Made by a program: the position numbers and the translations under genes. From positions 1 to 64,000 of the forward strand of contig CANQLJ010000004.1 of NCBI GenBank assembly GCA_947624685.1: 64,000 nt of DNA, in the 5' to 3' direction. Below the pieces are notes generated by a model. The model ran no database searches. It had not been told where the DNA came from and saw nothing but the letters and a program-made list of their open reading frames with translations. The stretch comes from Candidatus Gastranaerophilales bacterium (lineage in GTDB: Bacteria > Cyanobacteriota > Vampirovibrionia > Gastranaerophilales > Gastranaerophilaceae). Positions 1 through 64,000 of this stretch are shown here, piece by piece. Every line of letters starts with the position of its first letter. Position 1 is the first letter of the stretch.

Positions 1-716
1 CCTGTTATAAAAATTATCTGGTGGGTAGATTGATTGATTTGAATCATATTTCCGCCCGTGATACCCCCGCCGATACATAAAATTGCATATAATACCGATA
101 AAGGCTGCCCGAGCCAGCGCATTTTCTTTCTTGTTAAGCCATGGGCGATATAGTGCATCGGCCCGCCTGATACAGAACCGTCTTCATTAAATCTTCTATA
201 TTTAACGGCCAAAGTTGCTTCGACAAATTTAATTGACATTCCTAAAAGTGCGCCCACAAATATCCAAAAAGCAGCTCCAGGCCCGCCGATTGAAATTGAT
301 ATGGCGACACCTGCAATGCTTCCGATTCCGATAGTGCCTGAAAGCGCTGTAGCCAAGGCTTGAAAAGAGGAGACTTCGCCCGAACCTTTTTGATGATTTG
401 ATTTATGTTTCGGTTTTGTAATTAAATCAATTGCATGCTTAAAACCCCAAACGCAGACGCCTTTAAAATATATTGTAAAAAATACGCCTGCAAATAAAAT
501 CCAAAAGATAATTAAAGGCACTTGAGAGCCGAAGAAATTAATCTTATAGAAAATAATATTTGCAATGGCATCAGAAACAGGCGCAACATGTTTATCAATA
601 AAATTATCGACATTCATTGCACTGGCGTAATTGATGCTCAGAAGCGTTGTTAATACCACAGCTAAAAATTTATTCATATCCTCGTTAAGCCTTTCTATTC
701 GTTGGGCAAAATCCAT
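1..716 (-). CDS. Alanine/glycine:cation symporter (AGCS family), 3' end truncated by the window edge
   Basis: Manual reverse translation from ATG (CAT at 714-716): [22 protein letters not shown]...[62 protein letters not shown]. Typical AGCS motifs. Absent from the ORF track because it runs off position 1. Confidence 0.88.
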   Translation of the reverse strand, partial: [238 protein letters not shown]

Positions 717-826
717 CTTATCAATAACATGGCGAAATTGCTATAAAATGACGAAAGATTTTAACATTTTGTAAATAACTTGACTAAAAACTTCAACAAA
801 AATGAATTTTATATTATCTTTGTTTT

Positions 827-1606
827 ATGAAAATTATTTTTAAACTATTATTCATTTTTCTTTTTTCTTTGGTGCTGAATAATTTTGCGCTCTCAAAAGA
901 AACAAGATTCGTTTTTATAAGCGACATAAATTTATCTAAAGAAAACGCAAATCAATTCGATAAAACAATAAAAGAAATAAATTCACTTTCTGACATCGAT
1001 TTTGTTGTTTTTGGCGGGGATAATTTAAGAAGCGCAAAAATTGAAAATCTGAATCTTTTTCTGCATTTTTTAAGAAAAGTCAATAAAAAACCCTATGTCC
1101 TTTTGGGTTCAAACGATGTTTTATCCTCTAACGGCATTGACAAAAATTTCTATATGAAAAAAGTCCGCCGCGCTCTTTGGTATCATCACAGCGCAAAACC
1201 AAACTATACTTTTAAATATAACGGCACATTATTTATCGCAATGGATGGCTCCAAACAATATTTCCAGTCAACAAACGGATATTATTCAAACGACGAACTC
1301 TTGTGGCTAAAAAACACGTTAGATAAACATAAAAATGAAAATATCGTGATTCTCCAGCATTATCCCTTATTAAGTACAAAATCAAGCTGGCTTCAAACGG
1401 CAAAAACAGAAGCTTATGAAGATTTAATAAAAAATTACCCCAACATCAAAGCAATCATAAGCGCTCACTATGACCAAAACATCGAAATAAAAAAAGACAA
1501 TATTTTCCACATCCTTAATCGGGACTATTCAAAGACCCTTGGTTATAAGATAATTTCTTTTGACTTTGAAAAAGATGATGAAATTATTACGTTTTTGATT
1601 AAATAA
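827..1606 (+). CDS. Secreted calcineurin-like metallophosphoesterase with degenerate metal motifs
   Basis: N-terminal signal peptide; FISDINL, FGGDN, LLGSNDV, LQHYPL, SAHYD in the order of the metallophosphoesterase motifs. Confidence 0.65.
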   Translation: MKIIFKLLFIFLFSLVLNNFALSKETRFVFISDINLSKENANQFDKTIKEINSLSDIDFVVFGGDNLRSAKIENLNLFLHFLRKVNKKPYVLLGSNDVLSSNGIDKNFYMKKVRRALWYHHSAKPNYTFKYNGTLFIAMDGSKQYFQSTNGYYSNDELLWLKNTLDKHKNENIVILQHYPLLSTKSSWLQTAKTEAYEDLIKNYPNIKAIISAHYDQNIEIKKDNIFHILNRDYSKTLGYKIISFDFEKDDEIITFLIK

Positions 1607-1671
1607 ATTTAATTTAAAACCAATGTTTGCCAAATCAAAAAACCACAAAAGAATCCAAAAAAGCATTAAAA

Positions 1672-1701
1672 AAGCGCCCTTTAGATAACTAAAAGGCGCT
1701 T
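1672..1701 (-). terminator. Intrinsic terminator at the end of the minus-strand prepilin operon
   Basis: AAGCGCC(C)TTTAG-ataa-CTAAA(A)GGCGCTT stem, followed on the minus strand by a T run. Confidence 0.7.
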
Positions 1702-1718
1702 AATTATTTATTATATTA

Positions 1719-2393
1719 CTATTCTTCTCCGTTTAATTTCGTTGCGCGAAGCATTCTGATTTCTTCTTCACCTTCAACAATCATCTTGCCGTCGGAGCGG
1801 GCTTTAAATGTTCTTAAAGGATTAGTCGAATCGCCCGCATTTGTGTCAATTTGAAATTCGATTTCATTATCGAGCGTTGATTCATTACATATATTAACCC
1901 TTTGAGAACCAAGCGTTGCTTGGACTAAGTCGCAATTAAATTCGCCCACGATATTCCAAATGATTGTGTCAGACGTTTGAAAAGCGCAATCTCCGGCATG
2001 GAAACCTAATTGTTCAGGGTCATCTTCGATGATATTAACCTTCGTTTTAAACAATTCGCAGAATTTGTGCGTTCTAATCTCATAACCGGTTAAGGGATTG
2101 CAGTTTTCGCCGATTAAGAGCTTTGCTGATTGTATAATTGCGCAATCAGTGTTTAAAAACCCCGGTCTTTCCGTATCATAAGGATATAATGTTTCGTCGT
2201 TGACAAGCTCGGCGACAGTCCTTTCTGCCACCGAGTATGCTTTTTTAAACAACGATAAATCCCTGTCAGGCGCAGCGTTTCTAATTACTTGAAGCAGAAA
2301 TGTCGCAAGAAATGAAACGATAACCAGAACAATCAATGTTTCGGCAAGCGTAAAAGCCTGTTTTGTATTATTTCTCATTGTATTTCTTTTCAT
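1719..2393 (-). CDS. Type IV prepilin/pseudopilin-like protein
   Basis: N-terminus KQA|FTLAETLIVLVIVSFLATFLLQV: prepilin peptidase-like site with Glu at mature position 5 and a hydrophobic helix. Confidence 0.8.
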   Translation of the reverse strand: MKRNTMRNNTKQAFTLAETLIVLVIVSFLATFLLQVIRNAAPDRDLSLFKKAYSVAERTVAELVNDETLYPYDTERPGFLNTDCAIIQSAKLLIGENCNPLTGYEIRTHKFCELFKTKVNIIEDDPEQLGFHAGDCAFQTSDTIIWNIVGEFNCDLVQATLGSQRVNICNESTLDNEIEFQIDTNAGDSTNPLRTFKARSDGKMIVEGEEEIRMLRATKLNGEE

Positions 2394-2423
2394 TTTCTTT
2401 TTTACCTTTTATCTTTTTCTTTT

Positions 2424-5234
2424 CTACCAAATAATTACGACCGCACCGGGTTTACCTGTAATCATATCAATATCTTCAGGATTTTTTGTTACGGTATTTT
2501 TGCCTCTGAAGACTTGGATATTAGAGCGTTCCGACGATTGGCCGATTTTTTGTGATGTCGGGCCGCTTGCACTTGGAGCGGTGAGGTTTGTAATGTACCT
2601 TTCACCCGATGTATAGCCATACATATTTCCGCTTTCGTCATACGGAATAGATCCGGAGCCGTGACCGCTGTTACCAAAGCTTTTTGGAATGAGGAGCGAA
2701 TCTTTTGCAACCGCTTGAAGTGCGGAAGAAAATCCGCTGTCTTTAACGTGAGTTGCATTGATTTCATCCGTGTTTTTGTTCATCAATTCTTTAGAACAGC
2801 ACGGAGTACCATTTCCGCAAGCTCTTGTTTGGTCATTACCCCAGCAGAATATATATGGGCTTGACAAATATCCGCCTGAGCCGCCTTCGCCGCCTTTTGC
2901 TTTCAATACGGTTTTATTTGTGATGCCGTTTGCATTTTGCATCTTGACTATCGTATCTCCGCCTTTGGGGCCGTTGCTTGAAGTTTGCCATTTATTAGGA
3001 CTCCATTGGCCGCCTTCGCCGACTTTGATTTTTAAATCGCCGGTTACGGATGAAAGTTTAACGGATACATATTCGCCTGCTCCGCCTCCTTCGCCATAGC
3101 CGAGTTGGTTCATGGCAAAAGGAATTGTCCAGACATATTTATAATTATATCTTCCTGTTGGATATGAGTTTGAACCTTGAGGCACTTCTTCGCAGATATA
3201 TCCGCTCGGACAGCTGCCTTTTCCGGAGCCGCCTGTGCCTGTGCCATTTCCAACGTCATTTGAACCGAATACAACCGAGCCATCCGCAACTTTACATTTT
3301 TCACTATCTGTTTGTAATGCAAGGCACATCGTTTTTTGGCTCAATTCAAGATATGCAAAGCCGCTAAATGCGGATTGAGAATCTCCTTGATAGCTTCTTG
3401 CAAATCCGAGAGAATTTCTGAATGTATTCCATCCTCTTTCTGTCAAGAAATACCAGCTTCTGTCGGTGAATGTACTGCAGTTGCTTCTGCCGCAGCTATT
3501 TGAGTATTTTAATGACGTATCTAAAGCGCCAAAGTCATATGAACCGCTGCTTCCGCCTCTTGTAACATTAACGGAGCGAGGTACTAGCTGCATATGTGCA
3601 ACATAGGGGCATCCGCCTTCGCCGCCGACGGAGGTTCCCGTTGCATTATCAACAACAACGGTACATGTTAAACCGTCATCGCCATATCTGTAGTCTTCAC
3701 CTACAACAATTTTTGTTCCAAATCCTGCTGTAGTATAGACTATCGGCCCCGGTTGAGCGGGATCATGTCCTGCACAAGATATTGCCATATCAAACGGGCC
3801 TGTTATTGTTTTTTTGGTTAATTTTACACAAGGAGGAGCAGCGCCGCCGGGAGCACCCGAATAGTAGTGCCCGCAGAGTTCTTTTGTTCTTGAAGCGCCG
3901 GGAGCTGTTAAACATCCGCTGCCGCACATCGAAGCGGCAGAGGCGGTTTTTGTGTTAGTAGAGTTATCCGGAGCCAAACAAGAGCTTGGTGAAACATATG
4001 AACCTTCGCATTGAGAATCTTTGCTGCTTGCAACATATATTTTTCCTTGGCCCGCAAGGTAGCTTACTCTGCTGTTGCTGTCAATTCCTTCACCATAGTC
4101 ATAACATTCATTTGAATCATTAAGTGAATATACACAAGTTGCTTCCGTACATTGCGTACCGTCTTTTTCGACTGTGACATCTTTTTCGACTTTTTTACAA
4201 TTTTTTCCCTCATCATCACATTCTTCAACTTCTTGTGTTTCGGTTGTGTTATATTTACAATCTTTTTGATTTCCGCAAGTTGTGTGAGGATTTGATAACT
4301 CATTTGTAATTAAAGACGGATGAGGCATTAATGCGTCTCTCATACATTGAATATCATCCCAAGCAGGGTTTGTATCCCAATGTATTCCGCTTCCTTGAGC
4401 TCCCGCAGTTCCGCAGGCAAGACCAAAAGGAAGATAACCCGAGTTTGAAAAATAGCTCCAATCAAACCATTTAGGCATCGGGGTGAGCTCGGGTGCTTGA
4501 GATTGAGACCCCAATTTAACCGTTGCTTGAATAAGTTGATGATACAATAAAATTGATGTTGTAATATCGGCTCTGACTGTGATTGTGCCGTTATTGTTCA
4601 ATTGTACATAATCATCAAAGTTTGGCTTACCGGGACCATAATAAGGAATATCTTTTATAACAAGGTCAAATATTCTCATTAATTCTTTTTTAATTATGGC
4701 ATTATCCCTTCCGCCGTTGCCGCCGGGGGTTAATACTTTCCCAAAATTGCCGTTTAAGCCGCCGCCGGCTCCGCCGCCGCCAACACCATGGACAATTAAA
4801 TTTCTTGTGTTATTTGGAACTTTTACAATAATTTCCCCCGTAACAGGGTCAATTACCGTTCCACCCGGTGGCGTAGTGCCGGATGGAGGTGTAACGGGTT
4901 CTGATGGAGTACCACCTGCACCATCAGGGTTAGTCGGATCCGTAGGTCTTGCGGGGTCTGTTGTTTCGCTTCCGGGGATTACGGGAACTCTTTTAATTAC
5001 ACGTTCTTTTACAATCAAATGTGTCCCGCTATAGATGTTTTCTTTCGGTAATCCATCATCAGGGTCAACATAGATTTCATACCTTCCGTGGGTACCTCCG
5101 CCAAGAGCCGAACCTTCCATGGCATTATTTACCAACTTTCTTGAAATAATCGGCATCGTGGACGCGACGGCGACTGCTAATACTACAACGAGTATTATAA
5201 CCTCCGCCATTGAAAATGCTTTTTTCTTAAACAT
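2424..5234 (-). CDS. Very large prepilin-like protein with Pro/Thr linker and Cys-containing, glycine-rich adhesin-like head
   Basis: KKKA|FSMAEVIILVVVLAVAVASTMPIISRK prepilin start; linker PGSETTDPARPTDPTNPDGAGGTPSEPVTPPSGTTPPGG; LIVHGVGGGGAGGG ... LKIKVGEGG ... GGDTIVKM ... VLKAKGGEGGSGG ... PGAVVIIW*. The ORF track starts at 5252, but AAAAAGGG just upstream of the ATG at 5234 favours the internal start. Confidence 0.85.
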   Translation of the reverse strand: MFKKKAFSMAEVIILVVVLAVAVASTMPIISRKLVNNAMEGSALGGGTHGRYEIYVDPDDGLPKENIYSGTHLIVKERVIKRVPVIPGSETTDPARPTDPTNPDGAGGTPSEPVTPPSGTTPPGGTVIDPVTGEIIVKVPNNTRNLIVHGVGGGGAGGGLNGNFGKVLTPGGNGGRDNAIIKKELMRIFDLVIKDIPYYGPGKPNFDDYVQLNNNGTITVRADITTSILLYHQLIQATVKLGSQSQAPELTPMPKWFDWSYFSNSGYLPFGLACGTAGAQGSGIHWDTNPAWDDIQCMRDALMPHPSLITNELSNPHTTCGNQKDCKYNTTETQEVEECDDEGKNCKKVEKDVTVEKDGTQCTEATCVYSLNDSNECYDYGEGIDSNSRVSYLAGQGKIYVASSKDSQCEGSYVSPSSCLAPDNSTNTKTASAASMCGSGCLTAPGASRTKELCGHYYSGAPGGAAPPCVKLTKKTITGPFDMAISCAGHDPAQPGPIVYTTAGFGTKIVVGEDYRYGDDGLTCTVVVDNATGTSVGGEGGCPYVAHMQLVPRSVNVTRGGSSGSYDFGALDTSLKYSNSCGRSNCSTFTDRSWYFLTERGWNTFRNSLGFARSYQGDSQSAFSGFAYLELSQKTMCLALQTDSEKCKVADGSVVFGSNDVGNGTGTGGSGKGSCPSGYICEEVPQGSNSYPTGRYNYKYVWTIPFAMNQLGYGEGGGAGEYVSVKLSSVTGDLKIKVGEGGQWSPNKWQTSSNGPKGGDTIVKMQNANGITNKTVLKAKGGEGGSGGYLSSPYIFCWGNDQTRACGNGTPCCSKELMNKNTDEINATHVKDSGFSSALQAVAKDSLLIPKSFGNSGHGSGSIPYDESGNMYGYTSGERYITNLTAPSASGPTSQKIGQSSERSNIQVFRGKNTVTKNPEDIDMITGKPGAVVIIW

Positions 5235-5335
5235 AGTGTGTCCCTTTTTCATATATCTTCTTTCGTTATTTTTGTACTCTATTTATTTGTACTATTTATT
5301 TGCGCTATTAAAATTCCTCTTTTAATAATTTTTTA

Positions 5336-6409
5336 TTACCATAAAATCAAAACCGCACCGCCATGTTCGCTGTCGCTTGCAGCATAAGGAGCGCCCGGGT
5401 TTAATGTGGGTAAGGAAGTCTTGCCTAAAATTGCGCTTCTTGATTCTTGTCTTTTTAAAAGAGGGGTGATTCTTCTTGTATTAACTAAATCAATGAATTT
5501 AACAAACTGTGTTTCATAGTCGGGATTAGTGTAATCATAATTTGCGGTGTTATTTACCAAATTAAACATTTTGCTTGGGATAACTTTATAAGAAGGATTG
5601 AGCTTGAAGCTGAATTGATATTGGTTACTTACGTCTTGATAAATTGTGTTGTTTGCGCTTGAAAGCATCGCTTGTTGTTCTAAAGTAACATCGTTGTAAT
5701 TAATCGTTTGGGCTATTGCGTTATAGCGCCTTGTTGAAGAAAGATATGTCATATTTTGAGACATATTTCCATAAGTCATATCAGTATTTGAACAGGTACC
5801 TGTTTCACTGATGACTCTAATAACAGGGCCGTTATATATATCAATTGCTTCGCATCTTGTTGCATTTGGGCAATATGATGAAGGATTAGCGTATAAAAGA
5901 TTGCAGGAAGAAATTGCGTTGCTTGCAAGGTTATCAGGGTCTATAAAGTTGCCTGTGGCCCCGCTTTTTGCTTCAAGAATTGTGGTTCCGTTAATATCTC
6001 CCGCTTTAATTATTGTATCAAAAGAATGAGAAGGGGTGGAACCCGGGAAAATGGTTAATTTTTGATTTAAAACGGGGCTATAGTATGTTGCCAGTTGTCC
6101 TTCTTCATTCGCACCTGCTCCGATAGCTAATATATAGTAATTTGCGGGGCGTTGATTGAATGTTAAAGTGCAATGGCCTTGAGCCGTAACATCAAGCGGC
6201 TCACCTCTTTGAGAACGTTCGTCAAAATACTGTTGAAATATATGATTATTATCAACCCAGCAGGCAAATTGCCCTTTGATTGTTTGAATTTCAATATCGG
6301 GTTTGACTTTTGTGATGACAGGCAAAGTGACAAGGGCAATAATAATAATGATAATCATTGAAACCATTAATTCTACAAGAGAAAACGCTTTTTTGTTTGT
6401 TTTTACCAT
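5336..6409 (-). CDS. Prepilin-like protein with divergent glycine-rich head
   Basis: NKKA|FSLVELMVSMIIIIIIALVTLPVITK; ILAIGAGANEEG...KLTIFPGSTP...TTILEAKSGATG...GGAVLILW*. Start overlaps the upstream stop (ATGGTAA). Confidence 0.82.
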   Translation of the reverse strand: MVKTNKKAFSLVELMVSMIIIIIIALVTLPVITKVKPDIEIQTIKGQFACWVDNNHIFQQYFDERSQRGEPLDVTAQGHCTLTFNQRPANYYILAIGAGANEEGQLATYYSPVLNQKLTIFPGSTPSHSFDTIIKAGDINGTTILEAKSGATGNFIDPDNLASNAISSCNLLYANPSSYCPNATRCEAIDIYNGPVIRVISETGTCSNTDMTYGNMSQNMTYLSSTRRYNAIAQTINYNDVTLEQQAMLSSANNTIYQDVSNQYQFSFKLNPSYKVIPSKMFNLVNNTANYDYTNPDYETQFVKFIDLVNTRRITPLLKRQESRSAILGKTSLPTLNPGAPYAASDSEHGGAVLILW

Positions 6410-7077
6410 CTTATAATTACCTCACCGGTGTTTCCGGGGTTGGAGCCTCTTGCGCCGCCTTTTCCGCATACGGAAGTGTAATCAACTACCCTTAGAGGGT
6501 CAAAATCGATTTCCGCTTCGGAATATTGGGGCATTTCCCCATCAGCGTTGATGTTTTCATATTCGCTTGGCGGGACTTTACCCGGATACATTCCTCCCTT
6601 TGCATAAGCGACAAGCTGATAAGCATCGCGCTTCGTGCCGTCATCGTCAGTTATTTCATTAACTTTATATATTGCAGTGTTTCCGCCGTTTACGTTATCG
6701 AGATTGCCGCCTCTGCCAAGGACGATTCTGTATTTGCCTGATAATGTCGGGAAATAGACTTTTATTGCTTCGCCCGCGCTTCCTCCGCGAACGTCGCTTG
6801 AATAGCTTCCGCCGCCGACTAATTGTGCGGAATGAAATTCAAATCTACCCGTTGTATCAAAATTAAACTCACAATATATATTTCCGTTAGCATCAGGCGT
6901 GTCGTTGTGTTCGCCATCTCTGCAGGAACAAATTAATATATTCGATTTTTTTGCTTTCGGTGTGGATACTTTTGCCTTATTTAAAAGTATCGGAACACTC
7001 GCGCTCATTATGATAAAAATAAGCGTGACGCTAATTACTAATTCTGCTATGGTGAATCCGTATTTTCGCAATTCCAA
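6403..7077 (-). CDS. Prepilin-like protein with glycine-rich head
   Basis: RKYG|FTIAELVISVTLIFIIMSASVPILLNK; SAQLVGGGSYSSDVRGGSAGEAIKVYFPTLSGKYRIVLGRGG...NGGNTAIYKV...QLVAYAKGG...NTGEVIIRW*. Confidence 0.82.
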   Translation of the reverse strand: MELRKYGFTIAELVISVTLIFIIMSASVPILLNKAKVSTPKAKKSNILICSCRDGEHNDTPDANGNIYCEFNFDTTGRFEFHSAQLVGGGSYSSDVRGGSAGEAIKVYFPTLSGKYRIVLGRGGNLDNVNGGNTAIYKVNEITDDDGTKRDAYQLVAYAKGGMYPGKVPPSEYENINADGEMPQYSEAEIDFDPLRVVDYTSVCGKGGARGSNPGNTGEVIIRW

Positions 7078-7214
7078 CTCCCTATATAAGAATATAATAT
7101 CTTACGGCACATTTGTAAAATACTTTAAATAATTTTAATATATTTGTATTAATTGTAAAATATGTTAATATAAATTAAAATTAATATGGAAAATAACAGC
7201 TTCGGAGTGATGGA

Positions 7215-8276
7215 ATGAAAAAATATACAAAAAAAGCATTCACTATAATTGAATTAATTGTCGTATTTGTAATAATCGGCGTTATATTGATGCTCGAAAT
7301 GCAGACAATAAACAAAAGAATAAATCAATATGGCCCCGTATATTATAGTGTATACAGTTCATTGAGAAAAGTTGCATATAATATTTTAGCGGATTTAGCT
7401 TGTCCGGATTGTATCGGGCCTTATACAACAGAAAACCCCGGCACCCCGGATGAAAGAAAAATCTGCACCTCAACCGGAAAAGAAACATTCTGCCCCGACG
7501 GAGCAAGGCAATTTCCCGATAACTTTGAAGATATGTGTGAAAGAATGGCCGATTTTTATAACGCAGTCGGTGAAGTTAATTGTCAAAACAGCGCAACGCG
7601 AGCTATTAATGACGATGTAACAAATATTAATGACGAAACGGAAATATTTCGAACCGCAAACGCAGTAAGATTCTATCTTTCCGATTTAAAACACATAACG
7701 CTTGACATAAGAGACGAAGACGGCACAGTCACAGGACATGAAAACATCGGCTATTTCATCGTTTATACCGATATAAACGGTTCAAAAGCACCAAACAACA
7801 TCCGCCACGATGGAACGGACGTCAAACCCGATATTGTACCTTTTGCAATCACAACAAGAGGCGAAGTTGTCCCAATCGGCTATCCTATCTATGATTCAGA
7901 CTATTTGACGGCGAAAATTCAATATCCTTTTGACGCAAGCGAAGGTTATGACCCAAAAGACCAAATATCAGAGTCATTTAACTTCTATCAAGCGGTCTAT
8001 GGCGCTTGGGGCAACTATACTTCCACAAGCTCTGAACCCACAGGTACCACGCGAGACATAACCCCAAAATCAGATATATCAATGACTATAAACTTTAATG
8101 ACTTTTTGCCGGAAGAAGTTAGAACAATCTCAGTATCGGATGAAAGGTATCCAAGCGAAGAAATATTGAGAAAATTCAGAGATGAAGTTTGGCAAAAATC
8201 AAGAGACAAAGGATGTAACCCGAATAATTATAATTGCAGAGTAACAGTTGATTCTAACACCACAACAAGGTTCTAG
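7215..8276 (+). CDS. Type IV prepilin-like protein, divergently transcribed
   Basis: KKA|FTIIELIVVFVIIGVILMLEMQTINK; YFIVYTDINGSKAPNNIRHDG, a DxNGxxxPN motif common in bacterial pseudopilin-like proteins. SD-like GGAG before ATG. Confidence 0.8.
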   Translation: MKKYTKKAFTIIELIVVFVIIGVILMLEMQTINKRINQYGPVYYSVYSSLRKVAYNILADLACPDCIGPYTTENPGTPDERKICTSTGKETFCPDGARQFPDNFEDMCERMADFYNAVGEVNCQNSATRAINDDVTNINDETEIFRTANAVRFYLSDLKHITLDIRDEDGTVTGHENIGYFIVYTDINGSKAPNNIRHDGTDVKPDIVPFAITTRGEVVPIGYPIYDSDYLTAKIQYPFDASEGYDPKDQISESFNFYQAVYGAWGNYTSTSSEPTGTTRDITPKSDISMTINFNDFLPEEVRTISVSDERYPSEEILRKFRDEVWQKSRDKGCNPNNYNCRVTVDSNTTTRF

Positions 8277-8296
8277 GATAAAATTTATAAAAAGGT

Positions 8297-8322
8297 GGCC
8301 CCAAAATATTACTTTGGCGGCC
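8297..8322 (+). terminator. Probable terminator after the plus-strand prepilin gene
   Basis: GGCC-CCAAA / TTTGG-C-GGCC hairpin followed by GGTTTTATTT. Confidence 0.45.
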
Positions 8323-8356
8323 GGTTTTATTTCATCTTTACAAATAAAATTAGTAA

Positions 8357-8395
8357 AAGCAAGCCGCCCGGAAATGTTTTTTAGGCTGCTTGCTT
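8357..8395. terminator. Bidirectional terminator between convergent prepilin and serA
   Basis: AAGCAAGCcGCC ... GGCtGCTTGCTT stem with one mismatch. Confidence 0.6.
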
Positions 8396-8420
8396 GTTGT
8401 CTGCTTTTTTAGTATTTGAA

Positions 8421-9995
8421 TTACAAGCTAATATATTTAGCTTTATCAACACCATCTATTTGCGTAATTTTATCTAATGTTTCCTGTTTAACTGTGCTAT
8501 CTATCGCAATTATCATAATTGATTTTTCGTTTTTGTCGTTATGCTGCGAAACTTCCATACTTGAAATGTTGATTTTGTCGTTACCTAAGACAGTTGCGAC
8601 TTGAGCTACCATGTTGAGTTTATTTTCATGGGGCACTAAAAGCATATGTTTTTTAGGTTCAAAGCCGATAAAATAGTCGTTTAGGCGAATGATTTTTTTG
8701 ATATTATCGGAAATTATCTCGGCTTTGACTAAAACTTCGTCTTTATTTGTTTTTATGTTTAGCGTAAGAGTCGTTGATTGTTCGTTTGTCTTAATTGTTT
8801 TAACCTCAATTCCTCTTGAAGAGGCAATTATTGGCGCATTAACGTAATTCACGTCCGTCAGATTTTGACTCAAAACGCCTTTTAATATAGCTATTTCCAA
8901 AGGCGAAATATCAAGAGCACTCAATTTGCCGCTAACTGTGATATTGAGCTCTTTTATCGCCCCAATACTCAATTGGGAAGCAATTTTTGCGATATTTTCA
9001 GATATTTCCATATAGTCTCGAACAGGATCGAGCTTCTTTGGATTGAGCGCGGGGATGTTTATAGCGCTTGTTGCATCCCTGCCTTCCAAGACATTAACCA
9101 CTTGATGAGCGACGTCAAGCGCCACATTAATCTGCGCTTCGTTTGTGCTTGCGCCAAGATGAGGTGTCAATATTGCTTTTGCACCCAATGCAATGAGGGG
9201 TGATTTATCAATATTTTTTTCATCTTCATATACATCAATTGCACACTGCGCAACTTGCCCCATTTCAATTGCCTTAGCAAGTGCTGTTTCATCAATTATT
9301 CCCCCGCGAGCGCAATTAATTATTCTAACGCCTTTTTTCATTCGGTTAATTGAATTTGTGTTAATCAAACCGGTTGTTTCTTTGGTTTTTGGGGTGTGAA
9401 TAGTTAAATAATCAAATAATCCCCAAAAATCATCCAAATGTTCAATGTAGCTATAGCCTTGCTTTTCGACCATTTCTTTATTTGCCCAAGGGTCGTATAC
9501 AACAACTTTCATCCCCAAAGACGCTGCGACGTTTGCAACATGGCCTCCGATTTTACCGAGTCCCAAAACACCCAAGGTTTTATTATAAACTTCGACACCC
9601 AAGAATTTTGAGCGCTCCCAAAGCCCCTGCTTAACTGAATTATCGGCACTCGGGATATTTCTTGACATCGCCATCATCATAGCTATAGTATGTTCCGCTG
9701 CGGCGTGGGTGTTGCCATCGGGCGAATTTACAACAATTATACCTTTTTTTGTCGCTGCTTCAACATCGATGTTATCGACCCCGACGCCTGCTCGGGCAAT
9801 GATTTTAAGGTTTGAAGCGTTTATGATTTTTTCGGTTAATTTTGTTTGAGAACGAATTAAAATCGCATCATACTTTGAAATTATTTTACATAACTCATCT
9901 TCTTCCATCGTGGGCAGATTATCGACTTGCGCCGCTTTTTGGACAATATCAACCGCTAAATCGTTGATTTTATCCGTTATTAATACTTTTGGCAT
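8421..9995 (-). CDS. serA: D-3-phosphoglycerate dehydrogenase
   Basis: 524 aa; ARAGVGVDNIDVEAATKKGIIVVNSP, GLGKIGGHVA, INCARGGIIDE, LTPHLGAST; C-terminal ACT-like region. Confidence 0.95.
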   Translation of the reverse strand: MPKVLITDKINDLAVDIVQKAAQVDNLPTMEEDELCKIISKYDAILIRSQTKLTEKIINASNLKIIARAGVGVDNIDVEAATKKGIIVVNSPDGNTHAAAEHTIAMMMAMSRNIPSADNSVKQGLWERSKFLGVEVYNKTLGVLGLGKIGGHVANVAASLGMKVVVYDPWANKEMVEKQGYSYIEHLDDFWGLFDYLTIHTPKTKETTGLINTNSINRMKKGVRIINCARGGIIDETALAKAIEMGQVAQCAIDVYEDEKNIDKSPLIALGAKAILTPHLGASTNEAQINVALDVAHQVVNVLEGRDATSAINIPALNPKKLDPVRDYMEISENIAKIASQLSIGAIKELNITVSGKLSALDISPLEIAILKGVLSQNLTDVNYVNAPIIASSRGIEVKTIKTNEQSTTLTLNIKTNKDEVLVKAEIISDNIKKIIRLNDYFIGFEPKKHMLLVPHENKLNMVAQVATVLGNDKINISSMEVSQHNDKNEKSIMIIAIDSTVKQETLDKITQIDGVDKAKYISL

Positions 9996-10072
9996 CTTTA
10001 TATATAAACTCCTTTATTTATTTTTTTGGGCTTGGTTTTTTGGTTTATTCTTTTTTAGGGTTATCCTTTGGG

Positions 10073-11047
10073 CTATCCTTTAGGTAAGTAGCTTTGAGAA
10101 TACCTGTAGGATTGGATAAATCCGACTGATTCATACATTTTTAAAGCGCTTATTGAACTTAAATCCAATGTCGCATTAAGCTCCGTTATATCGATTATTC
10201 CGCCCTGATCAAGCTTGATTATATCTAATACCGCAGATTTAACAAGGTTTTTAGAGAGCTTTTGCCCTTGGTGTTCTTTTAATATCCCGATTAGAGGCAG
10301 ATTTGCAATCGAATCGGCCGTGACATTAGCCAAACAAAAGCCCACAAGCTTGTTTTCATAAAGAAGGACTTTGCTTGCCTGGGGCAAAAATCTTCCATAG
10401 ATTGAACTTGTGATTTTATGAGCAATGTCTCTGCAGCCTTCGATAGTTGTGAAACGAGTGTCAAAATTCGTGTCGGAAGAATCTTTGAAAGCTCCGTATA
10501 TGACTTGGGCAAGCTCTTCAAAATATATGTCACGATAGGGCGTGAGCTTATAGCCTATTGGCATGTCGTTGTAGTTTTGGGTTGTTAATTCTTTTATGAG
10601 TTGTTTATTATCTATATCAAAAACCACAACGCTTGTGTCGATGAAGTTAAAACCAAATTGAGCGATTTCCTTTTTAAAGCTTTCTTGAACACCGAGCATC
10701 GCATAGCTTACGATTGCGTGTTTACGCTGTTTTTTGGTCACTTCCATGAATTTTTCAAAAAGTGCTAATCTCTTTTTATTAATGTCTTCGGTACCCAAAC
10801 AATGTATTACAAAAAGCTCGATAACATCATGCTGCACCGTGGTATATGCCAAAAAACCCGTGGGGATAGAATCTTCAAGCAAAATTAAACAAGAAATTAA
10901 ATCTTTTTTAAATGAGTCAATAAAATCATCATAAACCAAAGGGTCAATTTCAAATTTATAGTCCGTGCGAGCTTTGAGGCGAAAATCGTTATATGCGCCT
11001 TGGAATACTCTGAAATATTTTTCTTCTAATAAAGCGATTTCATACAT
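10073..11047 (-). CDS. GNAT-family acetyltransferase, possibly tandem GNAT
   Basis: 324 aa; C-terminal half KVLLYENKLVGFCLANV...IGILKEHQGQKLSKNLVKSAV...ALKMYESVGFIQSYRY is GNAT-like. Confidence 0.65.
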   Translation of the reverse strand: MYEIALLEEKYFRVFQGAYNDFRLKARTDYKFEIDPLVYDDFIDSFKKDLISCLILLEDSIPTGFLAYTTVQHDVIELFVIHCLGTEDINKKRLALFEKFMEVTKKQRKHAIVSYAMLGVQESFKKEIAQFGFNFIDTSVVVFDIDNKQLIKELTTQNYNDMPIGYKLTPYRDIYFEELAQVIYGAFKDSSDTNFDTRFTTIEGCRDIAHKITSSIYGRFLPQASKVLLYENKLVGFCLANVTADSIANLPLIGILKEHQGQKLSKNLVKSAVLDIIKLDQGGIIDITELNATLDLSSISALKMYESVGFIQSYRYSQSYLPKG

Positions 11048-11175
11048 AAAGACAATACTTTCCTGATTTTTGCTTATTGTATCATGGACTTAATCCAATT
11101 TTCAAATTTTATGTGTAGTTTTGTATCATATTTTACAAAATGGTAAAAAATTAATTTTTAATATAAAATAAAAAT

Positions 11176-11973
11176 ATGTTCGAACTGAATAAAACATTTA
11201 CTTATCAAAGATTTGTTTTGCTTTGGGGACAAATTGAGGAGTTTTTGATATTAATCGGAAACCTGGGCAAAGACTTTGTCGATGTCATAAAGCGGATTTT
11301 GTCTTTGGAGATTAATTTAAACGAAACGATTGAACAATCAAAGCGCTTCGCGTATGACAGTTTACCCATAAGCTTAACCATTGTTTCAATGACATCAGCT
11401 ATCATTGCAATGCAGTTGGCGCCTGAGCTTGCGCGCCAAGGTGGAGCTGATTATACGGGAATGTTAAGCGCTCTTGTGATGGTTAGGGAGCTTGCTGCCG
11501 TTATGAGCGCATTTGCTATCATTTCAATGGTCGGAGCTTCATTTGCTTCTGAAATTGCTTCAATGGCGGTAACGGAACAAATTAGCGCGATGAAAGTCTT
11601 AAAAGTCGACCCCATTGCCTATCTTTTTGTCCCAAGGTTCATTGCGGGAGCCTTGTTTATGCCCGTTGTGTTCATAGTTTCGGGGTTTTGCGGACTTGTT
11701 TGCGCGGGGCTTGTATCAAACTGGTGTGCGGATTTGAGCCTTTTAAATTATTTCACATCCCTTTGGCATGGGCTTTATATCAGAGATATTTTTATAGCAC
11801 TGTTAAAAAGCTCGTTTTTCGGTGCAACAATTGCGCTAATCAGCTCATCATGCGGCTACAGCGCCCATGGCGGAGCAAAAGAGGTCGGTTTAGCGACCAC
11901 AAAAGCAGTCGTGAGTTCGTTTCTTGCAATTGCAATGTGGGATTTCATCTTTGCTTCGGTATTTTATCTGTAA
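11176..11973 (+). CDS. mlaE: MlaE-family lipid ABC transporter permease
   Basis: 265 aa; AIIAMQLAPELARQGGADYTGMLSALVMVRELAAVMSAFAIISMVGASFASEIASMAVTEQISAMKVLKVDPIAYLFVPR. Confidence 0.9.
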   Translation: MFELNKTFTYQRFVLLWGQIEEFLILIGNLGKDFVDVIKRILSLEINLNETIEQSKRFAYDSLPISLTIVSMTSAIIAMQLAPELARQGGADYTGMLSALVMVRELAAVMSAFAIISMVGASFASEIASMAVTEQISAMKVLKVDPIAYLFVPRFIAGALFMPVVFIVSGFCGLVCAGLVSNWCADLSLLNYFTSLWHGLYIRDIFIALLKSSFFGATIALISSSCGYSAHGGAKEVGLATTKAVVSSFLAIAMWDFIFASVFYL

Positions 11974-11987
11974 AATAAAAGGGTATT

Positions 11988-12713
11988 ATGACACTAGAAG
12001 TTAAAAATTTAACAAAAATATTTGATAATAAAAAAGTTTTGGATAATGTATCATTCAAAGTTGAAAACGGGCAGACCCTTGGCGTCGTAGGGTTTTCGGG
12101 GAGCGGAAAATCGACACTTTTAAAAATAATCTCAGGCATTTTAGAAAAAGATTCTGGTGAAATAATTCTTCCGAATAACTCCGAAGTTGCGATGGCTTTT
12201 CAATACAGCGCCCTTTTTGATTTTTTGGATGTGTATGATAACATTGCTTTTCCGCTTGTCGAAAGAAAAGAATTTCGAGGAAAATATTCTAAAGACGAAA
12301 TTACAAAAATAGTCTCTCAAAAGCTCCAAATGGTCGGTTTAGAAGGAATTGAAGAAAAATTTCCTTCCGAATTATCAGGCGGTATGCAAAAAAGAGTCGG
12401 GTTCGCCCGCGCAATTGTAACCAATCCCAACGTCATTTTATATGACGAACCCACATCCGGCCTTGATCCCGTTACTTCAACGATGATAGAAGATTATATA
12501 GTCAGATTAAAAAGAGAGCTAAATGCCTCATGTGTTGTTGTAACGCACCAATTATCAACCATAAGGCGCGCAGTTGACTATGTAATTATGCTCTATCAAG
12601 GTAAAATCGTCTTTGACGGCAAAGTGGAAGACTTTTTAAACAACAAAAACGAATACGCAAGACAATTTGTCACAGCCTCAATTCAAGGGCCAATGAATAT
12701 CATAGGAAAATAA
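11988..12713 (+). CDS. mlaF: MlaF-like ABC transporter ATP-binding protein
   Basis: Walker A GFSGSGKST, signature LSGGMQKRVGFARAI, Walker B VILYDEPTSGLDP; directly after mlaE. Confidence 0.92.
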   Translation: MTLEVKNLTKIFDNKKVLDNVSFKVENGQTLGVVGFSGSGKSTLLKIISGILEKDSGEIILPNNSEVAMAFQYSALFDFLDVYDNIAFPLVERKEFRGKYSKDEITKIVSQKLQMVGLEGIEEKFPSELSGGMQKRVGFARAIVTNPNVILYDEPTSGLDPVTSTMIEDYIVRLKRELNASCVVVTHQLSTIRRAVDYVIMLYQGKIVFDGKVEDFLNNKNEYARQFVTASIQGPMNIIGK

Positions 12714-12746
12714 AACAATAAAATTGAACTAAAAAAGGAAAAATCA

Positions 12747-14108
12747 ATGGATAAAAAAAATTATTCTTCATCTTTAAAAGTCGGCTTATTAACCTTGGGC
12801 GCAGTCTCAATTTTAATCTTCACCGTGCTTTGGGTCAAAGGAAGAAGCTTATCTTCGGGTGAACGTATTGATTTAGCCTTTAAAGACGTCAACGGAATGA
12901 GAGCAGGAAGTGCAGTTCAGATGATGGGGCTTCGAATCGGCCAAGTCGAAGAAATAACTCCCGTAATTCAAGGGAAAGACAGTTTCGTCAAACTTCGCTT
13001 CGTAATTACGGAAAAAGGCGTCAAAGTGCCTCTTGCTTCCACCGTTTCAATCCAGCAATCGGGAATCATCGGGGAACAATTCCTCGAAGTCACCCCGCCA
13101 AAGACGGAAGTGAGGTATTTTGAAACATCAAAACCCGATACCGTAATTAAAAAAGACCAGCCCATCTATATGGTTTTATCAAAAGGCGAAAAAGAAATTG
13201 CAAGAGTAATTGATGTTGAAGTCGTGAATAAATCTCAATTGTCCTATGAACTTAAGCAATCAATCAAAACCAAAAAAGCCCTCAAAATCTCCTATGCGAT
13301 TAATCTTGCGGGGTTATTCATAAATAAAGATGATGTAAATATTAAAATCCAAAACGATAAATTATATTTTTACCTAAACGACGGCGAAATTATCCAAACA
13401 CCAAACGAAAACCTTAAATATACAGTAATTGAGCCGATGAGACTGTCTGATTTTATGGATTTAGGCTTTAGAGCAACACATGCCATGCTTGAAACAAACG
13501 ACAAAATCAACGAAATTTTATCGGATGAATTTATCTTAAGCATAAAAGATTCCGTTGAAAACATAAATAAATTAACTAAAAGCGCAAACACAACTCTCGA
13601 CAAGGCTTCCGTTCTTATCGATTCAAGCAAAAACGAACTTACAAGCTTAATTAATCAAAGCGAAGATTTAATCAAAAACTTAAATAAATTAACAATGAAT
13701 CTAAACGAGCTTATATCCGATGAAACATTGAAAAATGACGTCGTTTCAAGCATCAAATCAGTCGGCAGAATGTCTGATAATATAAACAGAATCTTAGAAG
13801 ACGACCAAACAAACGAAATTATGTTTAACCTAAACGAAACAATGAGAAACCTAGGCGACATATCCTCTTATGTCAACGAATATACAAAAGACGAAAAGCT
13901 CAAAGAAGACATAACTTCAACAATATCTAATCTTTCAAGCATCACTTGCAACATCTCAAAAGTCATGGACGATTATAACAGATTGGACGAAAACGAAAAA
14001 TTGAAGCTCAAAGACACAATCAAAGACGTTTTAGCCATTACAAAAAATGTCAAAAAATTCTCCGAAAAATTAAACAAGAGATTTTTATTGTTCAGGCTGA
14101 TGTTCTAA
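12747..14108 (+). CDS. mlaD: MlaD/MCE-domain protein with long helical C-terminus
   Basis: N-terminal TM; FKDVNGMRAGSAVQMMGLRIGQVEEI MCE core; downstream helical repeats; follows mlaEF. Confidence 0.88.
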   Translation: MDKKNYSSSLKVGLLTLGAVSILIFTVLWVKGRSLSSGERIDLAFKDVNGMRAGSAVQMMGLRIGQVEEITPVIQGKDSFVKLRFVITEKGVKVPLASTVSIQQSGIIGEQFLEVTPPKTEVRYFETSKPDTVIKKDQPIYMVLSKGEKEIARVIDVEVVNKSQLSYELKQSIKTKKALKISYAINLAGLFINKDDVNIKIQNDKLYFYLNDGEIIQTPNENLKYTVIEPMRLSDFMDLGFRATHAMLETNDKINEILSDEFILSIKDSVENINKLTKSANTTLDKASVLIDSSKNELTSLINQSEDLIKNLNKLTMNLNELISDETLKNDVVSSIKSVGRMSDNINRILEDDQTNEIMFNLNETMRNLGDISSYVNEYTKDEKLKEDITSTISNLSSITCNISKVMDDYNRLDENEKLKLKDTIKDVLAITKNVKKFSEKLNKRFLLFRLMF

Positions 14109-14145
14109 AATACTTTAAAAAACGCCTCTAAACATAATAAATACT

Positions 14146-15258
14146 ATGAAAAATTATAAACTATATTTTCAAAAAATCCACTATGGCGCGCTTAAACCTA
14201 ATTTATTTACGGGCGCAATGTTATCCGTGTGCGAATTTTTTTATAAAAATATCGTAGTTTTTAAAAATCTTTTATATGAAAAAAATATCTTAAAAGAAAA
14301 TAGTGTCGATTGTTTTGTGACTTGTGTCGGAAATCTCACAACGGGAGGTGTGGGTAAAACCCCCATTGTAATATATCTTGCAAATAAAAAAGAGCGCGAA
14401 GGTAAGCGCGTTGCAATTATATCAAGAGGTTACGGCTCAAAATTGTCGAAATTGGCGGCAAAAAACAGCAAAAACGCCCCTTCAATTATAAAAGATTATG
14501 AAAAAATATACTATACAGACGGTTCAATTTGCGGGGATGAAGCATTTCAATGTGCAAAAAACATAAATAAAAACGTAATTATGATAACTTGCCCAGATAG
14601 ATTTAAAGCGGCAAAACTGGCAACAGAAAAATATAAAGTCGATGAAATAATTCTTGATGACGGCTTTCAAAATCGAAAATTAAAAAAAGACTGTTCAATT
14701 CTTGTTCTTGATTCTAAAATGCGCTTCGGAAACAATCATCTTTTGCCCCTTGGGCCTCTAAGAGAGCCCATTCAAGAGGGATTTAAAAGGGCGGATGAAA
14801 TTATCCTAACTGATAAGAATGATGAAAACCTATCTGATGCTATTAATTGGATTAAAAAAATAAATAAAAAAAATCTTAAAATAAAAATATCCAAAATGCT
14901 CCCAAAAAGAATCTATAACGCTCAAACAAAAGCAAATATAGTAAATTTTAGGGAAAGTAAAAACGAAAATGAAAATGAAAGTAAAAAGCAAAAAGCAATA
15001 GCATTTAGCGCAATCGGGCAAAATGAGCAATTTTTTAATTTTGCAAAAGAATTTTATGACATAGTCAAATGTCCTTTTTGCGACCATTATAAATACACAA
15101 AAAAAGACATTTTGGGTTTAGTCAAGCTTGCAAAAGAAAACAAAACAAATGTTTTTTTAACAACCCAAAAAGACGAAACAAAAATTGCGCCGTTAATCAA
15201 AGACCTTTGCGGCTATTGTTTCAACGTCTTAGAGCTTGAGGTTGAATTTTGCGAATAG
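14146..15258 (+). CDS. lpxK: Tetraacyldisaccharide 4'-kinase
   Basis: VGNLTTGGVGKTPIVIYLA, ISRGYGSK, VDEIILDDGFQNRKLKKDCSILVLD, LLPLGPLREP. Confidence 0.93.
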   Translation: MKNYKLYFQKIHYGALKPNLFTGAMLSVCEFFYKNIVVFKNLLYEKNILKENSVDCFVTCVGNLTTGGVGKTPIVIYLANKKEREGKRVAIISRGYGSKLSKLAAKNSKNAPSIIKDYEKIYYTDGSICGDEAFQCAKNINKNVIMITCPDRFKAAKLATEKYKVDEIILDDGFQNRKLKKDCSILVLDSKMRFGNNHLLPLGPLREPIQEGFKRADEIILTDKNDENLSDAINWIKKINKKNLKIKISKMLPKRIYNAQTKANIVNFRESKNENENESKKQKAIAFSAIGQNEQFFNFAKEFYDIVKCPFCDHYKYTKKDILGLVKLAKENKTNVFLTTQKDETKIAPLIKDLCGYCFNVLELEVEFCE

Positions 15259-15263
15259 ATTAA

Positions 15264-16262
15264 TTAGAAAGCAAAGTTGTTCATTTCGACATATTCGATT
15301 GCTTCATCCATAGAGTCAAAGACTTGGATAGTGTCATTTAAAAATACATATTCCAAAGCCTTCACGACGTCTTCACAGGGTTTAACCAAAATGAACATGC
15401 CGTCTTTTGTGCTAATTGCTTTATAAACTTCCGAAAACAAGTTTGCATAACTGTCAGAGAAGATTTTGATATGTTCCATATTGAATATGACGTTCTTTTT
15501 GCCCGTCAAAACATTTGCATTAACTTCTTTGACAATTTTGTCGACATATTTTTCGTTATTAACTTTATACAAAGTCAACGTGCAGATGTTGTCGTTGACA
15601 TAATATCTTGAAAATTCTTCGTTTGCGATTTTTTCGGCAGAATTTGAAATGAATTTTAAGACATTTTCATGCCATTGCGGAGCTTTCGGAATAAATTCAT
15701 TTATTTCAAGTTTATAGGCTTCTTGAATTATTTGAGGGTTGTCGGTACCCGATATGACAATGATTTTGAAGTCTTTATTTTCTTCGTTTTTGATTTTATT
15801 TGCGGCTTTAATAAGGTCAAAACCGTCTTTATAATCGGGCAGATACAAGTCCAAAACGAGAAAATCGAAGTTTTTCTTTTTAAATTCGGCAAGCGCTTCT
15901 TCTTTGTTTCTTGCAACATAAACATTCATGCCGATTTTTTGAAGCATGGTTGTGAGCTGAAAGATTGATAGCTCGGTATCATCGACGATTAAGACATTTG
16001 TAACTTCCGCAGAAAAGAAGCTCATCGGATAGTTAAAGAAATTTAACTTTCTCTCAATTGCAATGAGCGCGCGAGATACAAGCTCTTTTGCGTCCTCTTG
16101 AGTGTCGGCGGCAATTTCGATGTCCGAAAGTTTAAGCAAGTCTTCAAATTGTTCGTTAGTGATGGTGATGTCAGTTTGTCCATCTTGTCCAAATTGGCTC
16201 AATTGGCTCATTTGGTCTGTTTGCATATCGGATGCAATAAATTCGTTTTCTATATTTTCCAT
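15264..16262 (-). CDS. Response regulator: REC domain followed by STAS-like domain
   Basis: LIVDDTE, FLVLDLYLP, IVISGTD, FIPKAP (REC); C-terminal KNVIFNMEHIKIFSDSYANLFSEVYKAIST...VFDSMDEAIEYVE. The ORF-track start (16298) is a TTG overlapping TATAAT; ATG at 16262 has AGGA upstream. Confidence 0.75.
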   Translation of the reverse strand: MENIENEFIASDMQTDQMSQLSQFGQDGQTDITITNEQFEDLLKLSDIEIAADTQEDAKELVSRALIAIERKLNFFNYPMSFFSAEVTNVLIVDDTELSIFQLTTMLQKIGMNVYVARNKEEALAEFKKKNFDFLVLDLYLPDYKDGFDLIKAANKIKNEENKDFKIIVISGTDNPQIIQEAYKLEINEFIPKAPQWHENVLKFISNSAEKIANEEFSRYYVNDNICTLTLYKVNNEKYVDKIVKEVNANVLTGKKNVIFNMEHIKIFSDSYANLFSEVYKAISTKDGMFILVKPCEDVVKALEYVFLNDTIQVFDSMDEAIEYVEMNNFAF

Positions 16263-16385
16263 AATATTCCTAAAATCCTTATAATTTGAATTATACAATT
16301 AATCTTTCAAAAATGCCACAATTAATTTTTTATTATATAATAATTAGTATAAATTGAGGATAAAACCTTTCAAAAAGGAGAAAAT

Positions 16386-17888
16386 ATGAACGGCACAATT
16401 AACACAAAGGCATTCGGAAAAAACGATATTAGAGGGATTTTCCCCTCCGAAGTTAATTGTGAAGTCTTTTATTGGGCGGCAAAAGGTTATGTAAATTTTG
16501 TTATAGAAGAATTTAAAAAACAAAACAAAGAAAAAATCCCCCGCGACCTTTTGTTTGCGGTTTGTATGGACGCAAGATTAAGTTCACAGGAGCTTAAAGG
16601 CGCAATAATCCAAGGACTCACTTCAACAGGGGCAAATGTTCTTGATTTAGGGCTTGCGCCGACGCCGTTGGGGTATTATAGCGAATTTGCAAAAATCGAA
16701 CCCGAAATTTTGGAAGGAAAAAAGGTTAGCGGTGCTCTCATCATCACCGCTTCTCATAACCCAAAAGAATATAACGGGCTTAAGATGACCTTTAATCGCC
16801 ACAGCTTGAATGAAGAACAAATTAAAGAAGTAAAAAAATATACAATTGAAATAAAAGAAAAAAATTCAATCTACAGGCAAATCATAAACGGATTTACAAA
16901 AAAATACGATATTATTGAAAACTATCAAAATAAAATCTTAGATTCATTCGGAAAAATAGGAAAAGGAATAAAAATCGTAGTCGATAGCGCAAACGCTACA
17001 GGAGGGCTCGTCGCGCCAAAGTTATATCGAGATTTAGGATGCGAAGTTATTGAACTTTTTTCCGAGCCCGACGGCAATTTCCCAAACCATCATCCGAACC
17101 CATCCGACATTAAAACTTTAGATGCCGTCAGAAAAGAGGTCAAAAAACAAAAAGCCGATTTTGCGCTTGCTTTTGATGGTGATTCAGACAGAATCGGCGC
17201 AATTGGGCCCGAAGGTGAGATAATTTCTGGGGATAAATTGCTTTTAATCTATGCTAAAGATTTAATTGAAAGCCTCAAAATCCATGGCGAAGCACCCACA
17301 ATTGTCTCCGAGGTTAAATGTTCTCAAATTTTATATGATACAATTGAATCCCTTGGCGCTCGAGCAATCATGGCAAAAACCGGCCACGGCTATATAAAAT
17401 CGCAAATGAGAGAACAAAATGCGCTTTTAGCGGGCGAAATGTCGGGGCATATGTTTTTTAAAGACAGATACTACGGTTATGATGACGCAATATACGCCGG
17501 ATGCCGCCTCATTGAGATAGTTGCAAAAAATAAAATAAATAATCCCAATTTTAAATTTATGGATTTATTGAATGATTTTAATGACATTTGTTTATCCGAC
17601 GAAATTCGTCTCAAATGCCCTAATGAGCTTAAAAAAGAAGTCTTGGACATTTTAAAAACAAAGATAAATGATGAACTTTTTAATTCAAAAATAAAAGAAA
17701 CAATAACCATAGACGGGCTTAGAATTGTCTTTGATGACGGTTTTGCGCTCATTCGCCAAAGCAACACGGAGCCTGTTTTCACCCTTCGATTTGAAGCAAA
17801 AACAAAACAAAATTGCGAAAAATATAAAAATACTTTGGTCGATTTAACTTGTACATTAGTGGATAATTTAACGGGCAAAAAGTCCTAG
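16386..17888 (+). CDS. Phosphomannomutase/phosphoglucomutase
   Basis: GALIITASHNPKEYNGLK, ALAFDGDSDRIGAI, GEMSGHMFF, IRQSNTEPVFTLRFE. Confidence 0.93.
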   Translation: MNGTINTKAFGKNDIRGIFPSEVNCEVFYWAAKGYVNFVIEEFKKQNKEKIPRDLLFAVCMDARLSSQELKGAIIQGLTSTGANVLDLGLAPTPLGYYSEFAKIEPEILEGKKVSGALIITASHNPKEYNGLKMTFNRHSLNEEQIKEVKKYTIEIKEKNSIYRQIINGFTKKYDIIENYQNKILDSFGKIGKGIKIVVDSANATGGLVAPKLYRDLGCEVIELFSEPDGNFPNHHPNPSDIKTLDAVRKEVKKQKADFALAFDGDSDRIGAIGPEGEIISGDKLLLIYAKDLIESLKIHGEAPTIVSEVKCSQILYDTIESLGARAIMAKTGHGYIKSQMREQNALLAGEMSGHMFFKDRYYGYDDAIYAGCRLIEIVAKNKINNPNFKFMDLLNDFNDICLSDEIRLKCPNELKKEVLDILKTKINDELFNSKIKETITIDGLRIVFDDGFALIRQSNTEPVFTLRFEAKTKQNCEKYKNTLVDLTCTLVDNLTGKKS

Positions 17889-17945
17889 ATTATCTTAGCC
17901 AAAGCTCTAAGAAAAAATATAAAAAGTGCTGATATAATATTCATT

Positions 17946-18824
17946 ATGAAAATCAAAAATCAACAAAAATTTAATAACGTTAAAATCCTTTTGACCCTTC
18001 TATTTTTAATATTTTCTTCCTGCTGCTATGCTATTAACTCAAATGAAGAACTATCAAAAATGGAAGATTCGATTTTTGGTTTTTCATATTCTAACGATGA
18101 CGCTCAAAAGCGTCTATCAAGAATTGAAACAAACGTTTTGGGCGTTGTTAATTCAAAATTAACTATCGAACAAAGAATTAAAAAATTAAACGAGGCAATG
18201 GGTTTTGAGACAATTGAAGAAAGTCAAAAACCCGCCTATGAACTGAATCAAGAAGAAGTCGCGGGGATAAATTACCCTCAAATTGATTCTCTTGAATATC
18301 AACTCTTTCAAACGACTTATGAAAAAGAAAACATCTATAAAAGGCTTGAAAGGCTTGAAACAAAGCTCTTTGGCTCTGTTCAAGACGGGGCATTATCTTC
18401 CCGAACGGAAAGATTAAAAGCTTATATTAATAAAGACCAAGTGGCTCAAAACCCATATTCAAGTCCCTATCAATATAACCAAAGACCCTATAGCCCGACT
18501 GATGACGTCTCAAGGTATATGGGTTCACAAAGTAAATACGATAATTCCGACATTCATATCCAATTGGCGGGGCTTGAGAGCATACTTTTTTCAAAAACAT
18601 ATTCCCAAGACCCCGTGGGTTTAAGGCTTAACCGACTTGAAAGAAAAATATTCCAAAGAGACTTTTCTTCGGATGATGATTACCTTAGAATCCAAAGACT
18701 CCAAGCCGCCGCAAGCGCTCAGCAGACAGCAAAAATCTATGAAGCAAATAAATTTCAAAAATATGCTTCAACAGGCATGCAGATAGGTTCTATAATTTTA
18801 ATGATTTTAGCTTTGATATTGTAA
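17946..18824 (+). CDS. Signal-peptide protein with repeated RLxRLExxxFG units and C-terminal TM helix
   Basis: Repeats: KRLSRIETNVLG, KRLERLETKLFG, LRLNRLERKIFQ; N-terminal signal peptide; C-terminal IGSIILMILALIL. Confidence 0.7.
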   Translation: MKIKNQQKFNNVKILLTLLFLIFSSCCYAINSNEELSKMEDSIFGFSYSNDDAQKRLSRIETNVLGVVNSKLTIEQRIKKLNEAMGFETIEESQKPAYELNQEEVAGINYPQIDSLEYQLFQTTYEKENIYKRLERLETKLFGSVQDGALSSRTERLKAYINKDQVAQNPYSSPYQYNQRPYSPTDDVSRYMGSQSKYDNSDIHIQLAGLESILFSKTYSQDPVGLRLNRLERKIFQRDFSSDDDYLRIQRLQAAASAQQTAKIYEANKFQKYASTGMQIGSIILMILALIL

Positions 18825-18837
18825 TTGAGCTTTTATT

Positions 18838-19488
18838 TTATCTTACAAAATTTGTAAACACGGCATCTTCTTGAATTGGCGGATTAACTCCCGTTTCTTT
18901 TCCTAATTTTATTAATTTTAAGAAATATGCCATATTTTTTGCCACATAGCGCAAATTTTGCATACCTTCAAGGTCATTATTTACTTGCCCCGGCGTTTGT
19001 CCATAGACATTATTCCAATATCTTCCCGAAATTATGGGCATTTGAGCGATTGTAAAAAATTTATTTATTTGATCTAACGTAGCGCTTGTCCCTGCTCTTC
19101 GAGCAACTGCAACGGCACAAGCGGGCTTCAATGTATATGGGTTTTTGCCGCTTCTCCAGCCCGAATAGAAGGCTCTACCTAAAAATGAAGTAACCGCGCC
19201 CGTTGCTCCCGCGTAATGAACCGGAGTGCCCACAACAAGAGCATCCGATTCAATCATTTTTTGAACAAAATTATTTACCCCATCATCATCAAACACGCAT
19301 TTTTTAAGCTTTTCACACCCTCCGCAGGAAATGCAAGAGACGACGGGTTTTACTCCCACATGGACAATTTCGGATTCGATATTATCATCTTCAAACACTT
19401 TTTGCATTTCACAAAGCGCAAGATAAGTGTTTCCGTGCTCATGGGGCGAACCATTCAACATTAATACTTTCATTTCAAAAACCTCCAA
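18838..19488 (-). CDS. NADPH-dependent FMN reductase / flavodoxin-like NAD(P)H oxidoreductase
   Basis: VLMLNGSPHEHGNTYLAL, CISCGGCEKLKKCVFDDDGVN, DALVVGTPVHYAGATG. Confidence 0.85.
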   Translation of the reverse strand: MEVFEMKVLMLNGSPHEHGNTYLALCEMQKVFEDDNIESEIVHVGVKPVVSCISCGGCEKLKKCVFDDDGVNNFVQKMIESDALVVGTPVHYAGATGAVTSFLGRAFYSGWRSGKNPYTLKPACAVAVARRAGTSATLDQINKFFTIAQMPIISGRYWNNVYGQTPGQVNNDLEGMQNLRYVAKNMAYFLKLIKLGKETGVNPPIQEDAVFTNFVR

Positions 19489-19639
19489 TAAAATAATTCA
19501 TTTCATTATCATATTTTTATCATTTTTTTGGAGATTTTTCAAATAGTCTTATTCAATTAATTATATTTTTTATCTGTATAAATTTAAAATTGCCCCGAAA
19601 AAACATTAACAAAATTTAAATTTATAATATAATTTTTAT

Positions 19640-20920
19640 ATGATTGAAAGATATTCGTTGTTGCCCATGGCTCAAATTTGGGACTTGGAAAAAAAATTTT
19701 CATACTATCTTGAAGTTGAACTTGCAGTAATTAAAGCGCAAGTCGAGCTTGGAAATTTTGATTATGAAATTTATGAAAACATCAAAAAAACTGCAAAATT
19801 TGATATTAAAAGAATTGATGAGATAGAAAAAGTCGTTCGCCACGATGTAATTGCGTTTTTGCAAAACGTTAATGAAAATGTCGATAAAAAATATAACGTC
19901 TATATCCATAAGGGTCTAACAAGCTCCGATATAATAGACACCGCCTTCGCCCTTCAAATAAAAGACGCTTCAAGAATAATTAACGAGGATTTAGATAAAT
20001 TAATCGCTCTTGTTAAAAAGAAAGCTTTTGAATATAAAAATGTTCCCTGTCTCGGGCGAAGCCACGGCATGGGAGCGGAAGTCGTCACTTTCGGGTTTAA
20101 ATTATTAAATCTTTTGGATATGTTAGTGCGATCAAAAGACAGATTTAATTATGCCTTAAACGATGTTTTGGTGGGGCAAATATCAGGCCCTTGCGGAACG
20201 TATTCTAATATTGATATTGAAGTTGAAAAAAAGACCTGTGAAATTTTAGGATTGAAACCGGCCAAAATCTCGACTCAAATAATTTCAAGAGACAGGCATG
20301 CCTGTTTTATTCAAGCGTTGAGCCTGATAGCAAGCGTTATAGAAAATTTTAGCGTTGAAATAAGGCACCTTTCCCGTTTTGAAGTGGCTGAAGTTGAAGA
20401 AGGATTTCAAAAAGGTCAAAAAGGCTCTTCTGCCATGCCGCATAAAAAAAACCCAATCTCAAGCGAAAACCTTTCAGGCCTCGCTCGAATCATAAGAAGC
20501 AACACTATTGCTGCCTTAGAAGATATTACCTTGTGGCATGAAAGAGATATATCTCATTCTTCTGTTGAAAGGGTAATTTTTCCCGATAGCACCATATTAA
20601 TCGATTATATGCTCAATCGCTTTTATAATGTAATTGAAAACCTCGTTATAAAAAAAGAAAATATGGCGCTGAACCTTAATAAATACGGAAAAATCATCTA
20701 TTCTCAAAGCTGTCTTTTAAAATTAATCGATAAAGGCTTAACTCGCGAGGCCGCTTACGAAATAGTTCAAAAAGAAGCGCTTGACGCTTTTTCAAACCCC
20801 AAAACGGGCGATTTTGAAAAAAATATGGAAAAACATCTTTCAAATGAAGAATTAAGAGATTGCTTTAATCAGGAAAAATATTTAAGAAATATTGATAAGA
20901 TTTTTGAGCGCTTTAAGTAA
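19640..20920 (+). CDS. purB: Adenylosuccinate lyase
   Basis: HKGLTSSDIIDTA, GRSHGMGAE, EEGFQKGQKGSSAMPHKKNPISSENLSGLAR. Confidence 0.95.
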   Translation: MIERYSLLPMAQIWDLEKKFSYYLEVELAVIKAQVELGNFDYEIYENIKKTAKFDIKRIDEIEKVVRHDVIAFLQNVNENVDKKYNVYIHKGLTSSDIIDTAFALQIKDASRIINEDLDKLIALVKKKAFEYKNVPCLGRSHGMGAEVVTFGFKLLNLLDMLVRSKDRFNYALNDVLVGQISGPCGTYSNIDIEVEKKTCEILGLKPAKISTQIISRDRHACFIQALSLIASVIENFSVEIRHLSRFEVAEVEEGFQKGQKGSSAMPHKKNPISSENLSGLARIIRSNTIAALEDITLWHERDISHSSVERVIFPDSTILIDYMLNRFYNVIENLVIKKENMALNLNKYGKIIYSQSCLLKLIDKGLTREAAYEIVQKEALDAFSNPKTGDFEKNMEKHLSNEELRDCFNQEKYLRNIDKIFERFK

Positions 20921-20923
20921 TTT

Positions 20924-22168
20924 TTAAGCGTAACTTTCAATTAATGCTTTAATATTATTATCATCAATACTTAAAATCATATTTTTATCAAGCATATTTT
21001 TCTTATTAAGAAGAGATAATACGGATGCAATTTTCGCGCAATTTGTGTAATTTTTGTTATCAAGGTTTATTTTAAATTTTTGAATTAAAATATCGCTATA
21101 ATCAAGCTTTAATTCTTTAATCACTTCAAGCGCCAGATTAAATCTTTGCTCCTCATAGTGTTCAATTGTATCTAATTCATCTTTTAAATTATCAAAATCA
21201 AGCTTTAGCGAATTTAGGTAATTTGAAATGTTTCTAACCTCGTTTTTTGTGTTTCTGTCAAGGTCAAAAGTATAAATATCGTTTTTGTTAAATTCATCAA
21301 ATTTTGTTTTTGCTAAAAACAGGATATTTTTTGAATATTGATTATTAAAATTTGAAAGATATTTTAAAATTCCATAAACATCCCAATAATATACGCTTTC
21401 AAGGGAAATGTTTTCCGGGTAATTTTCAATTATTGTTTGAACAAATAAACAAATCTCATCCTCGCTCTCATCATTATTTAGAATTTTTGAAATATAAGAA
21501 AAATCATATAAATCTAAGATATTTGATATGATATTTGCGCTAAAAGGGCTTTTAAAGGCATTTTGAATAACGAATTTAATATTATCATCATTTTTAAAAT
21601 CTTCTTCATTTTTATAATTAATTATAAAATTATAAGCTTTCAATTTTTCAAATTCATCATTGGAATTTTTTATTAAATCTTTAAAATAATCTAAGACTTC
21701 GCTATTTTTAAAAGCGCACAATGCCATCGCGCAATTGCCTCTTAAGGGTTCAAAATCGGTCGTTTTTGCTTCGTTAATTAAATAATCAAGCGCGAGCGGG
21801 TCATTTATGAAATAAAAATATTTTGCGCAATAGGCTTTTTGGTCGTTTCCGCCTTTTTCAAAAAGCTCGAGGATTCTATCTGTTAAATCGTCATCAGCAA
21901 ATTTCAGCCAGGATTTAACTATAATATCTTCAAAATCTTCGCAATATATTTTTGAAAATTCAAAAATTAAATCTAAATCATTAATGTTAATTATCTTTAC
22001 AAAATCATTTATAATTCTTTGTTTAATATTTGGGAAAATAAAATCGCAATTTTTAACCAAAAGCTTGAATTGCTCTATATTTTTAGATTTTATTAAATTC
22101 GCTATTGTATTTTTTGATACATTAATATCTTTTGAAATAAGATTTTTGATGAAATTTTCGCTTTGCAT
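20924..22168 (-). CDS. HEAT-like helical repeat protein
   Basis: 414 aa, helical; TTDFEPLRGNCAMALCAFKNSEVLDYFKDLIKNSNDEFEKLKAYNFI resembles HEAT repeats. Confidence 0.5.
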   Translation of the reverse strand: MQSENFIKNLISKDINVSKNTIANLIKSKNIEQFKLLVKNCDFIFPNIKQRIINDFVKIININDLDLIFEFSKIYCEDFEDIIVKSWLKFADDDLTDRILELFEKGGNDQKAYCAKYFYFINDPLALDYLINEAKTTDFEPLRGNCAMALCAFKNSEVLDYFKDLIKNSNDEFEKLKAYNFIINYKNEEDFKNDDNIKFVIQNAFKSPFSANIISNILDLYDFSYISKILNNDESEDEICLFVQTIIENYPENISLESVYYWDVYGILKYLSNFNNQYSKNILFLAKTKFDEFNKNDIYTFDLDRNTKNEVRNISNYLNSLKLDFDNLKDELDTIEHYEEQRFNLALEVIKELKLDYSDILIQKFKINLDNKNYTNCAKIASVLSLLNKKNMLDKNMILSIDDNNIKALIESYA

Positions 22169-22178
22169 AATTTAATTA

Positions 22179-22207
22179 TTACATAATATCCATTTCTTGT
22201 GTATAAT
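22179..22207 (+). promoter_or_regulatory. Sigma70-like promoter of the pyrH operon
   Basis: TTACAT - 17 bp - TATAAT upstream of pyrH. Confidence 0.55.
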
Positions 22208-22244
22208 GAATCTATATTATATTTGTTTTTAAAAAAGGTGTTAT

Positions 22245-22964
22245 ATGCAAAATTTAAAATATAAAAAAATTCTTCTTAAAATCTCGGGAGAAGCTCTTTT
22301 GGGTACTCAACAATTCGGAATTGACCCAAATCCCGTTCATAACATTTGTACGGAAATTAAAAAAGCCTATGACCTCGGGGTTCAAATCGCCCTTGTTGTG
22401 GGCGGGGGAAATATCTTTAGAGGTGTCAAAAATTCTTCCAAACTTGGGATGGACCAAGCCTCAGGAGATTATGTAGGAATGCTTGCTACCGTAATGAACG
22501 CTATTGCACTTCAAAGCGAATTAAGAAAAATCGGCGTCGAATGTCGAGTGCAAAGTGCAATTGATATTGAAAAAATTGCCGAACCTTATATAAGATTTAA
22601 AGCTATAAGACACCTTGAAAAAAACAGAGTCGTGATTTTTGCAGCCGGTACAGGTAATCCCTTCTTTACGACTGATACCGCAGCAGCCCTAAGAGCCGCT
22701 GAAATCGGAGCGGACGTTATGCTTATGGCAAAAAACGGGGTGGATGGGATATACAGCTGCGACCCCAAGATAAATACAAATGCGAAAAAATATGATAGAA
22801 TAACTTATGATGATATTATCGTAAACGGCTTAAAGGTCATGGATTTAACCTCATGTGCTTTATGCAAACAAAATTCAATTCCTATATGCGTTTTTGATTT
22901 TAATTTAAAAGATAGCATAATAAAAATTCTAAACGGCGAAAATATAGGAACAATCGTTGAATAG
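22245..22964 (+). CDS. pyrH: UMP kinase
   Basis: [70 protein letters not shown]. Confidence 0.97.
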
Positions 22965-22996
22965 TATAGTTTTTATAAAATATTTAGGAGAGAAAA

Positions 22997-23557
22997 ATGT
23001 CAATTGATGAAATTAAAAAACAAGCTCAAGAAAAAATGGATAAATGCATAAATCAATTAAAAAAAGATTTATCAACAGTGAGAACCGGAAGAGCTAACCC
23101 TCTTATTTTAGATAAAGTTTTGGTTGATTATTATGGAGCTCCAACAGGTTTAAGACAGCTTGCGCAGGTGAGCGTATCGGAAGGTACGACGCTTGTTATC
23201 GCTCCTTTTGATAAAGGAATAATTAAAGAAATTGAAAAAGCAATCGTAAAAGCCGAAATTGGAATCACTCCAAACTCCGATGGCATCGTGGTTCGTCTTG
23301 CTTTTCCTCCTTTGACGCAAGATAGAAGAAAAGAAATCGCTAAACAAGTTAAAGCAATGGGCGAAGAATCTAAAGTTGCAATAAGAAACGTCAGGAGAGA
23401 CGCAACAGATGCCGTAAAAAAACTTGAAAAATCACTGAATCTTCCCGAAGATACAATTAAAGACGGGGTTGATCAAGTTCAAAAAGTTACCGATAAATTT
23501 GTCAAAATCGTGGATGAAACAATAAGCGCAAAAGAAAAAGAAGTTATGGAGATATAA
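22997..23557 (+). CDS. frr: Ribosome recycling factor
   Basis: STVRTGRANPLILDKVLVDYYGAPTGLRQLAQVSV...VRLAFPPLTQDRRKEIAKQVK. Confidence 0.97.
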   Translation: MSIDEIKKQAQEKMDKCINQLKKDLSTVRTGRANPLILDKVLVDYYGAPTGLRQLAQVSVSEGTTLVIAPFDKGIIKEIEKAIVKAEIGITPNSDGIVVRLAFPPLTQDRRKEIAKQVKAMGEESKVAIRNVRRDATDAVKKLEKSLNLPEDTIKDGVDQVQKVTDKFVKIVDETISAKEKEVMEI

Positions 23558-23559
23558 AT

Positions 23560-24498
23560 TTGGAATCTTTTGACGAAAAATCAAACAGTGAAGAAAAAAA
23601 TGTGAAAAAAAATAAATTGCTTAGGGTTATAACAGGCATAATCACTTCGGTTATTGCCCTAAGTGCAATTGTTTTGGGTTCAATTCCTTTGTTTGTTTTG
23701 GTTTTGGTAATAATTATTCTATGCTGCAAGGAATATGTCAAAATCCTAAATCACAAAGGTTTTCACCCGAGCTTAACCATCATGCTTTTTGCAAGCATCG
23801 TTTTTACGACTTTGACTTTTCTTCATCGGTTTGATTTAGTCCCCTCCATGCTCACTTTAACGATTATGGCATCGTTTTTATCCGTCTTATTTAAAGGCAG
23901 ACAGCCTTATATAGTCAACGTCGCAACGACGATTTTAGGCGCTCTTTATTGCGTTTGGCTTCCGTGTCACATTCTTTTAATCAGGCAAATCGGCCAAAAT
24001 AACGTCGGGGCATTCAAATTTGTCATCTCAAACGGCTTATGGCTATTGTTGTTTGTGTTTATAGCGGTTGCAATAACGGATATTGGCGCATATTATTTTG
24101 GAGTAAATTTTGGAAAACACAAGCTTGCCGAAGTCATTAGCCCCAAAAAAACAATCGAAGGAGCTTTAGGGGGCGGAATTTGCGCAATTTTGATTTCTGT
24201 TTTGGGAATTTTTTATACTGATTTAAATTTATTGGAAGCAATTTTCGGGGGTTTAATTATAACATTATCAGCCCAGCTTGGAGATTTATCCGAATCTTTA
24301 ATTAAAAGAGATGCCGGAGTTAAAGATTCAAGCAACATCTTGCCCGGTCATGGCGGCATGCTCGATAGGTTTGACGGATATATCTTTGCAATTCCCGTTG
24401 CATATTATTATTTCATGCACTTCACTTTCACCTACGGGCAAAATGTTTTCATAGAATTTTTTAAATATTTTCGCGGGTTTTTAAATGTATATTTCTGA
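23560..24498 (+). CDS. cdsA: Phosphatidate cytidylyltransferase (TTG start)
   Basis: DIGAYYFGVNFGKHKLAEVISPKKTIEGALGGG, QLGDLSESLIKRDAGVKDSSNILPGHGGMLDRFDG. Confidence 0.95.
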   Translation: MESFDEKSNSEEKNVKKNKLLRVITGIITSVIALSAIVLGSIPLFVLVLVIIILCCKEYVKILNHKGFHPSLTIMLFASIVFTTLTFLHRFDLVPSMLTLTIMASFLSVLFKGRQPYIVNVATTILGALYCVWLPCHILLIRQIGQNNVGAFKFVISNGLWLLLFVFIAVAITDIGAYYFGVNFGKHKLAEVISPKKTIEGALGGGICAILISVLGIFYTDLNLLEAIFGGLIITLSAQLGDLSESLIKRDAGVKDSSNILPGHGGMLDRFDGYIFAIPVAYYYFMHFTFTYGQNVFIEFFKYFRGFLNVYF

Positions 24499-25225
24499 TA
24501 ATTATGAACAAAAGCTAACAGATTTTCAAAAAAAATATGACCTTGATTTTAAAAACATTGACCTTTTAAAACAAGCCTTCGTCCATTCTTCATACACTTA
24601 TGAAAATTCGCTTGATATTATTGAATCTTATGAAAGGTTGGAGTTTTTTGGAGATGCCGTTTTGAAGCTCGTTGTGAGCGATTTTTTGTATAATTCGTTT
24701 GATTATCAGGAAGGCGAATTATCTAAAATGCGCTCTATTATTGTATCAGACGATAATATATATAATTATGCGCTTCAATTAAATCTCGATGAATTGATAA
24801 TTTTGGGCAAAAACGAAAATAAACAGGGCGGAAAAAACAAAATCTCAATTCTTGCTTGCGCCTTCGAAGCGCTTTTGGGGGCGATATTTATTGAATATGG
24901 CGATTTTGGCTATAAAAAAATTAAAGAATTTATAAAAAATAATTTTTTGGATGACATCTTGTCTTTTGATAAAAAAATGGACACATTGAACCCAAAATCC
25001 ATTCTTCAAGAATATACTCAAAGCGTCAATCATAAGCTTCCCGAGTACATTTTGATTAAAGAAGAAGGCTTGGAACACGATAAAATATTTTATTATGACG
25101 TTAAATTTGAAAATAAAATCATCGGCTCGGGCTGCGCAAAAACAATCAAAAAAGCCCAAAGCGAAGCGGCATTTGACGCTATTAAAAAATTAAATTTAAT
25201 TAAGGAAGAAAACCAAGATGGATAA
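24485..25225 (+). CDS. rnc: Ribonuclease III
   Basis: YERLEFFGDAVLKLVVSDFLY, CAFEALLGAIFIEYG, C-terminal dsRBD. Confidence 0.95.
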   Translation: MYISDNYEQKLTDFQKKYDLDFKNIDLLKQAFVHSSYTYENSLDIIESYERLEFFGDAVLKLVVSDFLYNSFDYQEGELSKMRSIIVSDDNIYNYALQLNLDELIILGKNENKQGGKNKISILACAFEALLGAIFIEYGDFGYKKIKEFIKNNFLDDILSFDKKMDTLNPKSILQEYTQSVNHKLPEYILIKEEGLEHDKIFYYDVKFENKIIGSGCAKTIKKAQSEAAFDAIKKLNLIKEENQDG

Positions 25226-25868
25226 CATTAATTCATATCCAATTATTTCGCCATCCATACTCTCGGCGGATTTTGCATGCTTGAAAGATGAAATCAAGCG
25301 CGTTGAACCTTATGTTCCTTGGATTCATATTGATGTAATGGATGGGCATTTTGTCCCAAACATCACTATCGGCGCTCCTGTTGTTAAATCAATTCGAAAA
25401 GTGACGGATTTATTTTTGGATGTTCATTTGATGATTGAAGACCCCGGGTTTTATGTTGATTCTTTTATTGACGCGGGAAGCGATCTTATAACATTTCATT
25501 TTGAAGCGGCAAAAGAAAAAACTCTTGAAATTATAAAAAAAATTAAATCAAAAAACATCAAAGCAGGCCTTTCAATTAAGCCAAAGACAGATGAAAAAGA
25601 AATTATAAAATACCTCGATTTTCTTGATATGGTTTTGATAATGACCGTTGAACCGGGCTTTGGCGGACAAAAGTTTATGGAAGATTGTGCTAAAAAAATC
25701 AAAACTATAAGAGAATTTTCTAAAGATATTTTAATTCAAGTCGACGGCGGAATTAACGATAAAACCGCAAAAACATGCCTAAATTTGGGCGCAAATTGCC
25801 TTGTGAGCGGAAATTATATCTATAAATCCCCCGACATAAAATCCGCTATCCTTAGCCTCAAAAATTAA
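25218..25868 (+). CDS. rpe: Ribulose-phosphate 3-epimerase
   Basis: PSILSADFACL, HIDVMDGHFVPNITIGAPVVKSIR, MTVEPGFGGQKFM, QVDGGI. Confidence 0.96.
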   Translation: MDNINSYPIISPSILSADFACLKDEIKRVEPYVPWIHIDVMDGHFVPNITIGAPVVKSIRKVTDLFLDVHLMIEDPGFYVDSFIDAGSDLITFHFEAAKEKTLEIIKKIKSKNIKAGLSIKPKTDEKEIIKYLDFLDMVLIMTVEPGFGGQKFMEDCAKKIKTIREFSKDILIQVDGGINDKTAKTCLNLGANCLVSGNYIYKSPDIKSAILSLKN

Positions 25869-25886
25869 TTTTAAAAAGGAAAAATT

Positions 25887-26906
25887 ATGCCAAATGAAAT
25901 TTCAAAAATTTATAACGATATAGCGCAATTGCTTGAATTTGCCCGTTCAAAAGCTTATCACAGCGTTAATTCGATTATGGATGAAACGTATTGGAAAATC
26001 GGGCAAAGAATCGTTGAAGAAGAACAAGGCGGCACCTCAAGAGCACAATACGGAACAAAGCTAATCGAAAATTTATCAAGATATTTAACAGACACATTCG
26101 GCAAAGGCTTCTCTGAAGCGAATTTAAAGAACATGCGCCAATTTTATCTTTATTGTCCCGAATTCGACAGACAGTGTCTGGCGAATTTGTCTTGGTCAAA
26201 TATAGCAAGGATTATAAGGATTGATAACCCCGAAGAAAGAAATTATTATTTGAATGAAGCTTCTTCGCAAAATTGGTCTTATCGTCAGCTTGAGCGCAAT
26301 ATCAAAAGCGGATACTATCACAGGCTTCTATCAACCCAAAAAGCACTTGCGGATGAAATTGAAAAATGTCTGCCCGTCGTAATTGACCCTAAAGAATTCA
26401 TCAAAGACCCTTATGTATTAGAATTTCTTGATTTGCCCGAAAATATCGAAGGAAAAGAAAACGAGCTGGAATCAGCTTTAATTAGCAATTTACAAAAATT
26501 TTTGCTTGAACTTGGCAAAGGTTTTTCTTTTGTTGCCCGTCAATTTAGAATAAGCACCGAAACAGATCATTTTTATGCGGATTTGGTATTTTATAATTAT
26601 CTTCTTAAATGCTTTGTTGTGATTGATTTAAAAACAACAAAACTAACCCACGCTGACATTGGGCAGATGGATATGTACGTTAGGATGTTTGATGAACTCA
26701 AGCGAGGCGAAGGCGACAACCCGACAATAGGTATAATTCTATGCACCGACAAATCTGAGACAATGGTTAAATATTCGGTTCTAAAAGAAAGCAAACAAAT
26801 CTTTGCAAGCAAATATAAAACGATTCTGCCTTCTGAAGAAGAACTTGCCGATATGATTCAAAGGGAAAATATGAAATTATTATCCCAAAATCAATCTCAA
26901 AATTAA
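25887..26906 (+). CDS. YhcG-like PDDEXK nuclease domain protein (DUF1016 family)
   Basis: 339 aa; ARSKAYHSVNSIMDETYWKIGQRIVEEEQGG, GKGFSEANLKNMRQFY, FYADLVFYNYLLKCFVVIDLKTTKLTHADIGQMDMYV. Confidence 0.88.
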   Translation: MPNEISKIYNDIAQLLEFARSKAYHSVNSIMDETYWKIGQRIVEEEQGGTSRAQYGTKLIENLSRYLTDTFGKGFSEANLKNMRQFYLYCPEFDRQCLANLSWSNIARIIRIDNPEERNYYLNEASSQNWSYRQLERNIKSGYYHRLLSTQKALADEIEKCLPVVIDPKEFIKDPYVLEFLDLPENIEGKENELESALISNLQKFLLELGKGFSFVARQFRISTETDHFYADLVFYNYLLKCFVVIDLKTTKLTHADIGQMDMYVRMFDELKRGEGDNPTIGIILCTDKSETMVKYSVLKESKQIFASKYKTILPSEEELADMIQRENMKLLSQNQSQN

Positions 26907-26931
26907 CTCTTTACTTAATCTTTAAAATGAC

Positions 26932-27498
26932 CTAATCTAAATAAAACACCGTTACAACTTTGTGAGATTCTTCCGCAAATTCAACAGCTTTATGCAATGT
27001 ATTTGATGAATGCGACAAGAAACAGATTAATTGCTGACATTCCGAGATTATCTCGCGGTTGCAGATTCTGCTGGCATCGGCCAATGTCATCATGGCTCTG
27101 TCGGGGTGTTCGATGATATTCGGTACACCTATAAGCTGGTCTTGAACGTCAGAGGGTTGTTGACCTATTGTTTGAGGAAGAATAATTTGAAGTTTATCAG
27201 GATTAGCTTTGAGCGCGCCTCTAATAGCGGCAGCGTTTGTTCCTGATGAACCGCCTGATGTGATTATGGTATTACCTTGCATAACAAGGCTTGTAGTCAA
27301 TGTTTCTATAATTTGTTGATGAGTAATCGTAAGATTTCTTGAACCGATGATTGCGATTTTTTTGGCACTTTGTCTAATTGTTGCAAGCTCTTGCGCCAAC
27401 ACGTCAACATCGTCACCTTCTTTAACTTCTACTTTATCCATATCTTCAAGAGGAACCATAATCGAGGGCGGATTTTGTTTGTCGAAATTTTCTTCCAT
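26932..27498 (-). CDS. DprA/SLOG-like Rossmann-fold protein
   Basis: KKIAIIGSRNLTITHQQIIETLTTSLVMQGNTIITSGGSSGTNAAAIRGAL; short, lacks full-length DprA context. Confidence 0.65.
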   Translation of the reverse strand: MEENFDKQNPPSIMVPLEDMDKVEVKEGDDVDVLAQELATIRQSAKKIAIIGSRNLTITHQQIIETLTTSLVMQGNTIITSGGSSGTNAAAIRGALKANPDKLQIILPQTIGQQPSDVQDQLIGVPNIIEHPDRAMMTLADASRICNREIISECQQLICFLSHSSNTLHKAVEFAEESHKVVTVFYLD

Positions 27499-27602
27499 AT
27501 TTTTTATTTATTCCTTTAAAATTTTTCCTATATAATATTGAATATAATAATATCATATTTTATTATTTTTGAAAATACTTTTTGTGGGAGTTTTTAATCG
27601 TA

Positions 27603-30212
27603 ATGCATACTGTAAGCGAATTTCTTCAAGGACTTAATGAACAGCAAAATAAAGCAGTTAATGAAAAAAACGGGACTATACTGGTTTTAGCGGGCGCCGG
27701 CTCGGGAAAAACAAAAGTTTTAACATCTCGAATTGCAAACCTTGTTCAAAACGGCGCAAGTCCAAATGATATTTTGGCCGTCACTTTCACAAATAAAGCC
27801 GCCAAAGAAATGCAGCAAAGATTATCTAAATACTTAGGAGAAGACGTCGTAAAAAGAATGTGGGTCGGAACTTTCCACAATATCTGCGGAAGAATCTTAA
27901 GAAGAGATTTGGAAAGCTATAAAACAAAAGACGGCAGGTCTTGGACAAATAACTATGTAATTTATGATGATACAGATACAAAAACGATAATCAAAAACGC
28001 CCTAAAAAAGCTCAATATCGACGAAAAATCATTTGAACCGAAAGCAATAAAAGCAGCTATTTCAAACGCCAAAAACAAAATGCAGGACGCTTTTTCATAT
28101 TGTTCTTATGCAAAAGACTACTATAATCAAAAAGTCGGCGAAATTTATCTTGAATATGAAAAACAGCTTGCGCTCAATAACGCTCTTGATTTTGACGATA
28201 TGCTCATGCTAAGCGTCAATCTTTTAAAAGAAAATGAAGAAATAAGGAAAAAATATCAGCAAAGATTTTTGCATATTCTGGTTGATGAATTTCAAGACAC
28301 AAACAAAGCCCAATATGACCTGATTAATTTTTTATACCCGACAGACGGTTCAAAAGATAATATAGGTTCGCTCTGTGCCGTGGGTGATGTTGATCAATCA
28401 ATCTATTCTTGGAGGGGAGCGGATTTTAAGATTATCTTAAATTTCCAATCCGACTATAAAAACACAAAATTAATCAAACTCGAACAAAACTATCGCTCAA
28501 CTGAGGTCATCTTAAATGCCGCAAATGAAGTAATTAAAAATAACGAACAGAGGCTTGAAAAAAATCTCTATTCAAACAAAGGCAAAGGCGAAAAAATAAC
28601 GCTTTTTGAAGCGGCGGACGATTTTATCGAAAGCAGATACATTGCAAAAACAATTGAAAATCTAAATTATAAAAAAGATGATATAGCGGTGCTTTATCGC
28701 ACAAACGCTCAATCTCGCTCAATTGAAGAAGCGCTTATGAGCTATTCGATTCCCTATAAAATCGTGGGCGGCTTAAAATTCTATGACAGAAAAGAAATTA
28801 AAGACATAATTGCCTATTTAAAACTAATCTACAACAAAAACGATTCTCAATCCCTAAAAAGAATCATAAACGAACCGAAAAGAGGTATCGGCGACACCAC
28901 CATAAACAAGCTCAATCAATATGCTTCAGATAACTCTATTACAATATATGAAAGCTTAAAACACCTTGATGAGATGGATTTTAACTCAGGCACCAAAGCA
29001 AAACTGCAAAATTTCCTCACGTTAATCGATGAAATTTCTTCCTATCAAGACCAATATGAATTATCCGAATTCATTGCCTTTGTTATGGAAAAATCAGGCT
29101 ATACTTTGGCTTTAAGACAGGATGACAACATCGAAAACCAATCAAGACTGGAAAATTTACAAGAATTTGTAAACGTCGCAAAAGAATTTGAGCAGGATGA
29201 TTTTGTACTTGACAGCGAAGATGACCTTGGGATGCTCGGAAATTTCCTTTCTCAAGTGGCGCTTGTGTCTGATATTGATGAAATTAACGAAGAGGAATCA
29301 TCGGTCACTTTGATGACTCTACATGCGGCAAAAGGGCTTGAATTCCCCGTGGTCTTTATGGCGGGGATGGAAGATGGGATTTTCCCTCACGGAAGAAGCC
29401 TTGCCTTTGGGGTCACAAACAGCGAACTTGAAGAAGAAAGAAGATTAATGTATGTCGGTATCACAAGGGCAAAAGAAAAACTATATCTAACCTATGCCGA
29501 CAAAAGAAAAGTTTGGGGAAATTATCAAACAAACCCAAAAAGCAGATTCTTAGATGAAATTCCTCAAAATTTAATTGAAGAAGATTCCAAAAAAACAAAA
29601 ACACAAAATGGCGGTTCATACCAAAATTATAATTCTTATTCAAATTCATATAATAACGCACACAGCGCCAACGATAACCACAGGTCAAGCTTTTCTTATG
29701 CTGCAAAAGCAAAAGAAAATAAATATAAACAAAACCAACAATATCAAAAAAATACACCCGCAAGCTCATATAAAACTTCATCCGCGGCTTCATCCACAGC
29801 TTCATCAACAAACAATTTTTTAAGTTCATTAAAAAGAATAAAAGAAAGTTCATCAAAAGTTGAATCCAGCACCCCAAAACCCTCTCAGATACCGACAAAA
29901 TCAAATAATACAATAATTATTAAGAAAAATAATGCTTCGATAAACGAACAAAAACAAGCTTCAAACGATTCGCCTTCAAAGATTATGGAAATGATTCAAA
30001 AGGCAAAAAACCAAGCCAACAACAAAGATAAAGAAAATATCTTTAATCAAAACCGAAAAGAAGGCTTTTTGCCGCTTGGCGCAAGGGTCTTTCATCCCAA
30101 GTTCGGAATCGGAAAAATAAGCGAATATAAAGACAGCGGCTATATCGTAGAATTTACAAAATATGGCCAAAAAGAGCTCGATTCAACGATGTCTGATTTG
30201 AAATTATTCTAA
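27603..30212 (+). CDS. pcrA: UvrD/PcrA-family superfamily 1 DNA helicase
   Basis: LNEQQNKAV, LVLAGAGSGKTKVLTSRI, LVDEFQDTNKAQYDLI, GDVDQSIYSWRGAD, TLMTLHAAKGLEFPVVFMAGMEDGIFPH. ORF track starts at 27582 (TTG); ATG at 27603 is more likely. Confidence 0.95.
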   Translation: MHTVSEFLQGLNEQQNKAVNEKNGTILVLAGAGSGKTKVLTSRIANLVQNGASPNDILAVTFTNKAAKEMQQRLSKYLGEDVVKRMWVGTFHNICGRILRRDLESYKTKDGRSWTNNYVIYDDTDTKTIIKNALKKLNIDEKSFEPKAIKAAISNAKNKMQDAFSYCSYAKDYYNQKVGEIYLEYEKQLALNNALDFDDMLMLSVNLLKENEEIRKKYQQRFLHILVDEFQDTNKAQYDLINFLYPTDGSKDNIGSLCAVGDVDQSIYSWRGADFKIILNFQSDYKNTKLIKLEQNYRSTEVILNAANEVIKNNEQRLEKNLYSNKGKGEKITLFEAADDFIESRYIAKTIENLNYKKDDIAVLYRTNAQSRSIEEALMSYSIPYKIVGGLKFYDRKEIKDIIAYLKLIYNKNDSQSLKRIINEPKRGIGDTTINKLNQYASDNSITIYESLKHLDEMDFNSGTKAKLQNFLTLIDEISSYQDQYELSEFIAFVMEKSGYTLALRQDDNIENQSRLENLQEFVNVAKEFEQDDFVLDSEDDLGMLGNFLSQVALVSDIDEINEEESSVTLMTLHAAKGLEFPVVFMAGMEDGIFPHGRSLAFGVTNSELEEERRLMYVGITRAKEKLYLTYADKRKVWGNYQTNPKSRFLDEIPQNLIEEDSKKTKTQNGGSYQNYNSYSNSYNNAHSANDNHRSSFSYAAKAKENKYKQNQQYQKNTPASSYKTSSAASSTASSTNNFLSSLKRIKESSSKVESSTPKPSQIPTKSNNTIIIKKNNASINEQKQASNDSPSKIMEMIQKAKNQANNKDKENIFNQNRKEGFLPLGARVFHPKFGIGKISEYKDSGYIVEFTKYGQKELDSTMSDLKLF

Positions 30213-30289
30213 AAAAATATTTATTTCATTTTGTAAAAGAATTAAAATATTTTATTTTAGTAAATTTTATTTAGATATAGAATCTTTAT

Positions 30290-31021
30290 ATGAGCAAAAT
30301 TTTAATCATAGACGACGATATAGCAATTTGCGAACTCATAAAAATCAATCTTGAATTGCAAGGATATGATTGCATCTATTCAACGGATGCTATTGTCGGT
30401 TTTGCCCTTGTCAAACAGGAAGAACCCGATTTAGTCATATTGGATATAATGCTTGGAGAAACTGACGGCTATAGCGTAGCTCAAAAAATCCGCCAAACAA
30501 AAGGAATTTCAACAACCCCGATTATCATGCTAAGCGCTCTTAGCGAATTAAACAACAAATTGGCCGGTTTTAACTGCGGAATAGACGATTACATCACAAA
30601 ACCTTTCGAAATAGAAGAGCTGAAAGCAAGAGTCCTTGCGCTTCTGAGCAGATGTAAAGACAAAAACAGCCCCATATCCGACTCGCTTCGAATCAAAGAA
30701 ATACTTTCAAAAGGCGACATTACCTTAATTCCCGAAAGCTATGGCGTCAGAATTGCAGATAAACAAATTCAACTAACGCCGATTGAATTTGATATTTTAA
30801 ATGTACTGATGCAATATGAAGGTTCGATGGTGTCGTCAAAAACCCTGTTAAAAGAAGTTTGGGGATATGATGCGGATGATGAAATAGATACAATAAGAGT
30901 TCATATAACGCATTTAAGGGCAAAATTAAACAAAATCTCAGACACAAAAAACAAATACCTTAAAACCATCTATGGCGGGGGATATAAGCTTGTAGCCGAT
31001 GGCGCGGAAGAAAAAAAATAA
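30290..31021 (+). CDS. OmpR-family response regulator
   Basis: REC domain (IIDDDIAICELI, VILDIMLGE, ITKPFEIEEL) plus winged helix (LTPIEFDILNVLM...VWGYDADDEIDTIRVHITHLRAKL). Confidence 0.94.
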   Translation: MSKILIIDDDIAICELIKINLELQGYDCIYSTDAIVGFALVKQEEPDLVILDIMLGETDGYSVAQKIRQTKGISTTPIIMLSALSELNNKLAGFNCGIDDYITKPFEIEELKARVLALLSRCKDKNSPISDSLRIKEILSKGDITLIPESYGVRIADKQIQLTPIEFDILNVLMQYEGSMVSSKTLLKEVWGYDADDEIDTIRVHITHLRAKLNKISDTKNKYLKTIYGGGYKLVADGAEEKK

Positions 31022-31022
31022 G

Positions 31023-32294
31023 ATGGATAAGATTAACAAAAACAAAATAAAACAGTTTGTTGTGCTTTTTTTGAGCATAACTTTTTTGTTTTTATTGAGC
31101 TACCAAAATTATGAATTTAAACAAACAAAAAGAATTGATAACATCGCAAAAACAGACGTAATAAACGACAGAGAGCTTTCGCCAAAAGCGCTTTTTAATG
31201 AGTCATGGCGCATCATAAAATCAAACTATTATGAGACGAGTTTAAATAAACAATATTTTCAAAAGTGGAAAAAAAGATATATAGGCAAAATCAAAACAAA
31301 AGAAGATGCCTATGTCGCAATAAATTCAATGATTGCATCGTTGGATGATCCTTATTCAAAATTTATGAATGAAAATGAATTTCAAGAGCAAAATAATGCG
31401 ATAAATTCAAAATTATACGGTATCGGAATAAATATCGCCTCAATTTCAGGGAAAATCTATATCGTAAACGTCCTAAAAAACGCTCCGGCTTATAACGAAG
31501 GAATTGTTGCGGGAGATATAATTCTAAGCGTCAATAACATAAATGTCCAAGGACAATCGGTCTATTACGTCGCCCAATTAATCAGAGGGGACAATCTGAG
31601 CCCGTTGAATCTTGAGATTTTAAGGGGAAACGAGAAATTTGAAAAAATAATAAAAAGAGAAGAAATAAAAGTCAAAACGATTGATTACAAAAAATTATCC
31701 GACGACATTGGCTATATCAGGATTTCAAGCTTCATCGGGCTTGATACTTCAAAAGAATTTATTATCGCTCTAAATCGCCTCAAAGACACAAAAGCGCTTG
31801 TGCTTGATTTAAGAGGAAACTCGGGCGGTCTGTTTCAAAATGCAATAATTATATCTAATTTATTTATGAAAAAAGGAACAATAGTTAATGTCATCGCTCG
31901 TCATGGCAAGAAAAACACCTATAGCGCAACAAACGAAGGCTGCATCTATGATAATCCGCTTGTTGTTCTGGTTGATTCTTCTTCCGCTTCGGCAAGCGAA
32001 ATATTGGCAGCTGCCCTAAAAGACAACAAAAGAGCAATAATTGTGGGCGAAAAAACGTTTGGAAAAGGCCTTGTACAAAAGGTTTTCTCTCTGCCAAACA
32101 AAACGGGCATGAATTTAACCATCGCAAAATATCTTACTCCAAACGGAACAAACATAAATAAAAAAGGCGTAACACCTGATTATATCGTGAATTTAACCCA
32201 TAACGATTTAATAAACAATAACGATTCCCAGCTCAATTACGCAAAAAATTATCTTGAAAATGAGATTAAAAAAAGCGAACAACCCTTAAAATAA
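31023..32294 (+). CDS. ctpA: C-terminal processing peptidase, S41 family
   Basis: SLDDPYSKFM, PDZ region, YIRISSFIG, LDLRGNSGG, VDSSSASASEILAAALKDNKRAIIVGEKTFGKGLVQ. ORF-track start 30999; ATG at 31023 is also plausible. Confidence 0.93.
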   Translation: MDKINKNKIKQFVVLFLSITFLFLLSYQNYEFKQTKRIDNIAKTDVINDRELSPKALFNESWRIIKSNYYETSLNKQYFQKWKKRYIGKIKTKEDAYVAINSMIASLDDPYSKFMNENEFQEQNNAINSKLYGIGINIASISGKIYIVNVLKNAPAYNEGIVAGDIILSVNNINVQGQSVYYVAQLIRGDNLSPLNLEILRGNEKFEKIIKREEIKVKTIDYKKLSDDIGYIRISSFIGLDTSKEFIIALNRLKDTKALVLDLRGNSGGLFQNAIIISNLFMKKGTIVNVIARHGKKNTYSATNEGCIYDNPLVVLVDSSSASASEILAAALKDNKRAIIVGEKTFGKGLVQKVFSLPNKTGMNLTIAKYLTPNGTNINKKGVTPDYIVNLTHNDLINNNDSQLNYAKNYLENEIKKSEQPLK

Positions 32295-32402
32295 TAGCGC
32301 AATTTAATACAATATTTACAAAACTATACAATGAAAAAATCTCAAAACAAGCCCCAAGATAGCTTATAGCGCTTACAAAAAGTTTAAAATATGTAAATTG
32401 AT

Positions 32403-32431
32403 TTGCAAAATATTTTTCAAGCCCTTATAAT
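32403..32431 (+). promoter_or_regulatory. Sigma70-like promoter of acpP
   Basis: TTGCAA - 17 bp - TATAAT. Confidence 0.65.
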
Positions 32432-32470
32432 TAGCATGTAAAAGTTTAGTATTATTAAATTGAGGTAAAA

Positions 32471-32707
32471 ATGAGTACAGAAATTTTAGAAAAAGTTAAA
32501 AAAGTTGTAATAGATCAATTAAGCGTAGATGAAAGCTTGGTTACACCAAACGCATCATTCACTGCTGACCTTGGCGCTGATTCATTAGACACTGTTGAAT
32601 TGGTTATGGCTTTTGAAGAAGCATTCGGATGCGAAATTCCTGATGAAGATGCTGAAAAAATTGCCACAGTTCAAGATGCAGTTAATTACATTGAAGCTCA
32701 TCAATAA
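32471..32707 (+). CDS. acpP: Acyl carrier protein
   Basis: [35 protein letters not shown]. Confidence 0.98.
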
Positions 32708-32743
32708 TTAAACCGATTGAGTTGTTAAAAAAGATATAAAATT

Positions 32744-32777
32744 AGGCTGCAGGAGTATACTTCTCAGCCTTTTTTTC
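32744..32777 (+). terminator. Intrinsic terminator after acpP
   Basis: AGGCTG...CAGCCT stem followed by TTTTTTTC. Confidence 0.7.
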
Positions 32778-32821
32778 TTAAATTAAACCATTAAAATTTT
32801 TTAGATAAATCGAGGAGAAAT

Positions 32822-34084
32822 ATGGAAAAAAGACGTGTAGTTATCACCGGCATGGGTATAGTTAGCCCCTGGGGCTGTGGTGTAGATAAGTTTTTTAATG
32901 CCTTAATTGAAGGTAAATCCGGTATTAAAACCATCCAAAGAATGACCTTAGATGGGCATGCCGTGACTTTTGGAGGAGAAGCAACCACTTTTGAAGATGA
33001 AGTGAAAGAAAAAAACCTTCTTGACCCAAAAGAAATGAAAAGAATGGATAGATACACTCAATTCGCTTGCGTGGCATCAGATGAGGCAATGAAAGACGCA
33101 AGGATTGATATGTCAAAAGAAGACCCCTATCGCGTGGGCGTAATCGTAGGCTCCGGTGCGGGCGGTTTTGATACTTTTGAAAAACAGCATAAGGCAATAA
33201 TAGATAGAGGCCCTACCAAATGTTCACCCTTCACTATTCCGATGCTTATAGCAAATATGGCAGCGGGAAGGGTTTCAATGCGCCACGGGGCAAAAGGATT
33301 AAATAAAGCAATTGTCACAGCCTGCGCCACAAGCGCTCATTGCGTGGGCGATGCTTTTAGATCAATTCAATTTAATGATGCCGATGTCATTATCGCAGGG
33401 GGTGCTGAAGCCGTTATGACCCATATCGGAATTGGGGCATTCACTACAGCAAGAACGCTATCAAGAAGAAACGATAACCCAACTGCTGCTTCAAGACCCT
33501 ATGATAAAGACAGAGACGGTTTTGTAATGAGCGAAGGCGGTGCAATATTAATTTTAGAAGAATTAAACCATGCGCTAAAAAGAAACGCAAAAATTTACGC
33601 CGAAGTCGTAGGCTACGGTCAAACAGCCGATGCTTATGATATGGTAGCGCCCGACCCAACGGGCGTCGGGGCTGCTAAATCAATGGAGCTGGCTGTTAAA
33701 AATGCAGGGATTGAACCAAAGCAAGTCGATTACATTAATGCCCACGGCACATCAACTCATCTTGGAGACATTGCCGAATCTCAAGCAATTAAAAGAGTCT
33801 TTGGAGATTTAGGCACAAATAAAAACCTCAAAGTCTCATCCACAAAATCAATGCACGGCCATATGATTGGAGCAACGGGGGCGGCAGAAAGCATAGTTTG
33901 CGTTAAAGTTTTACAAACGGGAATAATTCCCCCCACAATCAATCTTGAAAACCAAGATGAAGAAGTTGCAAACTTAAATTATGTTCCAAACAAAGCCCAA
34001 AAAGCCGATGTTAAATATGCAATGACAAATTCATTCGGTTTTGGCGGACAAAACGCTTCATTGCTGTTTAAAAAATATAATTAA
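32822..34084 (+). CDS. fabF: 3-oxoacyl-ACP synthase II
   Basis: VVITGMGIVSPWG, VTACATSAHCVGDAFR, NAHGTSTHLGD, TKSMHGHMIGATGAAES. Confidence 0.97.
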   Translation: MEKRRVVITGMGIVSPWGCGVDKFFNALIEGKSGIKTIQRMTLDGHAVTFGGEATTFEDEVKEKNLLDPKEMKRMDRYTQFACVASDEAMKDARIDMSKEDPYRVGVIVGSGAGGFDTFEKQHKAIIDRGPTKCSPFTIPMLIANMAAGRVSMRHGAKGLNKAIVTACATSAHCVGDAFRSIQFNDADVIIAGGAEAVMTHIGIGAFTTARTLSRRNDNPTAASRPYDKDRDGFVMSEGGAILILEELNHALKRNAKIYAEVVGYGQTADAYDMVAPDPTGVGAAKSMELAVKNAGIEPKQVDYINAHGTSTHLGDIAESQAIKRVFGDLGTNKNLKVSSTKSMHGHMIGATGAAESIVCVKVLQTGIIPPTINLENQDEEVANLNYVPNKAQKADVKYAMTNSFGFGGQNASLLFKKYN

Positions 34085-34140
34085 ATATAATTAAATTTAT
34101 TTCAGAACAATTTTAAATATCTCAAAATCATCTATAAATC

Positions 34141-34175
34141 AAAAGCGGTAAAAGAACGATTCTCTTGCCGCTTTT
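34141..34175. terminator. Terminator after fabF
   Basis: AAAAGCGG...CCGCTTTT hairpin. Confidence 0.6.
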
Positions 34176-34234
34176 GCAATAATATCTTAGTTTTAAAATT
34201 TAAAAAACTCTTATTTTAGAAGCGCAAACAAATT

Positions 34235-34642
34235 TCACTCATCTTTTTCATAAATCGAATATTCTTTTGATTGCTCTTCCCAAACTTCTCTATCTAAAGT
34301 CATCGCATGAGACCAGAATTTTTCAATTTTGTAGTTTTCTCTGCTTTCATAATGCATTATATGAACGACAACATCGCCATAGTCCAAAAGATTCCAGTAA
34401 TTTTGTTTTTCTGTTTCATCACCGAGAGGGATTCTTTTGAAATAGTCTTTGATTTTTTTTCTCACGGTTTGAGTAAGCCCTCGGACTTGAGTAGTTGAGG
34501 TTCCTGTGGCAATAATAAAAAAATCGGAAAGCGAACAGACGTTTTTGACGTTTAATATTACAATATCTTTTGCTTTATTGTCGTCTAAGATTCTTGCTAT
34601 GATTGAAGCAAACTTTTCGCTTGGGATTTTATTTTCTTCCAT
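34235..34642 (-). CDS. rsfS: Ribosomal silencing factor
   Basis: LNVKNVCSLSDFFIIATGTSTTQV, GDVVVHIMHYESRENYKIEKFWSHA. Confidence 0.93.
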   Translation of the reverse strand: MEENKIPSEKFASIIARILDDNKAKDIVILNVKNVCSLSDFFIIATGTSTTQVRGLTQTVRKKIKDYFKRIPLGDETEKQNYWNLLDYGDVVVHIMHYESRENYKIEKFWSHAMTLDREVWEEQSKEYSIYEKDE

Positions 34643-34645
34643 TTT

Positions 34646-35566
34646 TTATACGTTTCCTGTTGTCGAATTTTTGTCATCTTCCAATGCTTTTATATCGGCA
34701 GCACCGACCTCATCTTCCTGATAATTCAAGTTATTGTTAATATCGATGTCGATATTGACTTCGCCGTCTATCATTTCAATTTCGTTTTTTTGATATTCTT
34801 TGACTTTGCCGTCTTCGAGTTTGACGTTTACGGATTTTTTCAAGAAATTAACCATAAACACTTTTCCGACCCCATCGGGCGTCATTACGCCGGAGCCCAC
34901 GGGAGGAAGGATTTTTGCGGCATCGAGATAGTTTTTATATTCATAATTTAAGCAGCACAACAATCTTGAGCAGGCTCCGGTGATTTTGCCTGACGACATC
35001 GGAATCCCTTGATCGCGGGCAAGTTTTGTGTTTACCTGTTCAAATTTCTTTAAAAAGCGGCAGCAGCAATAATCCTGGCCGCAGACGCCTTGGCCTTGCA
35101 AAATAGACGTTTCGTCCCGAACACCAATGTGCCTTAGGTCAATTCGGACTCTTTTAAATTCTTGGGTTAAGTCTTTTAAGAGTTCCCGAAAATCAACACG
35201 CTCCGGCGCCGTATAATAAAATGTGATTTTTTTTCTGTCAAATGTGTATCTTGCTTGGGTAAATTTCATCACAAGATTTCTTTTTTGCGCCAAATCGCGG
35301 CACTTATAAAAAGCCTTTATCTCAAGCTCTTTTTGTTCCTCATAAGTTTTCATATCTTCTTCGTTCATAATTCGAACGACGCTGTAGGGTTCGGGCTGGA
35401 ATTTTTCCCAGGTTTTTTGAATTTGGCAATTAACCAAAAAAACCTTAAAAACTTCTTCGCCCTTGTCGGTTCGAACTAAAACATATTGCCCATGCTTAAT
35501 ATTAGCGTTTGGCGAAACTTTGAGCGGATGAAATTGATTTTTAATAACTCTTATTGCAAATTTCAT
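34646..35566 (-). CDS. ricT: PSP1-domain protein, RicT/YaaT-like
   Basis: DLRHIGVRDETSILQGQGVCGQDYCCCRFL, GKITGACSRLLCCLNYEY. Confidence 0.88.
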   Translation of the reverse strand: MKFAIRVIKNQFHPLKVSPNANIKHGQYVLVRTDKGEEVFKVFLVNCQIQKTWEKFQPEPYSVVRIMNEEDMKTYEEQKELEIKAFYKCRDLAQKRNLVMKFTQARYTFDRKKITFYYTAPERVDFRELLKDLTQEFKRVRIDLRHIGVRDETSILQGQGVCGQDYCCCRFLKKFEQVNTKLARDQGIPMSSGKITGACSRLLCCLNYEYKNYLDAAKILPPVGSGVMTPDGVGKVFMVNFLKKSVNVKLEDGKVKEYQKNEIEMIDGEVNIDIDINNNLNYQEDEVGAADIKALEDDKNSTTGNV

Positions 35567-35672
35567 AAGTTAATTATAAGCGAAAAATTAATTAGTTGCA
35601 AAAATTGGTTACTTTTATTTATTGTCGAGTTGGGTAATTTATTTTATCGGTTCGATAATGTAATTTTAAATT

Positions 35673-36317
35673 ATGGAAAAAACCATTGAAAACTATAATT
35701 TAATTATCAACAAAAATGAAAAAGTCATCGCAAACATTTTGCATGACATAAAAAGCCCGCTCTACAGCATCAAAATCGCCCTTCAAAATAAGCTTGAAAA
35801 CGAATTAAACAAAGATATTTTTGAAACGACGCTCGATATTATTCAATATATCGAAAATTTTTTGATGAACTACAGTTTTAAAGAGGGCAAATTCGACAAT
35901 AAAATCAGTCTCTTTGACGTCAAAAAAATAATAGATAAAAAAATCGAAGACTATAAATATATTTTCATAGATAAAAATATCCACATCGATATGATTTTGG
36001 AAGACAACAGCAGCTATTTTATAGAAAACATCGAAATTTTTATCTCAAGCATCATAGGAAACATCGTCTCAAACATTGCTTTCCACGCCTCTAAAAACGA
36101 AATTGCCGTGATGGAATTATACAGAAAAGATAATTTTGTCATTGTCGAATTTCGAAATTTTTATGACGAAAAGACGGACAACTTCACGCTGGGGCTCGAT
36201 TTTTGTAAAGAACTTGCAAATTTTACCAATGTTTCAATCAAATTCAGCAAAACCAAAGATATGGTTAATGTGAAACTAAAGATTCCGAATTTAAAATCAT
36301 TGAATTTAAAAAGATGA
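35673..36317 (+). CDS. Short soluble histidine-kinase-like protein
   Basis: 214 aa; H-box-like LHDIKSPLYSIKIAL, N-box-like IIGNIVSNIAFHAS; degenerate G-box region. Confidence 0.6.
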   Translation: MEKTIENYNLIINKNEKVIANILHDIKSPLYSIKIALQNKLENELNKDIFETTLDIIQYIENFLMNYSFKEGKFDNKISLFDVKKIIDKKIEDYKYIFIDKNIHIDMILEDNSSYFIENIEIFISSIIGNIVSNIAFHASKNEIAVMELYRKDNFVIVEFRNFYDEKTDNFTLGLDFCKELANFTNVSIKFSKTKDMVNVKLKIPNLKSLNLKR

Positions 36318-36581
36318 ATCATTAGAATCGGTTGCGCTTGGGGTTCGAGCGCAGATTTCAGCGAGAATTTTCGATATGTCATAGCCGGATAGAACAACTT
36401 CTAAAATCAATTGCGAATTGATTAAGATTTTATCGCCATATTCCATTGTCTCAGGATCGAGCATCAAAAATTCGACAAAGTCATCTCCGACATAAAGAAT
36501 TTTTCCGAATTGCGCATCTGTCGCCCAGCGAAGAAATACGAGCGTTTGTTCAAACATTTTTAGTTTTTGTATCATCCTCAT
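36306..36581 (-). CDS. Conserved-looking hypothetical protein, 91 aa
   Basis: Intergenic ORF with TATCAT upstream; convergent with the kinase-like ORF, overlapping it by 12 bp. Confidence 0.45.
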   Translation of the reverse strand: MRMIQKLKMFEQTLVFLRWATDAQFGKILYVGDDFVEFLMLDPETMEYGDKILINSQLILEVVLSGYDISKILAEICARTPSATDSNDSSF

Positions 36582-36648
36582 ATTAATATGATATGATTAA
36601 TTTTAAGAAAGTCAATTCAATTTATCGTATTATTGTTACATTGTAAAG

Positions 36649-37560
36649 ATGCAAAAAGAAAAAAGATATTACCCTTATTCTAAATATTTATTTGAAACTT
36701 TTGGCACAAAAGTCTATAAAATCACCCTTGATGGCGGATTTAACTGCCCAAATCGAGATGGTACAATATCATCGGGCGGATGTATTTTTTGTGACGAAGT
36801 CGGAAGCTATTCAAGGTGCGCTAGTGATAATTTAAGCGTAGCTCAACAAATAAAATCAAGCATAGAGCATTTGAGCGCCCAATTTAAAGCAAAAAAATTT
36901 ATCGCATATTTTCAATCTTTTTCTAATACCTATGCAAATCTTGAAAAACTTCAAAAGACCTATGACGAAGCGTTTTGCGACGATAGAATAGTCGGAATTT
37001 CAATAGGTACAAGGCCTGATTGCGTTGATGATAATAAACTTGATTTAATTAAAACCTACAAAAACCCTTGGATTGAATACGGGCTTCAAAGCGCAAACGA
37101 TGAGACATTAAAACTTATTAATCGCGGACACGACTATGAATGCTTTAAAAATGCCGTAATTGAAACGAAAAAAAGAGGGATAAAGGTTTGTGCGCATATT
37201 ATTTTGGGCTTTGAAAACGAGACAAAAGAAATGATGCTAAACACCGCAAAAAAGCTTGCAGAGCTTAATATAGACGGGATAAAAATCCATATGTTAACGG
37301 TATTAGCCGATTCGCCCTTATATAAAAAATATAGCCAAAAGCCTTTTTATTTAATGGATATGGAACAATATTGCGAAATTGTCTGCGATATTTTAGAGCT
37401 CTTACCTAAAACCACAACGATTCAAAGAATCGCAGGCACGGGCTTTAGCGAGACAACCATCGCACCAAAGTGGGTCAATCGAAGGTTTGAGATATTAAAT
37501 ATGATTGATAAAATTATGGTTCAAAGAAATTCTTATCAAGGGGAAAAATATAGTCCCTAA
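36649..37560 (+). CDS. YhcC/TIGR01212-type radical SAM protein
   Basis: GGFNCPNRDGTISSGGCIFCDEVGS, GTRPDCV, EYGLQSANDETLKLINRGHDYE, VCAHIILG. Confidence 0.93.
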   Translation: MQKEKRYYPYSKYLFETFGTKVYKITLDGGFNCPNRDGTISSGGCIFCDEVGSYSRCASDNLSVAQQIKSSIEHLSAQFKAKKFIAYFQSFSNTYANLEKLQKTYDEAFCDDRIVGISIGTRPDCVDDNKLDLIKTYKNPWIEYGLQSANDETLKLINRGHDYECFKNAVIETKKRGIKVCAHIILGFENETKEMMLNTAKKLAELNIDGIKIHMLTVLADSPLYKKYSQKPFYLMDMEQYCEIVCDILELLPKTTTIQRIAGTGFSETTIAPKWVNRRFEILNMIDKIMVQRNSYQGEKYSP

Positions 37561-37693
37561 TCTTCCCCCCTTTTTTATTTTTTAGTTTTAGTCTCACTTT
37601 GCTTACCTTTGGTTTTCCCCATCAAGCTTTTATTGTCTTTTTTGGCCTTCCTTTAGTCTATCTTAGCCTTCTTTTGCCTTCTTTTAGCCTCTT

Positions 37694-37891
37694 TTAGCCT
37701 CTTTTCACGACCGTTGCAATCGGTTCGCCATAGCTGTCGAAATGGCCCGAAACTTCTTCAATTGTGTATGAAATTGTGTTATCTTTTTTCTTTAAATCAT
37801 CCGCAAGCTTAATAGCATCTGTGATATTGCTAAATTCGCCCATTAAATCGGCATTATATTGACCGCTTTTTTTAACCATTACATTATACAT
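37694..37891 (-). CDS. Small hypothetical protein, 65 aa
   Basis: Isolated ORF with GGAGAAAAAAATT-ATG on the minus strand. Confidence 0.45.
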   Translation of the reverse strand: MYNVMVKKSGQYNADLMGEFSNITDAIKLADDLKKKDNTISYTIEEVSGHFDSYGEPIATVVKRG

Positions 37892-37984
37892 AATTTTTTT
37901 CTCCTATATCTAAATAATATCTCAAAAATTAAATAATATCTTAAAAAAATATAAAAAATAATATATAAAATAATATATAAAAAA

Positions 37985-37992
37985 GGGGGGGG
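37985..37992. repeat. Poly-G8 homopolymer in an AT-rich intergenic region
   Basis: aaaaGGGGGGGGataat read directly. Confidence 0.9.
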
Positions 37993-38060
37993 ATAATATA
38001 AAAATGGGAGGCCAAAAAAATATTAAAAAACATTAAAAAGGGAATTAAGCCAAATAAAAA

Positions 38061-38081
38061 GCCTCTTTTAATTCAAGAGGC
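38061..38081 (-). terminator. Terminator hairpin downstream of acpS
   Basis: GCCTCTT-ttaattc-AAGAGGC; minus strand continues into TTTTT. Confidence 0.6.
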
Positions 38082-38203
38082 GATACTTTTAAAGGGGTTA
38101 TAAATAAAAAATTAAAATGTAGGGGTTAGGTTGTTACATATATATAAAGTATATATAAAATAAATAATTGCTATATATTCTAATATTGTTACAATTCTTA
38201 ATA

Positions 38204-38563
38204 TTAAATCTTTGAAACCACCACAAAAGCAATCGCCTTTTGCTTTTCGTGGGATATTGAAAGAGAAAAATTATAGTTTTTTAATTCATCAATCAAAATA
38301 TTAATATATACTGACCCGTTTGGATTTTTTAAAATTTCAATTTTATTTAAGGGGATTATTTTATCATATAGGTTGGATAGCGCTTTAATCGCGGCTTCTT
38401 TAGCGCAAAATCTGGCCGCAAGATGAGGGGAAGGGAATTTAAAAGAAAAACAATAGTCAAGCTCATTTTTTGTATATATGCGGTTTAAAAAACGGCTGTC
38501 TTTTTGTTCATCTTTGCCTTCAAACCTTGAAATATCTTCAATATCGACACCTATATAAATCAT
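38204..38563 (-). CDS. acpS: Holo-[acyl-carrier-protein] synthase
   Basis: IGVDIEDISRFEG, FPSPHLAARFCAKEAAIKAL, LSISHEKQKAIAFVV. Confidence 0.93.
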   Translation of the reverse strand: MIYIGVDIEDISRFEGKDEQKDSRFLNRIYTKNELDYCFSFKFPSPHLAARFCAKEAAIKALSNLYDKIIPLNKIEILKNPNGSVYINILIDELKNYNFSLSISHEKQKAIAFVVVSKI

Positions 38564-38649
38564 AGAAAAATTTTATTATAAAATTTGATATTTCGCAATA
38601 TTTGTTTAAATAAAATGCCTTTAAAACTGATTTAAAACGGACTTGAAAT

Positions 38650-38692
38650 ATTATGGCGATTAAATTCCGCCCCGGATCTTAATCGCCATAAT
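38650..38692. repeat. Perfect 14-bp inverted repeat downstream of rpsR
   Basis: ATTATGGCGATTAA - 15 nt - TTAATCGCCATAAT. Confidence 0.85.
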
Positions 38693-38715
38693 AATTAATT
38701 TAAAAATTTTTGTTT

Positions 38716-38949
38716 TTAGTTTTCAAAAACATAAGCCATCAAGCTTGCTTCTCTTGCTTTTTTAACGGCATTAGAGAGTATTCTTTGATGTTTTGCGCAG
38801 GTGCCTGTGATTCTTCTTGGAAGAATTTTTCCGGATTCGGATAAAAATCTTTTTAATTTTGATACGTCTTTAAAATCTAAAGAATCTATTTTATCGTTGC
38901 AAAATGCGCAATTTTTCTTCTTTTTAACGTCTTTTAAGTCTTTAGCCAT
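38716..38949 (-). CDS. rpsR: 30S ribosomal protein S18
   Basis: [61 protein letters not shown]. Confidence 0.96.
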
Positions 38950-39032
38950 TTTTTTTAATTAATTTCCTTTTCTAGTTTATTCGACCGGATTTTATATATA
39001 GTCTTAATACAATTATTTTATTAAATCAAAAA

Positions 39033-39082
39033 TATTTTACAAGTATTTTACAAGTATTTTGTAAGTATTTTACAAGTATTTT
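39033..39082. repeat. 11-bp tandem repeat (TATTTTACAAG), four copies plus partial, upstream of rpsR
   Basis: TATTTTACAAG / TATTTTACAAG / TATTTTGTAAG / TATTTTACAAG / TATTTT read directly. Confidence 0.9.
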
Positions 39083-39124
39083 TAAAAAAATCCCCTTCCG
39101 TCCCTATTTAAAATACATTTAAAA

Positions 39125-41120
39125 TTACTTCTTCAGCGAATAAAGGTTTATGTAAACCCAATAAGATGAAAGGATTTTTTTAATATAGTTTTTTGTTTCC
39201 AAATAAGGTATATTTTCAACAAAAATATCAACTTCGTCACTTTTGATATTACTGTCATTGAGCCATTTATTGATATTTCCGGGCCCTGCGTTATATGATA
39301 ATATCGCAAGATAGTCGTTTTTCTTGAAAAACTGAGTCAAATAGTCAAAATATTTTACTGCGATTTTGATATTTTCTTCTTCATCTAAAAGATTTTCTTT
39401 TGTTAGAGGTTTTTTCTCGATAAATTTAGCCGTATCAAGCATAACCTGGCCCAGACCCAAAGCACCGACCGAGCTTTTTGCATATTTATTAAAATGACTT
39501 TCTTCCCGAACAAGGCTCATAAAAAGGTAGGGGCTTTGTTCAAATTCAAAAGTATATTTATTTATAATATCTTCATAGACAACCGGGAAAACGAGCTTTA
39601 ACATCTTGTTTGAAAGGTCGATATGGCTGTTTTTAATATCTTTTTTATCGTTTGAAATTTTGGAAAACTCGTCAAGTGCAGCTTTAATTGACGTTGCGTA
39701 ATCTCCTTTTTTATTTAAAACCCAAGATTTTATAAATCCGTCATCTATCTTAAGCTCCTCAATTATCTCCCATTCATCATTATTTGCAAGCTCAAGCAGG
39801 GTTTTGTCTTTAAATATGAATTCATTTAAGTTATTTATGTCATAGCTTTCAATTTGCTTTTTGGTAATCATTTTTTTTGATTTTGACATCTTAAGCGCCC
39901 TTGCGGATAAAAAGGCATAGTAGCTTAAAGGATAGCTGTTTATGACGTTATGAAAAGCTTCTCTGGCTTGTTGGGACTTTTTATTTTTGATTAAAGTTTT
40001 AGCATACCAATAGCCGATTCGAGGAGCGTCTTGGGTATCGACGTAGCTTTCAAGGTGTTTTTTTGCTAATTTTTCACACATTTTATATCTTTTTTGATTA
40101 TAATTAAACCAAAAAACCTCCCAAAGCGAATTTGACGCCCAAACAGATTCCGGATATTTATTCACAATCTCCTCATAGAGCGAAATTTCGCGAACGGATG
40201 AACTTATTTGAGCGAGTTTATAAATAATTGTGGGATATAAAAGGCTCGATTGATAATTTACATATAAGCTTTCCAACACTTGGATTTTAGGGGCTTTTGT
40301 TAAAACAATCAACCTGTCTATTTGAGGCGAAAATTCCTTTTCATCGACAAAAGTTTCTTTGAGCTTGAGCGCTTTTAGAATTGTCTTTTTTTCTTCCTGG
40401 GAATTTTTTAATTCCTTATAACATTTTGCAATTTTATCCCAAGAACTTTCAAAAGGAAGCTTTTTATAGTATTCAAGGGCTTTATCATATTGCATTGTCT
40501 CAAAATATGCTTTTGCAATTGTTTCAATATTATCGTTTGTCAAAAATCCTTGATATTGCGACAGTTTTTCAAGAGCGATTTTGGAATATTTTCCGTTTGG
40601 CGCGTTATCTAAATATTTTATGTAATAGTTTTTGACATCAGCGGAAGTTTTGATATTGAGCGTTTGGGATAACTGCGCGATTTTAAAAGCTGCGGCAATT
40701 CCATAGTCATTTTGCGGATATTTTTCAGCAATGTATTCAAATTTTTGTAATAATAATTTTTCGTCCTTTTTTTCGCTATCCGCGATAAGCGCTTCGTTAT
40801 ATAAAGCCCAAGGCAGAATATGGGGGTTGTTTGTTGATTTTATAATTTCTTTTAATTTAAAATAGGCCGTTTTTTTGTCGTTTAATTTTACCGCGCAGTG
40901 ATATTGCTTTAAAAGCGAAGTCAAATACAGGTTTGAGATGGGTTTGATTTGTTTAAAATTATAATAAGCGTTAGAATAATCGGCCTTGTTATAAAACTCC
41001 GTCCCTTGATTATAGAGCCTTTGAGCATCATTATCACAGGAAGATTTATAAAATATCCCGAAAAAAACAAAAAGGGAAACGAAAACTAACGATATAACCA
41101 GAACTTTAATTTTATCCATA
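39125..41120 (-). CDS. slt: Soluble lytic murein transglycosylase with TPR-like N-terminal region
   Basis: MSLVREESHFNKYAKSSVGALGLGQVMLDTAKFI...LAILSYNAGPGNINKWL. ORF track starts at 41170; MDKIKVLVISLVF at 41120 begins the signal peptide and follows TATATT. Confidence 0.9.
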
Positions 41121-41323
41121 ATTACAATATAACTTAATTTAATATTTTTGTGCAAATTGTAACTAAACATTTTACTAAATTATCGAATAATGTTTTAAAA
41201 AAGTTTTAAAAATACAATTTGATTATGGTTATAAAATATTACGTATATCTTGAATATGATTTTGTTGAAATCGGTTTTTAGTTTTTTTTAAAATGTTTGT
41301 TTCTTTTGAACTTTAAAAACTAT

Positions 41324-41351
41324 TTGTCATAATTATTTTTTATAATATAAT
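41324..41351 (+). promoter_or_regulatory. Sigma70-like promoter of dnaN
   Basis: TTGTCA - 16 bp - TATAAT. Confidence 0.6.
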
Positions 41352-41390
41352 TTAAACAAAAGCTTAAACAAAGCTAAGGAGGTTTTGGCT

Positions 41391-42515
41391 GTGGAAATAG
41401 TTTTAAATAAAGAAGATTTTTCAAATGGGATTAAAATTGTCGAAAAAATTACCGCTCAAAAAGCAATCCAACCCATTTTATCCAACATTTTAATTGAAAC
41501 GGTTTCAAACGACAGAGTCAGATTCGCGGCGACTGATTTAAACCTTGCAATCGACTATAAGGCTCCCGCGATGGTCGAACAACAAGGCGCAATCACTTTG
41601 AGTGCTAAAAAAATCTCCGAAATTGTCTCAAAACTTTCTTCCGTTCAAATTTCACTTAAAACTCAAGAAGATTCCGACAATATCAAAATCAAAGGTGCAA
41701 AAACAGAATTTGACCTCATTGGCTTGAGTGCAAACGATTTTCCTAAAGTAATCGAAGCCCAACAAGGCCAAGACGAAACGATTCTCACGATAAACAAAAA
41801 TGAATTTTCAAAAGCAATCAAACAAGTAATCTTTGCTGTTTCCTCTCAAGAAACACAAGCGGTTTTAACTGGCGTTTGCGTTACGGTTAAAGACAATATT
41901 TTAGAGCTCGCTTCGACAGACGGCAACAGATTAACAAGAATTCAAAAAGAAATTTCAAACCAAATTGAACAAGAAACAAATTTCATCATCCCAGCTAAGA
42001 CCTTAGCTGAAGTTCAAAGAATTTCTTCGATTGTGGATGATGAAAATATTATATTGAAAATTCAAAAAAACAAAATATTATTTGAATTTGAAAACCTGAC
42101 CTTCCAATCAAGGCTCATCGAAGGGACGTATCCTAAATATCAACAATTAATTCCTTCTCAAAGTGAAAAAATTATCACAATAGATAGGATAGAATTAATC
42201 AATGCGATTGAACGTGTGTCGATTATGGTTAATGACAGAACAAACGTCGTTCGCTTTAATTTCACTCACAATCAGCTTGAAATTTCGGCAGATACCCCCG
42301 AAGCCGGACGAAGCAAGGATTATATCGACATAGAATATGAATTTGACGACATGCTGACGGCATTTAACTATAAATATGTCTTAGACGGCTTAAAAAATAT
42401 GGATTCCAAGTTTATCGAGCTTGAAATATCCGATGTTTTGGCAGCAGCAGTATTCAAGCCGCAAGAAGATAAAAATAACTACATTTGTTTGATAATGCCC
42501 GTTAAGGTTCAATAG
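41391..42515 (+). CDS. dnaN: DNA polymerase III beta subunit (sliding clamp), GTG start
   Basis: ILSNILIE, FAATDLNLAI, ASTDGNRLTR, EGTYPKYQQLIP, C-terminal YICLIMPVK. AAGGAGG at 41376-41382 lies 8 nt before GTG 41391; the ORF-track TTG at 41385 is too close. Confidence 0.95.
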   Translation: MEIVLNKEDFSNGIKIVEKITAQKAIQPILSNILIETVSNDRVRFAATDLNLAIDYKAPAMVEQQGAITLSAKKISEIVSKLSSVQISLKTQEDSDNIKIKGAKTEFDLIGLSANDFPKVIEAQQGQDETILTINKNEFSKAIKQVIFAVSSQETQAVLTGVCVTVKDNILELASTDGNRLTRIQKEISNQIEQETNFIIPAKTLAEVQRISSIVDDENIILKIQKNKILFEFENLTFQSRLIEGTYPKYQQLIPSQSEKIITIDRIELINAIERVSIMVNDRTNVVRFNFTHNQLEISADTPEAGRSKDYIDIEYEFDDMLTAFNYKYVLDGLKNMDSKFIELEISDVLAAAVFKPQEDKNNYICLIMPVKVQ

Positions 42516-42523
42516 GTGAATTT

Positions 42524-43459
42524 ATGAAAGTAAGCGTTAAGACCCCTGCAACAATTGCTAATTTAGGCGCGGGATTTGATTCCTTGGGTTTAGCAATACC
42601 GATATATAACATTGTCTCGGTCGAAGAAACGGTTTTGCCCGGAAGCGGCATTGAAATTAATATAATCAACGAAAAAAACAACAACGAAAACGATTTTCGA
42701 GACATTCCAGTCGATAAAAATAATATCGTCTATAAAGCAATCGAGCTTTTGTATAATTTTTTGGGACAAACTCCAAACGAGCTTAAAATCACAATTAAAA
42801 CCCAAATCCCAATTTCAAGAGGGCTTGGTTCGTCGTCTTCGGTTATTGTGGGGGGTTTAATTGCGGCAAATGAACTTTTAGGGCATCCGGCGGATGAGAA
42901 AGTTTTAATGTCCGTCGCAACGGAAATTGAAGGACATCCCGATAACATAACTCCCGCTTTTGTGGGCGGAGTGACTGTTTCATCTTGGGAAGAAGACGGT
43001 TCCGTTATATATCGAAAACTTCCGTGGAATGATGAGTGGAAGCTTATGGTTTGCGTGCCGGATTTTGAATTGAATACTGAAATTTCGCGCTCCGTTCTTC
43101 CAAAGGAAGTGCCTATGAAAGATGCTGTTTATAACCTCAAAAGAACGGCGATGTTTATTGACGCTCTTTATACAAAAGACGAAGAACTTTTGAAATTGGC
43201 GCTAAAAGACAAGCTCCACCAGCCCTACAGAGAAAAATTAATCCCCGGATTGAGCGACATTATGAACAATTTAAAACACATTAACGGCGTAATCGGGACG
43301 GTTTTATGCGGCGCAGGGCCTTCTGTTTTGGTTGTTTATAACGGAATTGGCGCAAGCGAAATTAAAGAAAGCGTTACAAATACTTGGAATTATTTTAACG
43401 TCAAAGCAAATTTTATGAATTTACCCATTGAAAAACAAGGCGCAATGAAAATTGTGTAA
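42524..43459 (+). CDS. thrB: Homoserine kinase
   Basis: VKTPATIANLGAGFDSLGLA, PISRGLGSSSSVIVGGLIAANELLG, GHPDNITPAFVGG. Confidence 0.95.
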   Translation: MKVSVKTPATIANLGAGFDSLGLAIPIYNIVSVEETVLPGSGIEINIINEKNNNENDFRDIPVDKNNIVYKAIELLYNFLGQTPNELKITIKTQIPISRGLGSSSSVIVGGLIAANELLGHPADEKVLMSVATEIEGHPDNITPAFVGGVTVSSWEEDGSVIYRKLPWNDEWKLMVCVPDFELNTEISRSVLPKEVPMKDAVYNLKRTAMFIDALYTKDEELLKLALKDKLHQPYREKLIPGLSDIMNNLKHINGVIGTVLCGAGPSVLVVYNGIGASEIKESVTNTWNYFNVKANFMNLPIEKQGAMKIV

Positions 43460-43467
43460 GGAATTAA

Positions 43468-45408
43468 ATGTCTGACTATAACTTTAAATTTGACTGTATT
43501 GTAGTGGGCGCGGGCCATGCCGGAATTGAAGCCTCTATTTGCGCTTCAAAACTGGGTTTAAAAACCCTTTTAACAACTCTAAATATCGATAACATCGGCC
43601 TAATGCCTTGTAACCCCGCCGTCGGGGGCCCGGCTAAATCTAACCTTGTTCGAGAAATTGACGCGCTCGGAGGGGTTATGGCAGAGCTTGCCGATAGCAC
43701 CTATCTTCAATTAAAAACTCTTAATTCTTCTAAAGGCCCCGCCGTTAGAGCCTTAAGAGCCCAATCGGATAAAAAAGAATATAAAGCGCTTGCTCGAAAA
43801 TATATTGAGCAGCAAGAAAATTTAACATTAAAACAAACACAAATCGTTGATTTAATCGTCGAAAATAACACTATAAAAGGTGTAGTTGATGAACTTGGAA
43901 TTAAATATTATTCCCCAACCGTCATTTTAACGACGGGAACGAGTCTGGATGGCAGAATATTTATAGGTCAAAAATCATTTCCCCAAGGGCGGCTGGGAGA
44001 AAGAAGCGCGCTTGGGCTATCTGAGGCACTAAAAAAATTAAATTTAAAAGTAAGAAAATTAAAAACGGGGACACCCGCTCGAATCGACGGCAGAACAATT
44101 GACTATAATAAACTTGAAATCCACGCGGGAGATATTGTTAAAGACAATATGCCATATTTCTTCAGCTTCAAAAACAATCGCCCCATAAGAGAGCAGTATC
44201 CCTGCTATTTAACAAAAACAAACGAATTAACTCATAAAATAATTAAAGAAAACCTCTCTTTTTCGCCGCTTTATTCGGGACTCATCACAGGCGTCGGCCC
44301 AAGATATTGCCCGAGCATCGAAGACAAGGTCGTAAGATTCGCTCATAACCCTTCGCACCATATTTTTATTGAACCCGAGGGTAAAGACACCTATGAAGTC
44401 TATATCCAGGGCTTTTCGACAAGTTTACCAATTGAAGCTCAATTTCAGATGATTCATAGCTTGCCGGGGCTTGAAAATGCTTCAATGATTAAACCCGCCT
44501 ATGCCGTGGAATATGACAGCGTTTGCGCTTTGGAATTGGATTACGGTTTGATGACAAAAAAAATTAAAGGTCTTTTTTTAGCGGGGCAAATAAACGGCAC
44601 ATCGGGCTATGAAGAAGCCGCAGCACAAGGGCTTGCTGCCGGATTTAACGCAAGAAATTATCTTGATAATAAAGATTACATCAATCTCACGCGCCAAAAT
44701 TCCTATATAGGAACGCTGATTGATGATTTAATCACAAAAGACATAAACGAACCCTACAGAATGCTCACCTCAAGAAGCGAATACAGGCTCATTTTAAGGC
44801 AGGATAACGCCGATATTAGGCTTATGGAGATGGGTTACAGCCAAGGGCTGCAAAAAGAAAGCGAAGTTTTAAGAAAAAGGTTTAAAGAAGAAAATATTGA
44901 AAAACAGTATCAAAAATTAAAAGAATTTAAAATTGAACCAAACGAAAAAAATATCGAAATTTTATCAAAATACCAAGAAGGTTTAGAGCTTAAAACAGAC
45001 GCTTTTTCGCTTTTAAAAAGGCCGAATATCGATTATAACATATTAAAAGAGCTTGGATATAACAGCGAAATTGAAACGGAAGATAAATATCTCATTCGAG
45101 ACATTGAAGAACAAACGCAAATACTGATTAAATATGACGGTTACATCAAAAGACAGGCAAACGAAATTGAAAATCAGCAAAAAATGGAAAATATAAAGAT
45201 TCCTTCAAACATTGACTATTTTTCAATCAAACAGATTTCAACCGAATCAAAAGAAAAATTAACAAAAGTGAAGCCCGAAACAATCGGCCAGGCGCTTCGA
45301 ATCGGCGGAGTGAAGCCTGCGGATGTTTCTGTTTTGATGGTTTTAATTGAGCAGCATAAATTAAAAGCCCATACAACAGACGCTGTTTGCGCTCCCGCAA
45401 TAAAATAA
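43468..45408 (+). CDS. mnmG: tRNA uridine-5-carboxymethylaminomethyl modification enzyme
   Basis: [88 protein letters not shown]. Confidence 0.97.
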
Positions 45409-45435
45409 ACTTTTACAATAAAATAAATAGCTTCT

Positions 45436-46248
45436 TTAGCAATATTTAAGACCTGTTTCATCGCACAAGTGATTAAAATATTCTACAGATTCAACAAGCT
45501 CATCTTTTTTAAATATTTCAAAAGTAATTGAAGGATATATATCAATTTCTTTGAGTGTCAAAAGGACGTTTTTTATATCTATGTCTCCTTTAAGAAGGCT
45601 TGAATGGGCGTCTTCGTCTTTATAGTTATTGTGAAAATGCATATGTTTTAGCATAATTCCATATTCTTTTATCCAAGAGGATATTGGAATTTCACTATGG
45701 AGATTACAATGGCCAATATCAATTGTTGCGCCTAAATATGGAGAATTTATTGCGGCAATGAGGTTTCGAATAAGCTCGGGGTTGGGTTCATGGACATTTT
45801 CAATTGTAACCATTATACCGAGTTCAACAAAATTCTTTATAAAATCATTATAAAATTCGATGTTTTTTAAAAAAAACGTATCTTTATATTGTTTTTGTTT
45901 CAATAAATTATTAAAACAGGTGTGAAAAATGACTTTTGAAACATCAAAATATTGCGCTAATTCAAGAGTTTGGTAATATCTTTTTATGCTTGCATTTTGA
46001 ATCAAAGGGTCGCTTGCTGCGATATTAAGATTAGAAAAAAAGCCGTGGAGCGTCACTTCATTATCAAAATCATCTAAGATTGCTCTATATTCTTTTTTAT
46101 TTTTTTCAAAATTTTCTTCCATTTCAGCCAATCTGCCAAATCTGGAAATTTCAAGCCCAAGGTCAAGGTTGCTCGCTATATTTACAGCTTCTTTAAAATC
46201 ATGATATGATACAGTGGATGAAATAAATCTTTGAAGTTTCTTGTTCAT
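45436..46248 (-). CDS. Sugar phosphate isomerase/epimerase-like TIM barrel protein
   Basis: LGLEISRFG, VTLHGFFSNLNIAASD, MVTIENVHEPNPELIRNLI, LGATIDIGHCNLHSEIPISSWIKEYG. ORF track starts at 46275; MNKKLQRF at 46248 follows TATAAT. Confidence 0.8.
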   Translation of the reverse strand: MNKKLQRFISSTVSYHDFKEAVNIASNLDLGLEISRFGRLAEMEENFEKNKKEYRAILDDFDNEVTLHGFFSNLNIAASDPLIQNASIKRYYQTLELAQYFDVSKVIFHTCFNNLLKQKQYKDTFFLKNIEFYNDFIKNFVELGIMVTIENVHEPNPELIRNLIAAINSPYLGATIDIGHCNLHSEIPISSWIKEYGIMLKHMHFHNNYKDEDAHSSLLKGDIDIKNVLLTLKEIDIYPSITFEIFKKDELVESVEYFNHLCDETGLKYC

Positions 46249-46278
46249 ATAAAAATTATAATTTAAAAAACGCAAAAA

Positions 46279-46503
46279 ATGTATATTATTGAATTATTTT
46301 TTAAAATAAAAGAAAGCTTTAAAAAAAGAAAAGTAAAAGAAAACACGGAAAATGAAGATTCGGACGATTCGCTATATGATAATGAAAACGCTTGCGACCA
46401 TCTTTTCGTCCCGATTGATTCAACAGGGAGGATTCTTGCCTGTTCAAAATGCGGAATGATATATAAATTAAAGAAAAATGAGGTTAATCCCTTCAAAAAC
46501 TGA
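46279..46503 (+). CDS. Small protein with CDH...CSKCG putative metal-binding motif, 74 aa
   Basis: ENACDHLFVPIDSTGRILACSKCGMIYKLKKNEVNPFKN; directly upstream of serC. Confidence 0.55.
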   Translation: MYIIELFFKIKESFKKRKVKENTENEDSDDSLYDNENACDHLFVPIDSTGRILACSKCGMIYKLKKNEVNPFKN

Positions 46504-46524
46504 AATAAAATAAAGGAGAATAAA

Positions 46525-47610
46525 ATGACAAACGAAGTTTATAATTTTTCGGCAGGACCTGCGGTTTTACCTAAAAAAGTCTTAGAAATTGCGCAAAAAG
46601 AATTGCTTGATTACCAAGGTACAAAAATGAGCGTAATGGAAATGTCTCACCGCTCAAAGACATTTGAAAATATTGTAAACGGCGCAATTGAAGATTTAAG
46701 AGAATTGTTAAACATTCCAAATAACTATAAGGTTCTTTTTCTGCAAGGCGGAGCGCATCTTCAATTTTCCATGGTGCCGATTAATCTGTTAAAAAACGGT
46801 GTAGCCGATTACATCGTGACGGGTCTTTGGGCAAAAAAAGCCTATAATGAAGCAAAAAAATACGGAAATATTAATAAAATTGCAACAAGTGAGGATAAGA
46901 ATTTTTCTTATATCCCCGATTGCTCTAATTTAGATATTTCGCATGATGCCGATTACGTTTACATTTGCGAAAATAACACAATCTATGGAACAAAATACCC
47001 TGTCCTTCCAAACACAAAAGGAAAAACTCTCGTTTCTGATATGTCATCATGTTTTTTATCAGAACCTGTTGATGTTACTAAATACGGGCTTATTTTTGCG
47101 GGTGCTCAAAAAAATGTCGGCCCTGCGGGAGTTCAAATTGTGATAATAAGAGAAGATTTATTAAGAGATGAATTACCGGTTTGGGCGCCCACGATGCTCA
47201 ATTACAAAATCCATGCGGATAATAACAGTATGTACAACACTCCTCCCTGCTGGGGAATATATATTTGTTCTTTAGTGTTCAAGTGGCTGAAGGATTTGGG
47301 GGGACTAAACAAAATGAAAGAAATAAACCTCAAAAAAGCAAAAATTTTATATGACTTTTTGGATAATTCAAAATTATTTAAAGGAACGGTTGAAAAGTCC
47401 TCGCGCTCGATTATGAATGTGCCTTTTGCGACTGGAAATGACGAATTGGATAAAAAATTCATCGAAGAAGCAAAAGATTTTGGGCTTGTGCAATTAAAGG
47501 GCCATAGAACCGTGGGCGGTATGAGAGCTTCAATATATAACGCAATGCCAATTGAGGGTGTAAAAAAACTCGTTCAATTTATGGAAAAATTTGAAAAAGA
47601 AAACGTATAA
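46525..47610 (+). CDS. serC: Phosphoserine aminotransferase
   Basis: YNFSAGPAVLPKKVLE, GTKMSVMEMSHRSK, LFLQGGAHLQFSMVPINLL, GLIFAGAQKNVGPAGV, GHRTVGGMRASIYNAMP. Confidence 0.97.
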   Translation: MTNEVYNFSAGPAVLPKKVLEIAQKELLDYQGTKMSVMEMSHRSKTFENIVNGAIEDLRELLNIPNNYKVLFLQGGAHLQFSMVPINLLKNGVADYIVTGLWAKKAYNEAKKYGNINKIATSEDKNFSYIPDCSNLDISHDADYVYICENNTIYGTKYPVLPNTKGKTLVSDMSSCFLSEPVDVTKYGLIFAGAQKNVGPAGVQIVIIREDLLRDELPVWAPTMLNYKIHADNNSMYNTPPCWGIYICSLVFKWLKDLGGLNKMKEINLKKAKILYDFLDNSKLFKGTVEKSSRSIMNVPFATGNDELDKKFIEEAKDFGLVQLKGHRTVGGMRASIYNAMPIEGVKKLVQFMEKFEKENV

Positions 47611-47623
47611 GAATTTTGTTAAC

Positions 47624-47662
47624 AAAAAAGACGGGTGGGTTTTATACCATCCGTCTTTTTTT
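47624..47662. terminator. Bidirectional terminator between serC and oadB
   Basis: AAAAAAGACGGgTGG ... CCATCCGTCTTTTTT. Confidence 0.8.
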
Positions 47663-47674
47663 GTTTATAATTTA

Positions 47675-48859
47675 TTATTTGCATATTGCAAGCAAAACAC
47701 CTGCTGCAACGGCTGAACCTATTACGCCTGCGACATTTGGGCCCATAGCATGCATTAAAAGGAAGTTTTGAGGATTTTCTTCCAGGCCCACTTTGTTTGA
47801 AACCCTTGCTGCCATAGGAACCGCGCTGACACCCGCCGAACCAATAAGAGGATTGATTTTTTCTTTTAAGAACAGGTTCATAATTTTTGCCATAATGACA
47901 CCTGCGGCAGTTGCCAGAGAAAATGCCATTATACCAAGGAACAATATTTTTAATGTTTCAACGGTTAAAAAGTGGTCTGCTTGAAGTTTTGAGCCTACAG
48001 TCAAGCCTAAAAATATCGTAACGATGTTAATAAGAGCGTTTTGCATAGTGTCAGAGAGTCTTTCTACAACACCGCATTCTTTGCATAAATTACCAAACGT
48101 CAAAGCGCCGACTAATGGGCAAGCCGAAGGCAATAAAATCATACAAAGAGTTAATACGACGAGCGGAAAAGCGATTTTTTCACGTTTTGAGACTTCTCTT
48201 AACTGCGTCATTTGAATTTGGCGTTCTTTTTTCGTTGTCAAAAGCTTCATAATCGGCGGTTGGATAACGGGAACAAGCGCCATATAAGAATATGCCGCAA
48301 CGGCAATTGAACCTAATAAATCAGGGGATAATTTGCTTGTGACATAAATTGATGTGGGCCCATCCGCTCCCCCTATGATACCGATTGAACCGGCTGATGC
48401 CATATCGAAACCCAACAGAAGGGCTAATAATAACGCTCCAAAGATACCAAATTGAGCAGCTCCGCCTAATAACAGAGTTTTGGGGTTGGCGATTAACGGC
48501 CCAAAGTCTGTCATAGCGCCGACTCCCATAAAGATAATCAGTGGGAATAAACCTTTATCAATCCCAAAGGAAAAGATGATTCCTAAAAATCCGTTAGGGC
48601 CTGCTATTTCTTCACCTAAAGGCATCGGGATGTTTGATAAAAATCCGCCAAATGCGATTGGTACAAGTAATAGAGGTTCATATTGTTTTTTAATTCCAAG
48701 CCACATTAAAAACAGGCATATAACAAGCATTATGGGTTGGCCAAAATGTGATAAAAATTGTTCGACAATTGTGCTGTCAAAATTTTGATGTGCGGTATTT
48801 ATGAAATTATAAATACCCGTTGTCTGCCATAAATCGTGGAAAGTTTCAGCTATATTCAT
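47675..48859 (-). CDS. oadB: Sodium-translocating decarboxylase beta subunit
   Basis: [89 protein letters not shown]. Confidence 0.94.
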
Positions 48860-48877
48860 AAATTTTCTCTCCTAAAT

Positions 48878-50686
48878 TTAACCTATTACCACTAATGTTT
48901 GGCCGTTTTTAACTGTGTCGCCTTGATTTACTTCAAAAGACAGGATTTTTCCCGCAACGTTTGATTTAATTTCCGTTTCCATTTTCATTGCTTCAATAAC
49001 AAGCAATACATCGCCCACTTCGACATTATCTCCGACATTTGCTTCGATTCTTAATACGTTGCCGGGGAGCGCCGCTTTGATTTCCTGACCGGAGCCCGAT
49101 GCTGCTGAATGATGTTGTTCTTCAACACCTTCTTTAATATCAACATCATAAGTTTTTCCGTTAACCGTAGCTTTTGAGCCATCAAGTTTTACGCTGTATT
49201 TTTTGTTGTTAATCGTAACCGTGTAGCCGTCAGCGCTTGATGTGTTTGATGAAGCAGATGCTTTATCAGGCGATACTTTATTAACCGAAACGACACCTTT
49301 TCCAAGCAGAAATTCAATACCTTTATCAACATTTCCGTCTTTGCAGGCAGCTGAAATAAATATATTTTCTTCCGTTGTTTCAAGACCGGCTTCGGTGAGT
49401 CTCTTTTTAGCGGCTTCAATACCTTTATCGGGGTCTTTTTCGTTGATATCAACAACATGTTCTGTTGTGGGTTCAAGTTTCATTTTTTCGCTTGCCCATT
49501 TAACAAGTTCAGGATCAGGTTCGCAAGGAGTTTTTCCGAAATATCCCAAAAGCATTTTGGCATATCCGGGGTTTGCAACCTGCCAAGCGCCTTGAGTAGC
49601 GTTTAAGAAAGATTGCTGCGCATAGAATTGCGATACCGGAGTAACGGAAGTTGCGTATCCGCCTCTTTCAACGACTTCTTTCATGCAGGCGATTAATTGC
49701 GGGAATTTATCAAGCATTCCCATATCTTTTAATTGGTTAACAGTTGTCGCTGTTGCTCCCCCCGGAAGCGGTGCTTGAATTAATATCGGATTAACCCCTA
49801 ATGAAATCGGCGAAATCGGATAATCTTTCATACATTCTTTAAAGATTTCTTCCGTTTCCATAATTTTCTTTATATCAAGTCCAAGGTCATAATCCGTTCC
49901 TTTAAGAGCATGCCACATTGAGATGATATCGGGTTGGCCAGTTCCGCCTGAGACTGGTTTCATCGCAAGGTCAATTCCGTCCGCTCCGCCTTCAAGAGCC
50001 GAGATATAAGCATATAATCCCGTTCCTGCCGTTTCGTGGCTGTGGAATCTGATGTGGAAATCTTCTCCCAATAACTTACGAGCCATTTTAACCGTTTCAT
50101 AGACTTTTTTAGGATTGGATGTTCCCGAAGCATCTTTAAAAGCAAGAGAATCAAAAGGAAGCCCCGAATCTAAGATATTTCTTAAAACTCTTTCATAAAA
50201 AGCAACGTCATGCGCTCCTTCGCAGCCGTATGGTAATTCCATCATAGTGATGGTTACTTCGTGCTTTAGACCGTATTTTTTAATTGAATTAGCGCTATCA
50301 ATTAAATTATTAACGTCGTTTAGAGCATCAAAGTTTCTTATTACATTTACGCCGTGTTTGGCAAACATCTTAGCATGAAGGTCAATTATGTCTCTCGGTT
50401 GTGAATTAAGCCCGACGACATTAACCCCTCTTGCTAAAGATTGCAAACAAATATCAGGGCCTACTGCAGCTCTTATTTTATCCATTGTTTCAAAAGCATT
50501 TTCGTTGCAGAAAAATATCGGAGCTTGAAATCTTGCGCCGCCCGCTGTTTCAAAATGCTTAATTCCTGCGTCAACTGCCGCTTGAAGTGCGGGGATAAAG
50601 TCATCTACAAGGACTTTTGCTCCGTAAATTGATTGGAAACCGTCACGAAATGACGTGTCCATAACTTTGATTTGTTTTTTTGCCAT
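48878..50686 (-). CDS. oadA: Biotin-dependent carboxyltransferase / oxaloacetate decarboxylase alpha-like subunit
   Basis: MDTSFRDGFQS, IRFHSHETAGTGLYAYISALEGGADGIDLAM, C-terminal biotinyl domain VIEAMKMETEIKSNVAGKI. Confidence 0.93.
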   Translation of the reverse strand: MAKKQIKVMDTSFRDGFQSIYGAKVLVDDFIPALQAAVDAGIKHFETAGGARFQAPIFFCNENAFETMDKIRAAVGPDICLQSLARGVNVVGLNSQPRDIIDLHAKMFAKHGVNVIRNFDALNDVNNLIDSANSIKKYGLKHEVTITMMELPYGCEGAHDVAFYERVLRNILDSGLPFDSLAFKDASGTSNPKKVYETVKMARKLLGEDFHIRFHSHETAGTGLYAYISALEGGADGIDLAMKPVSGGTGQPDIISMWHALKGTDYDLGLDIKKIMETEEIFKECMKDYPISPISLGVNPILIQAPLPGGATATTVNQLKDMGMLDKFPQLIACMKEVVERGGYATSVTPVSQFYAQQSFLNATQGAWQVANPGYAKMLLGYFGKTPCEPDPELVKWASEKMKLEPTTEHVVDINEKDPDKGIEAAKKRLTEAGLETTEENIFISAACKDGNVDKGIEFLLGKGVVSVNKVSPDKASASSNTSSADGYTVTINNKKYSVKLDGSKATVNGKTYDVDIKEGVEEQHHSAASGSGQEIKAALPGNVLRIEANVGDNVEVGDVLLVIEAMKMETEIKSNVAGKILSFEVNQGDTVKNGQTLVVIG

Positions 50687-50731
50687 TTTATTATCCTCTT
50701 TATATTATTACAATTCTTTATTAATTGTGTG

Positions 50732-50962
50732 CTATATGCCTTTTTTGGCCAAAGCAACAGCGAGCGCTATTTCGCTGTCATCTGTTGATATTTTTTTAGA
50801 AGCTTTTGCTTGCGGTTCTATTACAGGGAAAAGTTTGTTTAAGTAATTAACAACTTTTGTTGTAATTGATATAGCGAAAACTAAAATAACCAAAAATGAA
50901 AACACAACGCTCATTCCGACGCACATTGCGTTTATGCCGTTTATTAATTGAGCATTCAGCAT
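50732..50962 (-). CDS. oadG: OadG-like small membrane subunit
   Basis: 76 aa; N-terminal TM GMSVVFSFLVILVFAISITTKVVNYL; follows oadA on the minus strand. Confidence 0.75.
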   Translation of the reverse strand: MLNAQLINGINAMCVGMSVVFSFLVILVFAISITTKVVNYLNKLFPVIEPQAKASKKISTDDSEIALAVALAKKGI

Positions 50963-51522
50963 AATATTTCTCCTTTTATTCCGTTAATTAAAAAATCATC
51001 ATATTTTTTTTCAAAATTCGACATAAACTTATCCAAAAATTCATCCTTATCAACTCTTTTTTTTGTTTCGTTAAAAATTGATGTTGCTTTTATGTCGATA
51101 TTTTCGAGTTCTTCTTCATCAAGATTAAGATTAATTCCGCAGCCTAAAATAATTCCTTTCAGGTTTTGACCCAAAAACTCGGATTCGGCCAAAAATCCTG
51201 CAATCTTTTTGCCGTCGATTAAAATATCATTTGGGTGCTTAAATTTAGGATTTAATCCGTATTCTTTTAAAGTGTCAGCTCCGATTAGCGCAATAAATCT
51301 TGTTAATTCATCAAGATGAGAGATGTTTTTCGGTTTTAAAATGATTGAAATATAGATATTTCCGCCATTTTTATCCGACGAAAACCAAAACCTTTCAAAC
51401 TGCCCATGGCCATTGGTTTGCATGTCAGCTGATACAATTTCAAAATTTTGTAATTCCTCTAAATGTTTATGAGAATACTCATTTGTTGAATTTAGCTTCT
51501 CAAAGTGTCTTATGTTGCGCAT
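50956..51522 (-). CDS. birA: Biotin-acetyl-CoA-carboxylase ligase without N-terminal HTH
   Basis: FEKLNSTNEYSHKHL, DMQTNGHGQFERFWFS, NIYISIILKP, LKHPNDILIDGKKIAGFLAE-like FKHPNDILIDGKKIAGFLAESEF, GCGINLN. Confidence 0.92.
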   Translation of the reverse strand: MRNIRHFEKLNSTNEYSHKHLEELQNFEIVSADMQTNGHGQFERFWFSSDKNGGNIYISIILKPKNISHLDELTRFIALIGADTLKEYGLNPKFKHPNDILIDGKKIAGFLAESEFLGQNLKGIILGCGINLNLDEEELENIDIKATSIFNETKKRVDKDEFLDKFMSNFEKKYDDFLINGIKGEILC

Positions 51523-51557
51523 ATAGAAATAATAACAAAAACAAAATTTTCTAACAA

Positions 51558-52310
51558 TTATTTTTTATTTTCAAAAATTTTATTATATTCAATTGAGCGC
51601 ATATATGCTTTATCTTGCATGAATCTTTGGCGATAGAGCTTTTCAAATTGGCTTTGCGAATATTTGTAATTTTTGAATGTCAGCATAATTGTTTTGTGCA
51701 CAAAAAGCATCATAAAAGGAAAAGAAAAAATAATTATAACAATCAACAAAATGAAATGTGTCATAACTTTTCTTTTAATCATAAGTTGTTTTTGTTCGTC
51801 CAAAAGGTCGACTTTTGCTCTGATTGCCGAATTGACATAGGCATTTCTTTCATCATTAGGGATTTTATCGAGTTCATTTGACAATTCTTTTGAAATACTA
51901 AAAACATATTTTTTTATATTCAGATTTTTTTTGTCATATTCTTCAAAACAGGATAATTCTTCGTTTTTGTCTATTTCAATACCAAGGGGGGTTTCATCCG
52001 TTTTTGTATTTGGTTCATTTTGTACAGTATCACCGTTTTTTTCACCCTCAACATTTTCAACATTTTGCGCATTATCCGTATTATCAATACTATCTTCGCT
52101 TTGTTCTTGGGGTGTTTCTTGTTCATCTTCGAGCCCGAGCTCTTTTTTTTCTTCTTCAACAAGATATTCTTCTAATTGCGGGATGTCAGAGTCGTCTTTA
52201 CTATACTCGTCGTCAAAATCCGCACTAAAATCAGCCCCGGCAAACATCGAAACATCGTCCGACACATTCGTTTGAGGATTATTTTGGATTTCTTTTTCTT
52301 CTTCTTGCAA
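51558..52310 (-). CDS. Acidic N-terminal, single-pass membrane hypothetical protein
   Basis: About 100 aa of D/E/N/Q-rich sequence, then helical segment and TM MTHFILLIVIIIFSFPFMMLFV. Confidence 0.6.
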   Translation of the reverse strand: MQEEEKEIQNNPQTNVSDDVSMFAGADFSADFDDEYSKDDSDIPQLEEYLVEEEKKELGLEDEQETPQEQSEDSIDNTDNAQNVENVEGEKNGDTVQNEPNTKTDETPLGIEIDKNEELSCFEEYDKKNLNIKKYVFSISKELSNELDKIPNDERNAYVNSAIRAKVDLLDEQKQLMIKRKVMTHFILLIVIIIFSFPFMMLFVHKTIMLTFKNYKYSQSQFEKLYRQRFMQDKAYMRSIEYNKIFENKK

Positions 52311-52417
52311 AAATCAAACTCCTTCACAAAGTTATTCGTTTTTAATGTTAATTTTTTTGTAGCTGATTTATTATAGCATATAAATTGAATAACGAAAAAC
52401 CATGATATAATTAATCT

Positions 52418-53461
52418 ATGAGAATATTAATTTTATCAAACAACTATAGCGCAAAGTCTTTCTATGACTTGTTTTCAAAAGATAAAAACAATATTGTTTT
52501 CTCCGTAATCGAAAATTGCAACTATACGGAAATTAACGATTCAAAAGATGCGCTCGAATTTTGCCTGGCTAATGAGATAAATCTCGTTTTGATTACGGAT
52601 AAAAAATATATTTTGGATTCATATCATGAAACATTGAACAACGAAGGAATAAGCGTTTTTTGCCCTTCAAAAGAATCAAGTGAGATATGCCATTTTAAAT
52701 CTCTTGCAAAAAAATTCATGCACAAAAATAAAATCCCAACTCCAAAGTTTTTTACAGCCGAAAAACCTCAGGCGGCGCTTGATTATATAGCCGATTTTCA
52801 AAATCCGATGGCGATAAAACCCGACTATAATTCATTTCAAGAAGGGACAAAGTTTTTTGAAACAAAATCACAAGCCCAAAAACTCATCGAAGAAAGGTTT
52901 TTCTGCGGAAACAAAAAAATAATTCTCGAAGATTATATCGAAGGCAAAAGCTTCACGACTTATACTCTCTCTAACGGCTTTAGCGCAAAAATAATCGGAA
53001 ATATTGCAAAATATCAAAATGACATAGCGCTTTTTGAGCCAAAATTTATAACAAATGAAATTAAACAAAAAATCTATGATGAAATAATAATGAAGACCCT
53101 AACTAATCTCTCAGCCCAAAATGAAGAATACATAGGCATCTTGGGGTTTGATTTTATTTTATCTTATGACGGTAAACTATATTGTCTTGGTTTTAAAAGC
53201 TTTTTTGACGATATTGACGTCGATTTTTTCACAAAAGGCTATGACATCAATTGGCTCGATGTTTTTGATTCCACGATTGTGGGAGATGTTTTTGAAAAAT
53301 ATGATTTTAAAATAAATACCGACAAGATGCTCTGTTTAAGGCAGAATGAGGAAATTAATTTTATTTCGTCTTTGACGCAAAACAGCCTTGAAATGAAATT
53401 AAGCGAACTTGGTTACGATTTAAAAGAATATATTGAAGCTAAAAAAGCTTGGAAGTATTAG
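52418..53461 (+). CDS. PurD-like ATP-grasp protein, divergent
   Basis: EGISVFCPSKESSEICHFKSLAKKFMHKNKIPTPKFFTAEKPQAALDYIADFQNPMAIKPDYNS resembles the PurD N-domain/ATP-grasp core with altered nucleotide-binding loop. Confidence 0.65.
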   Translation: MRILILSNNYSAKSFYDLFSKDKNNIVFSVIENCNYTEINDSKDALEFCLANEINLVLITDKKYILDSYHETLNNEGISVFCPSKESSEICHFKSLAKKFMHKNKIPTPKFFTAEKPQAALDYIADFQNPMAIKPDYNSFQEGTKFFETKSQAQKLIEERFFCGNKKIILEDYIEGKSFTTYTLSNGFSAKIIGNIAKYQNDIALFEPKFITNEIKQKIYDEIIMKTLTNLSAQNEEYIGILGFDFILSYDGKLYCLGFKSFFDDIDVDFFTKGYDINWLDVFDSTIVGDVFEKYDFKINTDKMLCLRQNEEINFISSLTQNSLEMKLSELGYDLKEYIEAKKAWKY

Positions 53462-53686
53462 ATGATTAAATATATATGTTTAAAATTAATCTCGATTTAT
53501 CGCTATTTTTCAAAATTCACCCCATCGGTTTGCAGGTTTGAACCCACATGCTCTAAATATACTTATATAGCTATCGAGCGCTTTGGGGTCATAAAAGGAA
53601 TGTATCTCGGGTTTAAAAGAATCCTAAAATGCCACCCCTACCACGAGGGCGGATATGACCCCGTACCGGATGAATTTAAGTGGTAG
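53462..53686 (+). CDS. yidD: Membrane protein insertion efficiency factor YidD
   Basis: [51 protein letters not shown]. Confidence 0.96.
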
Positions 53687-53710
53687 AAAATATATATTGT
53701 GCTTAAATTT

Positions 53711-54706
53711 TTACGCTTTAAGTTCTGCTTTAACTTCATTTTGAGCTTGCGCTTGGGCTTCGTTTTTAGCTTGTTCTTGGGCTTTTTGCTGGATATTATC
53801 TTTGACTTTTTTACCCACCCAACAGCCAACTGCCGTTGTAAGCGCAATTGCAAGATATGACATATAAGCAACCGCATTACTTCTGAAAACTTTTTTATAA
53901 AGAGATTTATTTTGACTTCCCAAAACTTGTTTTGCCCAAGAGTTTCCTTTTGCCGTTGCAACCCCTTCTTCAATTAACATCGGAGCATAACAGCTGAAAG
54001 ATAAAACGGGCGCTAAATCTCTAATTTTATTTTTGATTTTTTGACCTTTTGTAAGTTCATTTTGACCTTCTTTTGGGGTTTCTTTTCTTGTAAATATCGG
54101 TATGAGAGCAAGCAATGCAGCAAGATACATCAAGGGTCTTGCGCCTTGCATTGATTTTAAAAGCTTGGAATAATGGAAATTATGAGCATGGCCCATTTCA
54201 TGAAACGCCGCGAGTGGAAGTTTTTGCTGATTTAGGGTGACGGTATTTCCTTCAATTCCAAGTAAAGGAATGTCAACTTGCGAGAAAAATGCGTTTTTGC
54301 CTTCTTGTGCGCCCAAAACAGGGTTGCTGTATTGTGAAAGTATATTTATGAAGGTCTTTTTGGGGTTAGTGCTTTGTACATTTTTTATTTTGACGCCTTT
54401 TGAAGCAAGGTTTGAAGTTTTGTCTATTATTTCTTGAGCTGTTTTATTTACGATATTAACTTCATCTTTTGTTAAACCCTTGTTAATTTTTTGCATCCCG
54501 ATTCCTGCGCCAATCGACAAGGGAACAGACGCCAAATTTAATCCGTAGTTTGCCATAAGAGCTGAAAACGTGCCTTTTCTTTTTTGTTTGGCAATTTTTC
54601 TTCTTTCGCTAAATGATGGCTTTTTGCTAACTTGAGAATTACTAACCTTCTGCATTAATACAACACCTTTCTTAAAAATAAATTTCTTATAATTAATTAA
54701 AACCAA
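53711..54706 (-). CDS. Putative membrane-associated HExxH metalloprotease-like protein
   Basis: LPLAAFHEMGHAHNFHYSK (HEMGH), hydrophobic LMYLAALLALIPIF, downstream LIEEGVATAKG. Confidence 0.6.
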   Translation of the reverse strand: MVLINYKKFIFKKGVVLMQKVSNSQVSKKPSFSERRKIAKQKRKGTFSALMANYGLNLASVPLSIGAGIGMQKINKGLTKDEVNIVNKTAQEIIDKTSNLASKGVKIKNVQSTNPKKTFINILSQYSNPVLGAQEGKNAFFSQVDIPLLGIEGNTVTLNQQKLPLAAFHEMGHAHNFHYSKLLKSMQGARPLMYLAALLALIPIFTRKETPKEGQNELTKGQKIKNKIRDLAPVLSFSCYAPMLIEEGVATAKGNSWAKQVLGSQNKSLYKKVFRSNAVAYMSYLAIALTTAVGCWVGKKVKDNIQQKAQEQAKNEAQAQAQNEVKAELKA

Positions 54707-54779
54707 CGAATAAATTAATTTCTCTTTTAGTATATCCGTTGGTTTATATTTTTACAAAATTTTACAATTATATTTCAAG

Positions 54780-56300
54780 TTAGATTTTTACTTCTTCCCC
54801 GGTTTCTTTCTTACTTTCTTCTTTACTTTCTTTTTCGTCGTTAGAACCGAATATCTTTAAAACTTCTTCCCTATCGTCAAAATGAATCGTCTTATCGGCA
54901 AGGATTTGATAATCTTCGTGGCCTTTTCCCGCCAGCACCAAAACATCATTTTCATTTGATATATCTTTTAAAAGTTTTATTGCCATGCGTCTGTCGGGTT
55001 CAACAAATACGGTTTTCGGGTTAATAAGAGCTAACCCCGATAAAATATCCGTTATAATTTGCTGAGGGTCTTCTTGGCGGGGGTTATCGGATGTGATAAT
55101 TATTTTATCACAAAGCTGTTGAGCAATTTTTCCCATTTTGGGGCGTTTGGTGCAATCTCTGTTTCCGCCGCAACCAAAGAGGCAGATTAAATTGCCGTCT
55201 TTTGGGGTCAATTCTCTTGAAGCTCTTAAAATATTTTCAAGCCCGTCGGGCGTATGAGCGTAATCGACGATTACCATAGGATTTGATTTTACTATTTCAA
55301 ATCTTCCCGCGACGCTTTTTGTTTCTTCCAAAGCTTCTTTTATAACGTTTAATTCTATTCCGTTTGCAAGCCCTGCGCCGATTGCGGCAAGGGAGTTATA
55401 GACACTAAACATACCGTTTAAAAATAATTTAAAATTAACCGTTTTATCTTTATAGACGCAATCAAAACTTACGCCATCCGCCATAAATTCAATATTTTTT
55501 GCCATTATGTCGGATTTTTGTTTAACGCCATAAGTTAGGATATTGACGTTTTTATCGATACAATCAATGATTTTTTTAGCGTACTTATCGTCATTATTAA
55601 TTATTGCCCAATTACCTTCTTTGAGCCCTTGAAAAAGCTTCATTTTAGCATGGAGATAATTTTCCATCGTTATATGGTAATCAAGATGGTCTTGAGTGAG
55701 GTTTGTAAAAATCGCCAAAGAAAAGTTACAGTTTTTAACTCTGAATTGTTCAAGAGCGTGGCTTGAGACTTCGGTAATTACGTTTTCAATATCGGCTTTT
55801 AGAATTTTTTGTAAAGTTTTTTGTAATTGCGGAGCCTGAGGGGTTGTGTGTTTAGCTTCCAAGTAATCATCTTTTGAAGATAATTTATGGCCTAAAGTAC
55901 CAATCAGAGCGCATTTTTTGTTGTTTTTTTCAAATATTTTTTGAACCAAATGAGCGACAGTCGTTTTGCCATTTGTACCTGTTACGCCCATCAAATTTAA
56001 TTCGGAGCTTGGGTGATGATAAAAAACCGCAGCTAAATCAGCGATACTTTCTTGAGTTGATTTAACAATTATTTGAGGAATCTCGATATTGAGCGGTTTT
56101 TCGCACATCAGAGCAATTGCTCCTTTTTCAAAAGCGCTTTGAGCAAAATTATGCCCATCCACATGCTCGCCTTTGAGGCAAACAAATATTTCGTGGGATT
56201 TAATCGTGTTAGAATTAAACGAAATCCCTTTAATATCAATATCTTTAAAATTTAATACTTCAAGATGGTCAATGCTTTTTACAATTTTACTTAAATCCAT
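54780..56300 (-). CDS. murE: UDP-N-acetylmuramoyl-tripeptide synthetase
   Basis: GVTGTNGKTTVAHLVQKIFE, HTTPQAPQLQKTLQ, TEVSSHAL, NLTQDHLDYH, VDYAHTPDGLENIL, GCGGNRDCTKRPKMGKIAQ. Confidence 0.96.
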   Translation of the reverse strand: MDLSKIVKSIDHLEVLNFKDIDIKGISFNSNTIKSHEIFVCLKGEHVDGHNFAQSAFEKGAIALMCEKPLNIEIPQIIVKSTQESIADLAAVFYHHPSSELNLMGVTGTNGKTTVAHLVQKIFEKNNKKCALIGTLGHKLSSKDDYLEAKHTTPQAPQLQKTLQKILKADIENVITEVSSHALEQFRVKNCNFSLAIFTNLTQDHLDYHITMENYLHAKMKLFQGLKEGNWAIINNDDKYAKKIIDCIDKNVNILTYGVKQKSDIMAKNIEFMADGVSFDCVYKDKTVNFKLFLNGMFSVYNSLAAIGAGLANGIELNVIKEALEETKSVAGRFEIVKSNPMVIVDYAHTPDGLENILRASRELTPKDGNLICLFGCGGNRDCTKRPKMGKIAQQLCDKIIITSDNPRQEDPQQIITDILSGLALINPKTVFVEPDRRMAIKLLKDISNENDVLVLAGKGHEDYQILADKTIHFDDREEVLKIFGSNDEKESKEESKKETGEEVKI

Positions 56301-56320
56301 AGCTTTTCTTCTTTCTTATT

Positions 56321-58039
56321 TTATTCTGTTTTTTTGTGCTTATCCGGTGTCAGATTTAAAATTCTGACTAATTCGACTGAAATTTCTTTAAATATCGGTG
56401 CTGCGACGGTCGAACCCCAAATTCCTTCGCCCGATGGTGAATCTACTATAACATATAATACCACTTTTGGATCGCTTGCGGGAAAATAGCCGACCATCGA
56501 AGTATAGAGCTTGTTTGAGTAGCCTGTTCCGTTTGCATTTGGTTTTCTTGATGTTCCGGTTTTTGCTGCGATATAAAAATCATCCATCTTGGCGGGGTTT
56601 TTACCTTTTTCAACCGATTCCACCAAAAGCGAAGTTATATCTTTTGCATCCTGTTCTTCAAGGATTCTTCTTTTTGCAATTTTTGTAGGCTCGACTTCAG
56701 CACTGTATTTAATCACATGCGGAGTAATCCAAACTCCTCCGTTTGCAATGGCGCTAATGGCGCTTACCATCTGAATTGCGGTAGTTGATGCTCCATAGCC
56801 ATATCCCATAGCCCCATGGGTTGCCACATCCCAATGTTTTGGCGTGGGCAAAAGTCCTGCAGATTCTCCGGGCAGGTCAATTCCAGTTTTTTCTCCGAAG
56901 TTAAATAATTTTAAACTGTTATAAAATTCGCTGTCGCTCATCATTTGAGCGATTTTTATTGAACCGATGTTTGAAGAATGTTCAAATAAATAGACTAAAT
57001 CAATCATGCCGGGTGCGCCTTTTGATTTATAGTCATAGTTTACGACATCCCACCAGCCGATTTTCATTTTTCCTGTATCATTTATTTTTGTGTATTTATT
57101 TATTTTTTTGTTCATAAAACCGCTTGCGACGGTAATTATTTTAAAAGTTGACCCCGGAGGATAAACATCCGTTATGGCCCAGTTTTTCATCTCCTGCATC
57201 GAATATTTGCTGTATTCATTAGGGTCATACGTCGGAGCCACAGCCAAAGCCAAAATCTCTCCGGTTTTGGGGTCCATAACGATTGCGGCGGCTCTTGGGG
57301 CTTTGAATTTTTGTATCGCTTTTAAAAGATATTTTTCGCAAACATGCTGAACTGCGCTATCTATCGTTAATGTTAATGTTTTACCCTTAGCGGGAGCTGA
57401 GACATCTTCGGGGTTTACGCTTATGTTATAGATAATATCGCCATTTAGCGCTTTTTCATAAGTTATTGTTTTATCAACGTATTCTAAATAATCTTTTGCA
57501 CGATATTCTACACCCCCTGCGGTGTCGGCATTGGGGTTATAAAACCCTAATATATGAGCGGCAAGCGTCCCTTGAGGATAGACGCGTTTGTTTTTAACTT
57601 CATAGGATAGCTCTCTTAAGCCCTTTTTCTTAATTTCGCGGACGGTTTTTCTATCCAGATCTTTTTTTAGAGTGATAATTTTTTTATCTTTTTGAGAGAG
57701 TTTTTTAACAAGTTCCGATTTTGACATTTTTAAATAGGGCTGTAAGATTTCAGCCAATCTTTCGGGCGGATAATCATAGTAATTAGGATGAGCGTATAGG
57801 ATAAATGTGGTTTTGTCAGCAGCAAGCTTAAAACCGTATCTATCCACTATTTCGCCTCTTAGAACATACATTTTTGAAGTCCTTTGAGACTTTGCTTTCT
57901 TTTTACAGTTTCTAATATCGCAAACTTGAAGCAAGAAAAGATAGACAATTAAAAGCAAAAAGATTATGTAAAAAATCGATTGTAAACAACCGATACGCCT
58001 TTCAAACCTGTTATTTATTTTATCTCTAATCTTTCTCAT
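56321..58039 (-). CDS. Penicillin-binding protein 2 (FtsI/Pbp2-like transpeptidase)
   Basis: RGEIVDRYGFKLAAD, YPPGSTFKIITVASG, FEHSSNIGSIKIA, AAKTGTSRKPN. Confidence 0.94.
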   Translation of the reverse strand: MRKIRDKINNRFERRIGCLQSIFYIIFLLLIVYLFLLQVCDIRNCKKKAKSQRTSKMYVLRGEIVDRYGFKLAADKTTFILYAHPNYYDYPPERLAEILQPYLKMSKSELVKKLSQKDKKIITLKKDLDRKTVREIKKKGLRELSYEVKNKRVYPQGTLAAHILGFYNPNADTAGGVEYRAKDYLEYVDKTITYEKALNGDIIYNISVNPEDVSAPAKGKTLTLTIDSAVQHVCEKYLLKAIQKFKAPRAAAIVMDPKTGEILALAVAPTYDPNEYSKYSMQEMKNWAITDVYPPGSTFKIITVASGFMNKKINKYTKINDTGKMKIGWWDVVNYDYKSKGAPGMIDLVYLFEHSSNIGSIKIAQMMSDSEFYNSLKLFNFGEKTGIDLPGESAGLLPTPKHWDVATHGAMGYGYGASTTAIQMVSAISAIANGGVWITPHVIKYSAEVEPTKIAKRRILEEQDAKDITSLLVESVEKGKNPAKMDDFYIAAKTGTSRKPNANGTGYSNKLYTSMVGYFPASDPKVVLYVIVDSPSGEGIWGSTVAAPIFKEISVELVRILNLTPDKHKKTE

Positions 58040-58043
58040 GGTT

Positions 58044-58568
58044 TTAATAGTTTACGATAAGGGAGCTGTCTTTGGAAGGTTTTTTGTTGAAATTGACGCT
58101 TGGAGTTTTCACTGCATCCACTTCGACGACTTGTTTAGCGCGCTCCAGAATATTTGCTTTTGAGACAGCTTTATCAATATTATAATACGATTGTAAGCTG
58201 TCGACTTTATTTTGAAGTTCGTCGTTTTCATAGTTCAATTCCAGTGTCTCTCTTGAAATTTGGTTCAATTGAACTTCTTTACATGAAACAAAATAATATG
58301 AAACAAGGCAAAACAAGACCAAAAACCCCAATATCCCGTATAAAAAATTATTCACCCTTTGAATAATCATCTCTTTATAAGACTTTTCATTCAAAAAATA
58401 GCCGCTGATTATTTGGGTATTTGTTTCCGGTTGGGTTTTAATCGGACTTGTGGAATTTTTTGAATTTTTTATATTTGAATTTTCTTTTTTATCTTTTTCT
58501 TGTGTATTTATTTTGTTTATTTTATTGAATTTATTGAGTTTGTTTAATTTGTTAAATGATGGTTTCAA
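58044..58568 (-). CDS. FtsL-like membrane protein
   Basis: Single TM FLYGILGFLVLFCLVSYYFVS followed by coiled coil; between rsmH and the PBP gene. Confidence 0.65.
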   Translation of the reverse strand: MKPSFNKLNKLNKFNKINKINTQEKDKKENSNIKNSKNSTSPIKTQPETNTQIISGYFLNEKSYKEMIIQRVNNFLYGILGFLVLFCLVSYYFVSCKEVQLNQISRETLELNYENDELQNKVDSLQSYYNIDKAVSKANILERAKQVVEVDAVKTPSVNFNKKPSKDSSLIVNY

Positions 58569-58575
58569 AACTACC

Positions 58576-59520
58576 TCACTTAATTTTTTTTGCTATCCTG
58601 AGCTTTGCACTTCGAGACGGTGGATTAAGTGCTATTTCCTCTACTGATGCGATTAAGGGTTTTTTGTTGATTAATTCAAGAATCTTGCCTTCACAAGTGC
58701 ACTTTATCGCATTTTTTTCACATCGGCATGAAGAAGCGTAGCTTTTAAATATTGTTTTTGCGATTCTGTCTTCAAGCGAATGGAAAGTCAGCACACTTAT
58801 TATAGCACCAATATCAACTAAACTTATAGTTTTTTTTAATGTGTTTTCAAAATTTAACAATTCTCCGTTGACTTCGATTCGAAGCGCTTGAAAGACCCTT
58901 GTTGCACTGTGGATTTTTGTTTTTATTTTTGGAGTCGAGTTTTGTATCAATTTCGCTAATTCAAGCGTTGTTTCAATAGGACGGTTTTTAATAATCGCAT
59001 GGGCGATTCTTTTTGAAAATCTTTCCTGGCCATAGTTTGAAAATATCTCTACAAGCTCGTTTTCGCTATATTTATTAATAACTTCATAAGCCGTTTTTGT
59101 TTGCTGTTGGTTAAATCTCATATCTAAAGGCGCATCTTTCATAAAGCTGAAGCCGCGCTGAGCCGTTGTCAATTGATGATATGAAGCACCAAGGTCAAAA
59201 ATTACCCCGCCTGTGATTTTTTCTATCCCTAAATTTTTAAGATGCGAATCAATGTCAAGATAGCTTCCTTTGATGATTGCGAGGTTTTTATAGTCCTTAA
59301 GGCGGTTTTTAGCGTGGTTTATGGCGTCATCATCAACATCAAAAGCAATCAATCGGCCCTGTTTTGAGATTCTTTTTAATATTTCTTCGCTGTGACCGCC
59401 GCCGCCTAATGTGCAATCGACAAAAATTTTATCTGAACCGTCACAATTTAAGCTATCTACGACTTCTTTTTTCATTACCGTATAGTGATGAAATTCTTTT
59501 TTTTCTTCAAGATTTTCCAT
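58576..59520 (-). CDS. rsmH: 16S rRNA (cytosine1402-N4)-methyltransferase
   Basis: FHHYTVMKKEVVDSL, FVDCTLGGGGHSEEIL, GGVIFDLGASYHQL, RGFSFMKDAPLDMRF, ISVLTFHSLEDRI. Confidence 0.97.
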   Translation of the reverse strand: MENLEEKKEFHHYTVMKKEVVDSLNCDGSDKIFVDCTLGGGGHSEEILKRISKQGRLIAFDVDDDAINHAKNRLKDYKNLAIIKGSYLDIDSHLKNLGIEKITGGVIFDLGASYHQLTTAQRGFSFMKDAPLDMRFNQQQTKTAYEVINKYSENELVEIFSNYGQERFSKRIAHAIIKNRPIETTLELAKLIQNSTPKIKTKIHSATRVFQALRIEVNGELLNFENTLKKTISLVDIGAIISVLTFHSLEDRIAKTIFKSYASSCRCEKNAIKCTCEGKILELINKKPLIASVEEIALNPPSRSAKLRIAKKIK

Positions 59521-59521
59521 A

Positions 59522-59911
59522 TCAAAAGTTTATCATCTTTATGATTTTTTTAAAAACTGTTTTTAAATCTTCTTTTTCATCGGGGATTAAATCGCTTTTG
59601 TTATATTTTTGATATTGTTCAATGATATTAAGGGGCATGGGGCGGTTTTCTTTTAATATAAAAGCAATGTCGGATAAAAATTCATCTTGAACAAGGGCAT
59701 AATCTTGCACTTTTTTTCTTAAATCTTCGTCTGCTTCGCGATACATAAGTGCATCAAAAGCGCATTTTAGATTAATGTCGTTTTTGTCTTTAGGAAACAG
59801 GGAAAGTGCCTGAGAGACGGTTTTTTTATCACTTAAAACATCGAAAATTAAGTCGCTTACGATTAATCTGTTTCTATAGATTTTTATTTCTTCATTATTT
59901 TGATTTTGCAT
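59522..59911 (-). CDS. Helical hypothetical protein upstream of rsmH, 129 aa
   Basis: Tightly linked ORF in the rsmH gene string; no recognised motif. Confidence 0.55.
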   Translation of the reverse strand: MQNQNNEEIKIYRNRLIVSDLIFDVLSDKKTVSQALSLFPKDKNDINLKCAFDALMYREADEDLRKKVQDYALVQDEFLSDIAFILKENRPMPLNIIEQYQKYNKSDLIPDEKEDLKTVFKKIIKMINF

Positions 59912-59917
59912 GGTTTA

Positions 59918-60193
59918 TTAAAATTTCATCGGCAAATCAAAGCTCGGGCCAAAAGGAGTGCTTTGCTCCTGCGATTGAGCGGGTTTTTGCCCTGCGCGAT
60001 AGATTAACATGCCTCTTGAATCTTGAACTTTTGGTTTAGAGAGCTTATGAGACGAGTCCATAACCTTATCCACTCTGCTTTCCCAATGAACATCGATTTT
60101 TTGCTGAGAACACCCGAATAAAAATATGGTAAAAAATCCCGCAAACACTAAAAAAATCATAAAATATTTTAAATTCATCAATACCTCAAGCAC
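59918..60193 (-). CDS. Small lipoprotein
   Basis: MNLKYFMIFLVFAGFFTIFLFGC lipobox, then short hydrophilic tail. Confidence 0.6.
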   Translation of the reverse strand: MLEVLMNLKYFMIFLVFAGFFTIFLFGCSQQKIDVHWESRVDKVMDSSHKLSKPKVQDSRGMLIYRAGQKPAQSQEQSTPFGPSFDLPMKF

Positions 60194-61049
60194 TCGTTAC
60201 CACAACTTGATTAAATGGAATTTCGATGTTTTGTTTTTCAAATTGTTCTTTAATTATTTTATTAAAAGCGCGCTTAATAATCCATTGGCCTTTAGGTTGA
60301 GTTTTTATTCTGCATTTAATGCAAAGCGAACTTTCTCTAAATTCGTCAAGCCCAAATATTTCTATCTCACCAAGCGTAAGTTTTTTATATTGTTCATTTG
60401 AGGTCAAGATTTTATAGGCTTCTTTAATCGTATCAAAAGCAAAATTTATATCCGTTTTATATGCAACATCAAATTCAAAAAAAGCATAGGAATATTGCAT
60501 CGTGTGGTTTTTGATTGAATCAATGTAGCCGCAGCGAATAAAATAGACTGCTCCCGTTTTATCGCATCGAACGGTAATAAGTGGAAGCGTGATTTTTTCA
60601 ACAAACCCGCTCATCCCTTGAATTTCAACATAGTCTCCGACACGGATTTGCCCTTCTAATAATATTATTATCCCCGATATTATATCTTCCACGCTTCTTT
60701 TTGCGCCAAAACCGATTGCAACCCCTAAGACCCCGGCTGTTGCTAATAGCGGTCTAACATCAATTCCAAAAAGAAAAAGCATGTTCATAACATAAATTGC
60801 AACGATTAACGTCAAAAGCGCATGCAGAACTATTGTTTTGAGGGTTGTTATCTGCTGTTTTCTTTCATAAGAAGTTATTTTTGAATTTATCTTTTCGACG
60901 GCCTTATTTGCCCCGAAATGAAGCAATTTCATAGTTATAATAAAAATCAACGTACATTTTATTATGTTAAAAACAAACATAATAATTTTAATATATTCGG
61001 GTTTTAGATTGAAAATCTCGAGCGATAAAATATCTTCCATAAAATTCAT
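60186..61049 (-). CDS. MscS-family mechanosensitive channel
   Basis: TAGVLGVAIGFGAKRSVEDIISGIIILLEGQIRVGDYVEI. Confidence 0.93.
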   Translation of the reverse strand: MNFMEDILSLEIFNLKPEYIKIIMFVFNIIKCTLIFIITMKLLHFGANKAVEKINSKITSYERKQQITTLKTIVLHALLTLIVAIYVMNMLFLFGIDVRPLLATAGVLGVAIGFGAKRSVEDIISGIIILLEGQIRVGDYVEIQGMSGFVEKITLPLITVRCDKTGAVYFIRCGYIDSIKNHTMQYSYAFFEFDVAYKTDINFAFDTIKEAYKILTSNEQYKKLTLGEIEIFGLDEFRESSLCIKCRIKTQPKGQWIIKRAFNKIIKEQFEKQNIEIPFNQVVVTSA

Positions 61050-61176
61050 CCAAAAATTTAATTAACACATATCAAAATTATAAAAAAAATAAATCTTTTG
61101 GTCAAAGATAAATTCATCTTTGGATTAATTAGTTTTTGACGTCATTTTACTAAACTTATATTGTTTAGGAGGAAAA

Positions 61177-61962
61177 TTGAGTTTTCGATATTCAAATAAC
61201 AAACAAGAAACGTTTCAAAAGGCGCTAAATTATTCATCCGACCCGATTAAAAAAGATGAACATTTCTTTTGCGCCAAAGGGGATGATTTCATGCTCAAAA
61301 ACGAATATCGAAAAGCAATCAAAGAATACCTCGTTTCTTTAATGATAGATAAAAACAATATCCCGGCTATCAAAGGTGCTTCAAAAGCCTATAAAAATTT
61401 AAAAGAATATTCTAAAGCAATAAAACACCTCAAAAACGCTCGTAATATCTACGGTTTCGATTCTGAAATATATTATGAATTGGGGCTTAATTATCTTTTA
61501 AATGCAGATAATTTTAATGCAAAGAAAAATTTCATAAGAACAATTCAACTTAAACCCGACGACAAAAACGCGCAAATAAAGCTTGCGCTGACCCATGAGC
61601 TCTCGGGCGAAGAGGATATGGCGATATTAGTTTATAATACAATTATTGAAAAATATCCCTATTATATCCCCGCCATTTCAAATTTGGCTAATTTATATAT
61701 TGAAAAAAATGACTTTAAAAAAGCGCTTGAACTTTATCGAGACATTTTAAAAATCAACCCTCAATATTATAGGGCCTATCTTGGGCTTGGGCTTTGTTTT
61801 GATAAACTTGAAAAATACCCAAATGCCATAAGATATTATAAAAAATATATAGCTAAAAAGCCCTATTCTCAAAGCGCAAAATATCTTGTCGGAAGGATAT
61901 TTGAAATTTATAAAACAAAACAAAAAACAAAAGAAAATAATCTAAAAGTGGTGGATTCTTAA
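61177..61962 (+). CDS. TPR repeat protein (TTG start)
   Basis: Repeated TPR units (KGASKAYKNLKEYSKAIKHLKNA..., SNLANLYIEKNDFKKALELYRDILKINPQYYRAYLGLG); AGGAGG just upstream. Confidence 0.85.
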   Translation: MSFRYSNNKQETFQKALNYSSDPIKKDEHFFCAKGDDFMLKNEYRKAIKEYLVSLMIDKNNIPAIKGASKAYKNLKEYSKAIKHLKNARNIYGFDSEIYYELGLNYLLNADNFNAKKNFIRTIQLKPDDKNAQIKLALTHELSGEEDMAILVYNTIIEKYPYYIPAISNLANLYIEKNDFKKALELYRDILKINPQYYRAYLGLGLCFDKLEKYPNAIRYYKKYIAKKPYSQSAKYLVGRIFEIYKTKQKTKENNLKVVDS

Positions 61963-61983
61963 AAATTTAAAAAAATAATCTAA

Positions 61984-62019
61984 AAAAAGCCTTCGCGAGA
62001 TAACTCTTGAAGGCTTTTT
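61984..62019. terminator. Bidirectional terminator between convergent TPR and nucleotidyltransferase genes
   Basis: AAAAAGCCTTC ... GAAGGCTTTTT. Confidence 0.75.
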
Positions 62020-62028
62020 AAAATATAT

Positions 62029-64000
62029 CTATTTTTCAGTTGTTTCTTCCGGCTCCTTCGGATCGTCATGGTAAGTGACATGAATATCTTCAACGTCTTT
62101 TTTATTGACTTTAATTGCTTTATTTACACTCATGACTTTTCCTTGAATATCATATTTCTTTTCAATTTCGGCTTTTTGTTCGGGACTTGAAGCAATCAGA
62201 CCCGTTTTTGGATTAACGCAGGAAATTGCTCTTGCCATTTCAAAGTCTTCAAGCTTGAAGTTGCCTTTTGCTATCTCAACTGTCGTGTCATAAAGAGCAT
62301 TCAGGCTTCCGCAATCTGCCCAGGGTTCTTCTGTCGGAATTACATAGAGTTTTTGGGAACCAAGAATTTCTTTTGCTTCAACAATTAATTTATCGGGCAA
62401 GTCTTCGGGTTTATTTCCCAGTGTTTTTGCAAGCAATTGTTTAATATTTTCTATGTCCGAAATTGTATCGATTGGATTATCAATCAACGCCTTGAGTATC
62501 GGAATATATTGTTTTGACCAGTCTCTCGATTCTTTTTCAGCATCTTTAAAATAGTTTTCAAACATGTTCAAGACTTTGAAAGCTTCCTTTGAAACACCGA
62601 ATTGGAATGTGTTTGTGATACACATGCCATCTTTATCCATGTATTCTTGAGGAACCGTGTCGGGTTTTTCCTTGAATCCTTCTATCTCATAAGTTTTTGG
62701 ATCATATTTAATTATACCGAAATTTTTGATACATTTTTGATAAGGCACTTTCTTTGCTATCATTGCAATGGCGGCATCGCCCGAATTTATTAAATCATTT
62801 GCTTTTTTGATAGATTCTGTCATTCTGCTCATCGAGTCGTTCGGGAAAATCAATGCACTGTTGTATTTTTCTTCGTTCATTGTATTCCAAAGGTCTGCGC
62901 TAAATTCGCCGTTGCCTCTGTTTTTACCTCTGTTTAGATAGAATTTGATATTTTTATCAATTCCCAAATTTCCTTTGGAACAATCCAAAAGCCCCGCTTT
63001 ATGAAGCGTTATAAATGTTGTTTCCATAGGCGTTAAGCCTGTTGCGGTTCGAAATACTCCTTTTGTGGATTGAGCTCCGTTTGGTTCGTCGTGGAAAATC
63101 GCGCCAGAAGAAGCATTTGTGTATTCCGCGCGAGAGCCGAAGCCTCCTGCGAGCATTATTAATTGAACATCTTTGGCATTTTTTGCTTCAACAAATTGCG
63201 GAAGAACGATTTCGCCACTATTTACTTTGTCTACAAATTCTTTTACCGAAGCTTTTGTTTCATCCACAAATCTATGGTTTTCAAGTCCGATTACAATTTG
63301 GGTACCGCTGCCGATTGAGGGTTTTGGGTCGATTTTTTCGACTTTTACATCTTGAACTTCAAAAGGAGTGAATCTGCTTCCTTGAGTCATAGCGTCAATT
63401 TTGAGGCTACCTTCGGAGTCATCTTTTTTTGAAAAAGAGCCGGAATTAGTTAATAAAAGATTGTCACCATCTTCCACAACCGCCATCAAATTACCTTTTG
63501 TGTTTAAGACATAGGCTTGTTCGTGCGTCCCTTCGCCTCTATAGTTAATCGGCGTCATATCAAATTTAATTAATTGGCTATAGCCGATGTTTTTGACTTC
63601 TTCGCCCGTAATATCAGCAGAAGGCTTTCTCACGCCCATTTCGAATCTCAGGACTTGTTTATCTTTTTTATCGTTAATATCCAAAAGTTTTATTTGAGCT
63701 CTTGAATAAATAGGGATTGAAGTATTGCCTTCTTTTTTGTCACCGACGTGGATTGTTGTTTTGATTGCGTCATTCACCATCGAAAATTCGCCCGCAAAGT
63801 CATGAAGCAATTTATTTACGTTTGCTCTTGAGCCGACATTTTCACCTTTGGAATCTTTTGTTTTGCAGGTTTGCATGGATAAATTAATGTCGCTGAAGGC
63901 GCCATGGAGGACACCTGTGAATTTTATTGTTCGAGCTAAATTTAATCCGTTTGATTTGATAGCATTTGAAGCAAGTTTTGAAAATTGAAAACTGTTTTCA
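62029..64000 (-). CDS. Nucleotidyltransferase-domain protein with long N-terminal extension, 5' end beyond the window
   Basis: VQLIMLAGGFGSRAEYTN and FKEKPDTVP nucleotidyltransferase signatures. The frame stays open from the ORF-track ATG (63876) to the window end (...ENSFQFSKLASNAIKSNGLNLARTIKFTGVLHGAFSDINLS-M). Confidence 0.75.
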   Translation of the reverse strand, partial: ENSFQFSKLASNAIKSNGLNLARTIKFTGVLHGAFSDINLSMQTCKTKDSKGENVGSRANVNKLLHDFAGEFSMVNDAIKTTIHVGDKKEGNTSIPIYSRAQIKLLDINDKKDKQVLRFEMGVRKPSADITGEEVKNIGYSQLIKFDMTPINYRGEGTHEQAYVLNTKGNLMAVVEDGDNLLLTNSGSFSKKDDSEGSLKIDAMTQGSRFTPFEVQDVKVEKIDPKPSIGSGTQIVIGLENHRFVDETKASVKEFVDKVNSGEIVLPQFVEAKNAKDVQLIMLAGGFGSRAEYTNASSGAIFHDEPNGAQSTKGVFRTATGLTPMETTFITLHKAGLLDCSKGNLGIDKNIKFYLNRGKNRGNGEFSADLWNTMNEEKYNSALIFPNDSMSRMTESIKKANDLINSGDAAIAMIAKKVPYQKCIKNFGIIKYDPKTYEIEGFKEKPDTVPQEYMDKDGMCITNTFQFGVSKEAFKVLNMFENYFKDAEKESRDWSKQYIPILKALIDNPIDTISDIENIKQLLAKTLGNKPEDLPDKLIVEAKEILGSQKLYVIPTEEPWADCGSLNALYDTTVEIAKGNFKLEDFEMARAISCVNPKTGLIASSPEQKAEIEKKYDIQGKVMSVNKAIKVNKKDVEDIHVTYHDDPKEPEETTEK

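Follow-up and report, generated by a model that had tools for sequence, protein, structure and literature searches.

The question raised by the locus studied here is why a bacterium would furnish several of its pilins with large glycine-rich heads, and whether such heads might sit together at the tip of a pilus. The locus lies on contig 4 of a 2.0-Mb genome of a Candidatus Gastranaerophilales bacterium, a gut-dwelling relative of the cyanobacteria, in a 64,000-nucleotide stretch of that contig that was analyzed as a whole (the window). Between positions 1719 and 8276 there are five prepilin genes, four on the minus strand (A-B-C-D) and one, E, divergent on the plus strand. The original prediction had described such a cluster of five, and all of them, as well as each of the motifs it quoted, are present in the sequence.

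Gene A (6403..7077, minus strand) has a TTG start and encodes a 224-aa prepilin with the leader MELRKYG, a mature protein beginning FTIAE, and a compact, putatively TNF-like/glycine-rich head that ends in EVIIRW. Gene B (5336..6409, minus strand) begins inside the last 7 bp of A; its 357-aa prepilin carries a divergent head, apparently of the same family as those of A and C, and ends in AVLILW. Gene C (2424..5252, minus strand) encodes a 942-aa prepilin with the terminal motif AVVIIW. It had been predicted as 2424–5234, and that reading frame exists, but the longest version runs to 5252 and 5234 is an internal start. Also absent from the prediction was the division of the C head, in which a first strand (residues about 148–166) is split from the remainder (about 717–942, with the Gly_rich_2 head at 718–876) by an insert of ~550 residues. 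D (1719..2393, minus strand; 224 aa) and E (7215..8276, plus strand; 353 aa, divergent) are conserved prepilins without the W-type head. The 137-bp region between A and E (7078..7214) holds two promoter-like sites on the minus strand (7159–7132 and 7119–7091, by consensus match only). Downstream from D, the last gene, there is a terminator-like hairpin of 13 pairs followed by a T run (1672..1701, minus strand), consistent with an A-B-C-D operon. Elsewhere in the window, an LpxK-like gene (14146–15258, identified by eye) is consistent with a lipid-A-bearing outer membrane, and an Mla-like transporter set (11176–14108) adjoins it.

A, B, and C are prepilins, as they have a class III signal with its methylation motif. 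The Pfam N_methyl cut-off is passed by B, D, and E. A itself falls below it, and N_methyl is matched by 14 of the 17 A-family members, all 15 of the B family, and seven of 14 in the C family. In all five prepilins, Glu occupies mature position 5.

The machinery to assemble such proteins is encoded in the genome: PilB, PilC, a secretin, two proteins over the PilT-family cut-off, and a prepilin peptidase (a PilD homologue). The secretin matches PilQ (166 bits) slightly better than GspD (161 bits). It had been left undecided whether the locus served a pilus or a pseudopilus; the two PilT-family retraction ATPases and the secretin nearer PilQ than GspD make a pseudopilus less likely, and a retractile type IV pilus is likely in the source genome. 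The PilB-like ATPase, on another contig of the genome (L082:11745-14495, C15; 917 aa), has an MshE-type c-di-GMP-binding N-terminal domain, which suggests that pilus extension may be under c-di-GMP control.

The set of genes behaves as a module. The order of E, divergent, then A-B-C-D is kept in many genomes of the same genus, which bears out the idea of a dedicated locus. In a scan of genome contigs, the C family found four loci and A alone found none. The module looks accessory, because full-length B (at least 277 bits) occurs in 15 of 28 genus genomes and the secretin in 24. Four genomes that are 97–99% complete (G008, G018, G021, and G025) have the secretin and no match to B at E ≤ 1e-6. 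C is absent from the loci of G011 (L036) and G007 (L039), in which A, B, D, and E remain. Some local peculiarities may be recorded here. The A orthologue of G007 (L039:8472-9221) ends in VIIK, without the terminal W, and the module of G027 has beside it an additional D-like prepilin lengthened to 559 residues (L038:457-2133). Across the 28 genus genomes the D profile has up to 34 matches (in G012; 26 in G008), an unusually large prepilin repertoire for genomes of ~1.9 Mb.

We consider it reasonably probable that the locus encodes an accessory adhesive tip assembly of a retractile type IV pilus, possibly a heterotrimer, of which we infer the tip position, the adhesion, and the trimer. This resembles the GspI-J-K and PilV-W-X sets, in which a few different minor pilins likewise make up a tip assembly. 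Those sets, however, are core and nearly universal in their systems, and GspK lacks Glu5, whereas the module described here is accessory and Glu5 is found throughout. In another explanation, A–E would themselves correspond to GspH-I-J-K or FimU-PilV-W-X, as the core set of minor pilins that primes the pilus and is required for its assembly, with heads that are structural and not adhesive. The grouping of several prepilin genes in one operon beside a divergent prepilin would fit this, as would the conservation of D with the trio and also with related trios in other genera, and known core complexes are likewise located at the tip (PMC9934059). The near-complete genomes with a secretin and no B match speak against it; in addition, with Glu5 in all five no GspK-like member is apparent, and C can go missing while the other four stay, as in G011 and G007. 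Because the module is not present wherever the secretin is, we judge a core priming complex unlikely.

A separate question is whether A, B, and C would act together, and here the arrangement of related genes is informative. Across the family, uninterrupted runs of W-ended prepilins located off contig ends comprise three genes (36 runs), two (4), or one (24). Two of the triplets (L108 and L153) are the same locus fetched twice, leaving 35 triplets and 24 single genes among 63 distinct runs, and this preponderance of threes and ones is new here. Among the sampled loci, intact W-ended prepilins never stood four or more in a row. Exceptions occur in g37, with one run of two and one of three plus a frame-broken fourth. 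At L089:10946-13326 (G180), the fourth W-ended prepilin of a tandem series is broken by a frame change into a prepilin part (10946-11473) and a glycine-rich part (11377-13326). Other departures from the triplet rule are the missing C of G011 and G007 and some pairs cut by contig ends. The sampled loci were picked via PF21722 matches or homology to A, and the genomes are related rather than independent; given this biased choice and kinship, we attach no probability to the rule.

Triplets are found in genera g1, g2, g6, g26, g30, g31, and g41. In g2, g26, g30, and g31, the best cross-genus triplet match lies at the same position for 41 of 42 members, which argues for three old, distinct subunits. 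In g41, by comparison, each of the 15 triplet members has its nearest relative in a sister rather than in a head from another genus, pointing to separate triplication or strong homogenization; by sequence, this genus seems to have built its triplet independently. It could be supposed that the heads work independently, each being an adhesin in itself or forming a homotrimer, and that triplets are the product of tandem duplication and inheritance with no joint complex. The 24 sampled runs that are single genes agree with this, and the sisters in g41 and g37 do resemble later duplicates. Against it are the dominance of exact threes in seven genera, the near-perfect position-specific orthology across four of them, and the lack of any intact run of four or more, and we regard independent action as less likely still than a core priming complex.

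The relatedness of the heads was examined by profile–profile comparison. Orthologue-family profiles from which the pilin helix had been removed were aligned using hhalign, giving P=3.7e-7 for A–B, P=3.5e-10 for A–C, and P=1.9e-6 for B–C. In the control (60 column-shuffled versions per pair, with composition kept), the best P values were 0.12, 0.10, and 0.03, respectively, and the best shuffled score was 21.8 compared with 49–68 for the real alignments. The glycine-containing middle of C did not match the heads in profile–profile comparison (P 0.22 and 0.9). With real scores so far above the shuffles and a null result for mid-C, we conclude that the heads are homologous and not merely alike in composition; B is placed in the family by its sequence profile only. 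That the glycine pattern is compositional, or the likeness a chance one between unrelated heads, is hardly credible, for although glycine-rich sequences are prone to spurious similarity and B has no credible Pfam match other than N_methyl, profiles of identical composition score no higher than 22 and glycine-rich mid-C matches nothing, so composition, already refuted for A and C, is ruled out by the shuffles as the explanation. The terminal W is retained in 15/15 B homologues, 14/14 C homologues, and 16/17 A homologues. Thus, the likeness beyond the pilin helix that had been seen by eye holds up in profile comparison (P from 3.5e-10 to 1.9e-6, compared with at least 0.03 in shuffles), as does the conservation of the C-terminal W motif. 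For A and C, we found neither unrelated folds nor a purely compositional glycine pattern nor an unconserved W. The AlphaFold model of B (pLDDT 38.8) was too poor to use, and a structure search with it gave no usable match.

The nature of the heads is indicated by family profiles and, for A, by a structural model. Against Pfam Gly_rich_2 (PF21722; curated cut-off 24.3 bits), C scores 24.1 bits and A 14.0 bits, both under the cut-off, and B has no match; the G004 orthologue of A exceeds it (26.4 bits), and PF21722 matches seven of 17 A-family members. The head of C may therefore be assigned to the Gly_rich_2 family, as a family match only. The AlphaFold model of A, built from an alignment of four sequences, is of modest confidence (mean pLDDT 62.6). 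In it, a helix (residues 10–34) is followed by eight strands, arranged as the motifs would predict, and the head strands come directly after the helix without a separate small pilin module between them. Searched against the PDB using Foldseek, the model had as its first ten matches only chains of the ALK glycine-rich domain (prob 0.60–0.99), the eleventh having a prob of only 0.11. The best E is 0.03 and TM-scores are 0.2–0.4, so low that the likeness to ALK and to phage proteins is stated at the level of the fold family only. Among viral models, the best matches were phage “glycine-rich domain-containing” proteins, with E as low as 7e-6 and prob 1.00; another viral protein matched was Gp38 of Synechococcus phage syn9. 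A TNF-like/glycine-rich fold, as in ALK and phage fibers, is thus predicted for the head of A at fold-family level. There is a phage precedent in the Pam3 tail-fiber protein gp24, in which a helix precedes a TNF-like domain with a glycine-rich tip and which is similar to ALK (PMC9608196).

The prediction of phage-fiber-like glycine-rich heads is upheld to this extent by PF21722 and Foldseek, but homology to phages at the sequence level was not found. PHROG profiles of phage structural families did not match the heads, and tblastn of the heads of A and C against 50,697 phage records (E 0.1) returned nothing, nor did tblastn of C against plasmids. Sequence-profile searches of A in PHROGs, NCBIfam, and PDB recovered the pilin helix only. 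The phage link is therefore one of fold family only. A match of C to succinate dehydrogenase (E about 0.04–0.09) was judged to be due to chance.

Within the order, PF21722 has matches in 63 of 289 genomes, and all among the matches listed belong to the same bacterial family. In the phylum sample, only seven genomes outside the family have a match. Six of these outside loci were checked: a prepilin motif is missing from four, another is truncated, and the last (L111) has a motif match that is probably spurious, as it lies inside a repetitive glycine-rich stretch. Within the family, all but one of the matches in the first 30 loci for which an N-terminus was available are prepilins, and the exception (L054) is a frame-broken prepilin. 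Elsewhere in the phylum, one uninterrupted reading frame (L110; G506:C1:876659-917869) encodes 20,437 residues with at least seven Gly_rich_2 matches, a giant glycine-rich protein that, as far as seen, is no prepilin. In G003, several very similar glycine-rich ORFs ending in GGSGVVIILVN are cut off at the ends of contigs C15, C17, C18, and C8 (L093-L095); these probably belong to a family of repeated surface proteins at which the assembly broke.

In the adhesive tip assembly that we propose, A, B, and C would be minor pilins whose N-terminal helix enters the filament, and the usual small pilin head would be replaced (A) or much enlarged (B and C) by the TNF-like/glycine-rich domain. The conserved strands would serve as a scaffold, and the variable loops, including the ~550-residue insert of C, would be the probable ligand-binding face; mean identity in C is 0.41 in the insert, 0.76 in the helix, and 0.85 in the first strand. 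D and E would connect these proteins with the shaft. It is probable that the three heads cannot replace one another and belong, as different subunits, to a single complex. That complex may be a heterotrimer, an idea suggested by the trimerization of the TNF-like heads of gp24 and by the keeping together of three unlike heads. Adhesion at the tip by some arrangement ranks as likelier than a heterotrimeric tip. The fuller version, which we offer tentatively, is that the tip is an obligate heterotrimer in which three unlike heads of the TNF-like/glycine-rich type combine, a phage-fiber-tip architecture made from pilins. It would have been kept as gene triplets in at least seven genera, have arisen more than once, and have diversified into a set of adhesins that spans the family in gut Gastranaerophilales.

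The closest known relatives in design are the modular type IV pilins, such as PilB and PilC of Streptococcus sanguinis, which also join a prepilin segment to a domain that is not pilus-specific (PMC8179133, PMC9934059). As here, several such minor pilins are encoded side by side, and together they are believed to make up a complex at the tip with affinity for host molecules; that modular pilins can display adhesive modules at the tip is established, since a bulky module can be accommodated there and can bind ligands. The S. sanguinis modules, however, are vWA or lectin domains and not TNF-like/glycine-rich. In A, no distinct small pilin domain seems to intervene between helix and head, and the paralogous heads described here recur three at a time. 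CofB of enterotoxigenic E. coli (PMC8179133) is likewise a large minor pilin with extra beta domains and a predicted tip-exposed trimer, but it is a homotrimer with beta-repeat and beta-sandwich domains, and it carries a secreted partner, CofJ. Pam3 gp24 (PMC9608196) shares the N-terminal helix, the TNF-like domain with strands extending into a glycine-rich tip (-GGGGxGG-), and a conserved stem with a variable distal end. The phage protein forms homotrimers and has a chaperone of its own, whereas here there are three different proteins, each with a membrane-type prepilin helix. The ALK receptor domain, which took the top ten places when the A model was searched against the PDB, is from an animal (human) protein, and with low TM-scores the likeness is again one of fold family. 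In the open-access literature, we found no paper that joins pilins to a TNF-like/glycine-rich head or that describes such pilins in Gastranaerophilales. We would place the locus among the modular pilins.

If the proposal is true, the TNF-like/glycine-rich receptor-binding fold of phage fibers and ALK would join the modules that are displayed by type IV pili, under a simple genetic rule of three heads or one. Pili and phages would then have reached the same torch-like design of helix plus head for surface binding, and the family would have its first candidate adhesin repertoire for gut Gastranaerophilales.
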